Assembly: GCF_006716905.1 (NCBI RefSeq)
Contig: NZ_VFPV01000003.1
Location: 372,001-436,000, forward strand
DNA: 64,000 nt
Reading direction: 5' to 3'
From: Acidovorax temperans
Lineage (GTDB): Bacteria; Pseudomonadota; Gammaproteobacteria; Burkholderiales; Burkholderiaceae_C
Within the stretch, counting starts at the first letter, position 1. Each line of letters opens with the position of its first letter. The translations under genes were made by a program, and so were the position numbers. Below, in pieces: positions 1 through 64,000 of this stretch. The notes below the pieces were generated by a model that ran no database searches, was not told the DNA's origin, and worked only from the letters and a program-made list of their open reading frames with translations.

Positions 1-1302
1 GGTGAGGATTTCACGGCCCGTGGCCTGCGACATGGGCTTGCGTACATAGTCGCCCTCGTTGTCCACTTGAAAACCATAGCCCCACAAGGTGTAAGTGCCA
101 TCGGCCTGGCCATAAAAATGCGGCTGGTGCGGCACCACCACCGACAGGTGCCAGCCCGATTCGTACCAGGTCATTAGCGCCCCCGTGCCGGGCTGGTTGC
201 CCGAGTATTCAGTGATGCGCTGCAGCAGCCGGTCGTCGCGCATGGTGAGGGTGAACGACTCCCACTTGTGCTCGTCCACATTGCCGCAGAACGCCGCAGG
301 GCGGCCAAAGTCAGGGGCCTTCTGCGCGATCTTTTCCCACAGCGTCCAGCCATGGTCCTCGCGGCCACGCACCAGGGCAGGAACGTCGTCGTTGCCGCCG
401 TAGCGCGCGTCCGAGGTGATGGAGCCCAGGGTAAAGAAGGCGAGGTCGTCTGCCCCCAGGTCCAGCGTGGTATCCACGGCGACCCCACCCTGCACCGCTT
501 GCACCTGCAGCGCCGTGGCGCGGCGTGTGCCGTCGCTCTGGGTGGCAAAAGTGGCGTCGGTCACCCGATGGCCAAAGCGCACGTCCACGCCCTGCTCCAT
601 CAGCCAGCGCTGCAACGGCACAACCATCGAGTCGTACTGGTTGTACTTGGTGCGCTTGACGCCCGCCAGGGTGTGGATGCGCGAGAACTCTTGCACAAAG
701 CGCAAGAAGTAGCGGCGCAGCTCAATGGCGCTGTGCCACTTCTGGAAGGCAAAGGTGGTGCGCCACATGCGCCAAAAATGGGTCTGGAAAAACGCTTCAT
801 CAAAGAACTCGTCGATGCGACGGCTGCCGATATGCGCCTCGGTCAGGGCCAACAGGCGCAGCATCTGCACGCGGTGCCCCATCGACAGGCCCAGCTTCTC
901 GGCATCAGCAATGACGTGCTGTGCATCTATCAGGCGCGCCTGGGCATGGGTGTGCACGTGGGCGTTGAATTGGCGGCACTCTTCGCGCACAGAAACCGTG
1001 GGGTCTTCCAGCGACGGGATGCTCTCAAACAAGTCCCACAGACACAGGTAGGTTTCGTCGGTCAGCATGCGGCCACCGCGTGTCACCCAGGTCTGAGGGG
1101 CGGGCGCGTTGGGCGCGGCGCCCCCGTCGAGCGAGCCGCCAGGCATGCCCGTTTCTTCCAGAATGTGGATATGGCTGGCGGGCACCTTGCCATCGCGAAT
1201 GGCAAAGGCGGCCACAGACATGCCTGCGATGCCGCCCCCCACGATCCACAGCTGGGCGGTTTGGGGGTTGGCGGGAGATGAGTTTTTGGTATGTTTTTTC
1301 AT
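1..1302 (-). CDS. ohyA: Oleate hydratase (MCRA family), 3' end beyond window
   Basis: About 434 N-terminal residues are visible; the C-terminus lies outside the window (family members are usually 530-650 residues). The enzyme is an FAD-dependent hydratase that adds water to the cis-9 double bond of oleate and related free fatty acids, giving 10-hydroxy acids. Seen: dinucleotide-binding motif VGGGIAG at residues 21-27, then ILEE and GGSLDG (about 48-60), and the family signature RGGRMLTDE followed by CLWDLFESIPSLED (about 75-100). The usual RGGREME acid pair is not conserved here, which fits the subgroup whose catalytic acid differs. The ATG at 1302 has AAGGGA about 12 bases upstream. The gene lies 344 bases downstream of livF on the same strand, after a terminator, so it is probably its own transcript. 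The family call is firm; the substrate is inferred. Confidence 0.9.
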   Translation of the reverse strand, partial: MKKHTKNSSPANPQTAQLWIVGGGIAGMSVAAFAIRDGKVPASHIHILEETGMPGGSLDGGAAPNAPAPQTWVTRGGRMLTDETYLCLWDLFESIPSLEDPTVSVREECRQFNAHVHTHAQARLIDAQHVIADAEKLGLSMGHRVQMLRLLALTEAHIGSRRIDEFFDEAFFQTHFWRMWRTTFAFQKWHSAIELRRYFLRFVQEFSRIHTLAGVKRTKYNQYDSMVVPLQRWLMEQGVDVRFGHRVTDATFATQSDGTRRATALQVQAVQGGVAVDTTLDLGADDLAFFTLGSITSDARYGGNDDVPALVRGREDHGWTLWEKIAQKAPDFGRPAAFCGNVDEHKWESFTLTMRDDRLLQRITEYSGNQPGTGALMTWYESGWHLSVVVPHQPHFYGQADGTYTLWGYGFQVDNEGDYVRKPMSQATGREILT

Positions 1303-1646
1303 TTGTTTCTGACGTCCCTTGGGTAAGTTGAACATCCGCAAAGCACTAGAGGGGCTGCAGAGCGATCAAGCAGGTGATCACGCCCTGTGGCTGCGTGGCC
1401 TGCGGGTGCCCAGTCGCCCGTTGGCAAAAAACCTAACGCTGGCGACAGAAGATTTATACACCTACCCGCAGTCTCCCCCGTGACGTCACAGCGCCAAAGA
1501 AACAAGTTCCCGACACAGATCAAGACAAAAGCACGCATCACAAAAAAAGCCCCGGCAGCGATGCCGAGGCTTGAAGTCACTCGCAGTGACAAATCGATGA
1601 AGCGAGAAGGAATGGCTGATCTACGCCAGGGGATCACCCCCGGCGT
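1303..1646. other. Intergenic region, ohyA promoter side / livF 3' side
   Basis: A 344-base stretch without a convincing gene. It holds the livF terminator near 1542-1573, an adjacent small perfect palindrome GTCACT-CGC-AGTGAC (1575-1589), and presumably the promoter of the oleate hydratase gene. A 112-codon minus-strand frame crosses it but overlaps the ohyA start and has no recognisable protein features. Confidence 0.5.
1542..1573 (-). terminator. Rho-independent terminator after livF
   Basis: Read on the minus strand: AAGCC-T-CGGC, loop ATCGCT, GCCG-G-GGCTT, then TTTTT. It closes the livHMGF transcript before the oleate hydratase gene. Confidence 0.8.
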
Positions 1647-2342
1647 TCAAACCTCCAGCCACTCCTTGCGGATGTAGTTGTCGGCCCGCAGGCTGTCGGG
1701 CGTTCCCTGGAACACGATGGCGCCATGACCCATCACCAGGGCGCGGTCGGAAATGGTCATGGCGATGGTGAGCTTTTGCTCGATGAGCAGCACCGAGATT
1801 CCCCGGGCCTTGAGGGCCTGCAGATACTCGCCCACCAGCTCCACGATCTTGGGCGCCAATCCCTCGGTCGGCTCATCGATGATGATGAGGTCGGGGTCGC
1901 CCATGAGCGTGCGGCACAGCGTGAGCATCTGCTGCTCGCCACCCGACATCACGCCCGCTTCTGTGTGCTGGCGTTCCTTGAGGCGCGGGAACATCTGGTA
2001 CATGTCGTCAAACGACCAGCGGCTATTTTTGCCGTTGCCCTTTTGCCCCAGCATCAGGTTTTGGTGAACCGTCAGGTTGGGGAACACATCGCGGCTTTCG
2101 GGTACGTAGCCCAGGCCCAGGTGGGCAATCTCGTAAGCCTTCTTGCCCCGCAGTTCCTGCCCTTTCCAATTAATGGAACCCTCCCAGTCCACCATTCCCA
2201 TGATGGCCTTGGCGGTGGTGGACCGGCCCGAACCGTTGCGCCCGAGCAGCGCCACGATCTCACCGGGTTGCACATCAAAGCTCACGCCATGCAGCACATG
2301 GCTTTTGCCGTAGTAGGCGTGGAGGTTGTCAATTTTCAGCAT
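1647..2342 (-). CDS. livF: Liv-type ABC transporter ATP-binding protein LivF
   Basis: 231 residues, normal for LivF: one of two cytoplasmic ATPases that power a hydrophobic amino-acid/amide-type (HAAT) importer. Seen: Walker A GRNGSGRST at about residues 35-43, in which the canonical lysine is arginine; signature MSGGEQQ (about 132-138); Walker B LIIIDEPTEGLAP (about 153-165); the switch histidine is replaced by Q in LLIEQKL, as is common in LivF. Starts 3 bases after the livG stop and ends just before a terminator. The transported substrate cannot be told from the ATPase. The K-to-R change is discussed as a finding. Confidence 0.93.
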   Translation of the reverse strand: MLKIDNLHAYYGKSHVLHGVSFDVQPGEIVALLGRNGSGRSTTAKAIMGMVDWEGSINWKGQELRGKKAYEIAHLGLGYVPESRDVFPNLTVHQNLMLGQKGNGKNSRWSFDDMYQMFPRLKERQHTEAGVMSGGEQQMLTLCRTLMGDPDLIIIDEPTEGLAPKIVELVGEYLQALKARGISVLLIEQKLTIAMTISDRALVMGHGAIVFQGTPDSLRADNYIRKEWLEV

Positions 2343-2345
2343 AGG

Positions 2346-3131
2346 TCAGTGTCCCGCTCCCTGCGCATCTGCCACGGCAGAGCCGAGGTAGGCCTCTTGC
2401 ACGCGCTGGTTGGCGCGCACCTTGGCAGGCGTATCGAATGCAATCACCTCGCCGTACACCACCACGGCGATCTTGTCGGCCAGGCCAAACACCACGCCCA
2501 TGTCGTGCTCCACGGTCAGCAGTGTGCGGCCCACGGTCACTTCCTTGATGAGGTGGATGAAGCGCGTGGTTTCGCTCTTGCTCATGCCGGCGGTGGGCTC
2601 GTCCAGCAAGATCACGTTGGCACCGCCTGCGATGGTGATACCGATTTCCAGCGCACGCTGTTCGGCATAGGTCAGGTTCATGGCCAGGGTGTCACGCTTC
2701 TTGTCGAGCTTGATCATCTCCATCAGCTCTTTGGCGCGCTCGTTGGCATCGTCCAGGTTCGAGAGAAAGCGCAGGAAGGTGTACTTGTAGCCCATGCTCC
2801 ACAGCACGCTGCAGCGCAGGTTCTCAAACACCGACAGCTTGGGGAAGATGTTGGTGATCTGGAAGCTGCGCGACAGGCCCCTGCGGTTGATCTCGTACGG
2901 GGCCATGCCGTTGATGCGCTGGCCGTTCAAGATCACGTCGCCGCTGGTGGGGGCAAAGCGCCCGCTGATGAGGTTGAACAGCGTTGACTTGCCCGCGCCA
3001 TTGGGGCCAATGATGGCCACTCGCTCGCCAGAAGCCACTGCCAGATTGGCGCCGCGGATGATTTCTGTCTTGCCAAAACTCTTGCGCAAGTCGCGCAGTT
3101 CCAGCGCGTAGGTTGCGTTGTCAGCCGCCAT
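2346..3131 (-). CDS. livG: Liv-type ABC transporter ATP-binding protein LivG
   Basis: 261 residues, the partner ATPase of LivF. Walker A GPNGAGKST is canonical (about residues 42-50), the signature helix reads LTYAEQRALEI as in other LivG proteins, Walker B is ILLDEPTAGM, and the H-loop is TVEHDMGVVF. The C-terminal extension typical of LivG is present. The gene is separated from livM by 2 bases and from livF by 3, so the ATPases are translated from one message. The dimer would therefore pair one canonical ATPase site with one containing the arginine variant of LivF. Confidence 0.94.
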   Translation of the reverse strand: MAADNATYALELRDLRKSFGKTEIIRGANLAVASGERVAIIGPNGAGKSTLFNLISGRFAPTSGDVILNGQRINGMAPYEINRRGLSRSFQITNIFPKLSVFENLRCSVLWSMGYKYTFLRFLSNLDDANERAKELMEMIKLDKKRDTLAMNLTYAEQRALEIGITIAGGANVILLDEPTAGMSKSETTRFIHLIKEVTVGRTLLTVEHDMGVVFGLADKIAVVVYGEVIAFDTPAKVRANQRVQEAYLGSAVADAQGAGH

Positions 3132-3133
3132 GG

Positions 3134-4459
3134 TTACAAAGCCTCCCCGCGCTTGATTTCATGCTCGATCTCTTCCTGTATGGAACTCCACTGCTTGGCA
3201 AACTGCCGCCGGCACAGCTCAAACAACCCGCCACCCGTGAGCAGCACAAAGCCCGCGCCAAACCAGCTGGTCAGGCTCTTGGCGTTGATGGTGGCACCCA
3301 GGAAGTTCATCTCGGGCCCCACGGCTGCGTTGAGTTGGAGGTGGTAGGTCATCTCCACCATGCAGGCTGCACCCAGCACACCCACCAGGCCCGTGCCAGC
3401 CAAGCCCAGGTACGAAACCCACAAGGGCCGCAACTTGCCGTACTTGGCCAGGCGCAGATTCATCATGATCAGGCTGGCAATCCCGCCAGGCGCGTACATC
3501 ACCATGAACAGGAACACCAGCCCCAGGTACAAGAGCCAGGCCTTGGACAGCTCGGACAGCAGCACTGAAGCCAACACCAGCAGGACTGCACCAATGATGG
3601 GCCCAAAGAAGAATGTGGCCCCGCCGAGGAAGGTGAACAGCAGGTAGCCCCCGGAACGCAACACGCTCAGACTGTCGGCCCCGGTGATGATTTCAAAGTT
3701 GATGGTGGCCAAGCCGCCGCCAATGCCTGCAAAAAAGCCCGCGATGATGAACGCAAAGTAGCGCACGCGCTGGGTGTTGTAGCCAATGAACTCCACACGC
3801 TCGGGATTGTCGCGCACCGCATTCAAAATGCGGCCCAGCGGGGTGCCCGTGAACGCAAACATGGCTGCAGTGCACACAAAGCAGTACGCAGCGATCAGGT
3901 AATACACCTGGATGGCCGGGCCGAAGGTGATGCCGAAGAAGGGCGTGCCGTACACACGGTTGGTGGTGATGCCGCCTTCGCCCCCGAAGAACTCGGGGAA
4001 CATCAGCGCCATGGCAGCCACCAGCTCGCCCACACCCAGCGTGATCATGGCGAAGGTGGTGCCAGACTTCTTGGTGGTCACAAAGCCCAGCAAGATGGCA
4101 AAGAACGCCCCAGCCAGGCCGCCCACCAGTGGAATGAGCACCAGCGGAATACCTGCCGAGCCCTTGGTGGCCATGTTCATGGCGTGGATGGCGATGAAGG
4201 AGCCCAGCCCGGTGTACACCGCGTGCCCGAAGCTGAGCATGCCCCCCTGCCCCAGCAGCATGTTGTAAGACAGGCAGATGATGATGAGGTAGCCGATTTG
4301 CGAAAGCATGGTCAGCGCCAGGCTGCTGCGAAACAGCATGGGCGCCACGATGAGAGCAATCGCAAACAGCGACCAGATCACGAAGCGCCCAATGTTCCAG
4401 GGCTTGAACCGGTAGTACGACACAGGGCCTGCGGCCGATGATGTGGTGGATGCATTCAT
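3134..4459 (-). CDS. livM: Liv-type ABC transporter permease LivM
   Basis: 441 residues, longer than the typical 320-420 LivM. Around ten hydrophobic segments are visible, with the permease coupling region ERVEFIGYNTQRVRYFAFIIAG in the middle third (quoted in part: RVEFIGYNTQRVRYFAF). The last ~110 residues add two further hydrophobic stretches and a charged tail (QEEIEHEIKRGEAL), an extension not needed by LivM itself and probably lineage-specific. Inner-membrane subunit; forms the channel with LivH. Four bases separate it from livH. Confidence 0.92.
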   Translation of the reverse strand: MNASTTSSAAGPVSYYRFKPWNIGRFVIWSLFAIALIVAPMLFRSSLALTMLSQIGYLIIICLSYNMLLGQGGMLSFGHAVYTGLGSFIAIHAMNMATKGSAGIPLVLIPLVGGLAGAFFAILLGFVTTKKSGTTFAMITLGVGELVAAMALMFPEFFGGEGGITTNRVYGTPFFGITFGPAIQVYYLIAAYCFVCTAAMFAFTGTPLGRILNAVRDNPERVEFIGYNTQRVRYFAFIIAGFFAGIGGGLATINFEIITGADSLSVLRSGGYLLFTFLGGATFFFGPIIGAVLLVLASVLLSELSKAWLLYLGLVFLFMVMYAPGGIASLIMMNLRLAKYGKLRPLWVSYLGLAGTGLVGVLGAACMVEMTYHLQLNAAVGPEMNFLGATINAKSLTSWFGAGFVLLTGGGLFELCRRQFAKQWSSIQEEIEHEIKRGEAL

Positions 4460-4463
4460 GGGG

Positions 4464-5417
4464 TCAGTCCTCCCGGGTACCCAGCAGGCCCTTGGGGCGG
4501 AAGATCAGGATCAGAACCAGGAACAGGTACGGCAAGATGGGCGCGACCTGCGAGACGGTGAGCTTGAGCAAGGGGTAGCCAAAAGTCTGCTCGGTGACGG
4601 TCACACCGATCATCTTGAACGCGTGAATCAGCGAGTAGTCCAGCGCCACCGCAAAGGTCTGCACGATGCCGATGAGCAGCGAAGCGAGAAACGCCCCGGC
4701 CAGCGAACCCATGCCGCCCACCACCACCACCACGAAGATGATGGAGCCCACCGAGGCCGCCATGGCCGGTTCGGTGACATAGGTGTTGCCGCCGATCACG
4801 CCCGCCAGGCCCGCCAGCGCAGCGCCGCCGCCAAACACCAGCATGAACACGCGCGGCACGTTGTGGCCCAGGGCTTCCACCATCTCAGGGTATTTCAGCG
4901 CGGCCTGAATCACCAGCCCGATGCGGGTGCGGGTGAGCAGCAGCCACACCGACAGCAGCATCAACAGCGCCACCAGCATCACGAAAGAGCGCGACTTGGG
5001 GAACTGCGTGCCATACAGCGTGAACAGCGGGCCCTGCAATTGCTCGGGCAGGCCATAAGGCACGGTGGAACGGCCCCACACCAACTGCACCACTTCCAGA
5101 ATCAGGTACGACAGGCCAAAGGTGACCAGCAACTCTGGCACGTGGCCGAACTTGTGCACCCTGCGCAGGCAGTAGCGCTCAAACCCGGCACCCAGCGCAA
5201 ACACGACCAGCGGGGCCAAGACAAGCGCTGGCCAGAAACCCACGACCCCTGAGATGGTGTACGCAAAGTAGGCACCTAACATGTAGAAGCTGGTGTGCGC
5301 AAAGTTGAGCACACCCATCATGCTGAAGATCAGCGTGAGGCCTGAGCTCAGCATGAACAGCAGCAGCCCGTAGCTGACGCCGTTCAGCAAAGAGATCACG
5401 AAAAACTCAAGATTCAT
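4464..5417 (-). CDS. livH: Liv-type ABC transporter permease LivH
   Basis: 317 residues, eight or so membrane segments; begins NLEFFVISLLNGVSYGLLLF and contains the conserved GLTLIFSMMGVLNFAHTSFY motif of LivH-type permeases (about residues 25-45). The EAL-type coupling loop is KYPEMVEALGHNVPRVF. It is the first gene after the livK terminator, so read-through of that terminator sets its level relative to the binding protein. Inner membrane. Confidence 0.94.
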   Translation of the reverse strand: MNLEFFVISLLNGVSYGLLLFMLSSGLTLIFSMMGVLNFAHTSFYMLGAYFAYTISGVVGFWPALVLAPLVVFALGAGFERYCLRRVHKFGHVPELLVTFGLSYLILEVVQLVWGRSTVPYGLPEQLQGPLFTLYGTQFPKSRSFVMLVALLMLLSVWLLLTRTRIGLVIQAALKYPEMVEALGHNVPRVFMLVFGGGAALAGLAGVIGGNTYVTEPAMAASVGSIIFVVVVVGGMGSLAGAFLASLLIGIVQTFAVALDYSLIHAFKMIGVTVTEQTFGYPLLKLTVSQVAPILPYLFLVLILIFRPKGLLGTRED

Positions 5418-5438
5418 GGGAATTTTTCAATGCTGGGT

Positions 5439-5466
5439 AAAAAAAAGGCCCGAGTATGTCGGGCCT
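5439..5466 (-). terminator. Intergenic terminator between livK and livH
   Basis: On the minus strand an 8-bp perfect stem AGGCCCGA / TCGGGCCT with a 5-base loop is followed by eight Ts. Placed 20 bases after livK and before livHMGF, it fits the usual arrangement in which most transcripts stop after the abundantly needed binding protein and a fraction reads through to the membrane components. Confidence 0.88.
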
Positions 5467-5485
5467 CGAAGCTAAGCGGCCGAAC

Positions 5486-6718
5486 TCAAGGGCGCTTCAT
5501 CTGGCACGACGTGGGCGTGCTGGCCACATAGGGCTCGTAGTACTTCACGGGCACGAAGGTGTGGCCGGTGTTCTCCGAGTCGATGGGGTACTTGCCGCCG
5601 GCCTTTTCCCACTTGGAGATGAACAGGCCTTGCTGCAGCTGGTGGTCCGTCTTGCGCATTTCCACTTCGCCGTTGAAGCTGTTGAACTTCATGCCTTCCA
5701 TCACAGCCGCCACCTTGACGGGGTCGGTGGACTTGGCCTTCACAAACGCTTCGGAAAGCATGGTGTACGCGTGGTAGATGGAGCCGGTGTACATGTCGTC
5801 GTTGAACTTCTTCTTGTAGTCCAGCACGATCTTGTTCAGCGGGCCAGGCAAGTTCATGTGGGCATAGGCGACCATGTACACGCGGCCGGCGGCAGCGGCG
5901 CCCATGGCGGTGGGGCTACCCGTGACGGAACCGTAGTAGGTGTAGAAGTTGACGTTGTTCAGGCCAGCATCGTTGGCGGCCTTGATCAGCAGAGCCAAGT
6001 CAGAGCCCCAGTTGCCGGTGATCACGCTGTCTGCGCCCGAAGCCTTGATCTTGGCGATATAGGGGGCAAAGTCACGTACCTGTGCCAGTGGGTGCAGGTC
6101 GTCACCCACGAACTGCACATCAGGGCGCTTGCGGGCCATCATTTCTTTGGCGTACTTGGATACCTGATGACCGTGCGAATAGTTCTGGTTGATCAGGTAG
6201 ACCTTTTTGACCTCGGGCAGGTCTTTCATGTAGGTCGTGAGAGCTTCCATCTTCATGGAAGTATCGGCATCCAGGCGGAAGTGCCAGTAGCTGCACTTGC
6301 TGTTGGTGAGGTCTGGGTCCACCGCAGCGTAGTTCAGAAACAGCACTTCCTTGCCGGGGTTGCGGGCGTTGTGCTTTTCCAGCGCGTCCATGATGGCAAG
6401 AGCCGGTCCTGAACCATTGCCTTGCACCACATAGCGTGCACCCTGGTCCATGGCAGAGCGCAACGCACTCGTGGTCTCCTGGGGGCTGAGCTTGTTGTCG
6501 ATGCCGATGATTTCAAATTTGACGCCGGCAGGGTTCTTTTTGTTGAACTCTTCTGCCAGGAACTGGAAACTCTTAAGCTGGTTGGTTCCCACCGCTGCCA
6601 TCAAGCCCGAGAGAGGGTCAAGCCAGGCAATTTTGACGGTCTGCCCCTGTTGGGCAAAAACTGCGCTAGCGCCCATCAAAAGGACGGATGCCGCTACGGT
6701 CTTGATAGCAAATTTCAT
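5486..6718 (-). CDS. livK: Periplasmic branched-chain amino-acid-type substrate-binding protein
   Basis: 410 residues. A signal peptide ends near residue 22 (VFAQQ). The mature protein is a type-I periplasmic binding protein (Peripla_BP_6) with the opening KIAWLDPLSGLMAAVGTNQL and the QGNGSGPALA loop near residue 100. Start codon at 6718 with AAGGAG 8 bases upstream. Ligand uncertain: Liv-type proteins of this length serve branched-chain amino acids, amides, aromatic acids and other carboxylates. Its position directly downstream of an acyl-CoA ligase suggests a carboxylic acid that is activated to CoA after uptake; this is inference. Confidence 0.9.
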   Translation of the reverse strand: MKFAIKTVAASVLLMGASAVFAQQGQTVKIAWLDPLSGLMAAVGTNQLKSFQFLAEEFNKKNPAGVKFEIIGIDNKLSPQETTSALRSAMDQGARYVVQGNGSGPALAIMDALEKHNARNPGKEVLFLNYAAVDPDLTNSKCSYWHFRLDADTSMKMEALTTYMKDLPEVKKVYLINQNYSHGHQVSKYAKEMMARKRPDVQFVGDDLHPLAQVRDFAPYIAKIKASGADSVITGNWGSDLALLIKAANDAGLNNVNFYTYYGSVTGSPTAMGAAAAGRVYMVAYAHMNLPGPLNKIVLDYKKKFNDDMYTGSIYHAYTMLSEAFVKAKSTDPVKVAAVMEGMKFNSFNGEVEMRKTDHQLQQGLFISKWEKAGGKYPIDSENTGHTFVPVKYYEPYVASTPTSCQMKRP

Positions 6719-6763
6719 GGTTTTTTCTCCTTGTGAATCGGACAGGGCTCAGCGTACCTTGTT

Positions 6764-6789
6764 GCAATCCCTGATCCCTCAGGGATTGC
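6764..6789. repeat. Perfect 11-bp hairpin between acyl-CoA ligase and livK
   Basis: GCAATCCCTGA, loop TCCC, TCAGGGATTGC. No T-run follows on either strand, so it is not a standard intrinsic terminator. It lies 45 bases before the livK start codon and 58 bases after the ligase stop, so it could be an mRNA 3'-end stabiliser or an operator. Confidence 0.5.
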
Positions 6790-6846
6790 CCCTAGCAGCT
6801 ATCGCACACGCGACTGACCAAGGAAAAACCCCATGTCACGCAAGCT

Positions 6847-8490
6847 TCAAAGTCCTGGCAGACGGTAGTCCTTGAGCAGCTCGCGCAGCTTGGTCTTGAG
6901 CATCTTGCCGGTGGCACCGATCGGGATGGCATCCACAAACACTACGTCATCGGGGATCTGCCACTTGGCTGTCTTGCCTTCGTAGAACGCGAGCAGTTCC
7001 TCTCGGGTCACCTCGGTGCCGGGGCGCTTGACCACCGCCACGATGGGGCGCTCGTCCCACTTGGGGTGGGGCATGCCCACGCAGGCTGCCATCTGGATGG
7101 AGGGGTGCGCCATGGCGATGTTTTCAATGTCGATGGAGCTGATCCACTCGCCGCCAGACTTGATCACGTCCTTGCTGCGATCAGTGATCTGCATGAAGCC
7201 ATCGGCATCAATCGTGGCCACGTCACCCGTGGGGAACCAACCCCGGCCACGCGAATCCTTGATAAGCGGGTCACCGCCCTCGCCCTTGAAATAGCTGCCC
7301 ACAATCCACGGGCCCTTGACCAGCAAATCGCCGTAGGTCTTGCCATCCCAAGGCAGTTCTTCCCCATCGCCGCCCACGATCTTCATGTCCACGCCATAAA
7401 TGGCGCGGCCCTGCTTTTGCACGATCTTCATCTGCTCTTCCTTGGGCAGGGAAAGGTGCTTGTTCTTCAGGGTGCACAGCGTGCCCAGAGGGCTCATCTC
7501 GGTCATGCCCCAGGCGTGCAGCACCGTGACGCCATAGCCTTCCTGGAAGGCCGTGATCATGGCCGGCGGGCAGGCCGAGCCACCAATCACCGTGCGCTTG
7601 AGCGACGAGAACGTCAGCCCGGCGGGCTTCATGTGGCCCAGCAGCATCTGCCACACGGTGGGCACGCCTGCGGCGTAGGTCACCTGCTCGGCTTCGATCA
7701 GTTCGTACACCGACTTGCCATCAAGTGCGGGGCCTGGGAAGACCAGCTTGCAGCCCGTCAGCGCCGCAGAATATGGAATCCCCCACGCGTTGACGTGGAA
7801 CATGGGCACCACGGGCAGCACCGAGTCGCGCGCCGACAGGCACATCACATCGGGCAGCGCCGCAGCGTAGGCGTGCAGCGTGGTGGAGCGGTGGCTGTAC
7901 AGCGCCGCCTTGGGGTTGCCTGTGGTGCCGCTGGTGTAGCACATGCTCGACGCAGAGTTCTCATCAAACTCGGGCCAGCTGTAATCCGCCGATTGCGCGC
8001 CAATCCAGGCCTCGTAGCTCAGCAACCCTGGAATGCCCGAATCAGCAGGCAGCTTGTCGGCATCGCACAGTGCCACCCATTGCTTCACGGTGGGGCACTT
8101 GGCATGCACCGCCTGCACCAGCGGCAGGAAGGTCATGTCAAAGCACAGCACCTGGTCTTCGGCGTGGTTTACGATCCAGGCAATCTGGTCAGGGTGCAAG
8201 CGGGGGTTGATGGTGTGCAGCACGCGGCCCGAGCCACTCACGCCAAAGTACATCTCCATGTGGCGGTAGCCATTCCAGGCCAGGGTCGCCACACGGTCGC
8301 TGAATTGCAACTGCTGGGCATCCAGTGCGTTGGCCAGCCGGCGGGCGCGGGCCGCCAGGTCGCGGTAGGTGTAACGGTGGATATCGCCTTCCACCCGGCG
8401 AGAGACGATTTCTGCATCACCGTGGTGGCGCTCGGCAAACTCGATCAGCGACGAAATAAGCAGCGGTTGGCTCTGCATCAAACCCAGCAT
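6847..8490 (-). CDS. Medium-chain / methylthiopropionate-type acyl-CoA ligase (AlkK/DmdB family)
   Basis: 547 residues, class-I adenylate-forming enzyme: fatty or related acid + ATP + CoA to acyl-CoA. The whole length resembles AlkK of Pseudomonas, including the start [18 protein letters not shown], the phosphate loop [18 protein letters not shown] (the usual G-V after K is A-A), [34 protein letters not shown], the hinge [15 protein letters not shown] and the C-terminal catalytic lysine in [10 protein letters not shown]. Located upstream of the Liv importer on the same strand with a 128-base gap, so possibly one regulon. Candidate substrates are C6-C12 fatty acids, aromatic side-chain acids or methylthiopropionate; sequence alone does not separate these. 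Confidence 0.9.
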
Positions 8491-8658
8491 GTTGGCTCCT
8501 AAGATGTTGTTGTGGACAAAGCAGCCATCGTACTGCGCGCAGACCCTCCGCTGTGTCGCAAAGGGGCTCGTGAAATCCCTTGCTGTACGGCCCGGCCATC
8601 AACCTCTGGACATGGCCCCGGAAGATCGGGGAATTTGACGGCTGCGAGACAATGCCGC

Positions 8659-10149
8659 ATGAGTTTTTCCATCCCCAGCCCCTCTGCGCCTTCTCTGTCT
8701 TTGCCATGGCAAAAAGGCTTTGCCGCGCTGGGAAGCGACTTCTACACCGAGCTGCGCCCCACTCCCTTGCCATCCCCCCACTGGGTGGGAACCAGCCATT
8801 CGGTGGCGCAGCTGCTGGGGCTGCCCGAAGGGTGGCATCACAGTGAAGAAGCCCTGCAGGCGCTCACAGGCAACCAGGTGCTGGCAGGCTCTACCCCGCT
8901 AGCCAGCGTGTACAGCGGCCACCAGTTTGGCGTGTGGGCGGGTCAGCTGGGCGACGGCAGGGCCATTTTGCTGGGCGAGCTGGCTGGCGGGCACGAAATC
9001 CAACTCAAGGGCGCTGGCCGCACGCCCTATTCCCGCATGGGCGATGGGCGGGCTGTTCTGCGCTCCAGCATCCGCGAATTCCTGTGCAGCGAGGCCATGC
9101 ACGGCTTGGGCATTCCCACCTCGCGGGCTCTGTGCATCACGGGCTCGCCTGGGCTGGTGCGGCGTGAGGAGCTGGAAACCGCCGCCGTCGTCACCCGCGT
9201 GGCCCCGAGCTTCGTGCGCTTTGGCCACTTTGAGCACTTTGCGGCCAACGACCAGGAAGAGCAGCTGCGCACACTGGCCGACTACGTCATCGGCCGCTAT
9301 TACCCCGAATGCCGCAGCCCCGAGGCCACCAGCCCCTGGGGCGGCAACCCCTACGCAGCACTGCTGCACAGCGTGAGTGAGCGCACCGCACAGCTCATGG
9401 CCCAGTGGCAGGCCGTAGGTTTTTGCCACGGGGTGATGAACACCGACAACATGAGCATCCTGGGCCTCACGCTGGACTACGGGCCGTTTCAGTTTCTCGA
9501 TGCGTTCGTGCCCCGCCACATCTGCAACCACAGCGACCACCATGGCCGCTACGCCTACAACCGCCAGCCCAACATTGCGTACTGGAACCTGTTTTGCCTG
9601 GCGCAGGCGCTGCTGCCGCTGATCGAAGACCAGGACATCGCACTGGCCGCGCTGGAGTCGTACAAGACGGTATTCCCCGACGCCTTCATGGCACAGATGC
9701 ACAAAAAACTGGGGTTGACGCAGGCACAGGATTCCAGCGAAGCGCTGGTGGAACCACTGCTGCAACTGCTGGCTCAAAACGCGGTGGACTACACGATTTT
9801 TTGGCGGCGCCTATCCCATGCCGTGGCCGAGGGGCAGTTTGAACCCGTTCGTGACCTGTTTGCCGACCGGGTGACTTTCGACGCCTGGTTGCTATCATAT
9901 TCAGAGCTACTTGCGCTTGAGGATAAAGCGCAAGCGGCCGATTTGATGCTCAATAGCAATCCCAAGTTCGTACTGCGCAATCATCTGGGTGAGCAAGCCA
10001 TACGCGCAGCCAAGGGGGGTGATTTCTCGGAACTCGCCACCCTGCAGCGCCTGCTGGAGCGCCCTTTTGACGAGCACCCTGGCCACGAGGCGTATGCCGA
10101 CTTTCCGCCCGACTGGGCATCCTCCATCTCTATCAGTTGCTCATCATGA
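8659..10149 (+). CDS. selO: Protein adenylyltransferase SelO (YdiU family)
   Basis: 496 residues. A pseudokinase-fold enzyme that transfers AMP from ATP to Ser/Thr/Tyr side chains of target proteins and is linked to redox homeostasis. Seen: [41 protein letters not shown] (glycine-rich loop and invariant residues), [24 protein letters not shown] (catalytic loop with metal-binding N and D). It ends in SISISCSS: the C-terminal cysteine occupies the selenocysteine position of eukaryotic SELENOO. The ATG at 8659 was chosen because homology begins there; a longer frame from 8512 has no family similarity. Its stop overlaps the msrB start (ATGA). Residues ~411-431 are encoded by a copy of the dispersed repeat described below. 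Confidence 0.95.
9890..9952 (+). repeat. Dispersed Comamonadaceae-type repeat, copy inside selO
   Basis: GCTAT-catATTcag-AGCT then a perfect 9-bp stem CTTGCGCTT / AAGCGCAAG (9910-9918 with 9926-9934), then CGGCCGATTTGAT. It has the unit order and spacing of the intergenic copies but lies in frame within selO, encoding about 21 residues without breaking the family alignment. Confidence 0.7.
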
Positions 10150-10559
10150 ACTTTCCGATCCAAAAATCCGAAGCCGAATGGCAAGAAATACTGCGCAGCA
10201 AGGGTGCAGAGCCCGTGGCACTGCAAGTCACGCGCCACGCGGCCACCGAACGCCCCTTCAGCGGCAAGTACGAGGCCCACTGGGCTGATGGCAGCTACCA
10301 CTGCATTTGCTGCGGCTCCAAGCTGTTTGACTCTGACACCAAGTTTGACGCTGGCTGCGGCTGGCCCAGCTTTGCACAGGCCATTCCTGGCGCCATTCAC
10401 GAAGTGGTAGACCGCAGCCACGGCATGGTGCGCACCGAGACAGTGTGTGCACAATGCGGGGCTCACCTGGGCCATGTTTTCGAAGACGGCCCCGCGCCCA
10501 CTGGGTTGCGCTATTGCATGAACTCCGCGTCACTGGACTTTGAACCCGACGCCTCCTGA
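10146..10559 (+). CDS. msrB: Peptide-methionine (R)-S-oxide reductase MsrB
   Basis: 137 residues. Reduces the R-epimer of methionine sulfoxide in proteins. Two CxxC zinc motifs (C53/C56 and C101/C104) and the catalytic cysteine C124 in [12 protein letters not shown] are present, as is the CGWPSF active-site loop. The start ATG at 10146 shares four bases with the selO stop, indicating translational coupling; a GTG/ATG frame start nine bases earlier is less likely. Cytoplasmic (no signal peptide). The pairing with SelO groups two redox-protection activities in one message. Confidence 0.97.
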
Positions 10560-10588
10560 TAAGCCGCACCCGCGTGCGGCCTCGCCCC

Positions 10589-11128
10589 ATGAAAATATTG
10601 ATCGACTTTTTCCCCATCCTGCTGTTTTTTGGCGCGTACAAGATGTTCAACATCTACACCGCCACAGGCGTACTGATGGCCGCCACCGTGCTGCAGATGG
10701 GGCTGATCTACGCCATTGACCGCAAGCTGCAGGCCATGCACAAGATCACTCTGGTGCTGATCCTGCTTTTTGGCACGCTCACCCTGGTGTTGCAGGACGA
10801 CCGCTTCATCAAGTGGAAGCCCACCGTGCTGTACGGCGCCATGGCCATGGCCTTGGCCGTCGCGGTATGGGGCATGAAGAAAAACATCCTGCAAATGCTG
10901 CTGGGCAGCCAACTAACCCTGCCCGACGGTGTTTGGATGCGCCTAAACCAGGCATGGATTGCCTATTGCGCCTTCATGTCGGCGGTCAACGCCTATGTGG
11001 TGATGAACTTCAGCACCGAGTTCTGGGTCGACTTCAAGCTGTGGGGCTATGCCTTCCCTCTCGTGTTCCTGGTGGGTCAAGGTCTTTACATCGCGCCCCA
11101 CATCAAGGGCGACGAACCCGCCCGTTGA
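10589..11128 (+). CDS. yciB: Inner-membrane septation protein A (YciB/IspZ)
   Basis: 179 residues with five hydrophobic segments; starts [20 protein letters not shown], the family hallmark, and contains [21 protein letters not shown]-like sequence (here [18 protein letters not shown]) and the terminal YIAPHIKG. YciB proteins interact with cell-elongation and division machinery and affect septum formation and membrane integrity. The ATG at 10589 was preferred to an in-frame GTG at 10574, which precedes family similarity. A 7-bp GC hairpin (GCCGCAC / GTGCGGC, 10563-10580) separates it from msrB. Confidence 0.95.
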
Positions 11129-11152
11129 GCATCCCCTCTACCAATTCCCACC

Positions 11153-11413
11153 ATGTCCTCGATTGCAGAACAAATGCACCGCCAGCTGGCGCAGACCCTG
11201 TCCACCACCGTCCTGGAGGTGATCGACGAAAGCGCCGCGCATGCAGGCCACGCGGGCTCCAACGGAACCGACTTTGGCACCCACTTTCGGGTGCGCATCG
11301 CGTCACCTTTCTTTACAGGCAAGTCGCGCGTGGCCCAGCATCGCCTTGTGTATGATGCGCTGCAGGAATTTATTGACCAGGGCGTCCACGCACTCGCCAT
11401 TGAAATTCTCTGA
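11153..11413 (+). CDS. BolA family protein
   Basis: 86 residues. BolA-type fold with the conserved HFRVRIASPFFTGKSRVAQHRLVYDAL helix-loop segment (about residues 43-69) and the C-terminal HALAIEI strand. BolA proteins bind monothiol glutaredoxins through a shared Fe-S cluster or act as small DNA-binding regulators. Residue H44 and the following RV(R/V)I strand are typical. Lies 24 bases after yciB and 67 before the PpiC-type gene, so it is part of the same plus-strand cluster (yciB-bolA-ppiC), an order seen in related bacteria. Confidence 0.92.
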   Translation: MSSIAEQMHRQLAQTLSTTVLEVIDESAAHAGHAGSNGTDFGTHFRVRIASPFFTGKSRVAQHRLVYDALQEFIDQGVHALAIEIL

Positions 11414-11480
11414 GGCGGTCTGCAGTTTTTGGTGATGACCGGCGCTCAGCCGCAAACAACTTCTCATTTTTGGATTTCGC

Positions 11481-12266
11481 ATGAAGAAACAGCTCCTGTC
11501 CGGCCTCGTGGCCGCTGCCGTGCTGGGCACGATGGCCCTGCCCGCTTCCGCTCAGAACATCGCCATCGTCAACGGTAAGGCCGTTCCCAAGGAACGCGCT
11601 GAAGTGCTGCGCCAGCAAGTGGAACGCTCCGGTCGCCCTGTGACCCCCGACGTCGAAGGCCAGATCAAAGAAGAAGTGATTGCCCGCGAAATCTTCATGC
11701 AGGAAGCGCAAAAGCGTGGTCTGGAAGGCTCGGCAGACTTCAAGGCGCAAATGGAACTGGCGCGCCAGACCATCCTGATCCGCGAGTTGTTCAATGACTA
11801 CCAAAAGAACAACCCCGTGACCGACGCTGAAATCCAAGCTGAATACGACAAATTCGTGGCGGCCAACGGTGGCAAGGAATACAAGGCCAGCCACATCCTG
11901 GTCGAAAAAGAAGCTGACGCCAAGGCCATCATCGCTTCGCTGAAGAAGGGTGCCAAGTTTGAAGACCTGGCCAAGAAACAATCCAAGGACCCCGGCTCTG
12001 CCGCCAAAGGTGGTGACCTGGACTGGGCCAATCCAGCCAGCTACGTGAACGAGTTCACCGAAGCCCTGTTGAAGCTCGAAAAGGGCAAGACCACTGAAAC
12101 GCCCGTGAAGAGCCAATTTGGCTGGCACGTGATCCGCCTGGTGGATGTGCGCCAAGCAGAGTTGCCCAAGCTGGAAGACGTGAAGCCCCAAGTGGCTCAG
12201 CAATTGCAACAGCAAAAGCTGGTGAAGTTCCAGGAAGACCTGCGCGCCAAGGCAAAGGTCGAGTAA
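11481..12266 (+). CDS. Periplasmic PpiC-type peptidyl-prolyl isomerase (parvulin/SurA-like)
   Basis: 261 residues. Signal peptide ending ALPASAQN (about residue 25). N-terminal chaperone helices precede a parvulin domain: KEYKASHILVEKEADAKAIIA (about 131-151), FEDLAKKQSKDPGSAAKGGDLDW and FTEALLKLEKGKTTE, then FGWHVIRL. Catalyses cis-trans proline isomerisation and assists folding of outer-membrane or secreted proteins. The lysine- and glutamine-rich C-terminus is usual. Its own terminator appears to have been split by the neighbouring IS element. Confidence 0.95.
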   Translation: MKKQLLSGLVAAAVLGTMALPASAQNIAIVNGKAVPKERAEVLRQQVERSGRPVTPDVEGQIKEEVIAREIFMQEAQKRGLEGSADFKAQMELARQTILIRELFNDYQKNNPVTDAEIQAEYDKFVAANGGKEYKASHILVEKEADAKAIIASLKKGAKFEDLAKKQSKDPGSAAKGGDLDWANPASYVNEFTEALLKLEKGKTTETPVKSQFGWHVIRLVDVRQAELPKLEDVKPQVAQQLQQQKLVKFQEDLRAKAKVE

Positions 12267-12320
12267 TAAGCATTGCTCCCCCCAAAGGAGCGCTTTGCTC
12301 AAAAACGCGGCCTTGGCCCA

Positions 12321-12355
12321 ATGCCAGTCAGTTAAGAGCTGACTGGCATTTTTTT
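12321..12355 (+). terminator. Terminator at the left end of the IS4 element
   Basis: Plus strand: ATGCCAGTCAG, loop TTAAGAG, CTGACTGGCAT, then TTTTTT. One arm is the terminal inverted repeat; the other is the complement of the last transposase codons. It would stop transcripts coming from ppiC from running antisense through the transposase. Confidence 0.75.
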
Positions 12356-13666
12356 CGTTGGGAATTTGGAAGCGCGTTTTTTGACGACCCTTGGGAAGCG
12401 GCGCCCAGTGCGGCGTGGCCGCAGCACGAAGTGTCGCGATTGCGCCAACAGGGCTGCCAACTGCTTGGGCAAGGTGCCCGCAGAGTCCAGGCTGGGGACC
12501 GCCAGTAAGTTCACGATGGCGTAGCTGGCCGTATGGAAGCTGATGCGCTGGGGCTCGACCTGGACGTGCGCTGCCATCTCGCGCATCCAGCGGCGCAGCA
12601 GTGTGTAGGCGATCAGCACACCCCACAGCTCCTGGCGCACCAGCGCGGGCTGCTTGCTGCGCAGCACCGGCTCACCCTCCTGCAGGGTCTGCTTGATCTC
12701 CCGGAACCCCAACTCGATCTCCCAGCGCTGGTGGTAGAGCTCGGCCAGCTCCTGCGCCGGATGCGTGCGGGGACACAGCAAGGATGTGATGAAGCGGCGC
12801 AGCCGTCCACCCACGCTCACCTCGATCAGGCGTGCCTGCCAGTGGCTGGGCAGATGCGGGTGTGCCTTGCGCGCTTGCGGGGACACCGGCATGCGGATCA
12901 GCGCATCGCCGCACGCCAGTTGCTGGACGATCTCATGGCGCAGATTGTCCCGCGCGCGCATCAACCAGTGGCGCTGCGTACCCGCAGCCTGCCAGTCCAA
13001 CAGGAACGCTGCCGAGAAGTACGCTCGGTCAAACAGGGTCACGGAGTGATCCTCGCCGCGCAACTGCGCTGCCAGGCTCAATTCGCCGCAGTCCATGGCG
13101 CCGAGCTTGGCATCAAGCATCTCGTGGCTGTGTGTGTCCATCAGGCAAGTGGCGCGGATCTGCGGCCAGGGCGAGAGGCCATGCTGGTTGCTGCAGCTGC
13201 CCAGTTCGACTCGATTCTCAGGGGTGTCCGGCGCCGACCAGACCACACCATCCACAGCCAGTACGCGCAGTGGCTGGCGCACATTCACCGCAGGACGGCT
13301 CCAGGCTTGGGTCAGTAGAGCGAACAGCTCGGCCAAAGGCTCCTCGCCCAGGCGCTGGCGGGCTTGCACGCTGACACTCGGTGCAGGCGGCGCTTGTCCA
13401 TCCAGGCTCAAATCCAGCTGCTGCACCACCTGCCACAGTGGCCGGTCGCGAAACAGCGCCAGTCCGATCACAAGCCACACGGCATGTTCGGCAGGCAGCT
13501 TGCGCCGGCGGATGGAGGCCTTGCCGCTGGTCCCCAGCGCCTGTGCGATCCAGGCAGGGTCTATCAACGCGCTGAGCTGCTCGAGGCGATCAGGTACTCG
13601 GGGCAGGGTCTCGCGCAAGGCGTTTGCAAGCAGGCTCATCAAGAAAAAAGGGAACGTGTTGAACAC
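12332..13666 (-). CDS. IS4-family DDE transposase
   Basis: 444 residues from the GTG at 13666, or 435 from the ATG at 13639 (MSLLANALRE). DDE/IS4 features: VLAVDGVVWSAPDTPEN (first acidic residue), VTLFDRAYFSAAFLLDWQ (second), and the C-terminal YHQRWEIELGFREIKQTLQEG (the IS4 YREK-type block with the catalytic Glu). The frame is intact. A strong hairpin (13644-13676) overlaps the start: from the ATG it would act as a terminator ahead of the gene; from the GTG it would hide the AAGGGAG ribosome site. Both would restrain expression from outside promoters, as known for IS10/IS50 in this family. Confidence 0.9.
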   Translation of the reverse strand: MFNTFPFFLMSLLANALRETLPRVPDRLEQLSALIDPAWIAQALGTSGKASIRRRKLPAEHAVWLVIGLALFRDRPLWQVVQQLDLSLDGQAPPAPSVSVQARQRLGEEPLAELFALLTQAWSRPAVNVRQPLRVLAVDGVVWSAPDTPENRVELGSCSNQHGLSPWPQIRATCLMDTHSHEMLDAKLGAMDCGELSLAAQLRGEDHSVTLFDRAYFSAAFLLDWQAAGTQRHWLMRARDNLRHEIVQQLACGDALIRMPVSPQARKAHPHLPSHWQARLIEVSVGGRLRRFITSLLCPRTHPAQELAELYHQRWEIELGFREIKQTLQEGEPVLRSKQPALVRQELWGVLIAYTLLRRWMREMAAHVQVEPQRISFHTASYAIVNLLAVPSLDSAGTLPKQLAALLAQSRHFVLRPRRTGRRFPRVVKKRASKFPTKKMPVSS

Positions 13667-13676
13667 GCTCCCTTTT
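13644..13676 (-). promoter_or_regulatory. Hairpin covering the transposase start
   Basis: On the minus strand AAAAGGGA-G-CGTGTT pairs with AACACG-T-TCCCTTTT (one mismatch), followed by TTC. Likely protects the transposase from read-through transcription or sequesters its ribosome-binding site. Confidence 0.6.
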
Positions 13677-13868
13677 ACTGGATCAAGCCGCCTGCGGGCT
13701 TAACTGACTGGCATTGGGCTGTGGCCGCGTTTTTTTATGGGCATGCCGCTCGCACGCGAGATTTCAAGGCATCAAGATTCGCCGTGTGGATCTTGCAAGA
13801 GCCCCGTATCGTTTCGCTTCGTCATTGCGACAAACAAAGCGATTCGTCCAAGACGGTGCATGGCGTGC

Positions 13869-14642
13869 TCAACGCCCAGCAAACCACAACCACGCCATCA
13901 GCCCCCCGATCAACACGGGCTGGTGCAGCATGTAGTAGCTCAGGCTCCACCGCCCCAACACGGCCAAAGGCGCGAACAGCCCCACCATAGGCCGCTGTAT
14001 CCAATGCAGGCGCCGGGCCAGCACCCATTGCCCGCAAGCCAAGCCCCACCACATTACGCCCAGCCAGGGGAACACTGGCACGAAGTCCTGGGTGAATGGC
14101 TTGCGACTGACCAAACCTAACCAGTTCAAAGGACGGCCGTTCAACCAAGGCGCCAAAGACTCCCAGCCGTGGCTCAACGCATACGCAGCTAGCGTGGGCA
14201 GACCCAGGGCAAACCCACCAGCCAACCACAGCCAGGGGCCCCATCCGGCGGTCAGGCGGGCCACGATCAACATCACCGCCATGCCATGCAGCACACCAAA
14301 GTAAATGAAGCTGTTTGGGAACATGGCGTATGAGCCGCCACTGACCAGCACCGCACACCCAGCGATTTGCGCCCACCGCTTCCAAAAACGCGTCCAGTCT
14401 TGCCCATGTTGCACAGCAGCGGCTTGTGAAAAGCCTGCGCAAAACAGGAAGAGGCTCACGATGGCCGTACGCTGAAGCGTCCAGAAAGGGTCCAGACGAA
14501 AGTTTTGGTTCCACAGCCCAAAATGGGCCAGATCAAAACCAAAGTGGAACGCCGTCATCCACACCATGGCTGCGCCGCGCAGGGCATCAATGGCGGCGTA
14601 ACGGGGTGAACCTGGGGACAGGATAGACGAGTGTGGGAACAT
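13869..14642 (-). CDS. DUF1624 / heparan-alpha-glucosaminide acetyltransferase-like membrane protein
   Basis: 257 residues, about seven or eight membrane segments. Starts with the family signature RYAAIDALRGAAMVWMTAFHF (about residues 14-34), followed by an FALF-type helix, SQAAAVQHGQDWTRFWKRW, and the tail RWSLSYYMLHQPVLIGGL, which resembles the end of acyltransferase-3-like and HGSNAT proteins. The conserved histidine in AFHF is the presumed acetyl-relay residue. Predicted to modify a sugar or amine with an acyl group across the inner membrane; no substrate is suggested by neighbours. Lies just right of the IS4 element and is intact. Confidence 0.85.
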   Translation of the reverse strand: MFPHSSILSPGSPRYAAIDALRGAAMVWMTAFHFGFDLAHFGLWNQNFRLDPFWTLQRTAIVSLFLFCAGFSQAAAVQHGQDWTRFWKRWAQIAGCAVLVSGGSYAMFPNSFIYFGVLHGMAVMLIVARLTAGWGPWLWLAGGFALGLPTLAAYALSHGWESLAPWLNGRPLNWLGLVSRKPFTQDFVPVFPWLGVMWWGLACGQWVLARRLHWIQRPMVGLFAPLAVLGRWSLSYYMLHQPVLIGGLMAWLWFAGR

Positions 14643-14794
14643 GCGACAAACAAGGGCGGACGCGTTCAGTGCGCACCAACGGCATTGGCTGAAAACGCAA
14701 GCGTAGCTGCATTCAACAAAAAGCGAGTGAGCGAAGCCACATGCTTATCGAACGACGGTAGGTGCTGAAGCACATAACCCCAAAAGCCCAATGT

Positions 14795-14826
14795 AAAAAG
14801 GCCCTGCAACACAGTTGCAGGGCCTT
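14795..14826 (-). terminator. Terminator after tRNA-Pro
   Basis: Minus strand: AAGGCCCTGCAAC, loop TGT, GTTGCAGGGCCTT, then TTT. A 13-bp perfect stem directly downstream of the tRNA 3' end. Confidence 0.92.
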
Positions 14827-14832
14827 GAACAA

Positions 14833-14909
14833 TGGTCGGAGCGGCGGGATTCGAACTCGCGACCCTCTGCTCCCAAAGCAGATGCGCTACCAGGCTGCGC
14901 TACGCTCCG
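14833..14909 (-). tRNA. tRNA-Pro (anticodon UGG)
   Basis: 77 bases including encoded CCA. Acceptor stem CGGAGCG / CGCTCCG, D-arm GCGC-AGCCTGGTA-GCGC, anticodon stem-loop TCTGC-TTTGGGA-GCAGA, T-loop TTCGAAT. The TGG anticodon reads proline CCN codons. Confidence 0.97.
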
Positions 14910-15074
14910 ACAGCTCGTATTATAACCTGTTTTTCGACGGGTTCTGGCTTTAAAGGCAGATTTTTGAACTTTTCAAAACTTGCCTGCTACGAGAAGCCAG
15001 TTCAAAGTTTCAGAGATGAAGCTTTGAAAAAGCTAAAAATTATAGCTCGAAATTTTTACCCGAAAACCTTCAGA

Positions 15075-15329
15075 TCAGCGGGAACCGCCTGCGGGGCCTG
15101 GTCCACGGCCTGCCAGGTGGCGGAAGGTGATACGGCCCTTGGTCAGGTCGTAGGGAGACATCTCCAAAGAAACCTTGTCGCCCGCCAGGATGCGGATGTG
15201 ATGCTTTCGCATCTTGCCACCGGTGTAAGCAATCAGTTGGTGCCCATTGTCCAGGGTTACGCGAAAGCGCGAGTCTGGCAAAACTTCGGTAACGGAGCCT
15301 TGCATTTCAATGAGTTCTTCTTTAGCCAT
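15075..15329 (-). CDS. infA: Translation initiation factor IF-1
   Basis: 84 residues, an S1/OB-fold protein that occupies the ribosomal A site during initiation. Starts [22 protein letters not shown] and contains the conserved [20 protein letters not shown] segment (about 29-48). It is longer than the standard 72-residue IF-1 through a Gly/Pro/Arg tail ([13 protein letters not shown]), a form found in Burkholderiales that also carry a short second copy in the ribosomal-protein cluster. Stands alone between tRNA-Pro and the divergent psd gene; monocistronic. Confidence 0.95.
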
Positions 15330-15781
15330 GTGTTTCTATCTAGTGATCTCAAAAACAAATTTTGTAAGTGCGCCCGGCACACAAGATGCTTGCCTGGCAG
15401 TTCCTCGGTGGTGACCGGGAAACTCTGAGCACGGTGCTTTGCGGGCTGGGGGAGTCGCTGCACCCGGGGCGCAGATCAGAAAGAAAAGTGGCCTGGATGA
15501 GACGGCTTCGATGAACAGGCTTGGCGCTGTGCATGAGCCTATCGATTGTAGCGCGACCAATGTTTTTTGCCTACGTGCCACCATCCTCCCCACAAGAGCA
15601 CCCACTCGTGCAAGACACTGCCTTCAGAACTCAGCCAACACCCCAGGGGTCGCAGGATGCGCTTGATCGCAACCATGAGGGACAAAAGCAGTGGCACAGG
15701 CAGCGAGCGACGCGCCCAATTTTTTGCACAGAAACCACCCGCTTAGAATGCGTCGCACTGCCCCCAATGAAGGAAGCGCCC
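15330..15781. other. Long intergenic region between infA and psd
   Basis: 452 bases without a supported gene. It must contain the divergent promoters of infA (minus) and psd (plus). Frames crossing it show no protein features and the longest is only the upstream extension of psd. A possible psd -10 element TAGAAT lies at 15744-15749, but no convincing -35 with normal spacing was found. Confidence 0.4.
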
Positions 15782-16627
15782 TTGTCTGACCGCCTTGCCG
15801 TTCTGCCCCAGTATCTTTTACCCAAACAGGCCTTGACCTCTACCGCAGGTCGTTTCGCACGGGCGCGGGCCGGGCGCTGGACCACCGCAGCCATTGAGCG
15901 CTTCATTGCCCGTTATCAGGTGAACATGGCCGAGGCGGAAAATCCCGACCCGGCGGCTTACGCCACGTTCAACGATTTCTTCACACGCGCACTCAAGCCA
16001 GGAGCTCGCCCGCTGGCAGATGCCGACTGGATCTGCCCCGTGGATGGCGCCATCAGTCAATTTGGCCGCATAGAGCGGGACCAAGTCTTTCAGGCCAAGG
16101 GACATTCGTATTCAACCACCGCATTGGTGGGTGGCGATGCAGCCAGGGCCGCAGTTTTTGACGATGGCTACTTCGCCACGCTGTACCTCAGCCCCCGCGA
16201 TTACCACCGCATCCACATGCCCTGTGCAGGCAAGCTCACGCACATGGTGCACGCACCGGGCGATCTGTTCTCGGTCAACCCCACTACGGCGCGGGGCGTG
16301 CCTGGGCTGTTCGCGCGCAACGAACGTGTAGTGTGTTTCTTTGAATCTGACCAAGGCCCCTTTGTGATGGTGCTGGTGGGCGCAACCATCGTGGGCAGCA
16401 TGGCCACGGTATGGCATGGCTTGGTGAACCCGCCACGCACCGGCCAACTGCGCCAGTGGGACTATGCCCCCGGCCAAGTCAGCCTGCAGCAAGGGCAGGA
16501 AATGGGGCGCTTTTTGCTGGGTTCCACCGTGGTGATGCTCTTCCCCAAGGGCCCCATGCGTTTCAACCCTGCGTGGGCTCCTGCACGCCCTATTCGCCTG
16601 GGCGAAGCCATGGCGCACCGCAGCTAG
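15782..16627 (+). CDS. psd: Phosphatidylserine decarboxylase proenzyme
   Basis: 281 residues. Converts phosphatidylserine to phosphatidylethanolamine at the inner membrane. Seen: LPQYLLPKQALTSTAGRFA at the N-terminus, PVDGAISQFGRIE, QAKGHSYS, YLSPRDYHRIHMPC, VPGLFARNERV and the self-cleavage motif LGST (L246-T249), where Ser248 becomes the pyruvoyl group. Start: TTG at 15782 is preferred because AAGGAAG lies 5-6 bases before it and homology begins there; the ATG at 15767 is in frame five codons upstream, and a 368-codon open frame extends further without similarity. The terminator at 16637-16674 follows. Confidence 0.95.
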   Translation: MSDRLAVLPQYLLPKQALTSTAGRFARARAGRWTTAAIERFIARYQVNMAEAENPDPAAYATFNDFFTRALKPGARPLADADWICPVDGAISQFGRIERDQVFQAKGHSYSTTALVGGDAARAAVFDDGYFATLYLSPRDYHRIHMPCAGKLTHMVHAPGDLFSVNPTTARGVPGLFARNERVVCFFESDQGPFVMVLVGATIVGSMATVWHGLVNPPRTGQLRQWDYAPGQVSLQQGQEMGRFLLGSTVVMLFPKGPMRFNPAWAPARPIRLGEAMAHRS

Positions 16628-16636
16628 AAGCTCTTC

Positions 16637-16674
16637 TCAAGCAAAACAGGCGCCGAGGCGCCTGTTTTGCTTCA
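16637..16674. terminator. Bidirectional terminator between psd and the next gene
   Basis: Sixteen-bp perfect stem AAGCAAAACAGGCGCC / GGCGCCTGTTTTGCTT with a GA loop (16639-16672). A-rich and T-rich arms on both sides make it usable for psd (plus) and for the converging small gene (minus). Confidence 0.85.
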
Positions 16675-16683
16675 GTGACTGCG

Positions 16684-16914
16684 TCACTCTTTTTCTGGTC
16701 TGCGTGTCAGGTGAAACGCGGTGGGTTCGAGTTGGAGAGACTCGGGACGCACCGGATTGTCGTGCCCTTGCAGGTACACCATCAGGGCACAACGTCGGAT
16801 CACGACGTGGCTGACGGTTTCACGCTTCGCTCCCATCAGGACAGAGGCCCCGGGGCTGAATAAAGGCATGTAGTAATAAGCCGCATCGTGCATGGTGTGC
16901 GGCTCCATCCGCAT
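16684..16914 (-). CDS. Small conserved-looking hypothetical protein
   Basis: 76 residues if translated from the ATG at 16914, or 74 from 16908. Sequence MEPHTMHDAAYYYMPLFSPG, then VLMGAKRETVSHVVIRRCALMVYLQGHDNP. No signal peptide or membrane segment. I do not recognise a domain; the His/Tyr-rich start and the ALMVYLQG strand could form a compact cytoplasmic protein. Converges on psd across a strong shared terminator, which supports it being a real transcript. The open frame continues upstream to 17076 but that part looks non-coding. Confidence 0.5.
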   Translation of the reverse strand: MRMEPHTMHDAAYYYMPLFSPGASVLMGAKRETVSHVVIRRCALMVYLQGHDNPVRPESLQLEPTAFHLTRRPEKE

Positions 16915-17076
16915 GGGTGGTGCAACCACCGCCCCCCTTCGAGGCGAAGGGGTTGATAAGCCGATGGTAACACCTCGGACACAATCTAAGCCACACGCCC
17001 ACCCGAAAACTGACGCAAGTCCAGCAGGCAAAAGGACCATCGCTTGGGCCGCAGGCTCGCTTCTTGGTTCACCCAC

Positions 17077-17895
17077 TCAGATGCGGCTTGCCCGCGCAAA
17101 GTCCAGGGCCGCCGCCAGCATGCGCTGCAGATGCGGCTGCACCTGCACTGCGCGCTCTGGCAGGTAGTCAAACGGCAGGCATTCCTGCATGTAGCTGCAT
17201 TGCGTCATCTCCAGTTGCACGGCATGCACGCCCTGCCCCGGCTGGCCGTAATGGCGGGTGATGTGGCCGCCCTTGAAGCGGCCATTGAGCACGGCGGTGT
17301 AGCCTGGGGCTGCTTCGGCAATCTGCAGCAGCTCTTGGGCCAGCGCCGGGTCGCAGCTTTCACCGTTGGCGGTACCCAGGTTCAGGTCGGGCAGCTTGCC
17401 TTCAAAAAAGCGCGGCAACACCGAACGGATGGAGTGCGCATCCCACAGCACGGCCACACCGTGCTGCGCACGGATGCGGTCCAGCTCGGCACGCAGTTGC
17501 GTGTGGTACGGCGCCCAGATGGCATCGCGGCGCGCAGCGATCTCTGCTTCATCGGGCACATCGCCTGCTGCGTAGATGGGCGTGTCGTCGAAAGTATCGA
17601 CCGGGCACAGGCCGGTAACGCTCTGCCCCGGGTACAGGCTGGCGCCATCGGGCGGGCGGTTCATGTCGACCACATAGCGCGAATGCGTGGCCACGAGGAT
17701 GGACGCCCCCATATCTTTCGCAAACGCATAGAGGCGCTCCATGTGCCAGTCGGTATCGGGCACCTGGCGGGCCTCATCGGTGAAGCGCGCGGCCAGCGCA
17801 GGCGGCACGTAGGTGCCTGCATGGGGCATGGACACCAGCAGCGGTGCAGTGCCGGGGTAAAAGACAAAAGGAGGTGGAGAGGTATCGGTCATCAC
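17077..17895 (-). CDS. hutG: N-formylglutamate deformylase (HutG)
   Basis: 272 residues. Last step of the five-step histidine pathway: N-formyl-L-glutamate + water to glutamate + formate. FGase-family features: PLLVSMPHAGTYVPPAL (about 18-34) with the metal-site His, VPDTDWHMERLYAF, YVVDMNRPPDG, and LWDAHSIRSVLPRFFEG, plus the C-terminal LEMTQCSYM. Ends the hut gene set; starts 37 bases after hutF. Two adjacent ATGs (17895, 17892) are possible starts. Confidence 0.96.
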   Translation of the reverse strand: MMTDTSPPPFVFYPGTAPLLVSMPHAGTYVPPALAARFTDEARQVPDTDWHMERLYAFAKDMGASILVATHSRYVVDMNRPPDGASLYPGQSVTGLCPVDTFDDTPIYAAGDVPDEAEIAARRDAIWAPYHTQLRAELDRIRAQHGVAVLWDAHSIRSVLPRFFEGKLPDLNLGTANGESCDPALAQELLQIAEAAPGYTAVLNGRFKGGHITRHYGQPGQGVHAVQLEMTQCSYMQECLPFDYLPERAVQVQPHLQRMLAAALDFARASRI

Positions 17896-17932
17896 AAGCT
17901 CGGGGGTATGAATTCAATCTCAATCGGACGCT

Positions 17933-19315
17933 TCAATCGGGCGCAATGGTGGCCGAGCGCGCTGCTACAAACGCATGGGCCGCCGCATCGTGCAGCGTGT
18001 GCCGGCCGCCCGTAATGCGCTGCTGGCCCGCCACCCACACGCTGTCGATGGCCGAGGTGCGGTGGCTGCCGAATACATGGGCCGACAACATGCTGGGTGC
18101 GGGCAAATCGCACAGCGCCACATGCTGCGCATCCAGCGCCACCAGATCGGCCTGCTGGCCCACGGCCAGGCCGCCAATAGCCCGGCCCGCAGCCTGCGCC
18201 CCGCCCTGCACGGCCTGCAAGGTCATGGCAGTGGCCACCTCGGGCTGCGCAGCGGTGGCCAGCACATTGCGCTGGCGCAGCGACAGGCGCTGGCCGTATT
18301 CGAGCACCAGCAATTCCTCGGCCGCATTCACGCAGGCATGGCTGTCCGAGCCCACGCCCCAGCGCCCACCGTGCTGCAGCCACAGCGGCATGGCGAAGAT
18401 ACCGTCACCCAGGTTGGCCTCGGTGGTGGGGCAGATGCCCGCCACGGCGCCTGAGCGCGCTGCGTCCTGGTACTCCTGCGGGGTCATATGCGTGGCATGC
18501 ACCAGGCACCAGCGCTCGTCCACGGGGGCGTGCTCCAGCAGCCACTGCACCGGGCGCTGGCCGCTCCAGGCCACGCAGTCATCCACCTCCTGCGTCTGCT
18601 CGGCAATATGGATGTGGATGGGCGCCTGCGCATTGAGTGCCGTGAGGCCCTGCACGGCAGCCGCCAGGCTGTCGGGCGGCACCGCGCGCAATGAGTGCGG
18701 AGCCAGACCCAAAACAGCCTTTTGCGCTTGTGCGGTGGGCGCAAGGCGCTCCAATAAGGAGAGCATGTTGTCCGTGCTGCGAATGAAGCGTGCTTGGTCC
18801 GCGCGCGGTGGCTTGGCGCCAAAGCCGCTCGTCTGGTACAGCACCGGCAGCAGCGTGATGCCGATGCCCGCACGCTGCGCTGCACGCAGCAGTGCCAGCG
18901 ACAGCGTGGCGTCATCGGCATAGGGTGTGCCGCCCTGGTCGTGGTGCACGTAGTGGAACTCGCACACGCTGGTGTAGCCCGCCTCCAGCATCTCCACATA
19001 CAGCCAGGTCGCAATGGCCTCCAGCGATTCGGGCGTGATGCGCGCCGCAAAGCGGTACATGAGGTTGCGCCAGCTCCAGAAGCTGTCCTCCGCCTGGCCC
19101 CGGTATTCCGTCAGCCCCGCAAAGGCGCGCTGGAAGGCGTGCGAATGCAGGTTGGGCATGCCGGGGATCACCGGGCCTGCGGCAGTGGGCACGCCCGCAG
19201 GGGCTGTGGCGCCGGGGGTGACCTGAGCGATGCGCCCTGCCCCATCCCATGCGATCAGCACATTGCGCGCCCAGCCCGTGGGCAGCAGCGCATCGGCTGC
19301 AAAGAGCTGGTTCAT
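17933..19315 (-). CDS. hutF: Formimidoylglutamate deiminase (HutF)
   Basis: 460 residues. Converts N-formimino-L-glutamate to N-formyl-L-glutamate and ammonia; an amidohydrolase-superfamily metalloenzyme. Seen: [18 protein letters not shown] (metal HxH, about residues 52-69), [26 protein letters not shown] (third histidine), and [25 protein letters not shown] (aspartate ligand). Start ATG at 19315 overlaps the hutI stop by four bases (ATGA). A much longer frame upstream is the antisense-frame shadow of hutI. Presence of hutF and hutG rather than hutE defines the five-step route. Confidence 0.96.
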
Positions 19316-20589
19316 GGCTGGACTCCGTGAATACGCCCTTGCCGCACGATGGTGCAGGCGGGCTTGTGGCCAAACCAGTAGGCCAGCTCGGCCGCATCGG
19401 CCAGTGGCCACAGCACAAAGTTGGCGGGTCTGCCGGATGCGATCAGGCCATGCGAATCTTGCAGCCCCAGCGCACGCGCTGCGTGGGTGGTGATGCCTGC
19501 CAAGGCCTCGGGCACCGTCAGGCGGAACAGCGTGCAGGCCATGTTGGCCATGAGCAGCAGGCTGAGGGCGGGCGAAGTGCCGGGGTTGTGGTCGGTCGAT
19601 ACCGCCATGGGCACGCCCGCATCGCGCAGCGCCTGGATGGGCGGCAAATGCGTGTCGCGCAGCGCGTAGTAGGCGCCCGGCAGCAGCACGGCCACGGTGC
19701 CTGCGGCTTGCATGGCGGCAATGCCACTCTCCGACAAATGCTCGATGTGGTCGCACGACAGCGCGCCGTAGCGGGCCGCCAGCGCCGCGCCGCCCATGTC
19801 CGACAGCTGCTCGGCATGCAGCTTGACGGGGATGCCGAGCTTTTGCGCAGACCGGAAGACCTGCTCGGTCTCGGCCAGCGTGAAGGCGATGCGCTCGCAG
19901 AACACATCCACCGCATCCACCAGGCCTTCGGCGGCGAGCGCGGGCAGCATGTCGTTGCAGACGAGGTCGATGTAATCCTGGCTGCGCCCTGCGTATTCGG
20001 GCGGCAAGGCGTGCGCGCCCAAAAAGGTGGTGCGCACCGTCACCCCAAACACCTCGCCCAGGCGGCGCGCCACGCGCAGTTGCTTGCGTTCGTGCGCCAG
20101 CGCCAGGCCGTAGCCGGATTTGATCTCGATGGCGCACACGCCCTCGGCCAGCAGGGCTTGCAGGCGCGGGGCGGCCTGGGCAAAAAGTTCGTCTTCCGAC
20201 GCCGCACGCGTGGCCTTGACCGACGACACAATGCCCCCGCCCGCCTTGGCCACTTCTTCGTACGTGGCACCGGCCAGGCGCATGGCGAATTCGTTAGCAC
20301 GCTGGCCGCCGTAGACCAAATGCGTGTGGCAATCCACCAGCCCGGGGGTAGCGAGCGCGCCCCGCGCATCGTGGCGCGGCAATGCCTGGTAAGCTGCGGG
20401 CAACTGCGCCTCGGGCCCCACCCAGGCCATCTGGCCTTGCTGCACCACCACGCAGGCCGATTGGCCCTCAGGCACTGCCACGTCGGCCGCCCACAGGCCG
20501 GGCGCGGGTTTCAGGTTGTGCCACACGCCATCGGCGTTCTGGCTGACGGCCGCCCCGTTCGGGTGGCTGTGGTTGTCCATGTGTTGCAT
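19312..20589 (-). CDS. hutI: Imidazolonepropionase (HutI)
   Basis: 425 residues from the ATG at 20589 (a second ATG at 20580 and an upstream GTG at 20601 are possible). Opens the ring of 4-imidazolone-5-propionate to N-formimino-glutamate. Metal ligands in [21 protein letters not shown]; substrate loop [32 protein letters not shown]; and [12 protein letters not shown] (aspartate) are all intact. Four-base overlap with hutF. One copy of the dispersed repeat lies between hutD and this gene. Confidence 0.96.
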
Positions 20590-20620
20590 CTGCCTGCCCA
20601 CCCGTGGGCTCCGTGTTAAA

Positions 20621-20684
20621 TGCTATACAAATAATAGCTACCAACGCTTATCCATCGGACGGTGGCGGCCATTTTTATTCAAAT
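20621..20684 (+). repeat. Dispersed repeat, copy between hutD and hutI
   Basis: GCTAT-acaAATA-ATAGCT, CGCTTATCCATC, GGCGGCCATTTTTATTCAAA. Lies inside the hut operon, antisense to it, and ends over the hutD stop codon (20679-20681). The internal hairpin is weak in this copy. Confidence 0.75.
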
Positions 20685-21311
20685 TTTGGGAGCTGCACCG
20701 CGCTGCAAGGCGATCCAGACCAGTGCGGGCGCATCGGCTTCGGCCCCTGCATGCAGCGGCTCCAGTTGGCCCGGCGTTGCACCGCCCTCGCCCGCCCACC
20801 AAAAGCCCTGTCCTGCCGCCAGCGCACGCGGCCCGGCGCCCGGCACCACCCACTGCCAATCGCCCTGCAGCACCAGGCACAGGCCTGCGGGCGTGTCGCC
20901 GGGCGACTGCGCATCGCTCACCACCTGCAGAGGCCCATGCCACAGGCCCCGCCGCAACATGAGGTTGAAGTCCTTGGAGGTGCCGCCCAGCATCGCGCCA
21001 TCCACCGCGTCATCGCCCGAGAACGCAAACGGTTGCCAGCGCTGCTCCAGCCGGTGCTCCCAGCCAGGGCTGCGCAGGTGCAGGCCGCCGTCCCCCAGCA
21101 GCATGATCTGCCGGTCGATGGCCGGGAATACCGAGAACGGCCCGGGCCGGTCCACCGTGGCCAGACTCACGCGCCACTCAAAGCTGTTCATGTCGGCGCC
21201 CGGGGGCCAGCAGGCCAGCTCCTGCGTGCTGCCGCCGCCGTTTTTCCAGGGCATGCTGGGGGTGGACGCCAGATCAAAAAAATGCATCGCCATCGTTGTC
21301 ATGCCCCTCAT
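20679..21311 (-). CDS. hutD: HutD/Ves family protein
   Basis: 210 residues, cupin-like HutD fold. Conserved PWKNGGGSTQEL (about 21-32), EWRVSLATVDRPGPFSVFPAIDRQIMLL (as SLATVDRPGPFSVFPAIDRQ) and the GLCLVLQG strand. HutD is not an enzyme of the pathway; in Pseudomonas it is thought to limit the level of hut induction, possibly by binding an intermediate such as formylglutamate. The start ATG overlaps the stop of the dioxygenase gene (ATGA at 21308-21311), so the two are coupled. Confidence 0.92.
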   Translation of the reverse strand: MRGMTTMAMHFFDLASTPSMPWKNGGGSTQELACWPPGADMNSFEWRVSLATVDRPGPFSVFPAIDRQIMLLGDGGLHLRSPGWEHRLEQRWQPFAFSGDDAVDGAMLGGTSKDFNLMLRRGLWHGPLQVVSDAQSPGDTPAGLCLVLQGDWQWVVPGAGPRALAAGQGFWWAGEGGATPGQLEPLHAGAEADAPALVWIALQRGAAPKI

Positions 21312-22198
21312 CCATGGGCCGTGGACTGATCTGCGTCCGCGACCAGCAACGGGAACAGAGGATGGTTCATCTCTGCCCCGGCAGGTAGCTCATCCGCCAG
21401 GCCAGGAAACTCGGGTGATGTCTTCCATGGCCGGGGCGCATGGCGCGTGTCGTCACCCAGGAAGCGCACCGAGAACACACGGCGGCGGTTAGTGCCCTCT
21501 ACTCCACCCGCCGCATGCAGCGTGAGCATGTGAAAGCACACCACGTCGCCGGGCTCGATCTCCCAACCCACGATGGGGTATGCAGCACGGTCGGCCTCAA
21601 CGTCGGGCAGGTCCTGCAGGCTGCCTTCGGGGAACCACTTCGCCTGGTTGTCCATGAAGGTGCGCGGCATGAGCCATGGGCCCTTGTGCGAACCGGCCAC
21701 AAACTCCAGCGTCGCAGCGCGGGACACCGGATCGACCGGTATCCACATGCTGATGTTCTGCATGCCGTCGATGTTGTAGTACGGCTGGTCCTGGTGCCAG
21801 GGCGTGCGCTGGCGGGTTCCCGGCTCCTTCACCAGCACATGGTCGTGGTACAGCCGCACGGTGCGCGACTGCATCAGGCGCTGCGCAACCAGCGCCAGCG
21901 GTGTCTCGCGCACAAAGCGGCCAAACTGCGGGATGTCCTGCCAGTTGCAGAAGTCCTCGAAGAAGCGGCCTGGGTCATCCGGCCTGCTGGCCACTTTGGC
22001 GCGCGGGCTGGGCGCGGCCAGGTTGGCGTCGATGCCGTCGCGCAGCAAGGCCACTTCATCGGGCGTGAGCAGCTGCTTGATGCACAGCGCGCCATCGCGG
22101 TCAAAGCGGGCAATGTCGTCTGCGGTCAGGCGCTCCTGCAAGCGCTGCTGAAAGCGTGCTGGCAAGGGTGTGTCCAAAGCAGATGAAGGCTGGGGCAT
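21308..22198 (-). CDS. Phytanoyl-CoA dioxygenase (PhyH) family Fe(II)/2-oxoglutarate oxygenase
   Basis: 296 residues. Iron-binding triad: H135 and D137 in TPWHQDQPYYN, H228 in LTLHAAGG, with an Arg-rich strand (about 238-245) in the 2-oxoglutarate position. ISMWIPVDPVSRAATLEFVAGSHKG-type core is present (in part: MWIPVDPVSRAATLEFVAGS). The family hydroxylates acyl-CoAs, amino acids, ectoine and small natural products. Its stop/start overlap with hutD and position between a polar amino-acid importer and hutD suggest a substrate related to histidine or another imported amino acid; this is inference. RBS GGAG lies about 10 bases before the ATG. Confidence 0.88.
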   Translation of the reverse strand: MPQPSSALDTPLPARFQQRLQERLTADDIARFDRDGALCIKQLLTPDEVALLRDGIDANLAAPSPRAKVASRPDDPGRFFEDFCNWQDIPQFGRFVRETPLALVAQRLMQSRTVRLYHDHVLVKEPGTRQRTPWHQDQPYYNIDGMQNISMWIPVDPVSRAATLEFVAGSHKGPWLMPRTFMDNQAKWFPEGSLQDLPDVEADRAAYPIVGWEIEPGDVVCFHMLTLHAAGGVEGTNRRRVFSVRFLGDDTRHAPRPWKTSPEFPGLADELPAGAEMNHPLFPLLVADADQSTAHG

Positions 22199-22259
22199 CG
22201 GGGTTGTCTCCTTGATTGTTATTGACCATGGTGCACCACGCCGCTCCCAGCCTCAGGCC

Positions 22260-23054
22260 TCAGGCGCGCGTGAGCACAGCTTGCAGGAAAGAGCGCGTGC
22301 GCTCCTGCGTCGGGTTGGTGAAGATGGTGGCAGGTTCACCGGCCTCGATGATGCCGCCGCCGTCCATCACCACCACCACGTCGCCCACCTCGCGTGCAAA
22401 GTCCATTTCGTGCGTGACCACCATCATGGTCATGCCTTCGCTGGCCAGCAGCTTCATGACTTGCAGCACCTCGCCCACCAGCTCCGGGTCCAGCGCCGAC
22501 GTGGGCTCGTCGAACAGCATCACGCGCGGCTCCATGGCCAGCGCACGGGCAATGGCCACGCGCTGCTTTTGCCCGCCCGACAGGCTGGCAGGCATGGCCA
22601 AAGCCTTGTGCGCCAGGCCCACCTTGGTCAGCAGGGCCTGTGCGCGCTCCTCGGCCTCCTTGCGCGAGAGGCCGCGCAGCTTGCGCGGGCCCAGCGTCAC
22701 GTTGTCGAGCACCGACAGGTGCGGGAACAGGTTGAACGACTGGAACACCATGCCCACCTCTTCGCGCAGCGCGTTGAGGTCATGGTCGGGCAGCATGCGG
22801 CCGTCCTGCACCAGCGTGCGGCCGCAGATCTCCACAGTGCCCCCCTCGGGCTGTTCCAGGCCGTTGCAGCAGCGCAAGAACGTGCTCTTGCCAGAACCAC
22901 TGGGCCCAATCACCACCACCACCTGCGAGGGCAGCACGTCAAAGTCAATGCCGCTCAGCACCACATGGCTGCCAAAAGACTTGCGCAGCCCGCGAATGCG
23001 CACGATGGGCTCGGCTGCCTGGCCCGTTCCGTTCATCACAGCGTCTTTCTTCAT
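22260..23054 (-). CDS. Polar amino-acid ABC transporter ATP-binding protein
   Basis: 264 residues, HisP/GlnQ-type ATPase. Walker [21 protein letters not shown]-loop [20 protein letters not shown], signature [17 protein letters not shown], Walker [20 protein letters not shown] and switch [14 protein letters not shown] are all canonical. Start overlaps the permease stop by four bases (23051-23054). Part of the import system beginning at 24498; in this context histidine or urocanate is the likely ligand. Confidence 0.95.
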
Positions 23055-23719
23055 TGCACCATCCCTCCAGCGCGCAGACGCAGTTCGATGCGGCGCAGCA
23101 CCAGCGTGGTGGCCCCCGTCAGGATGAAATACACCACCGCAATCGCCAGATACACCTCCAGCGAACGGTACGACACGCTGATGATCTTCTGGCCTTCGTG
23201 CATCAGGTCATGGATGGTGAGCAGTGACACCAGCGCCGAGTTCTTGATCAGCGCGATGAACTCATTGCCCAGCGGCGGAATCATGCGCACCACCGCCTGC
23301 GGCAGCACTACGGTGCGCATGGCCAGGCCCGACGACATGCCGATGGAGCGCGCAGCTTCCATCTGCCCCTTGTCGATGGACTGGATGGCGCCGCGCACCA
23401 CCTCGGACACATAAGCGCCCGAGTAGATGCCCAGGCCGATCACCCCGCACACAAAAGCGGGCAACAAAATGCCGAACTGTGGCAAACCAAAGAACAGGAT
23501 GAACAGCTGCACCAGCAGCGGCGTGCCACGGATGGCAGCGACGTAGGCGGTGCACAGGGCATAGACCACCCGGCGCTTGGGGTTGAGGCGGCCAATGCCC
23601 ACCAGCAGCCCCATGACACAGCCCAGCAGCAGCGAGGCGGCCGTGATTTCCACAGTGACCAGCGCACCCGCCAGCAACTGCGGCACCCCGGCCCAGACAG
23701 GAGAAAAATCGAGTTCCAT
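23051..23719 (-). CDS. Polar amino-acid ABC transporter permease
   Basis: 222 residues, five or so membrane segments of the HisM/GlnP family. Contains the coupling motif [28 protein letters not shown] (in part: [17 protein letters not shown]), followed by VVLPQAVRMIPP-type sequence ([19 protein letters not shown]). Only one permease gene is present, so a homodimer is expected rather than the HisQ/HisM heterodimer. Lies 26 bases after the binding-protein gene. Confidence 0.94.
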
Positions 23720-23745
23720 GGCTCAGTTCGGCAACCGTGGTTGGC

Positions 23746-24498
23746 TTACTTGGCAGCGCTGTTGCTGAACCACTTCTTGACGATGGCCGCGTAGGTGCCA
23801 TCCGCCTTGAGCTTGGCAATGGCGCCGTTGACCGCCTTCGTCAGCTCGGGCGTGTCCTTGCGCAGGGCCATGCCGTATTCCTCGGTGGTGAGCTGCTCGT
23901 CCAGCACGCGCAGGCCCGGGCGGGTGCGCACGTACTGGAAAGCGGCGGGCTTGCCGGTCACGGCGGCATCGGCGCGACCAATGTCCACCAAGTTGAACAT
24001 CTCCTGGTTTTTTTCGACCTCGACGCGTTGCACCTTGGGGAATTTTTCAGTCAGGTAGCTCACGGATTTCGTGCCCACCTGCACGCTAACCTTCTTGCCG
24101 TCCAAGTCAGCCAGCTTGTTGATGGTTTTGTTGTCGGCTTTCACCATCACCACTAAGCCGCCGGCGTAGTAGGAGTCGGTGAAGTCCACCACCTTCTTGC
24201 GCTCATCGGTGATGTAGATGGCCGACACGGCCATGTCAAAACGCTTGGAGATGAGACCGGGGATCAGCCCCTTGAAATCGATGTCCACCCATTCGACCTG
24301 CTTGCCCATGGTCTTGGCAATCGCTTCCACCAGCTCGATGTCAAAGCCTGTGCGTTTGCCGTTCTCGACAAACTCCATGGGCGGGAACGTGGCATCAGTG
24401 CCCACACGCAGGACGTTGTCCTGGGCTTGTGCACCCGCGGTGAACAAGGCAGCTGCGGCGGCCAGACTGGCCAGAAGAAGGTTGCGACGAAGGTTCAT
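23746..24498 (-). CDS. Periplasmic polar amino-acid-binding protein
   Basis: 250 residues, SBP_bac_3 family. Signal peptide ending FTAGAQAQ (about residue 26). Mature start DNVLRVGTDATFPPMEFVEN, then GFDIELVEAIAKTMGKQ, DMAVSAIYITDERKKVVDFTDSYY and GTKSVSYLTEKFP, typical of arginine/histidine/glutamine binders. RBS AGGAG 9 bases before the ATG. First gene of a binding protein-permease-ATPase set placed between the IclR regulator and the dioxygenase. Confidence 0.94.
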   Translation of the reverse strand: MNLRRNLLLASLAAAAALFTAGAQAQDNVLRVGTDATFPPMEFVENGKRTGFDIELVEAIAKTMGKQVEWVDIDFKGLIPGLISKRFDMAVSAIYITDERKKVVDFTDSYYAGGLVVMVKADNKTINKLADLDGKKVSVQVGTKSVSYLTEKFPKVQRVEVEKNQEMFNLVDIGRADAAVTGKPAAFQYVRTRPGLRVLDEQLTTEEYGMALRKDTPELTKAVNGAIAKLKADGTYAAIVKKWFSNSAAK

Positions 24499-24529
24499 GG
24501 GAAAAGCTCCTGGGGAGGGGTGAGGGAAA

Positions 24530-25306
24530 TCAGGGAGAAGTGAGCTGGCGGGAGATGCGCGCTGCGGCGACGACGGCCATGCCGGTGAGCGCGGCCTCCT
24601 GCCCTTGGGCCCGCAAGATCGGGGCCATCAGGGTGATGGCCCCTGCAGCCTGCCGGGGAGATCCGAACACGGGCACGCTGACACCCCAGACACCGGCATC
24701 CACTTCGCCAGAGCTGACGGCGTAACCCGCCTTTGCAATGCCCTCCAGCTCGGACAGCGCCGCCTGGCGCTCAGCAGTGTCTGCGCCGTAGTGCAGGTCC
24801 AGAATGGCATTGCGCGTAGCCGGTGCCACATGGGCAAGCAGACACTTGGCGGAGGCACCCGCGCGCAGCGGCACGCTGCGCCCTTTTTCAAACGAGCAGC
24901 GCAGGGCCTGCGTGCTGTCCACAATGTCCAGGCACACCACGCTGTCGTTCACCGCCACCACCAGCCCCACGCTCTCGTGGGACTGCCGGGCCAGGGCCTG
25001 CATGTCCGGCCGCGCGTGGTGCACCAGGTGCGATGCCATGTCAAAGCCCAGGGCGAGTTGCAGGCTCAGCGGCCCGGGCGCGTAGTGCCCGCTACTCTCC
25101 AGCACAAAGCCCCACTGCTTGAGCCGCGCCAACTGGCGGTACAGGGTGCTGCGCGCCAGGCCCGTGGCTTCCATCAACTCGGCCGCCGACATGGGCTGCC
25201 CATGTTGCGCCAGCACCGCCAGCACGTGCAGAACACGGTCGGCGGCGGCAACGGAGGTTGGTCCACGGGTGAGCATGGACTCAGTATCAAAGGATTGCAG
25301 CGGCAT
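24530..25306 (-). CDS. IclR family transcriptional regulator
   Basis: 258 residues (or 248 from a second ATG at 25276). N-terminal winged helix-turn-helix: ADRVLHVLAVLAQHGQPMSAAELMEATGLARSTLYRQLARL spans about residues 22-62 (key helix ATGLARSTLYRQLARL). C-terminal effector-binding GAF-like domain with SVPLRAGASAKCLLAH and GVWGVSVPVFG. Sits between hutU and the amino-acid importer, so it most likely controls the downstream importer / dioxygenase / hutDIFG genes. A perfect palindrome occurs in its upstream region (25317-25337). Confidence 0.92.
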   Translation of the reverse strand: MPLQSFDTESMLTRGPTSVAAADRVLHVLAVLAQHGQPMSAAELMEATGLARSTLYRQLARLKQWGFVLESSGHYAPGPLSLQLALGFDMASHLVHHARPDMQALARQSHESVGLVVAVNDSVVCLDIVDSTQALRCSFEKGRSVPLRAGASAKCLLAHVAPATRNAILDLHYGADTAERQAALSELEGIAKAGYAVSSGEVDAGVWGVSVPVFGSPRQAAGAITLMAPILRAQGQEAALTGMAVVAAARISRQLTSP

Positions 25307-25316
25307 TCAAACCAAA

Positions 25317-25337
25317 CATTCCCAACGAATGGGAATG
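25317..25337. promoter_or_regulatory. Candidate operator upstream of the IclR-type gene
   Basis: CATTCCC, seven bases, GGGAATG: a perfect 7-bp inverted repeat, with a further TTCCC half-site at 25341-25345 and CATTCC repeats beyond. It lies 11 bases before the iclR start codon, consistent with autoregulation. Confidence 0.5.
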
Positions 25338-25381
25338 CAGTTCCCTTTTTTCACATTCCTGTCATTCCCTCCCTCACCCCT

Positions 25382-27106
25382 TCACTTCACCATGGGCAGC
25401 TTCAGGCCCTGGTTCTTGGCCGTCTCCACCGCCAGTTGGTAGCCAGCATCGGCATGGCGCATCACGCCGCTGCCGCAGTCGTTGACCAGCACATTGGCCA
25501 GCCGTGCAGCGGCCGCATCAGTGCCATCGGCCACGATGACCATGCCCGAGTGCTGCGAGTAGCCCATGCCCACCCCGCCGCCGTGGTGCAGGCTCACCCA
25601 GGTGGCACCGCCCGAGGTGTTGAGTAGCGCGTTGAGCAGCGGCCAGTCGCTCACAGCGTCCGTGCCGTCCTTCATGCCTTCGGTCTCGCGGTTGGGGCTG
25701 GCCACGCTGCCGGTGTCCAGGTGGTCGCGACCGATCACGATGGGGGCCTTCAGCTCGCCGTTCTTCACCATCTCGTTGAAGGCCAGACCCGCGATGTGGC
25801 GCTCGCCCAGGCCCAGCCAGCAGATGCGTGCGGGCAGGCCCTGGAAGGCGATGCGCTCGCCCGCCATGTCGAGCCAGCGGTGCACGTGTTTGTTCTCGGG
25901 GAACAGCTCCTTGATCTTGGCGTCGGTCTTGCGGATGTCTTCCGGGTCACCCGACAGGGCCACCCAGCGGAATGGGCCCTTGCCTTCGCAGAACAGGGGG
26001 CGGATGTAGGCAGGCACAAAGCCGGGGAAGTCGAATGCGTCCTTCACGCCTTCGTCAAACGCCACCTGGCGGATGTTGTTGCCGTAGTCCACCGTGGGGA
26101 TACCCATCGATTGGAAGTCAAGCATGGCCTGCACATGCACGGCGCACGATTGGGCGGCAGCTTTCTTCAGCACCTCGTGCTGCGTCACGTCCTGCTGCGC
26201 GGCGCGCCACTGGGCCACCGTCCAGCCTGCGGGCAGGTAGCCGTTGACGAGGTCGTGGGCCGAGGTCTGGTCGGTGACCAGGTCGGGCTTCAAGCCACCG
26301 GCCTTGGCGCGGCGCACCAGCTCGGGCAGGATTTCGGCAGCATTGCCCAGCAGTGCAATCGATACGGCCTCTTTGGCCGCCGTGTGCTGCTGGATCAGCT
26401 CCAACGCGTGGTCAATGTCACGCGCCTGCTTGTCCACGTAGCGCGTGCGCAGGCGGAAGTCGATGCTGCTTTGCTGGCACTCAATGTTGAGCGACACCGC
26501 GCCCGCAAAGGTAGCGGCCAGCGGCTGCGCGCCGCCCATTCCGCCCAGGCCTGCGGTCAAGATCCAGCGCCCTTCGAGCGATCCGCCAAAGTGCTTGCGG
26601 CCTGCCTCGGCAAAGGTTTCGTACGTGCCCTGGACGATGCCCTGCGTGCCGATGTAGATCCAGCTGCCCGCCGTCATCTGGCCGTACATGAACAGGCCCT
26701 TCTGGTCCAGCTCGCTGAAGTGCTCCCAGTTGGCCCATTTGGGCACCAGGTTGGAGTTGGCCAGCAGCACGCGAGGCGCGTTGGCGTGGGTCTTAAACAC
26801 GCCCACGGGCTTACCGGACTGGATGAGCAGGGTTTCGTCGTCGTTCAAGTCCTTGAGCGAGGCGAGGATCTGGTCAAAGCATTCCCAATTGCGCGCGGCG
26901 CGGCCGATGCCGCCGTACACCACCAGGTCTTGCGGGCGCTCGGCCACCTCGGGGTCGAGATTGTTCTGGATCATGCGGTAGGCCGCTTCGGTGAGCCAGC
27001 TCTTGCAGGTCAGCTGGCTGCCGCGCGGCGCGCGGATCACGCGGCTGGCGTCGTGGCGGGGGTCAGTGTTGGAGGCGGCGGCGATGATGGCGTCGTTGGC
27101 ATTCAT
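25382..27106 (-). CDS. hutU: Urocanate hydratase (HutU)
   Basis: 574 residues. NAD-dependent conversion of urocanate to 4-imidazolone-5-propionate. Full family sequence: [21 protein letters not shown] near the N-terminus, the NAD-binding region [16 protein letters not shown] (about 183-198), and the active-site block SGCG-type [21 protein letters not shown] near 510. Starts with AGGAG about 9 bases upstream and lies 39 bases after the hutH stop. Second enzyme of the pathway, directly following hutH in one transcript. Confidence 0.97.
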
Positions 27107-27145
27107 GGTGGGCTCCTGTGAATCAGTGGGTGTGCGTGGAAAAAA

Positions 27146-28684
27146 TCAGGCGAAGCTGGGCAGGCATTGCGTGAGCGCTGCGGGCCATGTGGACTGCTGG
27201 GCCCAGGCGCGCATGGCTTCGATGTCGGGAGCGAGGTAACGGTCCTGCTCCAGGTAGGCCACGCGCTCGCGGATGGCGGCGAATTGCGCTTCGATGAGGG
27301 GTGAACTCTTGAGCGAGCGGTCGAACTCCATGCCTTGTGCGGCGGCCATGGCTTCGATGCCGACCATCACCGCCGCATTGCGCACCATGTCGCCCAGGCG
27401 GCGTGCACCGTAAGTGGCCATGGAGACATGGTCCTCCTGGTTGGCCGATGTGGGCAGGCTGGTCACGCTGCTGGGGTTGGCGAGGCACTGGTTCTCGGTC
27501 GCCAATGCGGCGGCGGTGACCTGGGCGATCATGAAGCCAGAGTTGACGCCGCTGTCGCGGATCAGGAACGCGGGCAAGCCCGAGAGGCCTGGGTCCAGCA
27601 GCAGCGACAGGCGGCGCTCGGAAATGGCACCGATCTCGGCCACGGCCAGCGCGATGATGTCGGCCACAAAGGCCACGGGCTCGGCGTGGAAGTTGCCGCC
27701 GGAAATCACATCGCCGTTGTCGAACACCAGAGGGTTGTCCGACGCGGCATTGGCCTCGATGGTCAACACGCGCGCCGCGTGGTGCAGGTTATCCAGGCAC
27801 GCACCCATCACCTGCGGCACGCAGCGGATCGAATAAGGGTCTTGCACGCGGCCACAGTTGGGGTGCGAGGGGTCGATGGCGCTGCCGTCCAGCAGCGCGC
27901 GCACAGCGGCGGCCACTGCGATCTGCCCGGCCTGGCCGCGTGCCTCATGGATGCGCGCGTCAAACGGCTTGACCGAGCCCTTGATGGCTTCGAGCGACAG
28001 GCAGCCTGCGACCAGCGCGGCAGCAAACACGCTCTCGGCGCCGAACAACCCGGCCAGCGCCAGCGAGGTGGACACCTGCGTGCCGTTGAGCAGCGCCAGC
28101 CCTTCCTTGGGGCCCAGCACAAACGGTTGCATGCCGATGGAACGCATGGCCTCGGCACCGGGCACCACCTTGCCATCTACCTTGGCCTGACCTTCCCCAA
28201 TCAGCACGCAGGCCATGTGCGCCAGCGGCGCCAAGTCGCCGGATGCCCCCACCGAGCCCTTGGCCGGGATCACCGGCAGCACGTTGGCGTTGGCCAGGGC
28301 CAGCAGCGCATCCACCAGCTCGGGCCGCACGCCCGAGTGGCCGCGCGCCAGGCTCACGGACTTGGTCGCGAGGATGAGGCGCACCACGTCATCAGGCAGC
28401 GGGTCGCCCGTGCCCACGCTGTGCGACAGCACCAGGTTGCGCTGCAGTTCAGCCAGGCGGTCGTGCGCAATCTTGGTGCTGGCCAGCTTGCCAAAGCCGG
28501 TGTTGATGCCATAGACCACCTGGTCTTCATCAACGATGCGCTGCACCGTGGCCAGGGACTTTTGCAAACCCGCGCGGGCCGAAGCATCCAGCACCAGCTG
28601 CACGGGGCCGGCGTGGATGCGGCGCAGCTCGGCCAGCGTGACGCGGCCGGGGTGCAGGGTGATGGGCGATGCGTTGTGTGTCAT
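27146..28684 (-). CDS. hutH: Histidine ammonia-lyase (HutH)
   Basis: 512 residues. Converts histidine to urocanate and ammonia. The A147-S148-G149 tripeptide in [15 protein letters not shown] forms the MIO cofactor; [12 protein letters not shown] and the C-terminal [20 protein letters not shown] are canonical. Start ATG at 28684; an open frame runs 261 bases upstream but passes through the HutC operator and is not coding. First gene after hutC; the operator at 28695-28707 is 11 bases upstream of the start. Confidence 0.97.
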
Positions 28685-28694
28685 GGCGTTGGTC

Positions 28695-28707
28695 CTGTAT
28701 ATACAAG
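28695..28707. promoter_or_regulatory. HutC-type operator in front of hutH
   Basis: CTGTATATACAAG, with the ten-base core TGTATATACA a perfect palindrome; a second TTGTAC half-site lies nine bases further upstream (28711-28716). This matches the known recognition pattern of HutC repressors, which release DNA when urocanate binds. Confidence 0.8.
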
Positions 28708-28748
28708 TAGGTACAAGCAAAAAAATTCTGTGCTTTTGGCAAAAACTT

Positions 28749-29573
28749 TTAACCAGCGACGGGGTTGCCGTCGGCGCGGAAACGGCTGCCCAGGCGGTAG
28801 CGGGTGGCGGGGTGCAGGCAGCGCACCACGGTGATCGGCACGCCGCGCGACCAGGTACGGCGGGTGAGCAACAGGCAGGGCTCCTGCGGAGACATCTCCA
28901 GCAGCGCGGCCTGCTCGGCGGTGGGCATGACGGCATCGACCACATGCTCGATCTGGTCGAAGGGCACGTTGCGCACCAGGTATTCGGAGGGCTGCAGTTG
29001 CGTGAAGTCCTGCGCGGCGAACTGGGGCACCTGGCGTGGGTTGACGTGGCGGTCTTCCAGTTGCACGGGCAGGCCGTCTTCGCGGTGGATGCACAGCGAG
29101 TGGAACACCGACTCGCCCGTGCGCAGGTCCAGAGCGGCGGCCACCTCCAGCGTGGCAGAGGTGCGCTCCACCGTCAGCACATCGCAGCGATAGTCGTGCC
29201 CGCGCTGGCGGATCTCGCTCGCCAGGTTGGCAATCTGCAGCAGCGTGGATTGGGGCTTGTCTTCGGCCACGAAGCTGCCCACACCGGCCACGCGCACGAT
29301 GCGCCCCTGCTCCACCAGCTCGCGCAGTGCGCGGTTCACCGTCATGCGCGAGATGCCGAACTGGGTGACCAGTTCGCTCTCGGACGGCAGGCGGTCGCCC
29401 GCGCGCCAGATGCCTTCCTGGATCTTGCGCGCAATGTGGTCCTTGACCTGCTCGTACAGCGCCATGGCCTGCGCGGGCGCAGCCGCAGAGGCCACGGCCA
29501 CGGCCACGGCCTTGGCAGGCGTGGCGCTGCGCGGTGCAGCGGCGGTGGTGCGGCGGGATGGACGTGCGCTCAT
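28749..29573 (-). CDS. hutC: Histidine-utilisation repressor HutC (GntR/UTRA)
   Basis: 274 residues. After an Ala-rich leader of about 35 residues comes a GntR-type winged helix ([48 protein letters not shown], about 39-86; key part [20 protein letters not shown]), then a UTRA ligand domain (about 125-265). HutC represses hut genes and is induced by urocanate. The Ala-rich leader is unusual; later in-frame methionine MALYEQVK (residue 37) would give a standard ~238-residue protein. Lies 30 bases after the upstream ABC ATPase gene, so transporter and repressor probably share a message. Confidence 0.93.
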
Positions 29574-29603
29574 GGGTGGATGCCGGGTGGGTTCAGGTTC
29601 AGA

Positions 29604-30383
29604 TCAGTGCAGGTCCGCCGCCATGGATTCGGCGCGGATCTCTTCGGTGAGGCGCGCTTTGAGGTCCATGAACTCGGGGCTGGTCTTGATCGTGTAGTGG
29701 CGCGGGTGCGGCAAGTCCACCGCCAGCTCGGTCTTGATGCGGCCGGGCCGGGCGCTGAACACGGCCACGCGGTTGGCCATGAAGATGGCTTCGTCGATGT
29801 CGTGGGTCACGAACAGCACCGTCTTGCGCTCGGCCTCCCAGATGCCCAGCAGCAGCTCTTGCATGAGCACGCGGGTCTGGTTGTCCAGCGCGCCAAAGGG
29901 CTCGTCCATCAGCAAAATCTTGGGGTCGTTGGCCAGGGCGCGCGCGATGGCGGTGCGCTGCTGCATGCCACCCGACAGCTGCTTGGGAAAGTGCTGCTCG
30001 AAGCCGCGCAGGCCTACCTTGGCGATGAAGTACGCGGCGCGCTCTTTTTGCTGCGCCTCGGGCATACCCCGCTCGCGCAGGCCAAAGCGAATGTTCTGCT
30101 CGATGGTGAGCCAGGGGAACAGCGTGTAGCTCTGGAACACCATGCCCCGGTCTGCGCCCGGGCCTTCCACTGGCACGCCGTCCAGCAGCACCCGGCCGCT
30201 GGTGGCGTGGTCCAGGCCCGCGACGATGCGCAGCAGCGTGGACTTGCCGCAGCCCGAGGGGCCAAGGATGGTGACAAAGTCGTTGTCACGCACTTCAAAA
30301 TCGACGGGCAGCAGGGCCTGCGTGCGCTGGCCCTTGTGCCCTTCAAAGATGCGCGAGACGGCTTGAATGGATACGCTGCTCAT
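29604..30383 (-). CDS. NitT/TauT-type ABC transporter ATP-binding protein
   Basis: 259 residues. Resembles SsuB/TauB ATPases: Walker A LGPSGCGKSTLLRIVAGLD, RGMVFQSYTLFPWLTIEQN, signature LSGGMQQRTAIARALA, Walker B ILLMDEPFGALDNQTR, switch FVTHDIDEAIFMANRV. The ATG at 30383 overlaps the permease stop; the longer open frame upstream is a shadow of the permease. The ligand should be a small polar molecule; the hut setting suggests histidine, urocanate or a related imidazole. Confidence 0.93.
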   Translation of the reverse strand: MSSVSIQAVSRIFEGHKGQRTQALLPVDFEVRDNDFVTILGPSGCGKSTLLRIVAGLDHATSGRVLLDGVPVEGPGADRGMVFQSYTLFPWLTIEQNIRFGLRERGMPEAQQKERAAYFIAKVGLRGFEQHFPKQLSGGMQQRTAIARALANDPKILLMDEPFGALDNQTRVLMQELLLGIWEAERKTVLFVTHDIDEAIFMANRVAVFSARPGRIKTELAVDLPHPRHYTIKTSPEFMDLKARLTEEIRAESMAADLH

Positions 30384-31216
30384 CGTACAAAACTCCAGGC
30401 AAACAGACGGTGGTTGAGCGCCTTGAAGGCGAAGTCGGACACCAGCCCGATGAGGCCGATGATGATGATGCCGAAGATGATCTGGCCGGTGTTGAGCAGC
30501 GACTGGCTGTCGGTGATCATGTGGCCGATGCCGCTGGACGAGCCGATCAGCTCGGCCACGATCACATAGGTCCAGGCCCAGCCCAGCACCAGGCGCAGGG
30601 TCTCGGCGATCTCGGGCGCTGCGCCGGGGATCAGCACCCGTGTGACGATGCCCTTGTGGCCCGCACCCAATGTGTATGCAGCTTCCACCAAGTCGCGCCG
30701 CGCACCGCCCACGGTGACGGCCACCATCAGCGTGATCTGGAAGACCGAGCCGATGAAGATGACGAGGATTTTCTGCGCCTCGCCAATGCCCGCCCACAGG
30801 ATCAGGAGTGGAATGAAGGCCGAGGCCGGCAGGTAGCGGCAGAACGAAATGAAGGGCTCGAAGAACGCCTCGACCCCCTTGTACGCGCCCATCGCAATGC
30901 CCAGCGGTACGGCAATGACCGCTGCCAGGATGAAGCCACCGACCACACGCCAGATGGTCATGCCGATGTCTTTGACGAAGCCGTACTCGGTGAACAGCAG
31001 CCAGCCTTCCTTCACCATGGTGACGGGGCTAGCCAGGAAGGTGGGCGACACGAAGCCGCCCAAGGTGAAGAACGCCCACACCGCCACGAACAGGGCGAAA
31101 AAGGCCAGCCCCAGCATCCAGCGGGATCGGCTGCTCACAGGCTCCAGCGGGGCGAGCGAGCGCCGACGCACGGTGGCCTTTGGCTCAGAAACGAAAAGGG
31201 GTTGCACGGCGGACAT
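30380..31216 (-). CDS. NitT/TauT-type ABC transporter permease
   Basis: 278 residues, six membrane segments (BPD_transp_1). Characteristic RYLPASAFIPLLILWAGIGEAQKI (in part: LPASAFIPLLILWAGIGE) followed by EAAYTLGAGHKGIVTRVLIPGAAPEI, the EAA coupling loop. Four-base overlap with the ATPase gene. Forms the channel of the importer whose binding protein is encoded upstream. Confidence 0.93.
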   Translation of the reverse strand: MSAVQPLFVSEPKATVRRRSLAPLEPVSSRSRWMLGLAFFALFVAVWAFFTLGGFVSPTFLASPVTMVKEGWLLFTEYGFVKDIGMTIWRVVGGFILAAVIAVPLGIAMGAYKGVEAFFEPFISFCRYLPASAFIPLLILWAGIGEAQKILVIFIGSVFQITLMVAVTVGGARRDLVEAAYTLGAGHKGIVTRVLIPGAAPEIAETLRLVLGWAWTYVIVAELIGSSSGIGHMITDSQSLLNTGQIIFGIIIIGLIGLVSDFAFKALNHRLFAWSFVR

Positions 31217-31238
31217 GGAGCTCTCTTCTTCCGTCTAT

Positions 31239-32207
31239 TTACTTGATGAAGCTGGCGTCAAAGGTGACGTTCAGGTCTTCAGGCGCCTTGCGGATGATGC
31301 CGGCCTCCAGCAGGATGGCCGTGGCGTCCTTCATGAAACTGGTCAGCTCGCCCGCAAAGAACTTCTGGTTGGCAGCCTTGTCCTGCCAGCGCAGGAAGGA
31401 CGACGACTTGGCGAACTGCTCGCCCGTCTGCTTGACGGCGGCGCCCATGATCTCGTTGGACTTGGTCGGGTCGGCCTTGATCATGTCCAACGCCTGGAAA
31501 TACGAATTGGCGAGTGCCTGCGCGGCCTTGCCGTTGGCCTTGAGCCAGGTGGGGTCGCAACCCACGGTGTCCATCACCATGGGGTAGTCGAGAGTGGTGG
31601 CCAAAATCTTGCCCGACGCAGGGTTGTCGCGCACGGTGGAGAGATACGGCTCGTACGTCATGGCAGCGTCGTTCTGCCCAGCCACAAAGGCCTGCGCGGC
31701 CGCCTGGGGCGACAGCGTGGTGGTCTTCACATCCTTGAGGCTCATGCCGTTCTTGCTCAGCATCCAGGCCAGGCCGAAATAAGGGGCGGTGCCGGGCGCA
31801 TCCACGCCGATGGTCTTGCCATTGAGGTCTGCAAAGCTGTTGATGTTGCCGCGCACCGCGATGCCGTCGGCGCCGTAGGACTTGTCCATCTGGAAGATCT
31901 GCACGATGGGCACGCCATTGGCATTCCAGGCCACATGGGTCTCCACGGTGGTGGCAGCGCACTGGATGGACTTGGAGGCAAGGGCCAGGTGGCGGTCCTT
32001 CTGCGGGATCATCTTGATCTCCACATCCAGGCCGTTCTTCTTGAAGATGCCCGCCTTGTCGGCCAGCGTGAGCGGTGCGAAACCTGTCCAGCCGGACATG
32101 CCCAACACGATCTTGGTGTTTTGCGCCTGCGCGGGCGTGGCCACAGCCAGGACACAAGCAGCGGCCGCAGCCAGCGTTGCCATCTTTACAACCGATCCAG
32201 TCATCAT
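31239..32207 (-). CDS. NitT/TauT-type periplasmic substrate-binding protein
   Basis: 322 residues. Signal peptide ending VATPAQAQN (about residue 29). NMT1/SsuA-like body: KIVLGMSGWTGFAPLTLADKAGIFKKNGLDVEIK (in part: WTGFAPLTLADKAGIFKKNG), MVMDTVGCDPTWLKAN. Two adjacent ATGs (32207, 32204) follow CAGGAG. First gene of a predicted transcript binding protein-permease-ATPase-hutC-hutH-hutU. A HutC-like palindrome lies about 90 bases upstream, tying its expression to histidine availability. Confidence 0.92.
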   Translation of the reverse strand: MMTGSVVKMATLAAAAACVLAVATPAQAQNTKIVLGMSGWTGFAPLTLADKAGIFKKNGLDVEIKMIPQKDRHLALASKSIQCAATTVETHVAWNANGVPIVQIFQMDKSYGADGIAVRGNINSFADLNGKTIGVDAPGTAPYFGLAWMLSKNGMSLKDVKTTTLSPQAAAQAFVAGQNDAAMTYEPYLSTVRDNPASGKILATTLDYPMVMDTVGCDPTWLKANGKAAQALANSYFQALDMIKADPTKSNEIMGAAVKQTGEQFAKSSSFLRWQDKAANQKFFAGELTSFMKDATAILLEAGIIRKAPEDLNVTFDASFIK

Positions 32208-32296
32208 CTGCTCCTGTTCGAAAAAAGAATTCGTCGTCGCCCACGCGTGGCCAGGACACCCCAGCAACACCGCGCCATGATGACATTGCGGAAACA

Positions 32297-32310
32297 CCTG
32301 TCTATACAGG
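32297..32310. promoter_or_regulatory. HutC-like operator upstream of the NitT/TauT-type importer
   Basis: CCTGTCTATACAGG: a near-perfect palindrome differing by one base pair from the hutH operator core (TGTATATACA). Its position 90 bases before the first transporter gene fits a promoter operator. Confidence 0.65.
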
Positions 32311-32409
32311 GTAATCACCAACGAACCACGGCCAAGTGGGAGCGAACAGAACAGCAAGAACGAGGCCAGCCCAAACAGAGGGCCATGCCCCCAGACCACG
32401 AATCAGCAA

Positions 32410-32473
32410 TGCTATTTATTTGATAGCTTGCAGCGCTTATTCAGCGTGCGTTAGCGGCACTTTTTACGTAAAT
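32410..32473 (+). repeat. Dispersed repeat, copy upstream of the importer genes
   Basis: GCTAT-ttaTTTG-ATAGCT, GCAGCGCTTATTCAGCG, TTAGCGGCACTTTTTACGTAAAT. Lies between the promoter region of the importer and the histidine-kinase remnant. The 350-base gene-free stretch 32208-32559 otherwise contains only the HutC-like site. Confidence 0.85.
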
Positions 32474-32559
32474 CTCTAACAAACGTAGATATCAACTTGC
32501 ACCATATAAGTGCAACCTGGGCCTGCAGAAAATGGGCCGCCTACGCATCACTGCGGCAC

Positions 32560-32899
32560 ACCGCCCGCTGCGCCCGTCAGAAAGCGGTGCCAGGCAACAC
32601 CGCCTCGACCAGCAGGCCCCGGCCAGCATTGGCGATGTGCAGCGCAGCTGCAAGGGTTGGCCAGCAGGGTCGCTCTGGCGCGAAGCGTTGTCCAGCAAGT
32701 TGCGCAGTAGCCTGGTGCGCGAACGATCCAGCGTGAGCAGCGGCAGGCTTTGTCCCTCGTCCGCCCCACCCTTTTGGCGACAACACTTCAGGTGCACCTG
32801 CGGCGCAGCCCCATGGCGCAAGGCCAGCTCATCCATCACTTGTTGCACCAGCCAGCGCAGCTCGGTGATTTCGCTGGTCTGCGCTGCGTGGTAGCTAGC
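32560..32899 (-). pseudogene. Remnant of a sensor histidine kinase C-terminal region
   Basis: One frame reads SEITELRWLVQQVMDELALR, then LPLLTLDRSRTRLLRNLLDNAS, which matches the end of a dimerisation domain and the N box of a histidine-kinase ATPase domain. After about 32645 the matching sequence (LHIANAGRGLLVEA, PGTAF) continues in another frame, and the D/F/G boxes and gene start are missing. It abuts the 3' end of the HD-GYP gene. This is a decayed fragment, not a working kinase. Confidence 0.65.
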
Positions 32900-34163
32900 C
32901 CCCCATGGCCAGCGAGTCGCACAGGTCTTGCAACTGCTGCGCCTGCGGTGCTGGAAGCGTGCCCGCACGCAGCAAAGCGGCGCGCTGCACGCCTCGCAAG
33001 CGAAAGTAGAGCTCGTCTTCCAGTGCCTCCACCTCCGCCGCATCTGCGCTGAGCAGGGCCGATGGGTTCCACAAACCGCTCTCGTTCCAGCCGGTGCGCA
33101 GTCGTCCCAACAAAAATTCTGCAAGCTCCAGCGCCTGCTGCAACGCAGGCAACTGGGCCTGCGCTGCCAAAGCACTCACCCGGCTTTCTGCTGACGCCAG
33201 CACCTCACTCAAGGCAGCCAGTCGCTGCTGAATGTCTTCAGGCTCCATCACTGCCGATTGGGGTGGCTGTGCGCTGGCCGCCTGGGTGATTTTTCCGACC
33301 CAGACCAAATCGAATTCTCCGGGAACCGCACGCAACGCCACACTGGCGTGCAGCAGGTGGCTGTAGGGGCTGCGCAGCGCGTGGAGGGTGGCCTCCGTCA
33401 CCGCCAACAGACGGCCCTGCGTGGACATCTGCCCCCCAGCCAACGCATTGGGGTAGCCCGACTGGTCCAGCCGCTCGTGATGCTCTGCCACAGCCCTGGC
33501 CACGTCGGCGGGATAGTTGGTCAACTGCGCCAAGAGCAGCGACCCCACATGCGGATGCACCACCAGCTGCTGGTAACTGGCAAAGTCCAGATCCCGGTCG
33601 GCCTCGGCTTCGCCGTGCTCCGGGCCGATGTACATCTCGCCCACATCGTGCAACAGACCGCAGAGCAACGCCAGGCGCACCGCGGCGTCGTCTCCACCTC
33701 CTGCAGCCATCAGAGCCCCGTTCAGAGCCATTGCGGCCACAGCATGAGCGTAGTGTTCAGGCCGCGCGGTCTGCGCGGCGGTGAGCAAAAGCTGGGCTAC
33801 AGGGTGCAGAGTCAGCCCTTTGATCAAGCTGGCCAAACGCTGGGCATGGGGTTGCAGCAAAGGGAGCAGCGCGGAGCCGCCGCCCAGCAATTCTTCGAAC
33901 GCAAGCGCCAGGCTCGCGGCGCTGACGCCATCTTCCGCCACCAAACTGGTTTCCAGCGGCTGACGCAACTCACGGTCCAGCAGCTTGCGTTGCAGCGAGG
34001 TGGACACAGGCTGGTTGCCAGCCCAAAGCTTTACGCCGGAAATGTCGTAGATGTCGGTGGCGGAAATGATCCGGCGGGTTTCGCTCGCCTCCAAAATGGT
34101 GGCCAGAGCGTGGGGGTTGGCTTTACCGAAAGCACTTCGGTCAGAGGCGGTAGGTGGCGTCAT
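32895..34163 (-). CDS. HD-GYP domain protein (predicted c-di-GMP phosphodiesterase)
   Basis: 422 residues, cytoplasmic. The central region holds LLCGLLHDVGEMYIGPEHGE (HD pair, about 196-215), HPHVGSLLLAQL and AVAEHHERLDQSGYPNALAGG, the HHExxD-GYP signature with Gln in place of the usual Gly. N-terminal ~150 residues and a C-terminal helical/coiled region (AALSEVLASAESRVSALAAQAQL onwards, about 310-400) have no recognised domain. Such proteins hydrolyse cyclic di-GMP to GMP and influence motility or biofilm. ATG at 34163 with GGGGGA upstream; a longer frame to 34472 lacks features. Confidence 0.82.
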   Translation of the reverse strand: MTPPTASDRSAFGKANPHALATILEASETRRIISATDIYDISGVKLWAGNQPVSTSLQRKLLDRELRQPLETSLVAEDGVSAASLALAFEELLGGGSALLPLLQPHAQRLASLIKGLTLHPVAQLLLTAAQTARPEHYAHAVAAMALNGALMAAGGGDDAAVRLALLCGLLHDVGEMYIGPEHGEAEADRDLDFASYQQLVVHPHVGSLLLAQLTNYPADVARAVAEHHERLDQSGYPNALAGGQMSTQGRLLAVTEATLHALRSPYSHLLHASVALRAVPGEFDLVWVGKITQAASAQPPQSAVMEPEDIQQRLAALSEVLASAESRVSALAAQAQLPALQQALELAEFLLGRLRTGWNESGLWNPSALLSADAAEVEALEDELYFRLRGVQRAALLRAGTLPAPQAQQLQDLCDSLAMGG

Positions 34164-34565
34164 CGTGTGTCCCCCAGAAACGTGATGGCTGATTATGAGC
34201 CGCGCACTCCCAAAAGTACCACCCTGGTTTGCCACGGGCGGGGCGATAGCGCGTGAGGCCCCTGAGAGAAATCTGAAATTGGTCATGAAAGACGGCAAGA
34301 TCTGCAAGAACACGCTATGAACGTCTTCAAACAAGCCCACACAGGGTCCGGCGCGCATTTTGGTGGCCTTGTACAGATCGCCCTGGTGCTTGGTCGCGGG
34401 CGAGGGAACACCGTTGCTCATATCACGGCCCTTACGCCTCAAATTCACCGTAGGTTGGGGTCGGCGGTCCACAAGATGGCATACGTCCTGGCTTCAATAT
34501 CCCAAGTACTGGGATGACGGGATGCTGTCGATACCGCCTCAATGCGCAGATGGGGATCCAAACGA
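34164..34565. other. Gene-free region upstream of the HD-GYP gene
   Basis: About 400 bases between the HD-GYP start and the tRNA-Ser terminator. I see no protein-like frame, repeat or clear promoter. It must hold the HD-GYP promoter. Confidence 0.35.
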
Positions 34566-34599
34566 AAAAGCCCTGAACAACTTTGTTGCTCAGGGCTTA
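34566..34599 (-). terminator. Terminator after tRNA-Ser
   Basis: Minus strand: AAGCCCTGA-G-CAAC, loop AAA, GTTG-T-TCAGGGCTT, then TTT. Immediately downstream of the tRNA. Confidence 0.88.
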
Positions 34600-34602
34600 T
34601 CT

Positions 34603-34695
34603 TGGCGGAAACGGAGGGATTCGAACCCTCGATGAGGCTCTACACCCCATACTCCCTTAGCAGGGGAGCACCTTCGGCCACTCGGTCACGTTTCC
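34603..34695 (-). tRNA. tRNA-Ser (anticodon GCU)
   Basis: 93 bases with encoded CCA. Acceptor GGAAACG / CGTTTCC, anticodon stem-loop CTCCC-CTGCTAA-GGGAG, long variable arm as expected for serine tRNA, T-loop TTCGAAT. Anticodon GCT reads AGC/AGU. Confidence 0.97.
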
Positions 34696-34760
34696 AATCC
34701 CGCTATTATGCCTCATTTTTGAGGCTTTCTAGGAAAACCTGGAGGCTTGCCGGAGAGGTT

Positions 34761-35711
34761 TCAGGCCGCACTCCATTCAAGTACAGCCCCTTGCCTCAGC
34801 GCAAAGCCACGCCCCACTTTCAGCCGCAAACGGTGTCCTCGGGTCGTGCACGCAGCTATCTGATCCAGCAGCTCCGCCAGCTGGGCGGCGGATGGGGTGG
34901 TTTGGTGATGGATCCGCAGCCAGTAGCGCAAGACGTTGGCCTGCCTTGAGCGGGTCAGCGTCTGTAGGCGCTGTATCGTGGGAGGCAAGCCCGTGGCAGC
35001 GAGGTCTTGCTCTGCGATCTCTTGCAGCAACTCGTCTGCCTGGGCTGCGTTGGCCGCGGTTCGCCCAAACGTTTCCCGATACGAGGGGAAAACTGCCTGA
35101 AGCGCTGGCAATAGCTGGGCGCGAATGCGATTGCGGGTGAAACGCTGGTCTGTGTTGCTGGGGTCTTCTATCCATGCATGCCCACCTTGGCGTAACCAGT
35201 CGCGCACGTCATGACTGGATACCTGGAGCAGTGGCCTGCACCAAACGCGCCCTTGCCGTTGCCAGTGGGCGGGCATGGCTGCGATGCCGGCGACCCCTGA
35301 GCCGCGCGACAAGGCAAGGAGCATGGTTTCCACCTGATCGTCTGCATGCTGCGCCAGCGCTACAGTCTTGATAGCAGCTAGCGCAGGCTCAGAGGCCAGT
35401 GCAGCATCAAATGCCTGATAGCGCGCCTGGCGTGCAGCATCTTCCGGGCTCTGGCCGCTGGCGTGGCGGCCGTCCACACGCTGTACGAACAAGGGAACAC
35501 CGAGAGCGTTGCACAGCTGCACGCAATGCCGCTCGAAAGACACTGCCGCCGCTTGCAGGCCATGGTTCACATGGATGGCGCTGACTTGTCCCGGGTACTT
35601 TCGTGACGCAGCGAACAACAGCGCCGTGGAGTCTGCGCCCCCACTGAGCCCCACCGCCAAAGGTAGCTTGGGCGAAAACGCCGCCATAGCGGCATCCACG
35701 GAGATGGTCAT
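34761..35711 (-). CDS. tilS: tRNA(Ile)-lysidine synthase
   Basis: 316 residues. Modifies C34 of the CAU-anticodon isoleucine tRNA to lysidine, making it read AUA; essential. PP-loop SGGADS at residues 23-28, HVNHGLQ, ARQARYQAF, AQHADDQVETMLL and RGSG are conserved; the C-terminal domain is shorter than in E. coli. ATG at 35711 precedes the family start; a longer frame reaches 35762. A stretch near 35370-35410 resembles part of the dispersed repeat in coding sequence. Follows accA after a terminator. Confidence 0.95.
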   Translation of the reverse strand: MTISVDAAMAAFSPKLPLAVGLSGGADSTALLFAASRKYPGQVSAIHVNHGLQAAAVSFERHCVQLCNALGVPLFVQRVDGRHASGQSPEDAARQARYQAFDAALASEPALAAIKTVALAQHADDQVETMLLALSRGSGVAGIAAMPAHWQRQGRVWCRPLLQVSSHDVRDWLRQGGHAWIEDPSNTDQRFTRNRIRAQLLPALQAVFPSYRETFGRTAANAAQADELLQEIAEQDLAATGLPPTIQRLQTLTRSRQANVLRYWLRIHHQTTPSAAQLAELLDQIAACTTRGHRLRLKVGRGFALRQGAVLEWSAA

Positions 35712-35796
35712 GCCCAGACCTCCGCATGCCCTGCCCCGCACTGGCACCATTGAACAAACCACCGAAGGCGAGAGAGAAGCCCAGCCATCGGCACAA

Positions 35797-35825
35797 ATGC
35801 AAAAGCCCCATCCGGGGCCTTTGCA
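35797..35825 (-). terminator. Terminator between accA and tilS
   Basis: Minus strand: GCAAAGGCCCC, loop GGAT, GGGGCTTTTGC. GC stem flanked by A/T arms; T-run short, so moderate strength. Confidence 0.65.
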
Positions 35826-35867
35826 GCGGTGCTACGTAGCGCGAAACTCGCGGCCACAGTCAGGCGT

Positions 35868-36845
35868 TCAGCGGCTGTCTGCCTTGGTGTCACTGAAGCG
35901 GCCATAGCTTTGCAGACGCTCATAACGACGATCCAGCAGGTCTTTGGTCTTGAGGTCGGCCAATTGGCGGAAGGCATCGCCCAAAGCGCGCTTGAGGAAA
36001 GCCGCCATTTGCTTGTGGTCGCGGTGGGCGCCGCCCACGGGCTCGCTCACGATCTTGTCCACCAGGCCTAGGGCCTTGAGGCGGTGGGCGGTGATGCCCA
36101 AAGCGTCGGCCGCTTCCTGAGCCTTGTCGCTCGTCTTCCAGAGGATGGAGGCGCAGCCTTCAGGGCTGATCACGGAATAGATGGCGTATTGCAGCATGAC
36201 GACTTGATCAGCCACGCTGATAGCCAGCGCGCCGCCCGAGCCGCCTTCGCCGATGATGGTGGTGATGATGGGCACTTCAAGTTGCGCCATCTCGAAGATG
36301 TTGCGGCCGATGGCTTCAGACTGACCACGCTCTTCGGCGTCGATGCCGGGGTAAGCGCCGGGCGTATCCACAAAGGTGAACACGGGCAGCTTGAACTTCT
36401 CGGCCGTCTTCATCAGACGCAGCGCCTTGCGGTAGCCCTCGGGCTTGCTCATGCCAAAGTTGCGCATGGCGCGTTCTTTGGTGTCGCGGCCCTTTTGGTG
36501 GCCCATCACCATGCAGGCGTGTCCATTGAAGCGGGCCAAGCCACCTACGATGGAGAGGTCATCGGCATAGTGGCGGTCACCGTGCAGTTCCACAAAGTCA
36601 GTGAAGATGTCGCGCACGTAGTCGAGCGTGTAGGGACGCTCGGGGTGGCGGGCAATCTTGGTGATCTGCCAGGGGCTCAGCTCGCTGTAGATGTCTTTGG
36701 TGAGCTGCTGGCTCTTCTTGCTGAGCTGATCGATTTCTTCAGAAATATCGACAGCGCTTTCAGTCTGCACGTAGCGCAGTTCTTCGATTTTGGATTCGAG
36801 CTCAGCAATCGGCTGTTCGAAATCCAGAAAGGTTTTTTTCGCCAA
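35868..36845 (-). CDS. accA: Acetyl-CoA carboxylase carboxyltransferase subunit alpha
   Basis: 325 residues. With AccD it transfers the carboxyl group from biotin to acetyl-CoA, forming malonyl-CoA for fatty-acid synthesis. Conserved: [35 protein letters not shown]-type [43 protein letters not shown] (in part: [15 protein letters not shown]), [19 protein letters not shown] and [14 protein letters not shown] start at 36845 with GGAG seven bases before it; the frame continues upstream to 36911 without homology. Member of the cysS-glycosylase-accA-tilS cluster. Confidence 0.97.
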
Positions 36846-36932
36846 CGTTTTTCTCCTTAGGTCGCGCACTGCGGGGCAGCCGCGAACGGCACGCAATGTA
36901 ACCGATGTCAAACAAGGGTCGGTTGTCCGCCG

Positions 36933-37607
36933 TCAATCGGCAGTGGGTGCGGGGTCCAGCGACCGCCAAATATACCAAGTCGCCACACTGCACCAAGGCT
37001 TCCAGGCCTCGGCCACTTCACGCGCATCGCTGCGGCTGACCTGCTCGCCCGAAAAATAGTTCTGGCTGATACCGGTGATCAGTCCAGGGTCATCCAGCGG
37101 CAGCACATTGGGGCGCTGCAGATAGAAGATCAAGAACATTTCGGCCGTCCAGCGGCCAATGCCGCGGATGTCCACCAGCTCGGCAATGATGGCCTCGTCG
37201 TCCATGGACTCCCAATCCTTGACGTGCAGCTTGCCGTTGTCAAAGTGCAGGGCCAAATCCACCAGATAGTCGATCTTGCGGGCCGACAAGCCTGCGGCGC
37301 GCATATCGTCCACCTTGAGCTTGAGCACATGGGCCGGGCTCAGGGTTCGCGACAACGCGGCAAAGCGTTCCCACACGGCTTGTGCGGCTTTGACCGACGA
37401 CTGCTGGCCCACGATGCTGCGCGCCAGCGTGGTGAATGCATCGCGCCGGGTTTGCAGCGCTGCATCCCCAAACTGAGGAATCAGGCGCTTCATCACCCGG
37501 TCTTTCTTGACCAGGTGTTTGCAGGCCTCGGCCCAGTAGGCCGGCGTCGCCAGATCAGGCGATGGCTGAGCTGCATCCGCAGATGCTATATTTTTAGTAG
37601 CTGCCAC
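36933..37607 (-). CDS. DNA-3-methyladenine glycosylase (HhH-GPD family)
   Basis: 224 residues. Base-excision repair glycosylase of the AlkA type: RSIVGQQSSVKAAQAVWERF, then the helix-hairpin-helix LVDIRGIGRWTAEMFLIF (about 138-155) and the catalytic-aspartate region LPLDDPGLI. No Fe-S cysteines. The start is a GTG at 37607 that lies inside a copy of the dispersed repeat, so the first dozen residues (AATKNIASADAA) are repeat-encoded; homology begins near YWAEACKHL. Next to cysS and accA as in related genomes. Confidence 0.92.
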   Translation of the reverse strand: MAATKNIASADAAQPSPDLATPAYWAEACKHLVKKDRVMKRLIPQFGDAALQTRRDAFTTLARSIVGQQSSVKAAQAVWERFAALSRTLSPAHVLKLKVDDMRAAGLSARKIDYLVDLALHFDNGKLHVKDWESMDDEAIIAELVDIRGIGRWTAEMFLIFYLQRPNVLPLDDPGLITGISQNYFSGEQVSRSDAREVAEAWKPWCSVATWYIWRSLDPAPTAD

Positions 37608-37648
37608 CGCTCATCCAGTCTGCCTTGATGGCGGTTTTTTTCATAAAA
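37584..37648 (+). repeat. Dispersed repeat, copy over the glycosylase start
   Basis: GCTAT-attTTTA-GTAGCT, CCGCTCATCCAG, GATGGCGGTTTTTTTCATAAA. Lies between cysS and the glycosylase gene, antisense to both, and supplies the GTG start and N-terminal codons of the glycosylase. Hairpin poor. Confidence 0.75.
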
Positions 37649-37652
37649 AGAA

Positions 37653-39029
37653 TCACTGTGCAGCTTCCCAGGTCGTACCCGCTGCAGAGTCCTTGAGCAC
37701 GATGCCCTGGGCCAGTAAGGCCTGACGGATGCGGTCGGCCTCAGCAAAGTCCTTCGCGGCCTTGGCAGCAGCGCGAGCGGCAATTTGCGCCTGAATAGCG
37801 GCTTCGTCGAGTCCAGCACCCGCCTGTAAAAACGCCTTGGGATCGCCCTGCAGCAAGCCCAGGCATTGGGCCAGGGCCTTGAGCAGACCAGCCAGTTCGG
37901 CAGACCGGGTCTTGTTGACTTCGCTGGCCAAGTCAAACAGCACTGCCACGGCTTCGGGCGTCCCAAAGTCTTCGTCCATGGCGGCCTTGAAGCGGGCAGC
38001 GTAGGGGTTGCTCCAGTCCACAGCCACGGCGGCGGGTTCCACCAGGCTCAGCGCGGTGTACAAGCGCTTGAGGGCCTGGCGCGCGTCGTCCAGGTGGGCA
38101 TCGCTGTAATTGAGTGCGCTGCGGTAATGGGCGCGCACGATGAAAAACCGCACCGTCTCGGCGTCGTATTGCTGGAGCACATCGCGGATGGTGAAGAAGT
38201 TGCCCAGGCTCTTGGACATCTTCTCGTTGTCCACGCGCACAAACCCGTTGTGCACCCAGAACTTGGCCAGCGGCTTGCCCGTAGCACCTTCGCTCTGGGC
38301 AATTTCGTTTTCGTGGTGGGGAAATTGCAGGTCCGCACCACCGCCGTGGATGTCAAACGTCTCGCCCAGCGTGGCGCAGCTCATGGCAGAGCACTCGATG
38401 TGCCAGCCGGGGCGGCCCGTGCCGAACTCACTCGCCCACTTGGCGTCGTCCGGCTCATCGGCCTTGGCAGACTTCCACAGCACGAAGTCGAGCGGGTCTT
38501 CCTTGCCGTCTTGCACGGCCACGCGCTCGCCCGCGCGCAGTTCGTCGAGCGACTTGCCCGACAACTTGCCGTAACCCGCAAACTTGCGCACGGAGTAATT
38601 CACATCGCCATTGCTGGCGCGATAGGCCAGCCCTTTGCCTTCGAGTTGGCCAATCAGCGAAAGCATCTGCGGCACGTATTCCGTGGCGCGGGGTTCCACC
38701 GAGGGCGGCTCGATGCCGAGCGCGCCAATGTCCTGGTGCATGGCAGCGATCATTTCGTCGGTGAGCTGGCGGATGGTGATGCCACGCTCCAGCGCACGTT
38801 TGATGATCTTGTCGTCAATGTCGGTGATGTTGCGCACATAGGTCACGCGCATGCCGCTGGCCTTGAGCCAGCGCTGCACTACATCAAACGCCATCATCAT
38901 GCGGGCGTGGCCAATGTGGCACAGGTCATAAATGGTCATGCCGCAGACGTACATGCGGACGTGGCCAGGTTCGAGCGGAGAAAAGTCTTCCAATGCACGC
39001 GACAGCGTGTTGTAGATGCGCAAGCTCAT
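37653..39029 (-). CDS. cysS: Cysteinyl-tRNA synthetase
   Basis: 458 residues, class-I synthetase. HIGH motif at 38-41 ([11 protein letters not shown]), KMSKS at 270-274 ([12 protein letters not shown]), zinc ligands C29, C213 (IECSAM), H238 and E242 (PHHENE). Attaches cysteine to tRNA-Cys in the cytoplasm. The stop is five bases from the repeat that precedes the glycosylase. The divergent TPR gene starts 215 bases upstream; that gap holds a GC hairpin (CGCGAGG / CCTCGCG, 39085-39106). Confidence 0.97.
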
Positions 39030-39244
39030 GGGATGTCAGGGTCGGGATCGGGGGTGTGGATGGGCGATGCGGATCGCCCTGTAGCGCGAGGAATCGGTCC
39101 CTCGCGGGGGACGGCGCCTCAAGTGGGCGACCGATGAAATCACCAGCGGCAACAGTGCTCCGTCATGACAACCCCCTCAGCTACAATCCGCCGCAGTATA
39201 AGCCCGGCCCGGGTTTCACGCCGTTCAACCCCTCCAGAACCCCC

Positions 39245-40345
39245 ATGAAGCAAGTCCGCCGCACCCTTCCCCGACTACTGCGCCTGTTGGCACTGACGGC
39301 CCTTGTCGGTACCGGTGCTGCCCAGGCGCAGGCCAACGACTATGCCGAAATCACGCAGCTGCTCAAGGCTGGCAAAGCGGCCGAAGCCCTGACCAAGGCG
39401 GACCAGCGATTGTCTGCCACGCCCCGCGATCCGCAATTGCGCTTTCTCAAGGGTGTGGCCCAGGCCGACTCGGGCAAGCCGGCAGACGCCGTGGCCACGT
39501 TCACCAAGTTGACGGAAGATTACCCAGAGCTGCCCGAGCCCTACAACAACCTGGCTGTGCTGTATGCCAACCAGAACCAGCTGGACAAGGCCCGCACCGC
39601 GCTGGAAATGGCCATCCGCACCAACCCCAGCTACGCCACCGCGCACGAAAACCTGGGCGACATTTACGCCAAGCTGGCCAGCCAGGCCTACAACAAGGCA
39701 CTGCAGCTGGATGCGGCCAACGCCACATCGGTCAAGCCCAAGCTGGCCCTGATCCGCGAATTGTTCTCGGCCGACATTGCCAAGGGTGCCAAGCCTGCAG
39801 CGGCAGCGCCTGCCCCGGCCGTGGTGGCTACCCAGCGGCCGGCACCGGCCCCTGCACCTGCTGCGGCCCCTGCACCTGCTGCGGCCCCAGCACCTGCTGC
39901 GGCCCCTGCCCCAACAACCGCCCCTGCCGCCACAGCGGCTGCACCGGCTGCCACACCAGCCCCGGCACCCGCCGCGCCAGACGCAGCCAAGCAAGAGGCC
40001 GCGAAGGATGCCAAGGAAGTCACCGCAGCCGTGCAAGCCTGGGCTGCCGCTTGGGCAGCCAAAGACATGAAGGCCTACCTGGCCGCATACGGCAAAGACT
40101 TTGACCCACCAGGCCGCATGACCCGCGCCGCGTGGGAGAAAGAACGTGAGGCCCGGATCGTGGGCAAATCCAAGATCACCGTGCAGGTGTCCGACCTGAA
40201 CGTTTCGGTGAACGGCAACAAGGCCACCGCGCGCTTCCGCCAAGCCTACAGCGCTGACTCGCTGAACGTCTCCAGCCGCAAGACGCTGGATCTGGTCGAG
40301 AGCAACGGCCGCTGGCTTATCGTGCGCGAAGCCACTGGCGGCTGA
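39245..40345 (+). CDS. Exported TPR protein with NTF2-like (Cds6-type) C-terminal domain
   Basis: 366 residues. Signal peptide ending GAAQAQAND (about residue 28). TPR helices cover about 33-160 (LLKAGKAAEALTKADQRL; PEPYNNLAVLYANQNQLDKA; YATAHENLGDIYAKLA). A Pro/Ala linker follows (about 180-255), encoded partly by an 18-base tandem repeat. The C-terminal ~110 residues (VTAAVQAWAAAWAAKDMKAYLAAYGKDF to the end) form an NTF2/SnoaL-like domain of the type attached to L,D-transpeptidases. The adjacent gene encodes an L,D-transpeptidase with a similar domain, suggesting a periplasmic partner in cell-wall work. Confidence 0.85.
   Translation: MKQVRRTLPRLLRLLALTALVGTGAAQAQANDYAEITQLLKAGKAAEALTKADQRLSATPRDPQLRFLKGVAQADSGKPADAVATFTKLTEDYPELPEPYNNLAVLYANQNQLDKARTALEMAIRTNPSYATAHENLGDIYAKLASQAYNKALQLDAANATSVKPKLALIRELFSADIAKGAKPAAAAPAPAVVATQRPAPAPAPAAAPAPAAAPAPAAAPAPTTAPAATAAAPAATPAPAPAAPDAAKQEAAKDAKEVTAAVQAWAAAWAAKDMKAYLAAYGKDFDPPGRMTRAAWEKEREARIVGKSKITVQVSDLNVSVNGNKATARFRQAYSADSLNVSSRKTLDLVESNGRWLIVREATGG
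39848..39915 (+). repeat. 18-base tandem repeat in the TPR gene linker
   Basis: About 3.7 units of GCCCCTGCACCTGCTGCG, two identical and one with a single change, encoding (APAPAA)n. A likely site of repeat-number variation that would alter linker length without changing frame. Confidence 0.85.
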
Positions 40346-40471
40346 CCTGCAAATCGCCTGCGCTGCACCAACCCTGCCCACGGGCAGTGATGCGTGCAGC
40401 GGGCGCTTCACCTTTCATGCCCCTCTTTCCTTTATCTTGACAGCCCCTTGACACAGCGCCACAGGGTGGGA

Positions 40472-41800
40472 ATGCCCACCTGGATTCGTCACACCGCCAG
40501 CACCCTGACGCTGCTTGCCATGGCCGTGCAGGCCAGCGCCTACGCACAACCGTCTCAGCCGCCCAAGCGCACATCAGCCCAGGCCCAGCAAGCTGCAGCC
40601 AAAAACCAGCGCTCTGCGGCCCCCTCCAAGCGCGCTGCAGCCAAGCCTGCAGCACCTGTGGCACCCCCCGCACTGCGAGACGGGCAGGCCGAGGCGCGGT
40701 TGCTGAAGGTGTACCAGCTGGCCAGCGAAGGCCGGGGGCGCGAAGCACTGGCGCAGGCCGAAAGCCTGGCGCGCGAGCATCCCAACTTTCAACTGGCGCA
40801 ACTGGCCGTGGGCGACCTGCTGGCGGCCCGCGTGCGCCCCGTCAAGCAACTGGGCGATGTCCCGGAGCCCCCCCTGCCCTACCCGCCCGAGGTGATTGCC
40901 ACGCTGGACGAACTGCGCACCGAATCACGCCAGCGTGTGCAGGCGCAGCGCAACCGCCCGGCGTCCACCCACATCCCGGCGCAGTTTGTGGAACTGGCGC
41001 CGCGCTACAAGCATGCGATTGCCGTGGATGCCTCGCGTTCGCGGCTGTACCTGTTCGAGAACACCGACAAGGGCCTGAAGCTGGTGGCGGATTACTACGC
41101 CTCGGTAGGCAAGCTGGGCATTGAAAAGGCGACGGAAGGCGATCAGCGCACCCCCCTGGGCGTGTACTTCATCACCAGCCGTCTGGACCCCGCCACGCTC
41201 AAGGACTTTTACGGTGCGGGTGCCCTGCCCATCAATTACCCCAACCCGCTGGACCAGGTGCGGGGCAAGACCGGCAGCGGCATCTGGCTGCACGGCACGC
41301 CGCCCGACCAGTTTTCTCGCGCACCGCTGGCCACCGATGGCTGCGTGGCCCTGGCCAACCCGGACCTGGAACGCATCCTGCGCACGGTAGAGCCCCGCTC
41401 CACCCCCGTGGTGATCGCCAAGCAACTGCAGTGGGTGCAGGCCCACAGCGTGCAGGCCGAGCGCAATTCGTTCGAAGCCGTGCTCAACGCCTGGAGCGCT
41501 GCCAAGTCCGAAGGCAACATGAACCGTCTGCTCGGCTTTTACGCGCCTGATTTCCAGAGCCACAAGAAAAAGCCCCTGTCCGAATGGGCCACCGTGCTGC
41601 AGGCTGAATCCCAGGCGCTCAAGGGCCGCCCTGTCCACCTCAAGGACAAGGCTTACCTGCGCTGGACGGACTCGGCCGACACCATGGTGGTAACGTTCGG
41701 CGAAGTGGCAGAAGGTGCGCGCACCGGCCCCATCAAACGCCAGTACTGGACGCGACGCGGCCAGCAGTGGCAAATCTTTTTTGAAGGAGTGATTGGATGA
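40472..41800 (+). CDS. L,D-transpeptidase (YkuD domain) with NTF2-like C-terminal domain
   Basis: 442 residues. Signal peptide ending about residue 25 (ASAYAQ), a basic/Ala-rich linker, a helical segment (about 70-165), then the YkuD catalytic domain (about 180-315) with [24 protein letters not shown]: His274 and nucleophile Cys291. The C-terminal ~110 residues form the NTF2-like domain seen in Cds6-type transpeptidases. Such enzymes make 3-3 peptidoglycan cross-links or attach proteins to the wall. ATG at 40472 preceded by AGGGTGGG. Stop overlaps the ppiA start (ATGA). Confidence 0.9.
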
Positions 41801-42378
41801 TTTCCAAAAGAAAATCGGTGCTGGCGCTTGCTGGACTTGCGCTGGCAGCTATGTTTTCCGTAGCACCTGCCCACGCTCAGACTGCCCCCAAGGTCAAGCT
41901 GACCACCTCCCTGGGCGACATCGTGGTGCAGCTCGACCCTGCCAAGGCTCCCAAGACGGTGGAGAACTTCCTCGCCTACGTGAACGACAAGCACTACGAC
42001 GGCACGGTGTTCCACCGCGTGATCGACGGCTTCATGATCCAGGGCGGCGGCTTCACTGCCGACATGGTGCAAAAGCCCACCAAGGCGCCCATTCCGCTTG
42101 AAGCCAACAACGGCCTCAAGAACGACACCTACACCATCGCCATGGCGCGCACGGGCAACCCCAACTCGGCCACCTCGCAGTTCTTCATCAACGTGAAGGA
42201 CAACGCCATGCTCAACGCCCCCAACCCTGACGGCCACGGTTACGCCGTGTTCGGCAAGGTGGTGGAAGGCACTGCCGTGGTCGACAAGATCAAGGCCGTG
42301 GCCACGGGCAACAAGGGCCCCCACCAGAACGTTCCCAACACCCCCGTCACCATCACCTCTGCCACCGTGGTGAAGTGA
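41797..42378 (+). CDS. ppiA: Periplasmic cyclophilin-type peptidyl-prolyl isomerase
   Basis: 193 residues. Signal peptide ending VAPAHAQ (about residue 28). Cyclophilin core: [41 protein letters not shown] (catalytic Arg in FHR), [17 protein letters not shown] and [11 protein letters not shown]. Start overlaps the transpeptidase stop. Much of the signal peptide (residues ~6-23) is encoded by sequence resembling the dispersed repeat in reverse. Followed 21 bases later by the cytoplasmic paralogue. Confidence 0.95.
41811..41865 (-). repeat. Possible dispersed-repeat copy in the ppiA signal-peptide region
   Basis: Reverse complement reads GCTAC-ggaAAAC-ATAGCTGCCAGCGC, CCAGC, AAGCGCCAGCACCGATTTTC. 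Matches the 44.8-kb copy over most positions, but its hairpin is not self-complementary, so a chance match with Leu/Ala codons is possible. Confidence 0.4.
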
Positions 42379-42399
42379 TTTTTTGAAGAAAGCACTGCA

Positions 42400-42927
42400 A
42401 TGAGCAATCCACAAGTTGAACTCCACGTCACCATCAACGTGGCTGAAACCGCCACCCAAGGCGTCATCACCCTCGAACTGGACGCCGTGAACGCGCCCAA
42501 GTCCACCGCCAACTTCCTGGCCTACGTGAACAGCGGCTTCTACAACGGCACCGTGTTCCACCGCGTGATCAAGAACTTCATGGTCCAAGGCGGCGGCATG
42601 ACGGCCGACATGAAGCAAAAGGAAACCCAGGCCCCCATCGAAAACGAAGCCAAGAACGGCCTGAAGAACGACAAGTACACCGTGGCCATGGCCCGCACGG
42701 GTGACCCCCACAGCGCCACCGCCCAGTTCTTCATCAACACCGTGGACAACGGCTTCCTGAACCACAGCTCGCCCACCCCCCAAGGCTGGGGCTACGCCGT
42801 GTTCGGCAAGGTGGTGAAGGGCCAGGAAGTGGTCGATGCCATCAAGGCCGTGCGCACCACCCGCAAGGGCTTCCACGACGACGTGCCCTTTGACCCCGTG
42901 GTCATCGACAAGGCTGTGGCGCTTTGA
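42400..42927 (+). CDS. ppiB: Cytoplasmic cyclophilin-type peptidyl-prolyl isomerase
   Basis: 175 residues without a signal peptide. Cyclophilin motifs mirror ppi[39 protein letters not shown] (in part: [17 protein letters not shown]), [44 protein letters not shown] and protein similarity to ppiA is high through the core, pointing to a tandem duplication followed by loss or gain of the export signal. Assists protein folding in the cytoplasm. Confidence 0.95.
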
Positions 42928-42938
42928 GCCTCATCCCC

Positions 42939-43080
42939 CTGAGGCGCTGCGCGCCTTCCCCCTTCTCTCGAATTGCTGCGCAATTCGGGAAGGGAGACGC
43001 CGCCAGCGCGGCGGGGCGGCCCTTGCGCGGCGGCCACTGGCTTGCATCGCGCCGGTTTCATGCGCCGCGCTCATGGCTGT
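42939..43080. repeat. GC-rich structured intergenic segment before lpxH
   Basis: Contains CTGAGGCGCTGCGCGCC, then CGAATTGC-TGC-GCAATTCG (8-bp perfect stem), GGGAAGGGAGACG, and GCCAGCGCGGCGGGGCGGCC. It looks like the Comamonadaceae-type GC-rich intergenic elements I recall, but only one copy is visible in this window, so calling it a repeat is inference. Confidence 0.4.
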
Positions 43081-43110
43081 GCGCATGAAGCTCTGAGAGA
43101 AACGAACTCC

Positions 43111-43890
43111 GTGACCCCGACCGTGCCCCCGTTGGAGGAGCTTGTTGCTCCCTCACACTGGCGCACGGTCGATTTCATTTCCGACCTGCACCTGCAGGCC
43201 AGCGAGCCCGCCACCGTGGCCGCCTGGCAGCAGTACCTGCTAACCACACCCGCCGACGCCGTCTTTTTACTGGGCGACATTTTTGAAGTGTGGGTGGGCG
43301 ACGATGCCATCCACGACCCTGGCAGTTTTGAGGGCCAGGTGTGCGCTCAGCTCCAGGCCGCTGCACAACGCACTGCGCTGTACTTCATGCATGGCAACCG
43401 CGATTTTCTGGCGGGCGGCGCTTTCTTGAAGCACTGCGGCATCACCGGCCTGCAAGACCCGACCGTGCTGAGCTTCGCAGGCCAGCGCTACCTGCTCAGC
43501 CATGGCGATCTGCTGTGCGTGGACGATGTGGACTACCAGCGCTTTCGCGTGCAGGCCCGAAGCCCCGCCTGGCAGCAACAGTTTCTGTCGCAACCGCTCG
43601 CTACGCGCCGCGCACAGGCGCGCGGTATTCGGCAAGAGAGTGAAGCGCGCAAGCAGTCGGGCACGGTCTATGCCGATGTGGACCACGCGAGCGCCATCGC
43701 CTGGCTGCAGGCCGCAGGCGCGCACACACTCATCCACGGCCACACCCACCGCCCGGCAGACCATGCCCTGGCACCCGGCTTGCAGCGCGTGGTGCTGAGC
43801 GACTGGGACGCGGCCGCATTACCCCCGCGCCTGGAAACACTGCGTTTGTCGGCCACGGGCTTGGAACGCGTGGTGCTGGGCCCCATGTAG
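43111..43890 (+). CDS. lpxH: UDP-2,3-diacylglucosamine diphosphatase
   Basis: 259 residues. Calcineurin-like metallophosphoesterase making lipid X in lipid-A synthesis at the inner membrane face. All metal motifs are present: DFISDLHL, LGDIFEVWVGDD, MHGNRDFLAG, LSHGDLLCVDD and IHGHTHRPADH. Start taken as GTG at 43111 (VTPTVPPLEEL); the frame extends upstream through the GC-rich intergenic element without homology. Last part of the plus-strand envelope cluster. Confidence 0.95.
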   Translation: MTPTVPPLEELVAPSHWRTVDFISDLHLQASEPATVAAWQQYLLTTPADAVFLLGDIFEVWVGDDAIHDPGSFEGQVCAQLQAAAQRTALYFMHGNRDFLAGGAFLKHCGITGLQDPTVLSFAGQRYLLSHGDLLCVDDVDYQRFRVQARSPAWQQQFLSQPLATRRAQARGIRQESEARKQSGTVYADVDHASAIAWLQAAGAHTLIHGHTHRPADHALAPGLQRVVLSDWDAAALPPRLETLRLSATGLERVVLGPM

Positions 43891-43943
43891 CGGGTGTCTT
43901 GAACTCAGGGGCGTGCCCACGGCAGGCCCCGATCCAGCCCACC

Positions 43944-44774
43944 ATGCCCCCTTTTCTCAACCGGCTCTGGCGCAGTGTGCGTGCCACCGTGGCCCCCGTG
44001 CCCGACATTTCGGCAGAGCTTTGGCTGCAAACCCTGCAGCGCTACCCCTTCCTGGCCCGCCTGTCGCTGCCCGAGCAGGGCAAGCTGCGCGCGCTCAGCG
44101 CACTGTTCATGGACCAAAAGCAGTTCCACGGCGCCCATGGCCTGGAAGTGACCGATGCCATGGCCATCGACATAGCGGCGCAGGCCTGCTTGCCCCTGCT
44201 GCACCTGGGCGATGCTGCCAAGGCCCTGGACTGGTACGACGATTTCGTGACCATTGTGGTCCACCCCGGTGAAGCCGTGGCCCGGCGGCAGATGATGGAC
44301 GAGGCGGGCGTGGTGCACGAACACGCCCAGGTGCTGCTGGGCGAGGCCATGGAGCGCGGCCCGGTGATGCTGAGCTGGCAGCACATTGCCAATGCCCACG
44401 AAAACACCGCACGCGGCCACAACGTGGTGGTGCACGAATTTGTGCACAAGCTGGACATGCGCAGCGGCAACGCCAACGGCTGCCCGCCCCTGCCTGCAGG
44501 TTTCATGGGCGCGCGCACGGGCCGCGGGGCGTATGAGGCATGGTGGAATGCGTGGGAGCCCGCCTACCAGGACTTTCGCGAGCGCGTGATCCTGGCCGAG
44601 CGTTTTGGCGCGGAAAAGCCCTGGCTCGATGCGTACGGCGCCACATCGCAATCCGAGTTTTTTGCCGTGGCCTGCGAGGCCTACTTTGTAAACCGCGCCC
44701 GGTTTGCGCAAGAGTTCGCCAGCCTGGTGCCCGTGCTGGATGCGTTCTTCCGGCGTGAGGCGATGGCCGACTGA
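43944..44774 (+). CDS. mtfA: Zinc-dependent peptidase MtfA-like (M90 family)
   Basis: 276 residues from the ATG at 43944 (a TTG at 43899 would add 15). HExxH zinc motif HEFVHKLD (H164-E165-H168) and downstream SEFFAVACEAYF with the third ligand. E. coli MtfA binds the Mlc repressor and has aminopeptidase activity; in other bacteria the partner is unknown. Cytoplasmic. Lies 53 bases after lpxH. The dispersed repeat 65 bases downstream can fold as its terminator. Confidence 0.9.
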   Translation: MPPFLNRLWRSVRATVAPVPDISAELWLQTLQRYPFLARLSLPEQGKLRALSALFMDQKQFHGAHGLEVTDAMAIDIAAQACLPLLHLGDAAKALDWYDDFVTIVVHPGEAVARRQMMDEAGVVHEHAQVLLGEAMERGPVMLSWQHIANAHENTARGHNVVVHEFVHKLDMRSGNANGCPPLPAGFMGARTGRGAYEAWWNAWEPAYQDFRERVILAERFGAEKPWLDAYGATSQSEFFAVACEAYFVNRARFAQEFASLVPVLDAFFRREAMAD

Positions 44775-44838
44775 AGGCCATGGCCCACAAGCTGTGCGCC
44801 AGCGATGGCCCGCAGTACCTTGGGCTGCGCAGTGTGAA

Positions 44839-44902
44839 TGCTATATTTTCAATAGCTGCTGGCGCTTATCCATCAAGCGCCAGCAGCCATTTTGGCTATA
44901 AA
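44839..44902 (+). repeat. Dispersed repeat, copy between mtfA and aceE (best hairpin)
   Basis: GCTAT-attTTCA-ATAGCT followed by a perfect 13-bp stem GCTGCTGGCGCTT / AAGCGCCAGCAGC (44855-44867 with 44875-44887) and CATTTTGG. It covers the last codons and stop of aceE (44896-44898) and could act as the terminator of mtfA. Confidence 0.9.
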
Positions 44903-47556
44903 CCCAACGCAAACCGCGCCGCCTTCGCCACGGCCTGTGCATCCACCCCAAAGAACTGGCGCAGCGCCGCGCGCGTGTCGCTGCGGCCAAAGCCGTCCGT
45001 GCCCAGGGTGATGTAGCGGCGGCCTTCGGGCACGAAGGCACGCACCGTCTCGGGCACGGCGCGCACGTAGTCGGTGGCGGCAATCACCGGCCCGGCGGTG
45101 CCTGCCAGTTGTTGCGTGAGCCAAGGCGTGCCGTGCTCGGCCTCGCCACTCAAGGCGCGCTGTTCGCAGGCCACGCCATCGCGGGCCAGCTCGCTCCAGC
45201 TGGTCACGCTCAGCACGGTCACCTCCACGCCTTCAGCCGCCAGCAGCTCGGCTGCCTTGACCACTTCGGTCAGGATGGCGCCCGAGCCCATCAGGGTGAC
45301 GGATTTGGATGAAATCGGGCTCTCACGCCCGCCCATCAAGCGCTGGTAGCTCCTGAAAACATAGCAGCCACGCAGCACACCTTCGGTGGCACCCGCTGGC
45401 AAGTCGGGCTGGGCGTAATTCTCGTTCATCAGCGTGACGTAGTAGAAAACGTCGCGCTGCTCGGTCACCATTTCGCGCATGCCGGCGTCGATGATGACGG
45501 CCATCTCGCCCGCATAGGCCGGGTCATAGGCCTTGCAGTTGGGGATGGTGGCGGCCGCGAGGTGGCTGCTGCCGTCCTGGTGCTGCAGGCCCTCGCCGCC
45601 CAGCGTGGTGCGGCCCGAGGTGGCGCCCAGCAAGAAGCCACGAGCGCGCTGGTCGGCAGCCGCCCAGATGGCGTCGCCCACGCGCTGAAAGCCAAACATG
45701 GAGTAGTAGATGTAGAACGGCAGCATGGCCAGGCCGTGCACGCTGTAGCTGGTGGCGGCGGCCGTCCAGCTCGCAATCGCACCCGCTTCGCTGATGCCTT
45801 CTTCCAGGATTTGCCCATCCAGCGCCTCGCGGTAGCTCAGCACCGAGCCGATGTCTTCGGGCGCATAGCGCTGGCCCACGCTGCTGTAGATGCCCACCTG
45901 CTTGAACAAGTTGGCCATGCCAAAGGTGCGCGCCTCGTCGGCCACGATGGGCACGATGCGGGGGCCGAGTTGCGCATCTTTGAGCAGCGTGCCCAGCATG
46001 CGCACAAAGGCCATGGTGGTGCTCATCTCCTTGCCGTCTGCCTGCAGCGCGAACTGGGCGTAGCTTTCGATGGCGGGCACGGGCAGCGCATCGCACACGG
46101 TCTCGCGCCGCGGCAAGTAGCCACCCAGTTGTTGGCGGTGGCGGCGCAGGTACTGCATCTCAGGGCTGTCTTCAGCAGGCTTGTAGAAGGCCAGGCCCGT
46201 GGCCTGCGCGTCGGTCAGCGGCAGGTTAAAACGGTTGCGGAATTCGATGAGGTCCGTATCGTCGAACTTCTTTTGGCTGTGCGTGGTCATCTTGCCCTGG
46301 CCCGCCGCGCCCATGCCGTAGCCCTTTTTGGTGTGGGCCAAGATCACGGTGGGCTGGCCCTTGTGGGCGGCAGCGGCGGCGTAGGCGGCGTGAATCTTCA
46401 CCAGGTCGTGCCCGCCGCGCTTCAAGCGGTCGATCTGCTCGTCCGTCATGCCCTGGGCCAGCGCGGCCAGCTCGGGGCTTTGGCCGAAGAAGTTGTCGCG
46501 GTTGAAGCGCCCGTCTTTCGCAGCAAAGGTCTGCATTTGCCCGTCCACCGTGCCTTGCAGCGTGCGCACCAGCACGCCTGTCAGGTCGCGGGCAAACAGG
46601 CCGTCCCAGTCACTGCCCCACACCAGCTTGATCACGTTCCAGCCCGCCCCGGCAAACAGGCGCTCCAGCTCGTCGATGATGCGACCATTGCCACGCACCG
46701 GGCCGTCCAGCCGCTGCAGGTTGCAGTTGACCACCCAGACCAGGTTGTCCAGGCCCTCGCGCGCGGCGAGCGTGAGCGCGCTCATGCTCTCGGGCTCGTC
46801 CATCTCGCCGTCGCCAAACACGCCCCACACCTTGCGCCCCTCGCAGTTGAGCAAGTTGCGGTGCGTGAGGTAGCGCATAAAGCGTGCGTGGTAGATACTG
46901 CTGATGGGCCCAATGCCCATCGAGCCGGTGGGGAACTGCCAAAAATCGGGCATCAACCATGGGTGCGGGTAGCTGCACAGGCCCTGCGCCCCGGCGGCGG
47001 GCGCTGTCAGCTCCTGGCGGTAGTGCATCAGGTCTTGCTCGGACAAGCGCCCTTCCAGAAACGCCCGCGCATACACGCCCGGCGCGCTGTGCGGCTGGAA
47101 GAACACCAGGTCGCCCCGGTGTTGCCCCGCGCCCAGGCCCTCGCGGGCGCGGAAGAAGTGGTTGAAGCCGCTCTCAAACAAATCGGCTGCGCTGGCATAG
47201 CTGGCGATGTGCCCGCCCAGCTCGCCATACGCCTGGTTGGCCCGCACCACCATGGCGAGCGCGTTCCAGCGCATGATGGACGCCAGCCGCTCTTCCACCG
47301 CCAAATCGCCCGGGAACACGGGCTGGTTCTGCACCGCAACCGTGTTCACGTAGGGCGTGTTGAGCTGCGGCTGCCAGCCAATCTGCTGGGTGCGCGCCAG
47401 GTGCACCAGCTCGGCCAAGATGAGGCGAGCGCGCTCGGGCCCCTCGGTGGCCACCAGGGCCATAAAGGCGTCGCGCCATTCGGCGGTTTCTTGGGGGTCA
47501 ATGTCAGCCACAGTGTCCTGAGGGCTGAGGAGATGGGGGGGCAGTGGGGCGTTCAT
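44896..47556 (-). CDS. aceE: Pyruvate dehydrogenase E1 component (homodimeric)
   Basis: 886 residues, same length as the E. coli enzyme. Thiamine-diphosphate-dependent decarboxylation of pyruvate and acetyl transfer to lipoyl-E2. GDGEMDEPESMSALTLAAREGLDNLVWVVNCNLQRLDGPVRGNG is the ThDP motif region (key GDGEMDEPES and NCNLQRLDG). Also conserved DLVKIHAAY and ILAHTKKGYGMGAAGQGK. No aceF or lpd follows on this side, so this may be a stand-alone or second aceE copy. The 3' end is overlapped by the dispersed repeat. A divergent Lrp-type gene begins 103 bases upstream. Confidence 0.96.
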   Translation of the reverse strand: MNAPLPPHLLSPQDTVADIDPQETAEWRDAFMALVATEGPERARLILAELVHLARTQQIGWQPQLNTPYVNTVAVQNQPVFPGDLAVEERLASIMRWNALAMVVRANQAYGELGGHIASYASAADLFESGFNHFFRAREGLGAGQHRGDLVFFQPHSAPGVYARAFLEGRLSEQDLMHYRQELTAPAAGAQGLCSYPHPWLMPDFWQFPTGSMGIGPISSIYHARFMRYLTHRNLLNCEGRKVWGVFGDGEMDEPESMSALTLAAREGLDNLVWVVNCNLQRLDGPVRGNGRIIDELERLFAGAGWNVIKLVWGSDWDGLFARDLTGVLVRTLQGTVDGQMQTFAAKDGRFNRDNFFGQSPELAALAQGMTDEQIDRLKRGGHDLVKIHAAYAAAAAHKGQPTVILAHTKKGYGMGAAGQGKMTTHSQKKFDDTDLIEFRNRFNLPLTDAQATGLAFYKPAEDSPEMQYLRRHRQQLGGYLPRRETVCDALPVPAIESYAQFALQADGKEMSTTMAFVRMLGTLLKDAQLGPRIVPIVADEARTFGMANLFKQVGIYSSVGQRYAPEDIGSVLSYREALDGQILEEGISEAGAIASWTAAATSYSVHGLAMLPFYIYYSMFGFQRVGDAIWAAADQRARGFLLGATSGRTTLGGEGLQHQDGSSHLAAATIPNCKAYDPAYAGEMAVIIDAGMREMVTEQRDVFYYVTLMNENYAQPDLPAGATEGVLRGCYVFRSYQRLMGGRESPISSKSVTLMGSGAILTEVVKAAELLAAEGVEVTVLSVTSWSELARDGVACEQRALSGEAEHGTPWLTQQLAGTAGPVIAATDYVRAVPETVRAFVPEGRRYITLGTDGFGRSDTRAALRQFFGVDAQAVAKAARFALGL

Positions 47557-47623
47557 GAGAGCACACTGTAGAAAGGTTTTCCAAAAATAGGATGCCGAAA
47601 CGCGCAGGATTTACAACTTCAAA

Positions 47624-47636
47624 AGCATAATATGCT
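47624..47636. promoter_or_regulatory. Candidate Lrp-type operator between aceE and the Lrp gene
   Basis: AGCATAATATGCT, a 13-base perfect palindrome, and a related AGCATATGAAGCT at 47655-47667 that covers the regulator's start codon. Spacing about 31 bases, i.e. three helical turns, fits cooperative binding of an Lrp-type multimer. Confidence 0.6.
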
Positions 47637-47659
47637 GCATCAAAACGAAATCGCAGCAT

Positions 47660-48133
47660 ATGAAGCTTGACGCAACCGATCTGCGCATTCTGGCCGAGTT
47701 GCAGGCCGATGGCTCGCTCTCCAACGTGGAGCTGGCGCGCCGCGTGCACCTGTCACCCTCGCCCTGCCTGGCGCGGGTGAAGGCGCTGGAGGCTGCGGGC
47801 GTGATTGCCCGCTATGTGGCGCTGGCCAATGCGGCGGCGCTGGGCCTGGGGCTGAATGTGTTCATCAACATCAGCCTGAAGACGCAGAGCAAGGAGGCGC
47901 TGGCCGACTTCGAGCGGCGCATTGCCGAGCACGACGAGGTGATGGAGTGCTACCTGATGAGCGGCGACTCCGACTACCTCATCCGCGTGGCACTGCCTGA
48001 CATTGCGGCGCTGGAGCGGTTCATCCTGGAGCAGCTCACGCCGATTCCGGGCATCGAGAAGATCCGCTCCAGCTTTGCGCTCAAGCAGGTGCGCTACAAA
48101 ACGGCGCTGCCGCTGCCGCACGCTCGGGGCTGA
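47660..48133 (+). CDS. Lrp/AsnC family transcriptional regulator
   Basis: 157 residues. N-terminal helix-turn-helix ([39 protein letters not shown], about 5-43; recognition helix [14 protein letters not shown]) and a C-terminal RAM effector domain ([16 protein letters not shown] and [14 protein letters not shown]). Divergent from aceE, which it may regulate; palindromes lie between. Its 3' end overlaps the converging gamma-lyase gene by 53 bases. Confidence 0.93.
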
Positions 48134-49373
48134 TAGCAGCGTTGATGCCTGCGCTCAGGTCCATGGCATGGGCCAGGTCCAGCGCCTGGCCGATGTCGGC
48201 CAGCAGGTCGTCCAGGTCTTCCAGCCCCACCGACAGGCGCACCAGCCCTTCGGCAATGCCGTGGGCGGCACGCTGCTCGGGCGTGTAGGTGGAATGCGTC
48301 ATGCTGGCCGGGTGCTGGGCCAGGGTTTCGGCATCGCCCAGGCTCACGGCGCGGGTGACGAGCTGTAGCGCATCCATGAAGCGCACACCTGCCTGCAGAC
48401 CACCGCGCAGCTCAAAGGCGATCATCCCGCCCATCTGGCGCATCTGCTGCTGCGCCAGCGCATGCTGCGCAAAGTTGGGCAGGCCGGGGTAGTGCACGGC
48501 CGCCGCAGCGGGGTGGGCTGCGATGAACTCGGCCACCTTCTGCGCGCTCTGGCAGTGGCGGTCCATGCGCAGCGCCAGGGTTTTCAGGCCGCGCATCACC
48601 AGGTGGGCATCTTGCGCCGACATCACGGCGCCGGTCATGTCTTTGAGTCCGTAGAGGCGCACGCGCTGGGCCAGCTCGGCATCGGCAAACACGGCTGCGC
48701 CTGCCGTCAGGTCACCATGGCCGCCCAGGTATTTGGTCATGGAATGCACGCTCACATCGGCACCCAGCAGCAATGGCTGCTGCAGGTAGGGTGTGCAGTA
48801 GGTGTTGTCCACCACCACCTTGGCGCCCTGGGCGTGGGCCAAAGCGGATACCGCAACGATGTCCACCAGACGCATGTTGGGGTTGGCGGGGGTTTCCAGG
48901 TAAACCACGCGGGTCTTGGCGGTTAGTGCCTCGGCCACGCGGGCGGGGTCGGTCATGTCCACATGGCGCACCGTGACGCCAAAGCGCCCCAGCCCGTGGT
49001 TCAAAAACGAGAAGGTACAGCCATAGAGCGTAAGGTCGGCCAGGATTTCGTCGCCCGGCTCCAGCATGGACCACAGTGTGGCGGTGATGGCGCCCATGCC
49101 TGAGCCGAACACCACCGCGCCCGCGCCCTCTTCCAGCGCAGCCAGCCGCCCTTCCAGCAGCGCCAGCGTGGGGTTGGCAATGCGGGTGTAGAAGTAGCCG
49201 GGTTCCTCGCCAGCAAAGCAGCGCGCGCCATAGGCCACGTCCGGGAAGGCATAGGTGGCCGAGGTGTGGATGGGAGGCACCAGCGCGCCCTGGTGGTCGG
49301 CGGGGTTGTAGCCGTGGTGGATGGCGCGGGTGCTGAAGCCGGTGGCGGTGGTGCGGTTGATGGTGCGGGTCAT
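48081..49373 (-). CDS. Methionine gamma-lyase / cystathionine gamma-lyase-type PLP enzyme
   Basis: 430 residues, Cys/Met-metabolism PLP family. Key residues: [22 protein letters not shown] (phosphate-site YTR), [29 protein letters not shown], and the Schiff-base lysine in [41 protein letters not shown] fits methionine gamma-lyase, which cleaves methionine to methanethiol, 2-oxobutyrate and ammonia; cystathionine or O-acylhomoserine chemistry is possible. ATG at 49373. Divergent from its probable Lrp-type regulator; ends inside the other Lrp gene. Confidence 0.88.
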
Positions 49374-49443
49374 GCTTGTCTCCTGATGGGCCGACCACAG
49401 GCGGGGTGCGGGTCGGATGTAGAGATTCTTGGCCTCATCGGCG

Positions 49444-49497
49444 GGCAAAATTTCGCCTTCTTTGCCTCAATAACATATTCAAAGGGCAAAATTTGCC
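49444..49497. promoter_or_regulatory. Paired operators between gamma-lyase and Lrp genes
   Basis: GGCAAAATTTCGCC (49444-49457) and GGCAAAATTTGCC (49485-49497), two near-identical palindromes about 40 bases centre to centre, with a TTTGCC half-site between. Likely binding sites of the adjacent Lrp-type regulator. Confidence 0.72.
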
Positions 49498-49522
49498 TCA
49501 AACAATCACCCTGCGAGCCACC

Positions 49523-49990
49523 ATGCACCCCTACCCGCTCGACCCCGTAGACCGCACCCTGCTCAACGCCCTGCAGCGCGACGGCCGCGCCACCGTGGGC
49601 GACCTGGCCGAGGCGGTGTCGCTTTCCACCTCGCCCTGCTGGCGGCGCGTGCGTGCGCTGGAAGAAGCCGGGGTGATTGCGGGCTACCACGCCCACCTGC
49701 ACCGCCAGCGCGTGGGCTGGGGCGTGCTGGGCTTTGTACAACTGGCGCTGCACGACCACACCGCCGAAACCACCTCGGCGCTGGAACGCGAGGTAATGGC
49801 CATGCCCCAGGTGCTGTCGTGCCACAACCTGTCAGGCCGCTACGACTACCAGCTGGAGGTGGTGGCGGCCGACCTGGAATCGTTTGCCGACTACGTGCGC
49901 ACCCATGTGCGCAGCCTGCCGGGCGTGCGCGAGATTTCGACGAGCTTTTCGCTCAAGGAAGTGAAGCGCACCATGGCGCTGCCGCTGTAG
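49523..49990 (+). CDS. Lrp/AsnC family transcriptional regulator
   Basis: 155 residues. HTH at the N-terminus (DRTLLNALQRDGRATVGDLAEAVSLSTSPCWRRVRALEEAG; recognition part LSTSPCWRRVRALEEAG) and RAM domain (VLSCHNLSGRYDYQLEV; GVREISTSFSLKEVK). ATG at 49523. Divergent from the gamma-lyase gene with paired palindromes between, so it probably activates it in response to an amino acid such as methionine. Paralogous to the Lrp gene at 47.7 kb. Confidence 0.93.
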   Translation: MHPYPLDPVDRTLLNALQRDGRATVGDLAEAVSLSTSPCWRRVRALEEAGVIAGYHAHLHRQRVGWGVLGFVQLALHDHTAETTSALEREVMAMPQVLSCHNLSGRYDYQLEVVAADLESFADYVRTHVRSLPGVREISTSFSLKEVKRTMALPL

Positions 49991-50021
49991 CAAGCTGCGC
50001 GGCAGCCACCGCTCCAACCCT

Positions 50022-50918
50022 TCAGCGTTGCGGGAGTTGCAGCGCGCTGGTGGCCACACGCTTGCGCAGCTCGCGAATCAGCGCCTTGGCCCGCGCCTCG
50101 TTGGCGGGCCCCATGCGCACCAGAATTTTCTGCCCGCTCGAGAGCGATTCCAGCGCCGGGTCCACCAGTTCATACCGCACCCACGGGCGCAGGTTGGGCA
50201 CATCGGTGTTCACTGGCGTCAGCTTTACGCGCAGCGGGCCCTGCAGCTCGGGCGCCAGCAGCAGGTGGTCCAGCACGGCCACCAGGCGGTCGTTGAAGTA
50301 CTGCTTGGGGTAGCCCAGTTCTTCGTGCGCTTGCTGAAACAGCGGGTACAGCCGCGCGTAGAGCGCCACGGCAGAATCCAGCGGCACCGCCTCGGCAAAC
50401 GTCAAAAAAGCGCTGTAGCGGGCTGCGTTGGCGGCAGAGATCGTGGTGCCAGCGTCCCCTTGGTCATCCACCACAAAGCGCTGCGGCATGGGCTGCACCG
50501 GCCACATGCGCGAGGGTGCATGGGCGCGGGCCAGGTTGTCCACGGTGGCGACCACACGGCGAACGAAGCCATCGCTCACCAAAAACGACGCCAGTTTGTC
50601 GCGGCCTAGCAGTTCGGCCAGCAGGGCCGTGACCCGTTGGTCAGACTCGGCCAGCGCAGGCAAGGCAGGGTCTGCCGGTGCCAGGGCGTCCACAGGATTC
50701 TGGGGGCCAGATGCCTCGTGCATGGGCGGCGGGGCCACTGGGGCCTCTGGCGCTGCAGCCACAGGGGGCGGCGCCACGGTGGCCTGTTCAGGGCGCAGCC
50801 AGTACCACCAGACAGCTGCGGCCGCTACCGCGCAGGCCAGCGCGGCCGCAATGACCCGGGGGGTGGACGATGCGCGCTCCGGCGCGGGGCGGAACTCGGG
50901 GGTTTCGTGATCGGGCAT
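50022..50918 (-). CDS. DUF3014 family membrane-anchored protein
   Basis: 298 residues. One N-terminal membrane segment (AAALACAVAAAAVWWYWL, about 24-41), a Pro/Ala-rich linker, then a DUF3014 domain (about 80-270: LVSDGFVRRVVATVDNLARA, FLTFAEAVPLDSAVALYARLYPLFQQAHEELGYP). Function of the family is unknown; topology suggests the domain faces the periplasm. Converges with the Lrp gene across 31 bases. No clear partner gene. Confidence 0.85.
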   Translation of the reverse strand: MPDHETPEFRPAPERASSTPRVIAAALACAVAAAAVWWYWLRPEQATVAPPPVAAAPEAPVAPPPMHEASGPQNPVDALAPADPALPALAESDQRVTALLAELLGRDKLASFLVSDGFVRRVVATVDNLARAHAPSRMWPVQPMPQRFVVDDQGDAGTTISAANAARYSAFLTFAEAVPLDSAVALYARLYPLFQQAHEELGYPKQYFNDRLVAVLDHLLLAPELQGPLRVKLTPVNTDVPNLRPWVRYELVDPALESLSSGQKILVRMGPANEARAKALIRELRKRVATSALQLPQR

Positions 50919-51073
50919 CAGGTCTCCTCAGGTCAAAACAGGAACAACCCTTGTCCGAGTGGCTGAGGCGCCAGGCGTTCCCCGCCCCTACCGCAGTGGG
51001 GCTTGCTGAATTGGAAACCCGCTGGGTGAGGCGCCGGTAACGCGATGTAGACCGCGCCCCGCTCGCCCCACGG

Positions 51074-51745
51074 CTAGAACGCCATCGGCGTGGTCGAAAG
51101 GGACTCCAGCCACGCCACCGTGGCCGCCAGTTCGGATGGCCGGATCTCGTGCGCGCTGGGAAACTCGTGGTACGCCACCGACACAGGCAGCGTAGCCATG
51201 TGGTGCGCGATGGCCTGGGCGTGGGCCAGCGGGATCACGTTGTCGTAGGTGCCATGGCTCAGCCACAGTCGCTTGCCGTGCAGTGCATCTGCAGGCGCCG
51301 TCAGGGGCACCACCTGTTGCAACAGGCGGCTGTGCCACACCAGCGCAGCGTGCATCAACGCAGGCTGGGTCAGCAGCAGCGACAGCGCCATGATGCCGCC
51401 CTGGCTGAAACCGCCCACCACCACCCGCTCAGGCGGAATGCCCAGTTGTTCGCTGGCGGATTGAATCGTCTGCGCCACCAGCGCGCGGCTTTGTGCCTCT
51501 TGCGCTTCGTTGATGGTGCGCTCCCCATTAGGCTCGATGGAAAAATCAAACCACGCATGCGAACCCGGCCCCATGCGAAACGGCGCTCGCAGGCTCAGCA
51601 CATGAAAGCGGTCTGGTATCTGGGGCGCCAGGCTGAACAGGTCTTGCTCGTTGCTGCCCACGCCGTGCATCAGCACCAGCAACCAGGGATGGGGCGTAGT
51701 GGCGATGGCGGGGCGTTGCAAAAAGGTCAGTGGCAAATCAAGCAT
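51074..51745 (-). CDS. Alpha/beta hydrolase, phospholipase/carboxylesterase family
   Basis: 223 residues. Nucleophile elbow GGFSQGGIMAL (Ser about 115), HGVGSNEQDLFSLAP oxyanion region near the start, and catalytic Asp and His in SHGTYDNVIPLAHAQ and FPSAHEI. Similar to bacterial acylprotein-thioesterase-like carboxylesterases (EstB type). Likely cytoplasmic hydrolysis of short-chain or acyl-protein esters. Eighty-three bases downstream of the DODA-type gene. Confidence 0.88.
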   Translation of the reverse strand: MLDLPLTFLQRPAIATTPHPWLLVLMHGVGSNEQDLFSLAPQIPDRFHVLSLRAPFRMGPGSHAWFDFSIEPNGERTINEAQEAQSRALVAQTIQSASEQLGIPPERVVVGGFSQGGIMALSLLLTQPALMHAALVWHSRLLQQVVPLTAPADALHGKRLWLSHGTYDNVIPLAHAQAIAHHMATLPVSVAYHEFPSAHEIRPSELAATVAWLESLSTTPMAF

Positions 51746-51828
51746 ATCCAGTCACCTCAGGCAGGTTGAAAAGTTGGGCGCCAGCACCCGCCAGGCGGGC
51801 TCTTGGTGCAGGAGCCAACAGGTGGCGG

Positions 51829-52662
51829 TCAGTGCACCGGGTGCAGCGAAAAGGCATCCATGGCCAGCATGCTGTACATCACTTCGCGGCTCAGATAGTT
51901 TGCCCGCAAATCGTCGCCCGCCGCGCCCAGGGCGAAGAACAAGGGCAGGAAATGGTCGTCCGTAGGGTGGGCGCGGGCAGCGTGTGGGGCCTGGCTGCGG
52001 TAGTTCAGCAGGGCCTTCAGGTCGCCGCGAGCCAAGGCGTCTTCAATCCAGCGGCTGAATTCCAGCACATACGGGGCAGGCTCGCGCGCACCGCCAAAGA
52101 ATTCCGCCAGGTTGTGCGTCATGCTGCCAGAGCCCACCACCAGCACGCCCTGGCTGCGCAGGCTGCGCAAGGCAGCGCCCATGGCATACACCTCTGCCGG
52201 GCCCGCGCCCACGGGCAGCGCTACCTGCACCACGGGCACATCGGCTTGCGGCAGCAAGTGCATCATCGGCACCCAGGCACCATGGTCAAAGGGCCGGGCT
52301 GCATCGCCCTGCGCGGCAATGCCCGCAGCGCCCAGCAACTCCAGCACTTCAGACGCCAATGCAGGCGAGCCTGGGGCCGGGTACTGCAACTGGTACAGCG
52401 CGGGCGGAAAGCCGCCAAAGTCGTGCCACGTAGCGGGCTGCGCACCCGCCATCACCAGGGGTGATCGCGCCATCCAGTGGGGCGACATCACCACCACGCC
52501 GCGCAGGCCCGGAAACTGCGCCTTCAGCTCCTGGCCCCAGCGGGTCAGCGCCGGGCCGGTTTCACCTGCCTCCAGCGCAAACAAGGGGGCACCGTGCGAC
52601 ACGAACAGTGCAGGCACGGTTGCGGAAGCGGGGGTAGAAAGAGCGGAAGAATGCGTGGACAT
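51829..52662 (-). CDS. DODA-type extradiol ring-cleavage dioxygenase (LigB-like, YgiD family)
   Basis: 277 residues. Class-III extradiol dioxygenase fold; metal-site histidines in FVSHGAPLFALE, SPHWMAR, RPFDHGAWVPMMHLLPQADVPVVQVALP (in part: PFDHGAWVPMMHL) and GSMTHNLAEF. E. coli YgiD is a zinc-dependent 4,5-DOPA dioxygenase. In this genome it may act on a catechol-type aromatic. No other aromatic-degradation genes lie nearby. Monocistronic or paired with the downstream esterase. Confidence 0.88.
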   Translation of the reverse strand: MSTHSSALSTPASATVPALFVSHGAPLFALEAGETGPALTRWGQELKAQFPGLRGVVVMSPHWMARSPLVMAGAQPATWHDFGGFPPALYQLQYPAPGSPALASEVLELLGAAGIAAQGDAARPFDHGAWVPMMHLLPQADVPVVQVALPVGAGPAEVYAMGAALRSLRSQGVLVVGSGSMTHNLAEFFGGAREPAPYVLEFSRWIEDALARGDLKALLNYRSQAPHAARAHPTDDHFLPLFFALGAAGDDLRANYLSREVMYSMLAMDAFSLHPVH

Positions 52663-52813
52663 GGAACACCTCTTGTGAGTATTCGTACTGTAAAAGAGAT
52701 CGCCCCGCCGAAAAAGCCGCCGAACAAGGACGGATTGTTCCGCCTATGCTGCGAATCAACCCTCTTCGTGGCACCCCAGCGGTGGTAGCCGCCGCGCGGT
52801 GTGCGCGGGCCGC

Positions 52814-53233
52814 TCAATCCCCGCCGCGCACCCGCCCGCGCAGCGCTTTGGTCTCGCCCCGCTGGCTCTTGCCTGCCAGGCGGCGCTGCTGCGCACCGTA
52901 TGTGGGCTTGGTGGCGCGGCGCACGCGCGGCGGCGCAGCCACCGATTGCACCAGCGCGTTGAGCCGGGCCATGGCGTCAGCCAGGTTCTGCTCCTGGCTG
53001 CGAAACTGCTGCGCCTTGATCACCACCACCCCGTCTTGCGTGATGCGTGAATCGTGCAAGGCCAGAAGGCGCTCTTTCACCGCCTCTGGCAACGCAGAGG
53101 CCCGCACATCAAAGCGCAGATGCACTGCGCTTGATACCTTGTTGACGTTCTGCCCACCCGGCCCCTGCGCACGCACGGCGCACCACTCCACCTCTTCAGG
53201 CTGAATGGGGCGAACCAACGGGGCAGTAGACAT
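52814..53233 (-). CDS. arfB: Alternative ribosome-rescue factor / peptidyl-tRNA hydrolase ArfB
   Basis: 139 residues. RF-1-like catalytic domain with the GGQ motif at 26-28 (AQGPGGQNVNKVSSAVHLRF) and the long basic C-terminal tail (KPTYGAQQRRLAGKSQRGETK) that enters the mRNA channel of stalled ribosomes. Releases peptides on ribosomes lacking a stop codon. ATG at 53233; a longer frame reaching 53407 is not supported. Confidence 0.95.
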   Translation of the reverse strand: MSTAPLVRPIQPEEVEWCAVRAQGPGGQNVNKVSSAVHLRFDVRASALPEAVKERLLALHDSRITQDGVVVIKAQQFRSQEQNLADAMARLNALVQSVAAPPRVRRATKPTYGAQQRRLAGKSQRGETKALRGRVRGGD

Positions 53234-53344
53234 AGGGCGGTGATGATGGTGCAAGCAAGGCTGAGCGCGGCTTCTTCTGGAAACACAAGAAACACGCGGC
53301 ACCAGAATACCGCGCCTTTTTGCCGCGCCGTTTGCACAGGCCGC

Positions 53345-53378
53345 AAAAAAGCGCCCTGCCCCAAAGAGGCAAGGCGCT
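53345..53378 (-). terminator. Terminator after the His/Tyr-rich protein gene
   Basis: Minus strand: AGCGCC-T-TGCC, loop TCTTTGG, GGCA-G-GGCGCT, then TTTTT. Confidence 0.82.
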
Positions 53379-53457
53379 GGGAAGGCGCTTCGGCGGTGAC
53401 GACGCACGAAGCGCGAGGGGAATGGTGCGCAGCCAGGGCCGCAGGGGCCCCTAACGT

Positions 53458-53814
53458 TCAGCGCCAGTCACGGTCACCGTGGTGGCGGTGGTGGCGGTGG
53501 TGGCGATGCCCGCGATGGCCTTCACGGTAATAGTGGCCGGCGGGCGGCGCGTAGTACACCGCTGGGGGGGGCGCGTAGTACACGCGGGGTGGCGGTGGCG
53601 CGTAATAAATGGGGCGTGGCGCCACGTACACCGGCGGGGGAGCCACATAAACGGGGTAACCGTAGCCGTTGCTCACGCCCACCGACACGCCAGGCGAATT
53701 CACGCCAATCGACCAATTGACATCACGCGCCTGGGCAGCACCGGCGCCAGTCAGCAGCGCCAGGGCCACGCCGGCCGCTGCGGCCATGGCTTGGATAGAA
53801 CGGGTTTTCGTCAT
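53458..53814 (-). CDS. Exported Tyr/Pro- and His-rich small protein
   Basis: 118 residues. Signal peptide ending GAGAAQARD (about residue 30). The mature part has repeated YVAPPP / YYAPPP units (about 54-92) and a C-terminal His/Arg run (HRGHRHHRHHRHHGDRDWR). No enzyme domain. Such proteins are common in Burkholderiales and may bind metals or polyanions in the periplasm or outer surface; function unknown. ATG at 53814 with AAGGAG upstream; the frame open to 54015 is antisense to glnS. Confidence 0.75.
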   Translation of the reverse strand: MTKTRSIQAMAAAAGVALALLTGAGAAQARDVNWSIGVNSPGVSVGVSNGYGYPVYVAPPPVYVAPRPIYYAPPPPRVYYAPPPAVYYAPPAGHYYREGHRGHRHHRHHRHHGDRDWR

Positions 53815-53987
53815 GGAAATCTCCTTTTTGAGGGGAGGCGGCCCACGGGCGGGGTTGGCCTCTGCCGTGCATAACGCACCAGGTGGCCAAAAGGATGGCA
53901 CAAAACCGCCGCAATATTGTTTCTGGACGTACACGCGCCAGCAGCCCCTGTGCCATTTGCCACGTAAGCGCCGCCTAAAATGGGCGA

Positions 53988-55856
<1,869 letters not shown>

Positions 55857-56670
55857 CCCTCAAAAATCGGATGACAGTGTGACTTTCAAATCCCGAAGGG
55901 AATCCACATGACCAGCATACTTGATTGGATCAACGTAGGTGAAGTTTCTGCCGAGCGAGACAAAAATCTCACTCATTATTTCTATGATGCTGGGGTATCA
56001 AAAGAAATTATTGACAATCCAAAACAATATTTACTACTCGGACGCAAAGGCGCTGGTAAAACAGCAGTATTTCTGCATCTAACTAGAAAGCCCAAAGAAC
56101 TATTCGAAGAGGCTGATATTGTTGTTGGCCTTTCGCTGCAAAGTTACAACTGGCAGGCACATCAACTGTTGATCGACTCACAAAAGGAAGGTGGCTTTCA
56201 ACATAGGGATTCTTGGCGTTTTGTTTTATCAATTGAATCTATAAGAGCCGTTGTTACACACTTGCAAGATCGTGAACTCAAGATACCCAAAAATTTATCA
56301 AAAGCGGCGCAGGTTTTAGAAAGTTTATTTTCTAAACCAGTTCCGTCTTGGACCGATTTGCTCGGAGAAAAGCTATACAACCTAGCTAGCTTTGAGCTTC
56401 CAGGACTAGACGCCAGTACAGATGGGATTTCAGCAACAGGCGGAGCAATTTCATTCGAAGATTTAAAGGAAAAGCGCGATCTTCGGACAATAATGAACCG
56501 CAACATAAGCGCGCTAACAAACTGGCTAGAATTATGCCTTAAAGAAATCCCCTCAAACATTAGGATTTTTCTCGTTTTTGACCGATTAGATGAAGCATGG
56601 ACCACCTCATTTATTGAAGAATCCAAAACAATTATCTCTGGCCTGCTGCACGCATCTGAACATGCTCTAG

Positions 56671-57993
56671 CAGGCTGCTGAAATACTCCCCACCGACAGT
56701 CCGCGACAGCCGCCCAGCCGCGACAATCAAGCCCCCCACTGACCAGACAGACGAGCCATCCATGCGCGGAGCCGACACCTTCACCGAGAGCCTGTTCACG
56801 ATGCGCCATCTCGATGACTTCGTGCCCCTTGATCACCCCCTGCGGGTGATCCGCATCATGGTCAACAAGGCCCTGCAGAAGATGGACGATCTGTTTGCCC
56901 AGATGTATGCGGCCGACATCAAGGGCGGGCGCCCCAGCATTGCCCCCGAGAAGCTGCTGCGCGCCATGCTCATCCAGGTGCTCTACAGCGTGCGCTCGGA
57001 GCGCCAGCTCATGGAGCAGACCCAGTACAACCTTCTGTTTCGCTGGTTCATTGGCCTGGCCATGGACGATGCCGTTTGGGTGCCCACCGTCTTCAGCAAG
57101 AACCGCGAACGCCTGATCGAGCACGATGCGGTCATCGAGTTCTTCAATCAGATCGTGCAACAAGCCCAGGAGCAGGAACTGCTCTCGGGCGAGCACTTCA
57201 GCGTGGATGGCACCCTGATCCAGGCCTGGGCGGGCCACAAGAGTTTTGTGCGCAAAGACCGCCAGGGCGACGACGATACCGACGCGGGGAACTTCAAAGA
57301 CCAAAAGCGCAGCAACGACACCCACGAGTCCACAACGGACGCGGATGCAAGGCTGTACCGCAAGGGCAAGACGGCCAGTGAGTTGCGCTTCATGGGCCAC
57401 ACACTCACCGACAACCGCCACGGGCTGGTGGTCAGCGCCGTGGTCACACAGGCCGACGGATATGCAGAGCGCGAAGCGGCCAAGGCCATGATCAACGATG
57501 CGCGACAGGCACTGCCCGGCGATGACCCCATCACGATCACGCTGGGCGCAGACAAGGGTTACGACGCCAGGGAGTTCATCGACGCGCTGCAAGAGATGAA
57601 CGTGCTGCCCCATGTAGCGCAGAACAAGTCGGGGCGCCAGTCGGCAGTTCCTGACGCGATTGCAAACAGCGAAGGCTACGCCATCTCCCAGCAAAAGAGA
57701 AAGCTGATCGAACAAGGCTTTGGCTGGGCCAAGATGATCGGCAGCATCCGGCAAGTGATGGTGCGCGGACTGCAAAAGGTCGACCAGTTGTTTGTGCTGA
57801 ACATGGCTGCGTACAACCTCACGCGCATGCGCACCTTGGGACAGGTGCGTCTGCAGGGTGCCAGCGGGGTGTAAAGGGCGAAGAAAAGGGCTCAAAAACG
57901 AGCAAAACAGGCCCAGACTGCTGAAAAATCAGGCGGTTCCGTCAAAAGCGGGGAGGTGGGCTGGGCTGCGGCGGGGAGTATTTCAGCAGCCTG
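56671..57993 (+). mobile_element. IS5-type insertion sequence with CTAG target duplication
   Basis: 1323 bp. Terminal inverted repeats at least 21 bp (CAGGCTGCTGAAATACTCCC plus C). Flanked by CTAG at 56667-56670 and 57994-57997. One intact transposase. The exact duplication and in-frame rejoining of the host gene point to a recent insertion. Confidence 0.93.
56762..57874 (+). CDS. IS5-family (DUF772/DDE) transposase
   Basis: 370 residues. N-terminal DUF772-type region (SLFTMRHLDDFVPLDHPLR; APEKLLRAMLIQVLYSVRSE; YNLLFRWFIGLAMDD) and a DDE core: GEHFSVDGTLIQAWAG (first Asp), ITLGADKGYDAREF (second Asp) and RRKLIEQGFGWAKMIG-type end (KRKLIEQGFGWAKMIGSIRQ, with Glu). GC content high, unlike the ATPase it interrupts. 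Frame intact; likely active. Confidence 0.93.
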   Translation: MRGADTFTESLFTMRHLDDFVPLDHPLRVIRIMVNKALQKMDDLFAQMYAADIKGGRPSIAPEKLLRAMLIQVLYSVRSERQLMEQTQYNLLFRWFIGLAMDDAVWVPTVFSKNRERLIEHDAVIEFFNQIVQQAQEQELLSGEHFSVDGTLIQAWAGHKSFVRKDRQGDDDTDAGNFKDQKRSNDTHESTTDADARLYRKGKTASELRFMGHTLTDNRHGLVVSAVVTQADGYAEREAAKAMINDARQALPGDDPITITLGADKGYDAREFIDALQEMNVLPHVAQNKSGRQSAVPDAIANSEGYAISQQKRKLIEQGFGWAKMIGSIRQVMVRGLQKVDQLFVLNMAAYNLTRMRTLGQVRLQGASGV

Positions 57994-58842
57994 CTAGAGA
58001 AATTCAACGGAAAGATCCGCCCGATCATCTTTTTACGCGAGGATATATTTTGGTCCTTTGACATAAATGACAGGAATAAATTCCGCGAAGATTGCAGTCA
58101 GAATCTCCGCTGGAACACAGATTCGATCGAAAAATTAATATTAACACGCATAAATTATTATGCAGATTTGGCAAATCAGCCAAAAATCACTTCACTTCAA
58201 GATTTATTCCAAGAAAAAGAGATGCGGAGTCGAACTCCTCCGGTAAGGCACCTCTTCAACCGAACCATGTGCCGCCCTAGGGATATGGTTGCGTTTCTGC
58301 GTCGAACTTTCCAAGCAGCAAAAGACGATTTTTTAGTAAACGATCAAGCCACAAAGCTCTCCACAAAGGCTATTTACAGCGCGGAGCCTGGTTATAGCGA
58401 GTATCTTTTTGACGAATTGAGCGACGAATGGAGAACTCAAAATCCCGAGTTCTCGGAATATCTCGCCGGCATTGAAAATTTAAAATACACAATCTTTCAA
58501 TCTTTAGAGTATCAAGCGGAGCTCAAGAAAAAAGAACTTGCAACCGATACGTCAGAGTACAGAAAAATTGCCCGATTTTTATTCGACAATTCAATTCTTG
58601 GGATAACAGTTGGAGAATCAAAAACTTGGCGCTATAAGTGTTTTTATCCAAACCAAGGTTTTGACGATACCGGATATTTCAAAGTGCACCCTGGCCTCAT
58701 CAAAAGACTTGGATTAATCGAAGGATCGACCGGCGAGCAGTCCCAAGCGCCCGCCTCAGAAGAATAGGTATTCCAAATTCAAACCTCACCAAAACCGACG
58801 ACCGGTCTACCCAGCAAACAACAGCTTAGCTAAGCCGAAACC

Positions 58843-58957
58843 ATGCGCCCCTCAGAAGCTCTTTCGCTGCACCGCTCGCAAATCCGCGAGATCGCGCTTC
58901 GCCACCACGTTAACAGCGTTCGGGTGTTTGGCTCGGCGCTGCGTGGAGACGACAAGA
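58843..58957 (+). pseudogene. Truncated MNT-type nucleotidyltransferase
   Basis: The first ~37 codons (MRPSEALSLHRSQIREIALR, then VRVFGSALRGDD) match the start of MntA-type minimal nucleotidyltransferases, the antitoxin half of HEPN/MNT modules. The GSxxxGD-type motif is present but the catalytic DxD strand and the rest are absent. Homology ends near 58957 where unrelated sequence (AAACAGGGTCAGGTCTTGCC) begins. Confidence 0.75.
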
Positions 58958-58996
58958 GTGAAACAGGGTCAGGTCTTGCCTTTCGCCGAGTAACCC

Positions 58997-59233
58997 ATGA
59001 GCAACGTAGCGAACTCGTCAAACTTCGACCCCGCGCAGGCCGCACTGGCCGCCCTGTCACGCGCAGGGTTGCGTGCAGCCGAAGAGGCGCGGCGTGCCAA
59101 CACCTGTATGGTGGTCGAGGAAGACGGCAAAGTGCTGCACGAGAGTCCGCAGGAATATTTGCGCAAGCGCAGTGAGCAGCCCTTGCTTTCAAGCACAAAG
59201 CCCAGCGTCCATGACACGCTCGATGCCCTCTGA
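58997..59233 (+). CDS. Small hypothetical protein
   Basis: 78 residues: SNFDPAQAALAALSRAGLRAAEEARR forms an amphipathic helix, then NTCMVVEEDGKVLHESPQEY and a short tail. I recognise no domain. The VVEEDGKV segment resembles the short strand-plus-helix proteins encoded near toxin-antitoxin loci. Fifty-one bases before the antitoxin gene. No strong ribosome site is visible, so coding status is uncertain. Confidence 0.5.
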   Translation: MSNVANSSNFDPAQAALAALSRAGLRAAEEARRANTCMVVEEDGKVLHESPQEYLRKRSEQPLLSSTKPSVHDTLDAL

Positions 59234-59284
59234 GTTTTCCCTCTCGCTACAGTCAAGCCTTCTGCCAACGCCACCGGAGCCGCC

Positions 59285-59518
59285 ATGACCACCACCGCCG
59301 AAGCCCTCAGCGCCCAAGCCGCCCTACTGCCGCCCGCAGAGCGCATGCAAGTGGTAGAGCGCATCCTGGACAGCCTGGATCAGCCTGACGCCGCGCTCGA
59401 TACGCTCTGGGCCCATGAAGCAAGTGACCGGCTGGCCGCCTACCGGCGCGGCGAGATCAAGGCGGTGGCCTTGTCCGATGTGATTGCGAAGTACTCTGCC
59501 GCCGCCCAGCGCACATGA
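59285..59518 (+). CDS. Addiction-module antitoxin (TIGR02574/Unstab_antitox family)
   Basis: 77 residues. LPPAERMQVVERILDSLDQPD (about 16-36) and W-x-x-E-x-x-x-R (WAHEASDRLAAYRRGEI) are the family signature; the tail ALSDVIAKYSA is usual. Neutralises the toxin encoded by the overlapping next gene and probably represses the operon. Four-base overlap ATGA with the toxin. Confidence 0.9.
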   Translation: MTTTAEALSAQAALLPPAERMQVVERILDSLDQPDAALDTLWAHEASDRLAAYRRGEIKAVALSDVIAKYSAAAQRT

Positions 59519-59808
59519 ACATCCGCTTGCTGGAGCCAGCACAAGCAGAGCTGGACGAAGCCATTGCCTGGTATGCAGAACAAGCGCCAGGGTTGGGTGA
59601 TGCTTTTTTGGTCGAAACGCTCAAGACCCTGCGGCTTGTAGAGCAGTTTCCCGAAGCGTGGCACCCGCTCTCCCCTGAGATTCGGCGCTGCCGGTTGCGG
59701 CGCTTTCCCTACAGCGTGGTCTACACGCGAGATGGCCCAGACATTCTGGTGCTCGCCATCGCGCACCAGCACCGCAAACCCGGCTATTGGAAGCATCGGC
59801 GTGGCTGA
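59515..59808 (+). CDS. RelE/ParE-family toxin
   Basis: 97 residues. ParE-type fold: LEPAQAELDEAIAWYAEQAPGLGDAFLVE at the N-terminus, LRRFPYSVVYTRDGPDILVLAIAHQHRKPGYW at the C-terminus (key RRFPYSVVYT and HQHRKPGYW). Family members inhibit gyrase or cut mRNA on the ribosome; this group resembles ParE more. Coupled to the antitoxin. Twenty-six bases after its stop lies a dispersed-repeat copy. Confidence 0.92.
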   Translation: MNIRLLEPAQAELDEAIAWYAEQAPGLGDAFLVETLKTLRLVEQFPEAWHPLSPEIRRCRLRRFPYSVVYTRDGPDILVLAIAHQHRKPGYWKHRRG

Positions 59809-59834
59809 GCAAAAGCGCCGTTTCGGTGTGGTTG

Positions 59835-59899
59835 AACTATTATTTTGATAGCTGCTTGCGCTTTCTCATCAAGCGCCAGAGGCATTTTTATTCATAAAT
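59835..59899 (+). repeat. Dispersed repeat, copy after the toxin gene
   Basis: ACTAT-tatTTTG-ATAGCTGC, TTGCGCTT-TCTCATC-AAGCGCCA, GAGGCATTTTTATTCATAAAT. Stem GCGCTT/AAGCGC; T-run after GGCA. Could act as the terminator of the toxin-antitoxin operon. Confidence 0.9.
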
Positions 59900-59919
59900 T
59901 TGCAGAGCCCAGGCCATCA

Positions 59920-60231
59920 ATGACACATCCCTTCACCCCCACCTACGGCCCCGTGCCGCCCGGCCCGCTCGCGGGGCCGCTGCAGTTGCTGCCCGTGAAC
60001 GCCGATGTGATGGCGGTGCACACCGCCACCGGGGCGCATGTGGGTTCGCTCAAGAAGCTGGGCGGGGTGTGGAAGTTCAAGGCCATGGGCTATGGCGCTG
60101 ATGGCAGCATGGAGCCGGGCCACGGCCCACTGACGGACCAGCACAACATGGCGTTTTCCACGCCCGATGCGGCCGAGGTGAGTGCACGGCTGCTGGGGGC
60201 GCTGGAGGGTGAATCTGGCGCGGGGTGTTGA
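59920..60231 (+). CDS. Hypothetical protein
   Basis: 103 residues from the ATG at 59920. THPFTPTYGPVPPGPLAGPLQLLPVNADVMAVH, then GAHVGSLKKLGGVWKFKAMGYGADGSMEPGHGPLT and FSTPDAAEVSARLLGAL. The pattern of short strands (VGSLK..GVWKFKAMGY) plus a C-terminal helix looks like a small folded cytoplasmic protein, seen in Comamonadaceae, but I know no function. Codon use is like the core genes. Confidence 0.6.
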   Translation: MTHPFTPTYGPVPPGPLAGPLQLLPVNADVMAVHTATGAHVGSLKKLGGVWKFKAMGYGADGSMEPGHGPLTDQHNMAFSTPDAAEVSARLLGALEGESGAGC

Positions 60232-60829
60232 CGGTTGAAAGCCCTCGGCACGCTTTGTGGCGCCGGGGGTTGTGGGCCTGCAGTGAGTGGCCTACGCACC
60301 GGGCGCAGCTGGCGCTGAAGCGAATTTGCAAGGGCTCTCCTTGTCGTTCGGCACAGCCCTGAAATTGCTCTCATATTTATAGCTAGCAGCGCTTACTAGC
60401 TGAGCGCTACAGGCACTTTTTACTTCAAAAATCTGGTGGCGCAAGCTGCGCACGCTTGGCCAGCAACGCACTTGTGCTGGCTAGCAGGTGTGCGCTCGCG
60501 CTTGCCTTCATGGCCGCCCGAAAGAAGGCCGCGTGTCCCCATCGACGTCACGGCTTGAAGCGTTCGGCGAAGGAAAGTTGGATACAACCTCCGCACCTGC
60601 TTACAATGTTAACAAAATGTAATTTGATACGGATTGCCGTAGCGGTTGCATGGCAGCAGCGCAGGCGTGGGAGGTGTTTGGCACCCCGCTTTCTGCGCTA
60701 CGTAACTGATAGCACCCAGCGCTTTCTGCACAAGCCCTAGAAAGCTTTGAGGCGTTGGGATTGCCCCACTTGATGCGGCCTAAAACTGCCGGGCAGGCCG
60801 CAGACCATCGTGTTAGCAAGGAGAACGAC
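60232..60829. other. Gene-poor region before the nuclease gene
   Basis: About 600 bases. It contains one dispersed-repeat copy (60366-60432) and otherwise no recognisable gene; several open frames lack protein character. TTACAATGTTAACAAAATGT at 60600-60619 is an AT-rich patch that could be part of a promoter. The nuclease ribosome site AAGGAG (60818-60823) ends it. Confidence 0.4.
60366..60432 (+). repeat. Dispersed repeat, copy before the nuclease gene
   Basis: GCTCT-catATTT-ATAGCTAGCAGCGCTT, ACTAGCTG, AGCGCTACAGGCACTTTTTACTTCAAAA. AGCGCT/AGCGCT stem. Confidence 0.85.
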
Positions 60830-61819
60830 GTGGCACGCACTTATTCACGATCGGTGGGGCGCAGCAGGCGGCATGAGCGGGCGCGGGGTGCGCTGCGCGA
60901 AAAGGGCTGGGCGGCGTGCGTGCTGGGTGTGGCGCTGCTGACAGTGTTCCCGCTGGTGGCTGGCAACACTACCTTCGGTACCGCCGTCAGCCAAGGGCTG
61001 CGCCCGGTGGGGTGGACGGCCTTGGGCCTGGGGGTGGTGCTGCTGGCCCTGCACTATGTGTTGAAAGGCAAAGAAGCAAAACTGCGCGCGGTGCCCCCCG
61101 CCAACTCGCGCCCGGCAGCGCAAAAGCGCAACGGGCGCGCCACGCTGCAAACCGCCAACAGCGTTGCAAGCCACCCTGCTGCCGATACCCGCAACACGGC
61201 GCAACGCACCGAGCCCACGCTGACCGACACGGCGGCCCCCACAGCAACCCCGGCCGGACCCGCGGTGGCATGGAACATGGAAGTGTTTGCCGCGATTGAG
61301 TGGCGCCGCTTTGAAGCGGTGTGCGAGGCGCTGTTTGCGCAGGCGGGGTTTGAGACGCATGCCCAATCGCACGGGGCCGATGGTGGCGTGGACATTTGGC
61401 TGCACAGCCGCAACAGCCCGGGCCCGGCGGCGGTGGTGCAATGCAAGCACTGGCAGAGCAAACCCGTGGGCGTGCGCGAGCTGCGCGAGTTTTATGGGGT
61501 GATGGCATCGCACAAGCTCAAGCGCGGCACGTTTGCCACCACGTCCACCTACACGCCCGAGGCCCTGGCGTTTGCGCGGGCCAACAGCATTCACACGCTG
61601 GACGGCGCCGGGCTGCTGCAACTCATCAGCCGCCGCACGCCTGCGCAGCAGCAGGAACTGCTGCAAGTGGCTTATGAGGGAGAGTATTGGCGCCCCACCT
61701 GCGCAAGCTGCGGCACCAAGATGGTGGAGCGCAGCCGCAGCAGCGATGGCGGCCTGTTCTGGGGCTGCACCAACTACCCGCGCTGCAAGCGCACGCTGCC
61801 CAAGGCCACCGGCGGTTAG
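60830..61819 (+). CDS. Membrane-anchored Mrr-like restriction endonuclease with C4 zinc ribbon
   Basis: 329 residues from a GTG at 60830 with AAGGAG seven bases before it. Basic N-terminus, two membrane segments (about 27-44 and 62-78), an Ala/Thr linker, then an Mrr-type PD-(D/E)xK domain (about 150-268): FEAVCEALFAQAGFE, GADGGVDIWLHS (D188) and VVQCKHWQ (Q204-x-K206). The C-terminal topoisomerase-type zinc ribbon has C291, C294, C313 and C319. Such proteins may cut modified or foreign DNA at the membrane, or assist DNA processing. Its stop codon overlaps a dispersed-repeat copy. Confidence 0.88.
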   Translation: MARTYSRSVGRSRRHERARGALREKGWAACVLGVALLTVFPLVAGNTTFGTAVSQGLRPVGWTALGLGVVLLALHYVLKGKEAKLRAVPPANSRPAAQKRNGRATLQTANSVASHPAADTRNTAQRTEPTLTDTAAPTATPAGPAVAWNMEVFAAIEWRRFEAVCEALFAQAGFETHAQSHGADGGVDIWLHSRNSPGPAAVVQCKHWQSKPVGVRELREFYGVMASHKLKRGTFATTSTYTPEALAFARANSIHTLDGAGLLQLISRRTPAQQQELLQVAYEGEYWRPTCASCGTKMVERSRSSDGGLFWGCTNYPRCKRTLPKATGG

Positions 61820-61882
61820 CTATTGATTTCATAGCTGGTAGCGCTTGTTGGGCAAGCGCTACAGCCGCTTTTGATTCAAAAC
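61818..61882 (+). repeat. Dispersed repeat, copy between converging genes
   Basis: GCTAT-tgaTTTC-ATAGCTG, GTAGCGCTT-GTTGGGC-AAGCGCTAC, AGCCGCTTTTGATTCAAAA. It exactly fills the space between the nuclease stop (61817-61819) and the M14 peptidase stop (61882-61884), with a 9-bp core stem: a probable shared terminator. Confidence 0.92.
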
Positions 61883-62826
61883 TACCGCAGCACAAAATCC
61901 ATCACCGCGCAGACGGCGGCCACCTGTGCGGCGGTGCATTCCTCGGGTGTGGTGCGGGCGCTGTCGGGGTAGACCTCGGTGGTGGTGGTGTAGCGCGCGC
62001 CGGTCGCGCTGGCACACAGGCCCAGGGCTTGCAGGGGGTAGGCAATGATGCCGGGCGCCAGCACGGGCGAGCCGATGATCTGCTGGCGTTCATCTGCCGG
62101 GGCGATGTGGGTGACGGCGGTCACGGCCTGCAGCACGGCTTGCTGGAAGGCGGGTTGCAGGTTTTCGGTGTCGTCTACCAAGTAGAAGCCGTCGGGAATG
62201 GTGCCGGGCTGAAATGCCTTGCCGTCCCGCGCGGCGAGTGCGGGGCGGTATTCGGATTCGTCGGTGTCGGTGGTTTCGTGCAGGTCAATGTGTGCAGCGA
62301 ACTGCCCGCGCAGGGGCGCAACCAGGGCCATGAGCGCGGCAGATTCCTGCACCGTGGTGCCGGGGCGGAAGCTGCGGTTGGGGTCGATGGCGTCGTGGTT
62401 CCAGCGCTGGATACGCTCCCACCCCCAGGGGCTGACGCAGGGAGCCACCAGCCAGTTCACGCGGCCTGCGTAGCGTTCGCCATGCGCATCCACAAAGCGC
62501 AAGGCGCCCAGCACGCCGCTGGTTTCATAACCATGCACTCCGCCGGTGACCAGCACCGTGGGCAGACCTGCTACCCACTGGCGGGGGCGAATGGCGTGAA
62601 CGGGGTAGCGGTCATCGCCGTAGGCCACTTCGCCGTAGCAGCTGACGTCAAAGCGCGTGCGCAGGCCTTCCACCACCGCCAGCACATCATTGGCATAGCT
62701 GCGCTGGCGCACTTGCCGCGCGCGCCACTGGGCTTGCTCGGCAGGCCCCCAGGCCTGGCCGGGGGTGCCGATGGGGTAGGACGACGGGGGGAAAGCCGAG
62801 GGGTTGGCGGTGCTGGGTGCAGTCAT
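61882..62826 (-). CDS. M14-family metallopeptidase
   Basis: 314 residues from the ATG at 62826 (a 356-codon frame reaches 62952). Zinc ligands H98 and E101 in TGGVHGYETSG and H183 in HIDLHETTDTDE; DPNRSFRPG and WNHDAID surround the active site. Related to succinylglutamate-desuccinylase / carboxypeptidase-like M14 enzymes. No signal peptide is evident, so cytoplasmic. Substrate unknown; a small peptide or N-acyl amino acid is likely. Confidence 0.85.
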   Translation of the reverse strand: MTAPSTANPSAFPPSSYPIGTPGQAWGPAEQAQWRARQVRQRSYANDVLAVVEGLRTRFDVSCYGEVAYGDDRYPVHAIRPRQWVAGLPTVLVTGGVHGYETSGVLGALRFVDAHGERYAGRVNWLVAPCVSPWGWERIQRWNHDAIDPNRSFRPGTTVQESAALMALVAPLRGQFAAHIDLHETTDTDESEYRPALAARDGKAFQPGTIPDGFYLVDDTENLQPAFQQAVLQAVTAVTHIAPADERQQIIGSPVLAPGIIAYPLQALGLCASATGARYTTTTEVYPDSARTTPEECTAAQVAAVCAVMDFVLR

Positions 62827-63014
62827 GGGATGGGGGTTTGCATTCAATCGGATAACCAGGCGGTGCTGCAGCACGGCAAGGCGAACGAACGCGGTTATAC
62901 GTTGGAAGGCAAAGCCGTATGAAGGCCACGGCGGCCAGGCCGGTGTGGTCACCGGCGCATTGCCGGTGCGCTTATTTTGCAGTGCCTGGCCCCCGCCCCA
63001 GCGGCATCAGGGCG

Positions 63015-63797
63015 TTACTTCAGCCACTTGTCGGCGGCTTGCTTGATGGCGCCACGGCTTTCTATCAAACCCCACACAAAGCCCATCACGCGGGTGTAGT
63101 CCGCGTCATCCGTGGGCACCATGAAACCCAGGTAGTTCTTGGGGGTGAGGGGTGCATCCACAAACGCGGCGTGCAGGCGGGTGTCCACGCGGGCGTAGTG
63201 CAGGGCTTCGTAGGTTTCGGTGATCATCACATCGCCCTTGCCTTCCGCGATCAGCGCGGGGATTTCGGCGTTCTTGTCGTGGGTGCTGACCTGCGCGGCC
63301 TTCAGGTTGGCCAGCACATAGGTTTCGTTGGTACCGCCAGGGTTCTTGATGACGCGCACGCCGGGCTGGTTCATGGCGTCCACGCTGGTGAACTTGGCCT
63401 TGTCGGCCGCGCGCACCAGGGCCACTTTGCCGAAGGGTGCGTAGCCGGGCAGCATGTCGAACAGGCGCATGCGGTTCACGTTACGGGTAATGCCGCCCAC
63501 GGCCACGTCGAACTTGTCGCCCTGCAGGTCTTTGACCAGGTTGGGCCACGAGGTGGGCACGTATTCAATCTTCACACCCAGCTCTTTGGCCATGGTTTCG
63601 ATCACGTCGATGTCGTGGCCCGAATAACCGCCATCGGTCTTGATGGCAAACGGCCGGTAGTCGCCCGGCGTGCCCACGCGGATGACCTTGGTCTCCATGA
63701 TCTTGTCGAGCCGGGGGCCAGCCACGGCTGCCTGGGTGAACGACAAGGTAGCCACCACGGCAGCAGCAGCCACTGCCAGGAATTTGTTGGGGGTCAT
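63015..63797 (-). CDS. Periplasmic PheC-like cyclohexadienyl dehydratase / solute-binding protein
   Basis: 260 residues. Signal peptide ending TQAAVAGPRL (about residue 27). SBP_bac_3 fold; VGTPGDYRPFAIKTDGGYSGHDIDV, VPTSWPNLVKDLQGDKFDVAVGGITRN and VIKNPGGTNETYVLANLKA closely follow PheC, which converts prephenate/arogenate to phenylpyruvate/phenylalanine in the periplasm. Many relatives are plain binding proteins, and no transporter genes lie adjacent, which favours an enzyme. ATG at 63797; upstream frame not supported. Confidence 0.75.
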   Translation of the reverse strand: MTPNKFLAVAAAAVVATLSFTQAAVAGPRLDKIMETKVIRVGTPGDYRPFAIKTDGGYSGHDIDVIETMAKELGVKIEYVPTSWPNLVKDLQGDKFDVAVGGITRNVNRMRLFDMLPGYAPFGKVALVRAADKAKFTSVDAMNQPGVRVIKNPGGTNETYVLANLKAAQVSTHDKNAEIPALIAEGKGDVMITETYEALHYARVDTRLHAAFVDAPLTPKNYLGFMVPTDDADYTRVMGFVWGLIESRGAIKQAADKWLK

Positions 63798-64000
63798 TTT
63801 CAAAAAGCTCCAAAAGGGTGAACGTGCAAGCAGAACCAGCGGCACACGGTATGCCAAAGCAAAGGGGGTGCCAATGCGTAGAAACCATTTGCATGCTTAT
63901 CAATGCCGCGCCGCATAGCCCAGGTGCATACAAGCGATTAGTTTTAACAAATGGCCATCGCACTTCGATTGAAATATCCTTCATTCACTATTGAGCAAGA
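63798..64000. other. Upstream region of the PheC-like gene
   Basis: About 200 bases at the window edge, AT-richer than average from 63890 onward. Presumably the promoter of the PheC-like gene; no other feature seen. Confidence 0.35.

Follow-up and report, generated by a model that had tools for sequence, protein, structure and literature searches.

An Sll1717-family ATPase gene in a defence hotspot beside glnS of Acidovorax temperans is split by a recent IS5-family insertion

We analysed a 64,000-nucleotide stretch of the Acidovorax temperans genome (hereafter, the window) and found a P-loop ATPase gene of the Sll1717 family split by an insertion sequence (IS) of the IS5 family directly downstream of glnS. 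This gene is probably a horizontally acquired, single-gene cargo of a hotspot that starts at glnS. Its product would have an ORC/Cdc6- or STAND-like fold and most likely defend against phages or other incoming DNA as a sensor or switch driven by ATP, and the IS would have knocked it out recently at a CTAG site. The proposed sequence of events has three elements. The ATPase would be an ATP-dependent switch with a predicted C-terminal winged helix, sensing incoming DNA or a phage product. It would have arrived horizontally as cargo of the interval that separates glnS from the gene at 59920. Later, an IS5-family element active in this genome would have inserted at one of the CTAG sites of the gene and silenced it.

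The inactivation of defence genes by IS is already known, and the window ATPase is a new case. Passages of one earlier study (PMC10359306) describe how IS1 and IS10 insert into cas genes and into 12 further defence clusters, and note the YTAR target motif of IS5. These cases resemble the window in that an IS disables a defence locus. The 12 clusters concern IS1 and IS10, and the passages contain no Sll1717-type ATPase, no glnS hotspot and no argument from the rarity of CTAG. What our analysis adds is two leads, namely that CTAG rarity may guide IS into imported defence genes and that breaks may cluster behind Walker B. It also links a widespread but uncharacterised family of ATPases with a specific defence hotspot on the chromosome.

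Results

Anatomy of the split gene

Once the 1323-bp IS and one CTAG are removed, the two halves of the gene rejoin into 1533 nt, i.e. 510 codons and a stop, as a sequence-only reading of this DNA had proposed. That reading also described the gene as AT-rich and adjacent to glnS. Indeed, its GC content is 41.6% against 63.3% in the rest of the window, and it starts at 55908, fifty-two bases from the glnS stop at 55856 (table 1). Both halves match the NCBIfam model NF047389 (“P-loop ATPase, Sll1717 family”) above its cut-off of 75 bits, and the parts of the profile that they cover are contiguous. The gene is thus a member of the family by score and by coverage of the whole profile. We aligned it with 27 homologues and observed that all motifs conserved across them are kept: Walker A (GRKGAGKT), Walker B (FLVFDRLDEAW), FLREDIF, RPRD and the C-terminal KVHPGL block. 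The earlier description of intact Walker motifs and a conserved C-terminal half is therefore accurate. We also looked in this alignment for other inactivating changes, and saw no stop or frameshift besides the IS in either half.

The interrupted N-terminal ORF has 257 aa and terminates within the IS. The break parts Walker B from the C-terminal half, and the function of the ATPase has presumably been lost with it. Since the break falls behind Walker B, the N-terminal piece would retain the nucleotide site and lose the lid and the winged helix.

Table 1. Features of the window (positions in nucleotides) and transposon breaks in the ATPase family (positions in codons of the E. coli MB06232 allele, where Walker A lies at 45 and Walker B at 230).
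Feature	Position	Strand	Remarks
glnS, left border of variable interval	53988..55856	+	ORF; DNA matches to its 3' part in 43 of 46 other congeners
Sll1717-family P-loop ATPase gene, IS-split	55908-58767	+	directly 3' of glnS
ATPase N-terminal half, Walker A and Walker B	55908..56670	+	NF047389, 107.2 bits (cut-off 75), profile 2-217 of 454
CTAG, left copy of target duplication	56667..56670
IS5-family insertion sequence, 1323 bp	56671..57993	+	inverted repeats about 56671-56695 and 57969-57993
IS5-family transposase, 370 aa	56762..57874	+	NF033581, 279 bits (cut-off 140); DUF772, DDE_Tnp_1
CTAG, right copy of target duplication	57994..57997
ATPase C-terminal half, lid and predicted winged helix	57998..58767	+	NF047389, 133.5 bits (cut-off 75), profile 222-454
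Apparent fragment of minimal nucleotidyltransferase gene (MNT-like)	58843..59000	+	8 of 20 congeners have similar stretches in this interval; family named from sequence reading
Antitoxin of addiction module	59285..59517	+	PF09720, E 5.8e-15; TIGR02574 above cut-off
ParE-type toxin of addiction module	59515..59808	+	PF05016, E 5e-11
Conserved small gene, right border of variable interval	59920..60231	+	tblastn match in 20 of 20 congener stretches
Break, window	codon 257-262		IS5
Break, Comamonadaceae 2FH (L053)	codon 237		short inverted-repeat insert
Break, Lysobacterales MAG (L073)	codon 236		IS3 family; N half not found in locus
Break, Acaryochloris plasmid (L050)	codon 244-249		IS256 family, AAAGTTCT repeat; plus two frameshifts
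Break, E. coli PEC408	codon 271-273		IS1
Break, E. coli G1/2, G6/7, G8	codon 125-127		identical IS1 insertion in all
Break, Acinetobacter JUb89 (L061)	about codon 98		contig begins with IS3-type-like tail; least certain

The element shares with the IS5 family (NF033581) the transposase score, the terminal inverted repeats and the 4-bp YTAR target duplication, and we found nothing unusual in it. Its termini form near-perfect inverted repeats (31 nt, 97%, a span that includes target bases). The genome (4.65 Mb, 6 contigs) holds six full-length copies: three identical at 100%, including that of the window, and others at 99.9, 99.3 and 97.1%. Further copies are more decayed. All six full-length copies are flanked by a 4-bp duplication, CTAG in four cases and TTAG in two. 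The insertion into the ATPase is recent, since two other copies in the genome are 100% identical to it and the ATPase frame is otherwise open. This agrees with the earlier description of the gene as freshly inactivated. Could the insertion be an artefact of the assembly, or be present in only a minority of the cultured cells? An assembler could be misled by six IS copies that are nearly identical. We nevertheless regard this as very unlikely, because the contig is 802 kb long in an assembly of 6 contigs and the junctions show a proper 4-bp duplication, as at the other five full-length copies.

Among the six full-length copies, the window copy is the only one in a recognisable defence-type gene. 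One of the other five is directly 5' of a cheD-like ORF or inside its start (family name from sequence reading), one is within another transposase and three lie among ORFs that we did not recognise. The sister copy L002 (G000:C2:766898-768226), 100% identical, is in a stretch of 47-48% GC adjoining the cheD-like ORF, in a genome of 63% GC.

The interval between glnS and the 59920 gene

The left border of the interval is an ORF which, by its sequence, we take to encode glutaminyl-tRNA synthetase (glnS). We compared about 11 kb located 3' of it in 20 of the 43 congeners that have the glnS 3' region. The 59920 gene is kept in all 20 stretches. Counted from the first base of each stretch, which falls within the last bases of glnS, it begins at a distance of 1296 to 5781 bases. 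Hence, the length of the interval varies from 1.3 to 5.8 kb. We then searched 20 selected, mostly AT-rich, cargo ORFs from 12 of the 20 loci with the PADLOC models (E ≤ 1e-5). This revealed matches for 14 of the 20 ORFs, in 8 of the 12 loci. For example, there is a PD-Lambda-5_B methyltransferase (8.6e-114) beside an AAA ATPase in L130, PD-T4-2_A (5.4e-139) in L144, HEC-01A (8.2e-101) with HEC-01B (4.9e-18) in L148, HEC-06/Orf5 with GmrSD domains in L137 and L143, and AriA (4.5e-31) with AriB (1.3e-11) in L141. The scanned ORFs of L129, L133, L135 and L139 gave no PADLOC match; in L139, a NACHT match is weak and falls short of the Pfam cut-off. Pieces of toxin-antitoxin systems (the antitoxin, ParE and MNT-like genes) recur in the interval across congeners. 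With core borders shared by 20 of 20 congeners and defence-like cargo in 8 of 12 scanned loci, the interval behaves as a defence hotspot. A literature search of limited scope found no publication on an Acidovorax defence island or hotspot.

Cargo genes of this hotspot are split by IS at three loci, each time with CTAG on both sides. Besides the window, a GmrSD-type gene is split by an IS481-family element in L143 (273.6 bits, cut-off 224) and an AriA-like gene by an IS5-family element in L141 (326 bits, cut-off 140). Both elements have inverted repeats and, on each side, a CTAG that is a putative target duplication. The GmrSD-type gene of L137 is apparently frameshifted near its start. A transposase search of the 20 stretches gave two matches in the hotspot intervals (L141 and L143, both inside cargo genes) and none downstream, a comparison biased by queries taken largely from the broken genes, of which one, from IS1, was perhaps antisense.

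Some occupants of the region deserve mention in their own right. The cargo at L133:105-2502 includes a dCTP deaminase-like ORF (PF22769), an ORF with a match to FMN oxidoreductase and another whose sequence suggests a thymidylate kinase; it is possibly a nucleotide-pool defence operon absent from PADLOC. At L135:9691-10989 there is an AAA ATPase of 433 aa that matched no NCBIfam or PADLOC model, and L145:8204-11003 encodes a GmrSD_N (DUF262) protein adjoining a C5 cytosine methyltransferase. In the window itself, positions 60755-61819 encode a protein of 354 aa that combines a topoisomerase-type zinc ribbon with a restriction endonuclease domain of the Mrr type (PF04471, E 5.7e-30). Its homologues (60-62% identity) are found near the hotspot in two of the 20 congeners (L129 and L148). 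Finally, displaced fragments of the glnS 3' end lie 3' of the intact gene in L015 and L017 (G046 and G003) and at G045:C32:24779-25041. This fits incoming DNA that brings its own glnS end, and repeated insertion at this end of glnS.

Origin and distribution of the ATPase

The closest matches to the window ATPase, at 58-63% identity, are in an IMG/VR contig and in Azotobacter, while the sole strong homologue within the genus is at 39-40%. Horizontal acquisition is supported by this comparison, and the sequence-only reading was probably right on this point. It was also right that the gene varies between strains. At E ≤ 0.001, the C-terminal half has a match in 2 of 46 other congeners: a strong one in G021 (40% identity, elsewhere in the genome) and a weak one in G014 (2e-4).

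Homologues were collected by a genome scan (30 loci) and a viral scan (7, including L086 and L088, which duplicate genome loci). The settings of these homologues are diverse. L064 is among the genes of a Mu-like prophage, the Klebsiella variicola homologue is on a conjugative IncFIB/IncFII plasmid, adjoining pifC and a P-loop NTPase, and five others are in IMG/VR contigs. For viral contigs, a single C-half query confirmed 0 of 15 stretches, and an alignment query found 7. Searches of 50,697 phage records with the C-terminal half and with the intact plasmid homologue revealed no relative. In E. coli, the homologue is carried by 6 of 5426 genomes, where ttcA lies on one side and, on the other, an integrase remnant that adjoins uspF. 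We take ttcA to be the Rac attachment site, and L083 is presumably Rac-like. Among 145 ORFs neighbouring the homologues of the 30 loci, 13 PADLOC families are represented by 1-2 ORFs each, which is no strong enrichment in a count made without a control set. Hence, the homologues are accessory and often mobile, yet not mainly in recognisable defence islands. Nor are they confined to conserved core settings, though LepA, the product of a core gene, is encoded by four of the 145 neighbouring ORFs. Judging from length and position, the four are presumably the genes directly upstream of L057, L060, L067 and L068, all alphaproteobacterial loci, and the lepA side is perhaps a second recurrent landing site.

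Relatives, fold and probable role

The NF047389 family has a name with no function attached, and a full-text search of limited scope for ‘Sll1717’ found no publication. Its members L091 and L082 are intact and match the whole profile with 265 and 245 bits, whereas the window copy is split. Of the intact relatives, L082 is the closest, with 63 and 58% identity to the window halves, and we used its AlphaFold model (pLDDT 87.3, pTM 0.84) to search for structural similarities. With VIA-align, the model matches 2fna (SSO1545, an archaeal AAA+ ATPase) with Z 12.8, Cdc6/Orc1 with 12.3, CED-4 with 11.9 and NRC4 with 11.8, Orc2 falling between 12.8 and 11.8. TM values given by Foldseek are low, 0.27-0.39 for the top matches. 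At the sequence level, the Pfam ORC-CDC6-like match has E 0.096, a search of PDB sequences gave nothing below E 0.028 and PADLOC-DB 2.0.0 gave 0 families for either half at E ≤ 0.1. No effector domain was recognisable in the ATPase.

DS-41 (NF053860) is listed, in passages of PMC13092281, among the systems of the DefensePredictor study validated against phages in E. coli. The profile of the ATPase aligns with a member of this family over 318 columns spanning Walker A to the lid (E 4.4e-5, probability 69%), but little C-terminal similarity is aligned and the halves score 24.5 and 34.6 bits against a cut-off of 370. We therefore rejected membership in DS-41, which is only a distant homologue.

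We infer an anti-phage role from the hotspot location, the homologues on mobile elements and the distant relationship to the validated DS-41. Points against it are that neither half matches a PADLOC model, that the ATPase shows no effector domain, that the phage records gave no relative, that PADLOC families are few and LepA is present among the neighbours of homologues, and that the other five full-length IS copies lie outside recognisable defence-type genes. The sequence-only reading had suggested an anti-phage or stress gene. The defence-type setting at glnS favours it, and the activity against phages stays at the level of probability. Alternatively, the ATPase may serve the mobile elements themselves, e.g. 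in DNA replication, transposition or partition. The predicted fold would suit this as well, as it matches Orc/Cdc6, TnsC and MuB as much as STAND proteins, and homologues occur in prophages and on plasmids. Yet in the glnS hotspot the ATPase stands alone by toxin-antitoxin genes, not replication or transposition genes, and the other occupants are defence-like, which makes such a service unlikely. We thus favour a role in defence.

Recurrent breaks in the ATPase family

We assessed the integrity of 34 close loci by tblastn with the intact plasmid protein. The set includes the scan loci, two plasmid loci, one E. coli locus and the window, and leaves out the distant matches L075, L076, L077, L080 and L081. 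The frame is open in 26 loci, broken by a transposon in six and affected by frameshifts only in two (L070 of Azotobacter and L074 of Rhizobium). The six broken loci account for seven transposon breaks (table 1). NCBIfam models confirmed the transposases of L050 and L073; for those of E. coli we follow the annotation.

E. coli has two intact and four broken alleles, the latter resulting from two separate IS1 insertions with 9-bp duplications. Compared with the intact allele, the halves of the broken ones show 99.9-100% identity. Over about 24 kb, the flanks of PEC408 and G1/2 can be aligned to those of MB06232 and contain no other insertion. Such natural allele pairs, one intact and one IS-broken, are found notably in E. 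coli and allow direct tests of the role and cost of the ATPase.

The breaks could result from selection, not targeting: if the ATPase were costly, by autoimmunity or by the loss of beneficial mobile DNA, IS-broken alleles would win, repeatedly in the family and in the hotspot. The diversity of the elements is consistent with this, since the seven breaks in 6 of 34 loci involve IS5, IS256, IS3-type and IS1 elements and a short inverted-repeat insert, which are not all CTAG users. So are the two independent IS1 insertions of E. coli, in flanks otherwise free of insertions over the aligned 24 kb. Still, 26 of the 34 loci are intact, we saw no split in 15 distant members and one closer one, and a neutral dispensable gene would collect insertions too. 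We consider selection a serious possibility, somewhat short of an even chance. A control for the rate of disruption, a pifA-like gene of the K. variicola plasmid, had no E. coli match at the sensitivity used. Leaving aside the elements inside or next to the broken genes, transposase matches in the flanks of 33 homologue loci number 2 in 539,912 bp (L051 and L053), as counted with a biased set of queries.

Target-site preference

The full-length copies of the element all lie at YTAR sites (CTAG or TTAG), which are unevenly distributed. In the host part of the window, we counted 18 CTAG in 61,089 bp, when 60.8 are expected from trinucleotides, i.e. the site is 3.4-fold rarer than expected. The ATPase gene has 7 in 1533 bp against 3.3 expected. 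The density of YTAR is 1.05 per kb in the host window and 13.7 in the ATPase gene. Across the 20 congeners, there are 120 CTAG in 66,461 bp of hotspot interval and 68 in the 154,019 bp beyond. Since these sites are scarce in host DNA and enriched in hotspot cargo, an element that needs them will encounter imported DNA much more frequently than expected from the length of that DNA.

It was previously suggested that the insertion reflects relaxed selection or a cost. This remains one reading, but it did not consider the enrichment of CTAG and YTAR in the foreign gene, and target preference may explain the hit on the ATPase just as well. The bias in target sites might even be sufficient by itself, with CTAG/YTAR-seeking elements landing in imported AT-rich DNA for lack of such sites in the host. 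The counts above and the CTAG or TTAG duplications at all six full-length copies point in this direction. Against it, five of these six copies are at YTAR sites outside recognisable defence genes, most of them in DNA of 58-67% GC, and the IS1, IS256 and IS3-type insertions in homologues have no need for CTAG. We regard target bias alone as a tentative explanation, with perhaps one case in its favour for every two against. The CTAG observation gives, in any event, a testable reason why imported defence genes are often IS-broken, one that involves no selection against the gene.

The two leads can be combined in a broader, and in our view doubtful, proposal. As CTAG, and YTAR in general, are avoided in host DNA, CTAG-seeking IS would be an unplanned filter that breaks newly imported AT-rich genes, defence genes above all. 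Turnover of defence hotspots would then be driven by targeted IS attack, not by selection alone. Unrelated elements would preferentially enter the genes of Sll1717-type ATPases directly behind Walker B, at codons 236-273 of 514. Five of the seven breaks fall inside these 38 codons (p = 0.0018 in a uniform simulation, post hoc, that took L061 at codon 108, before its first homologous residue was put at 98), and we treat this cluster as a lead only.
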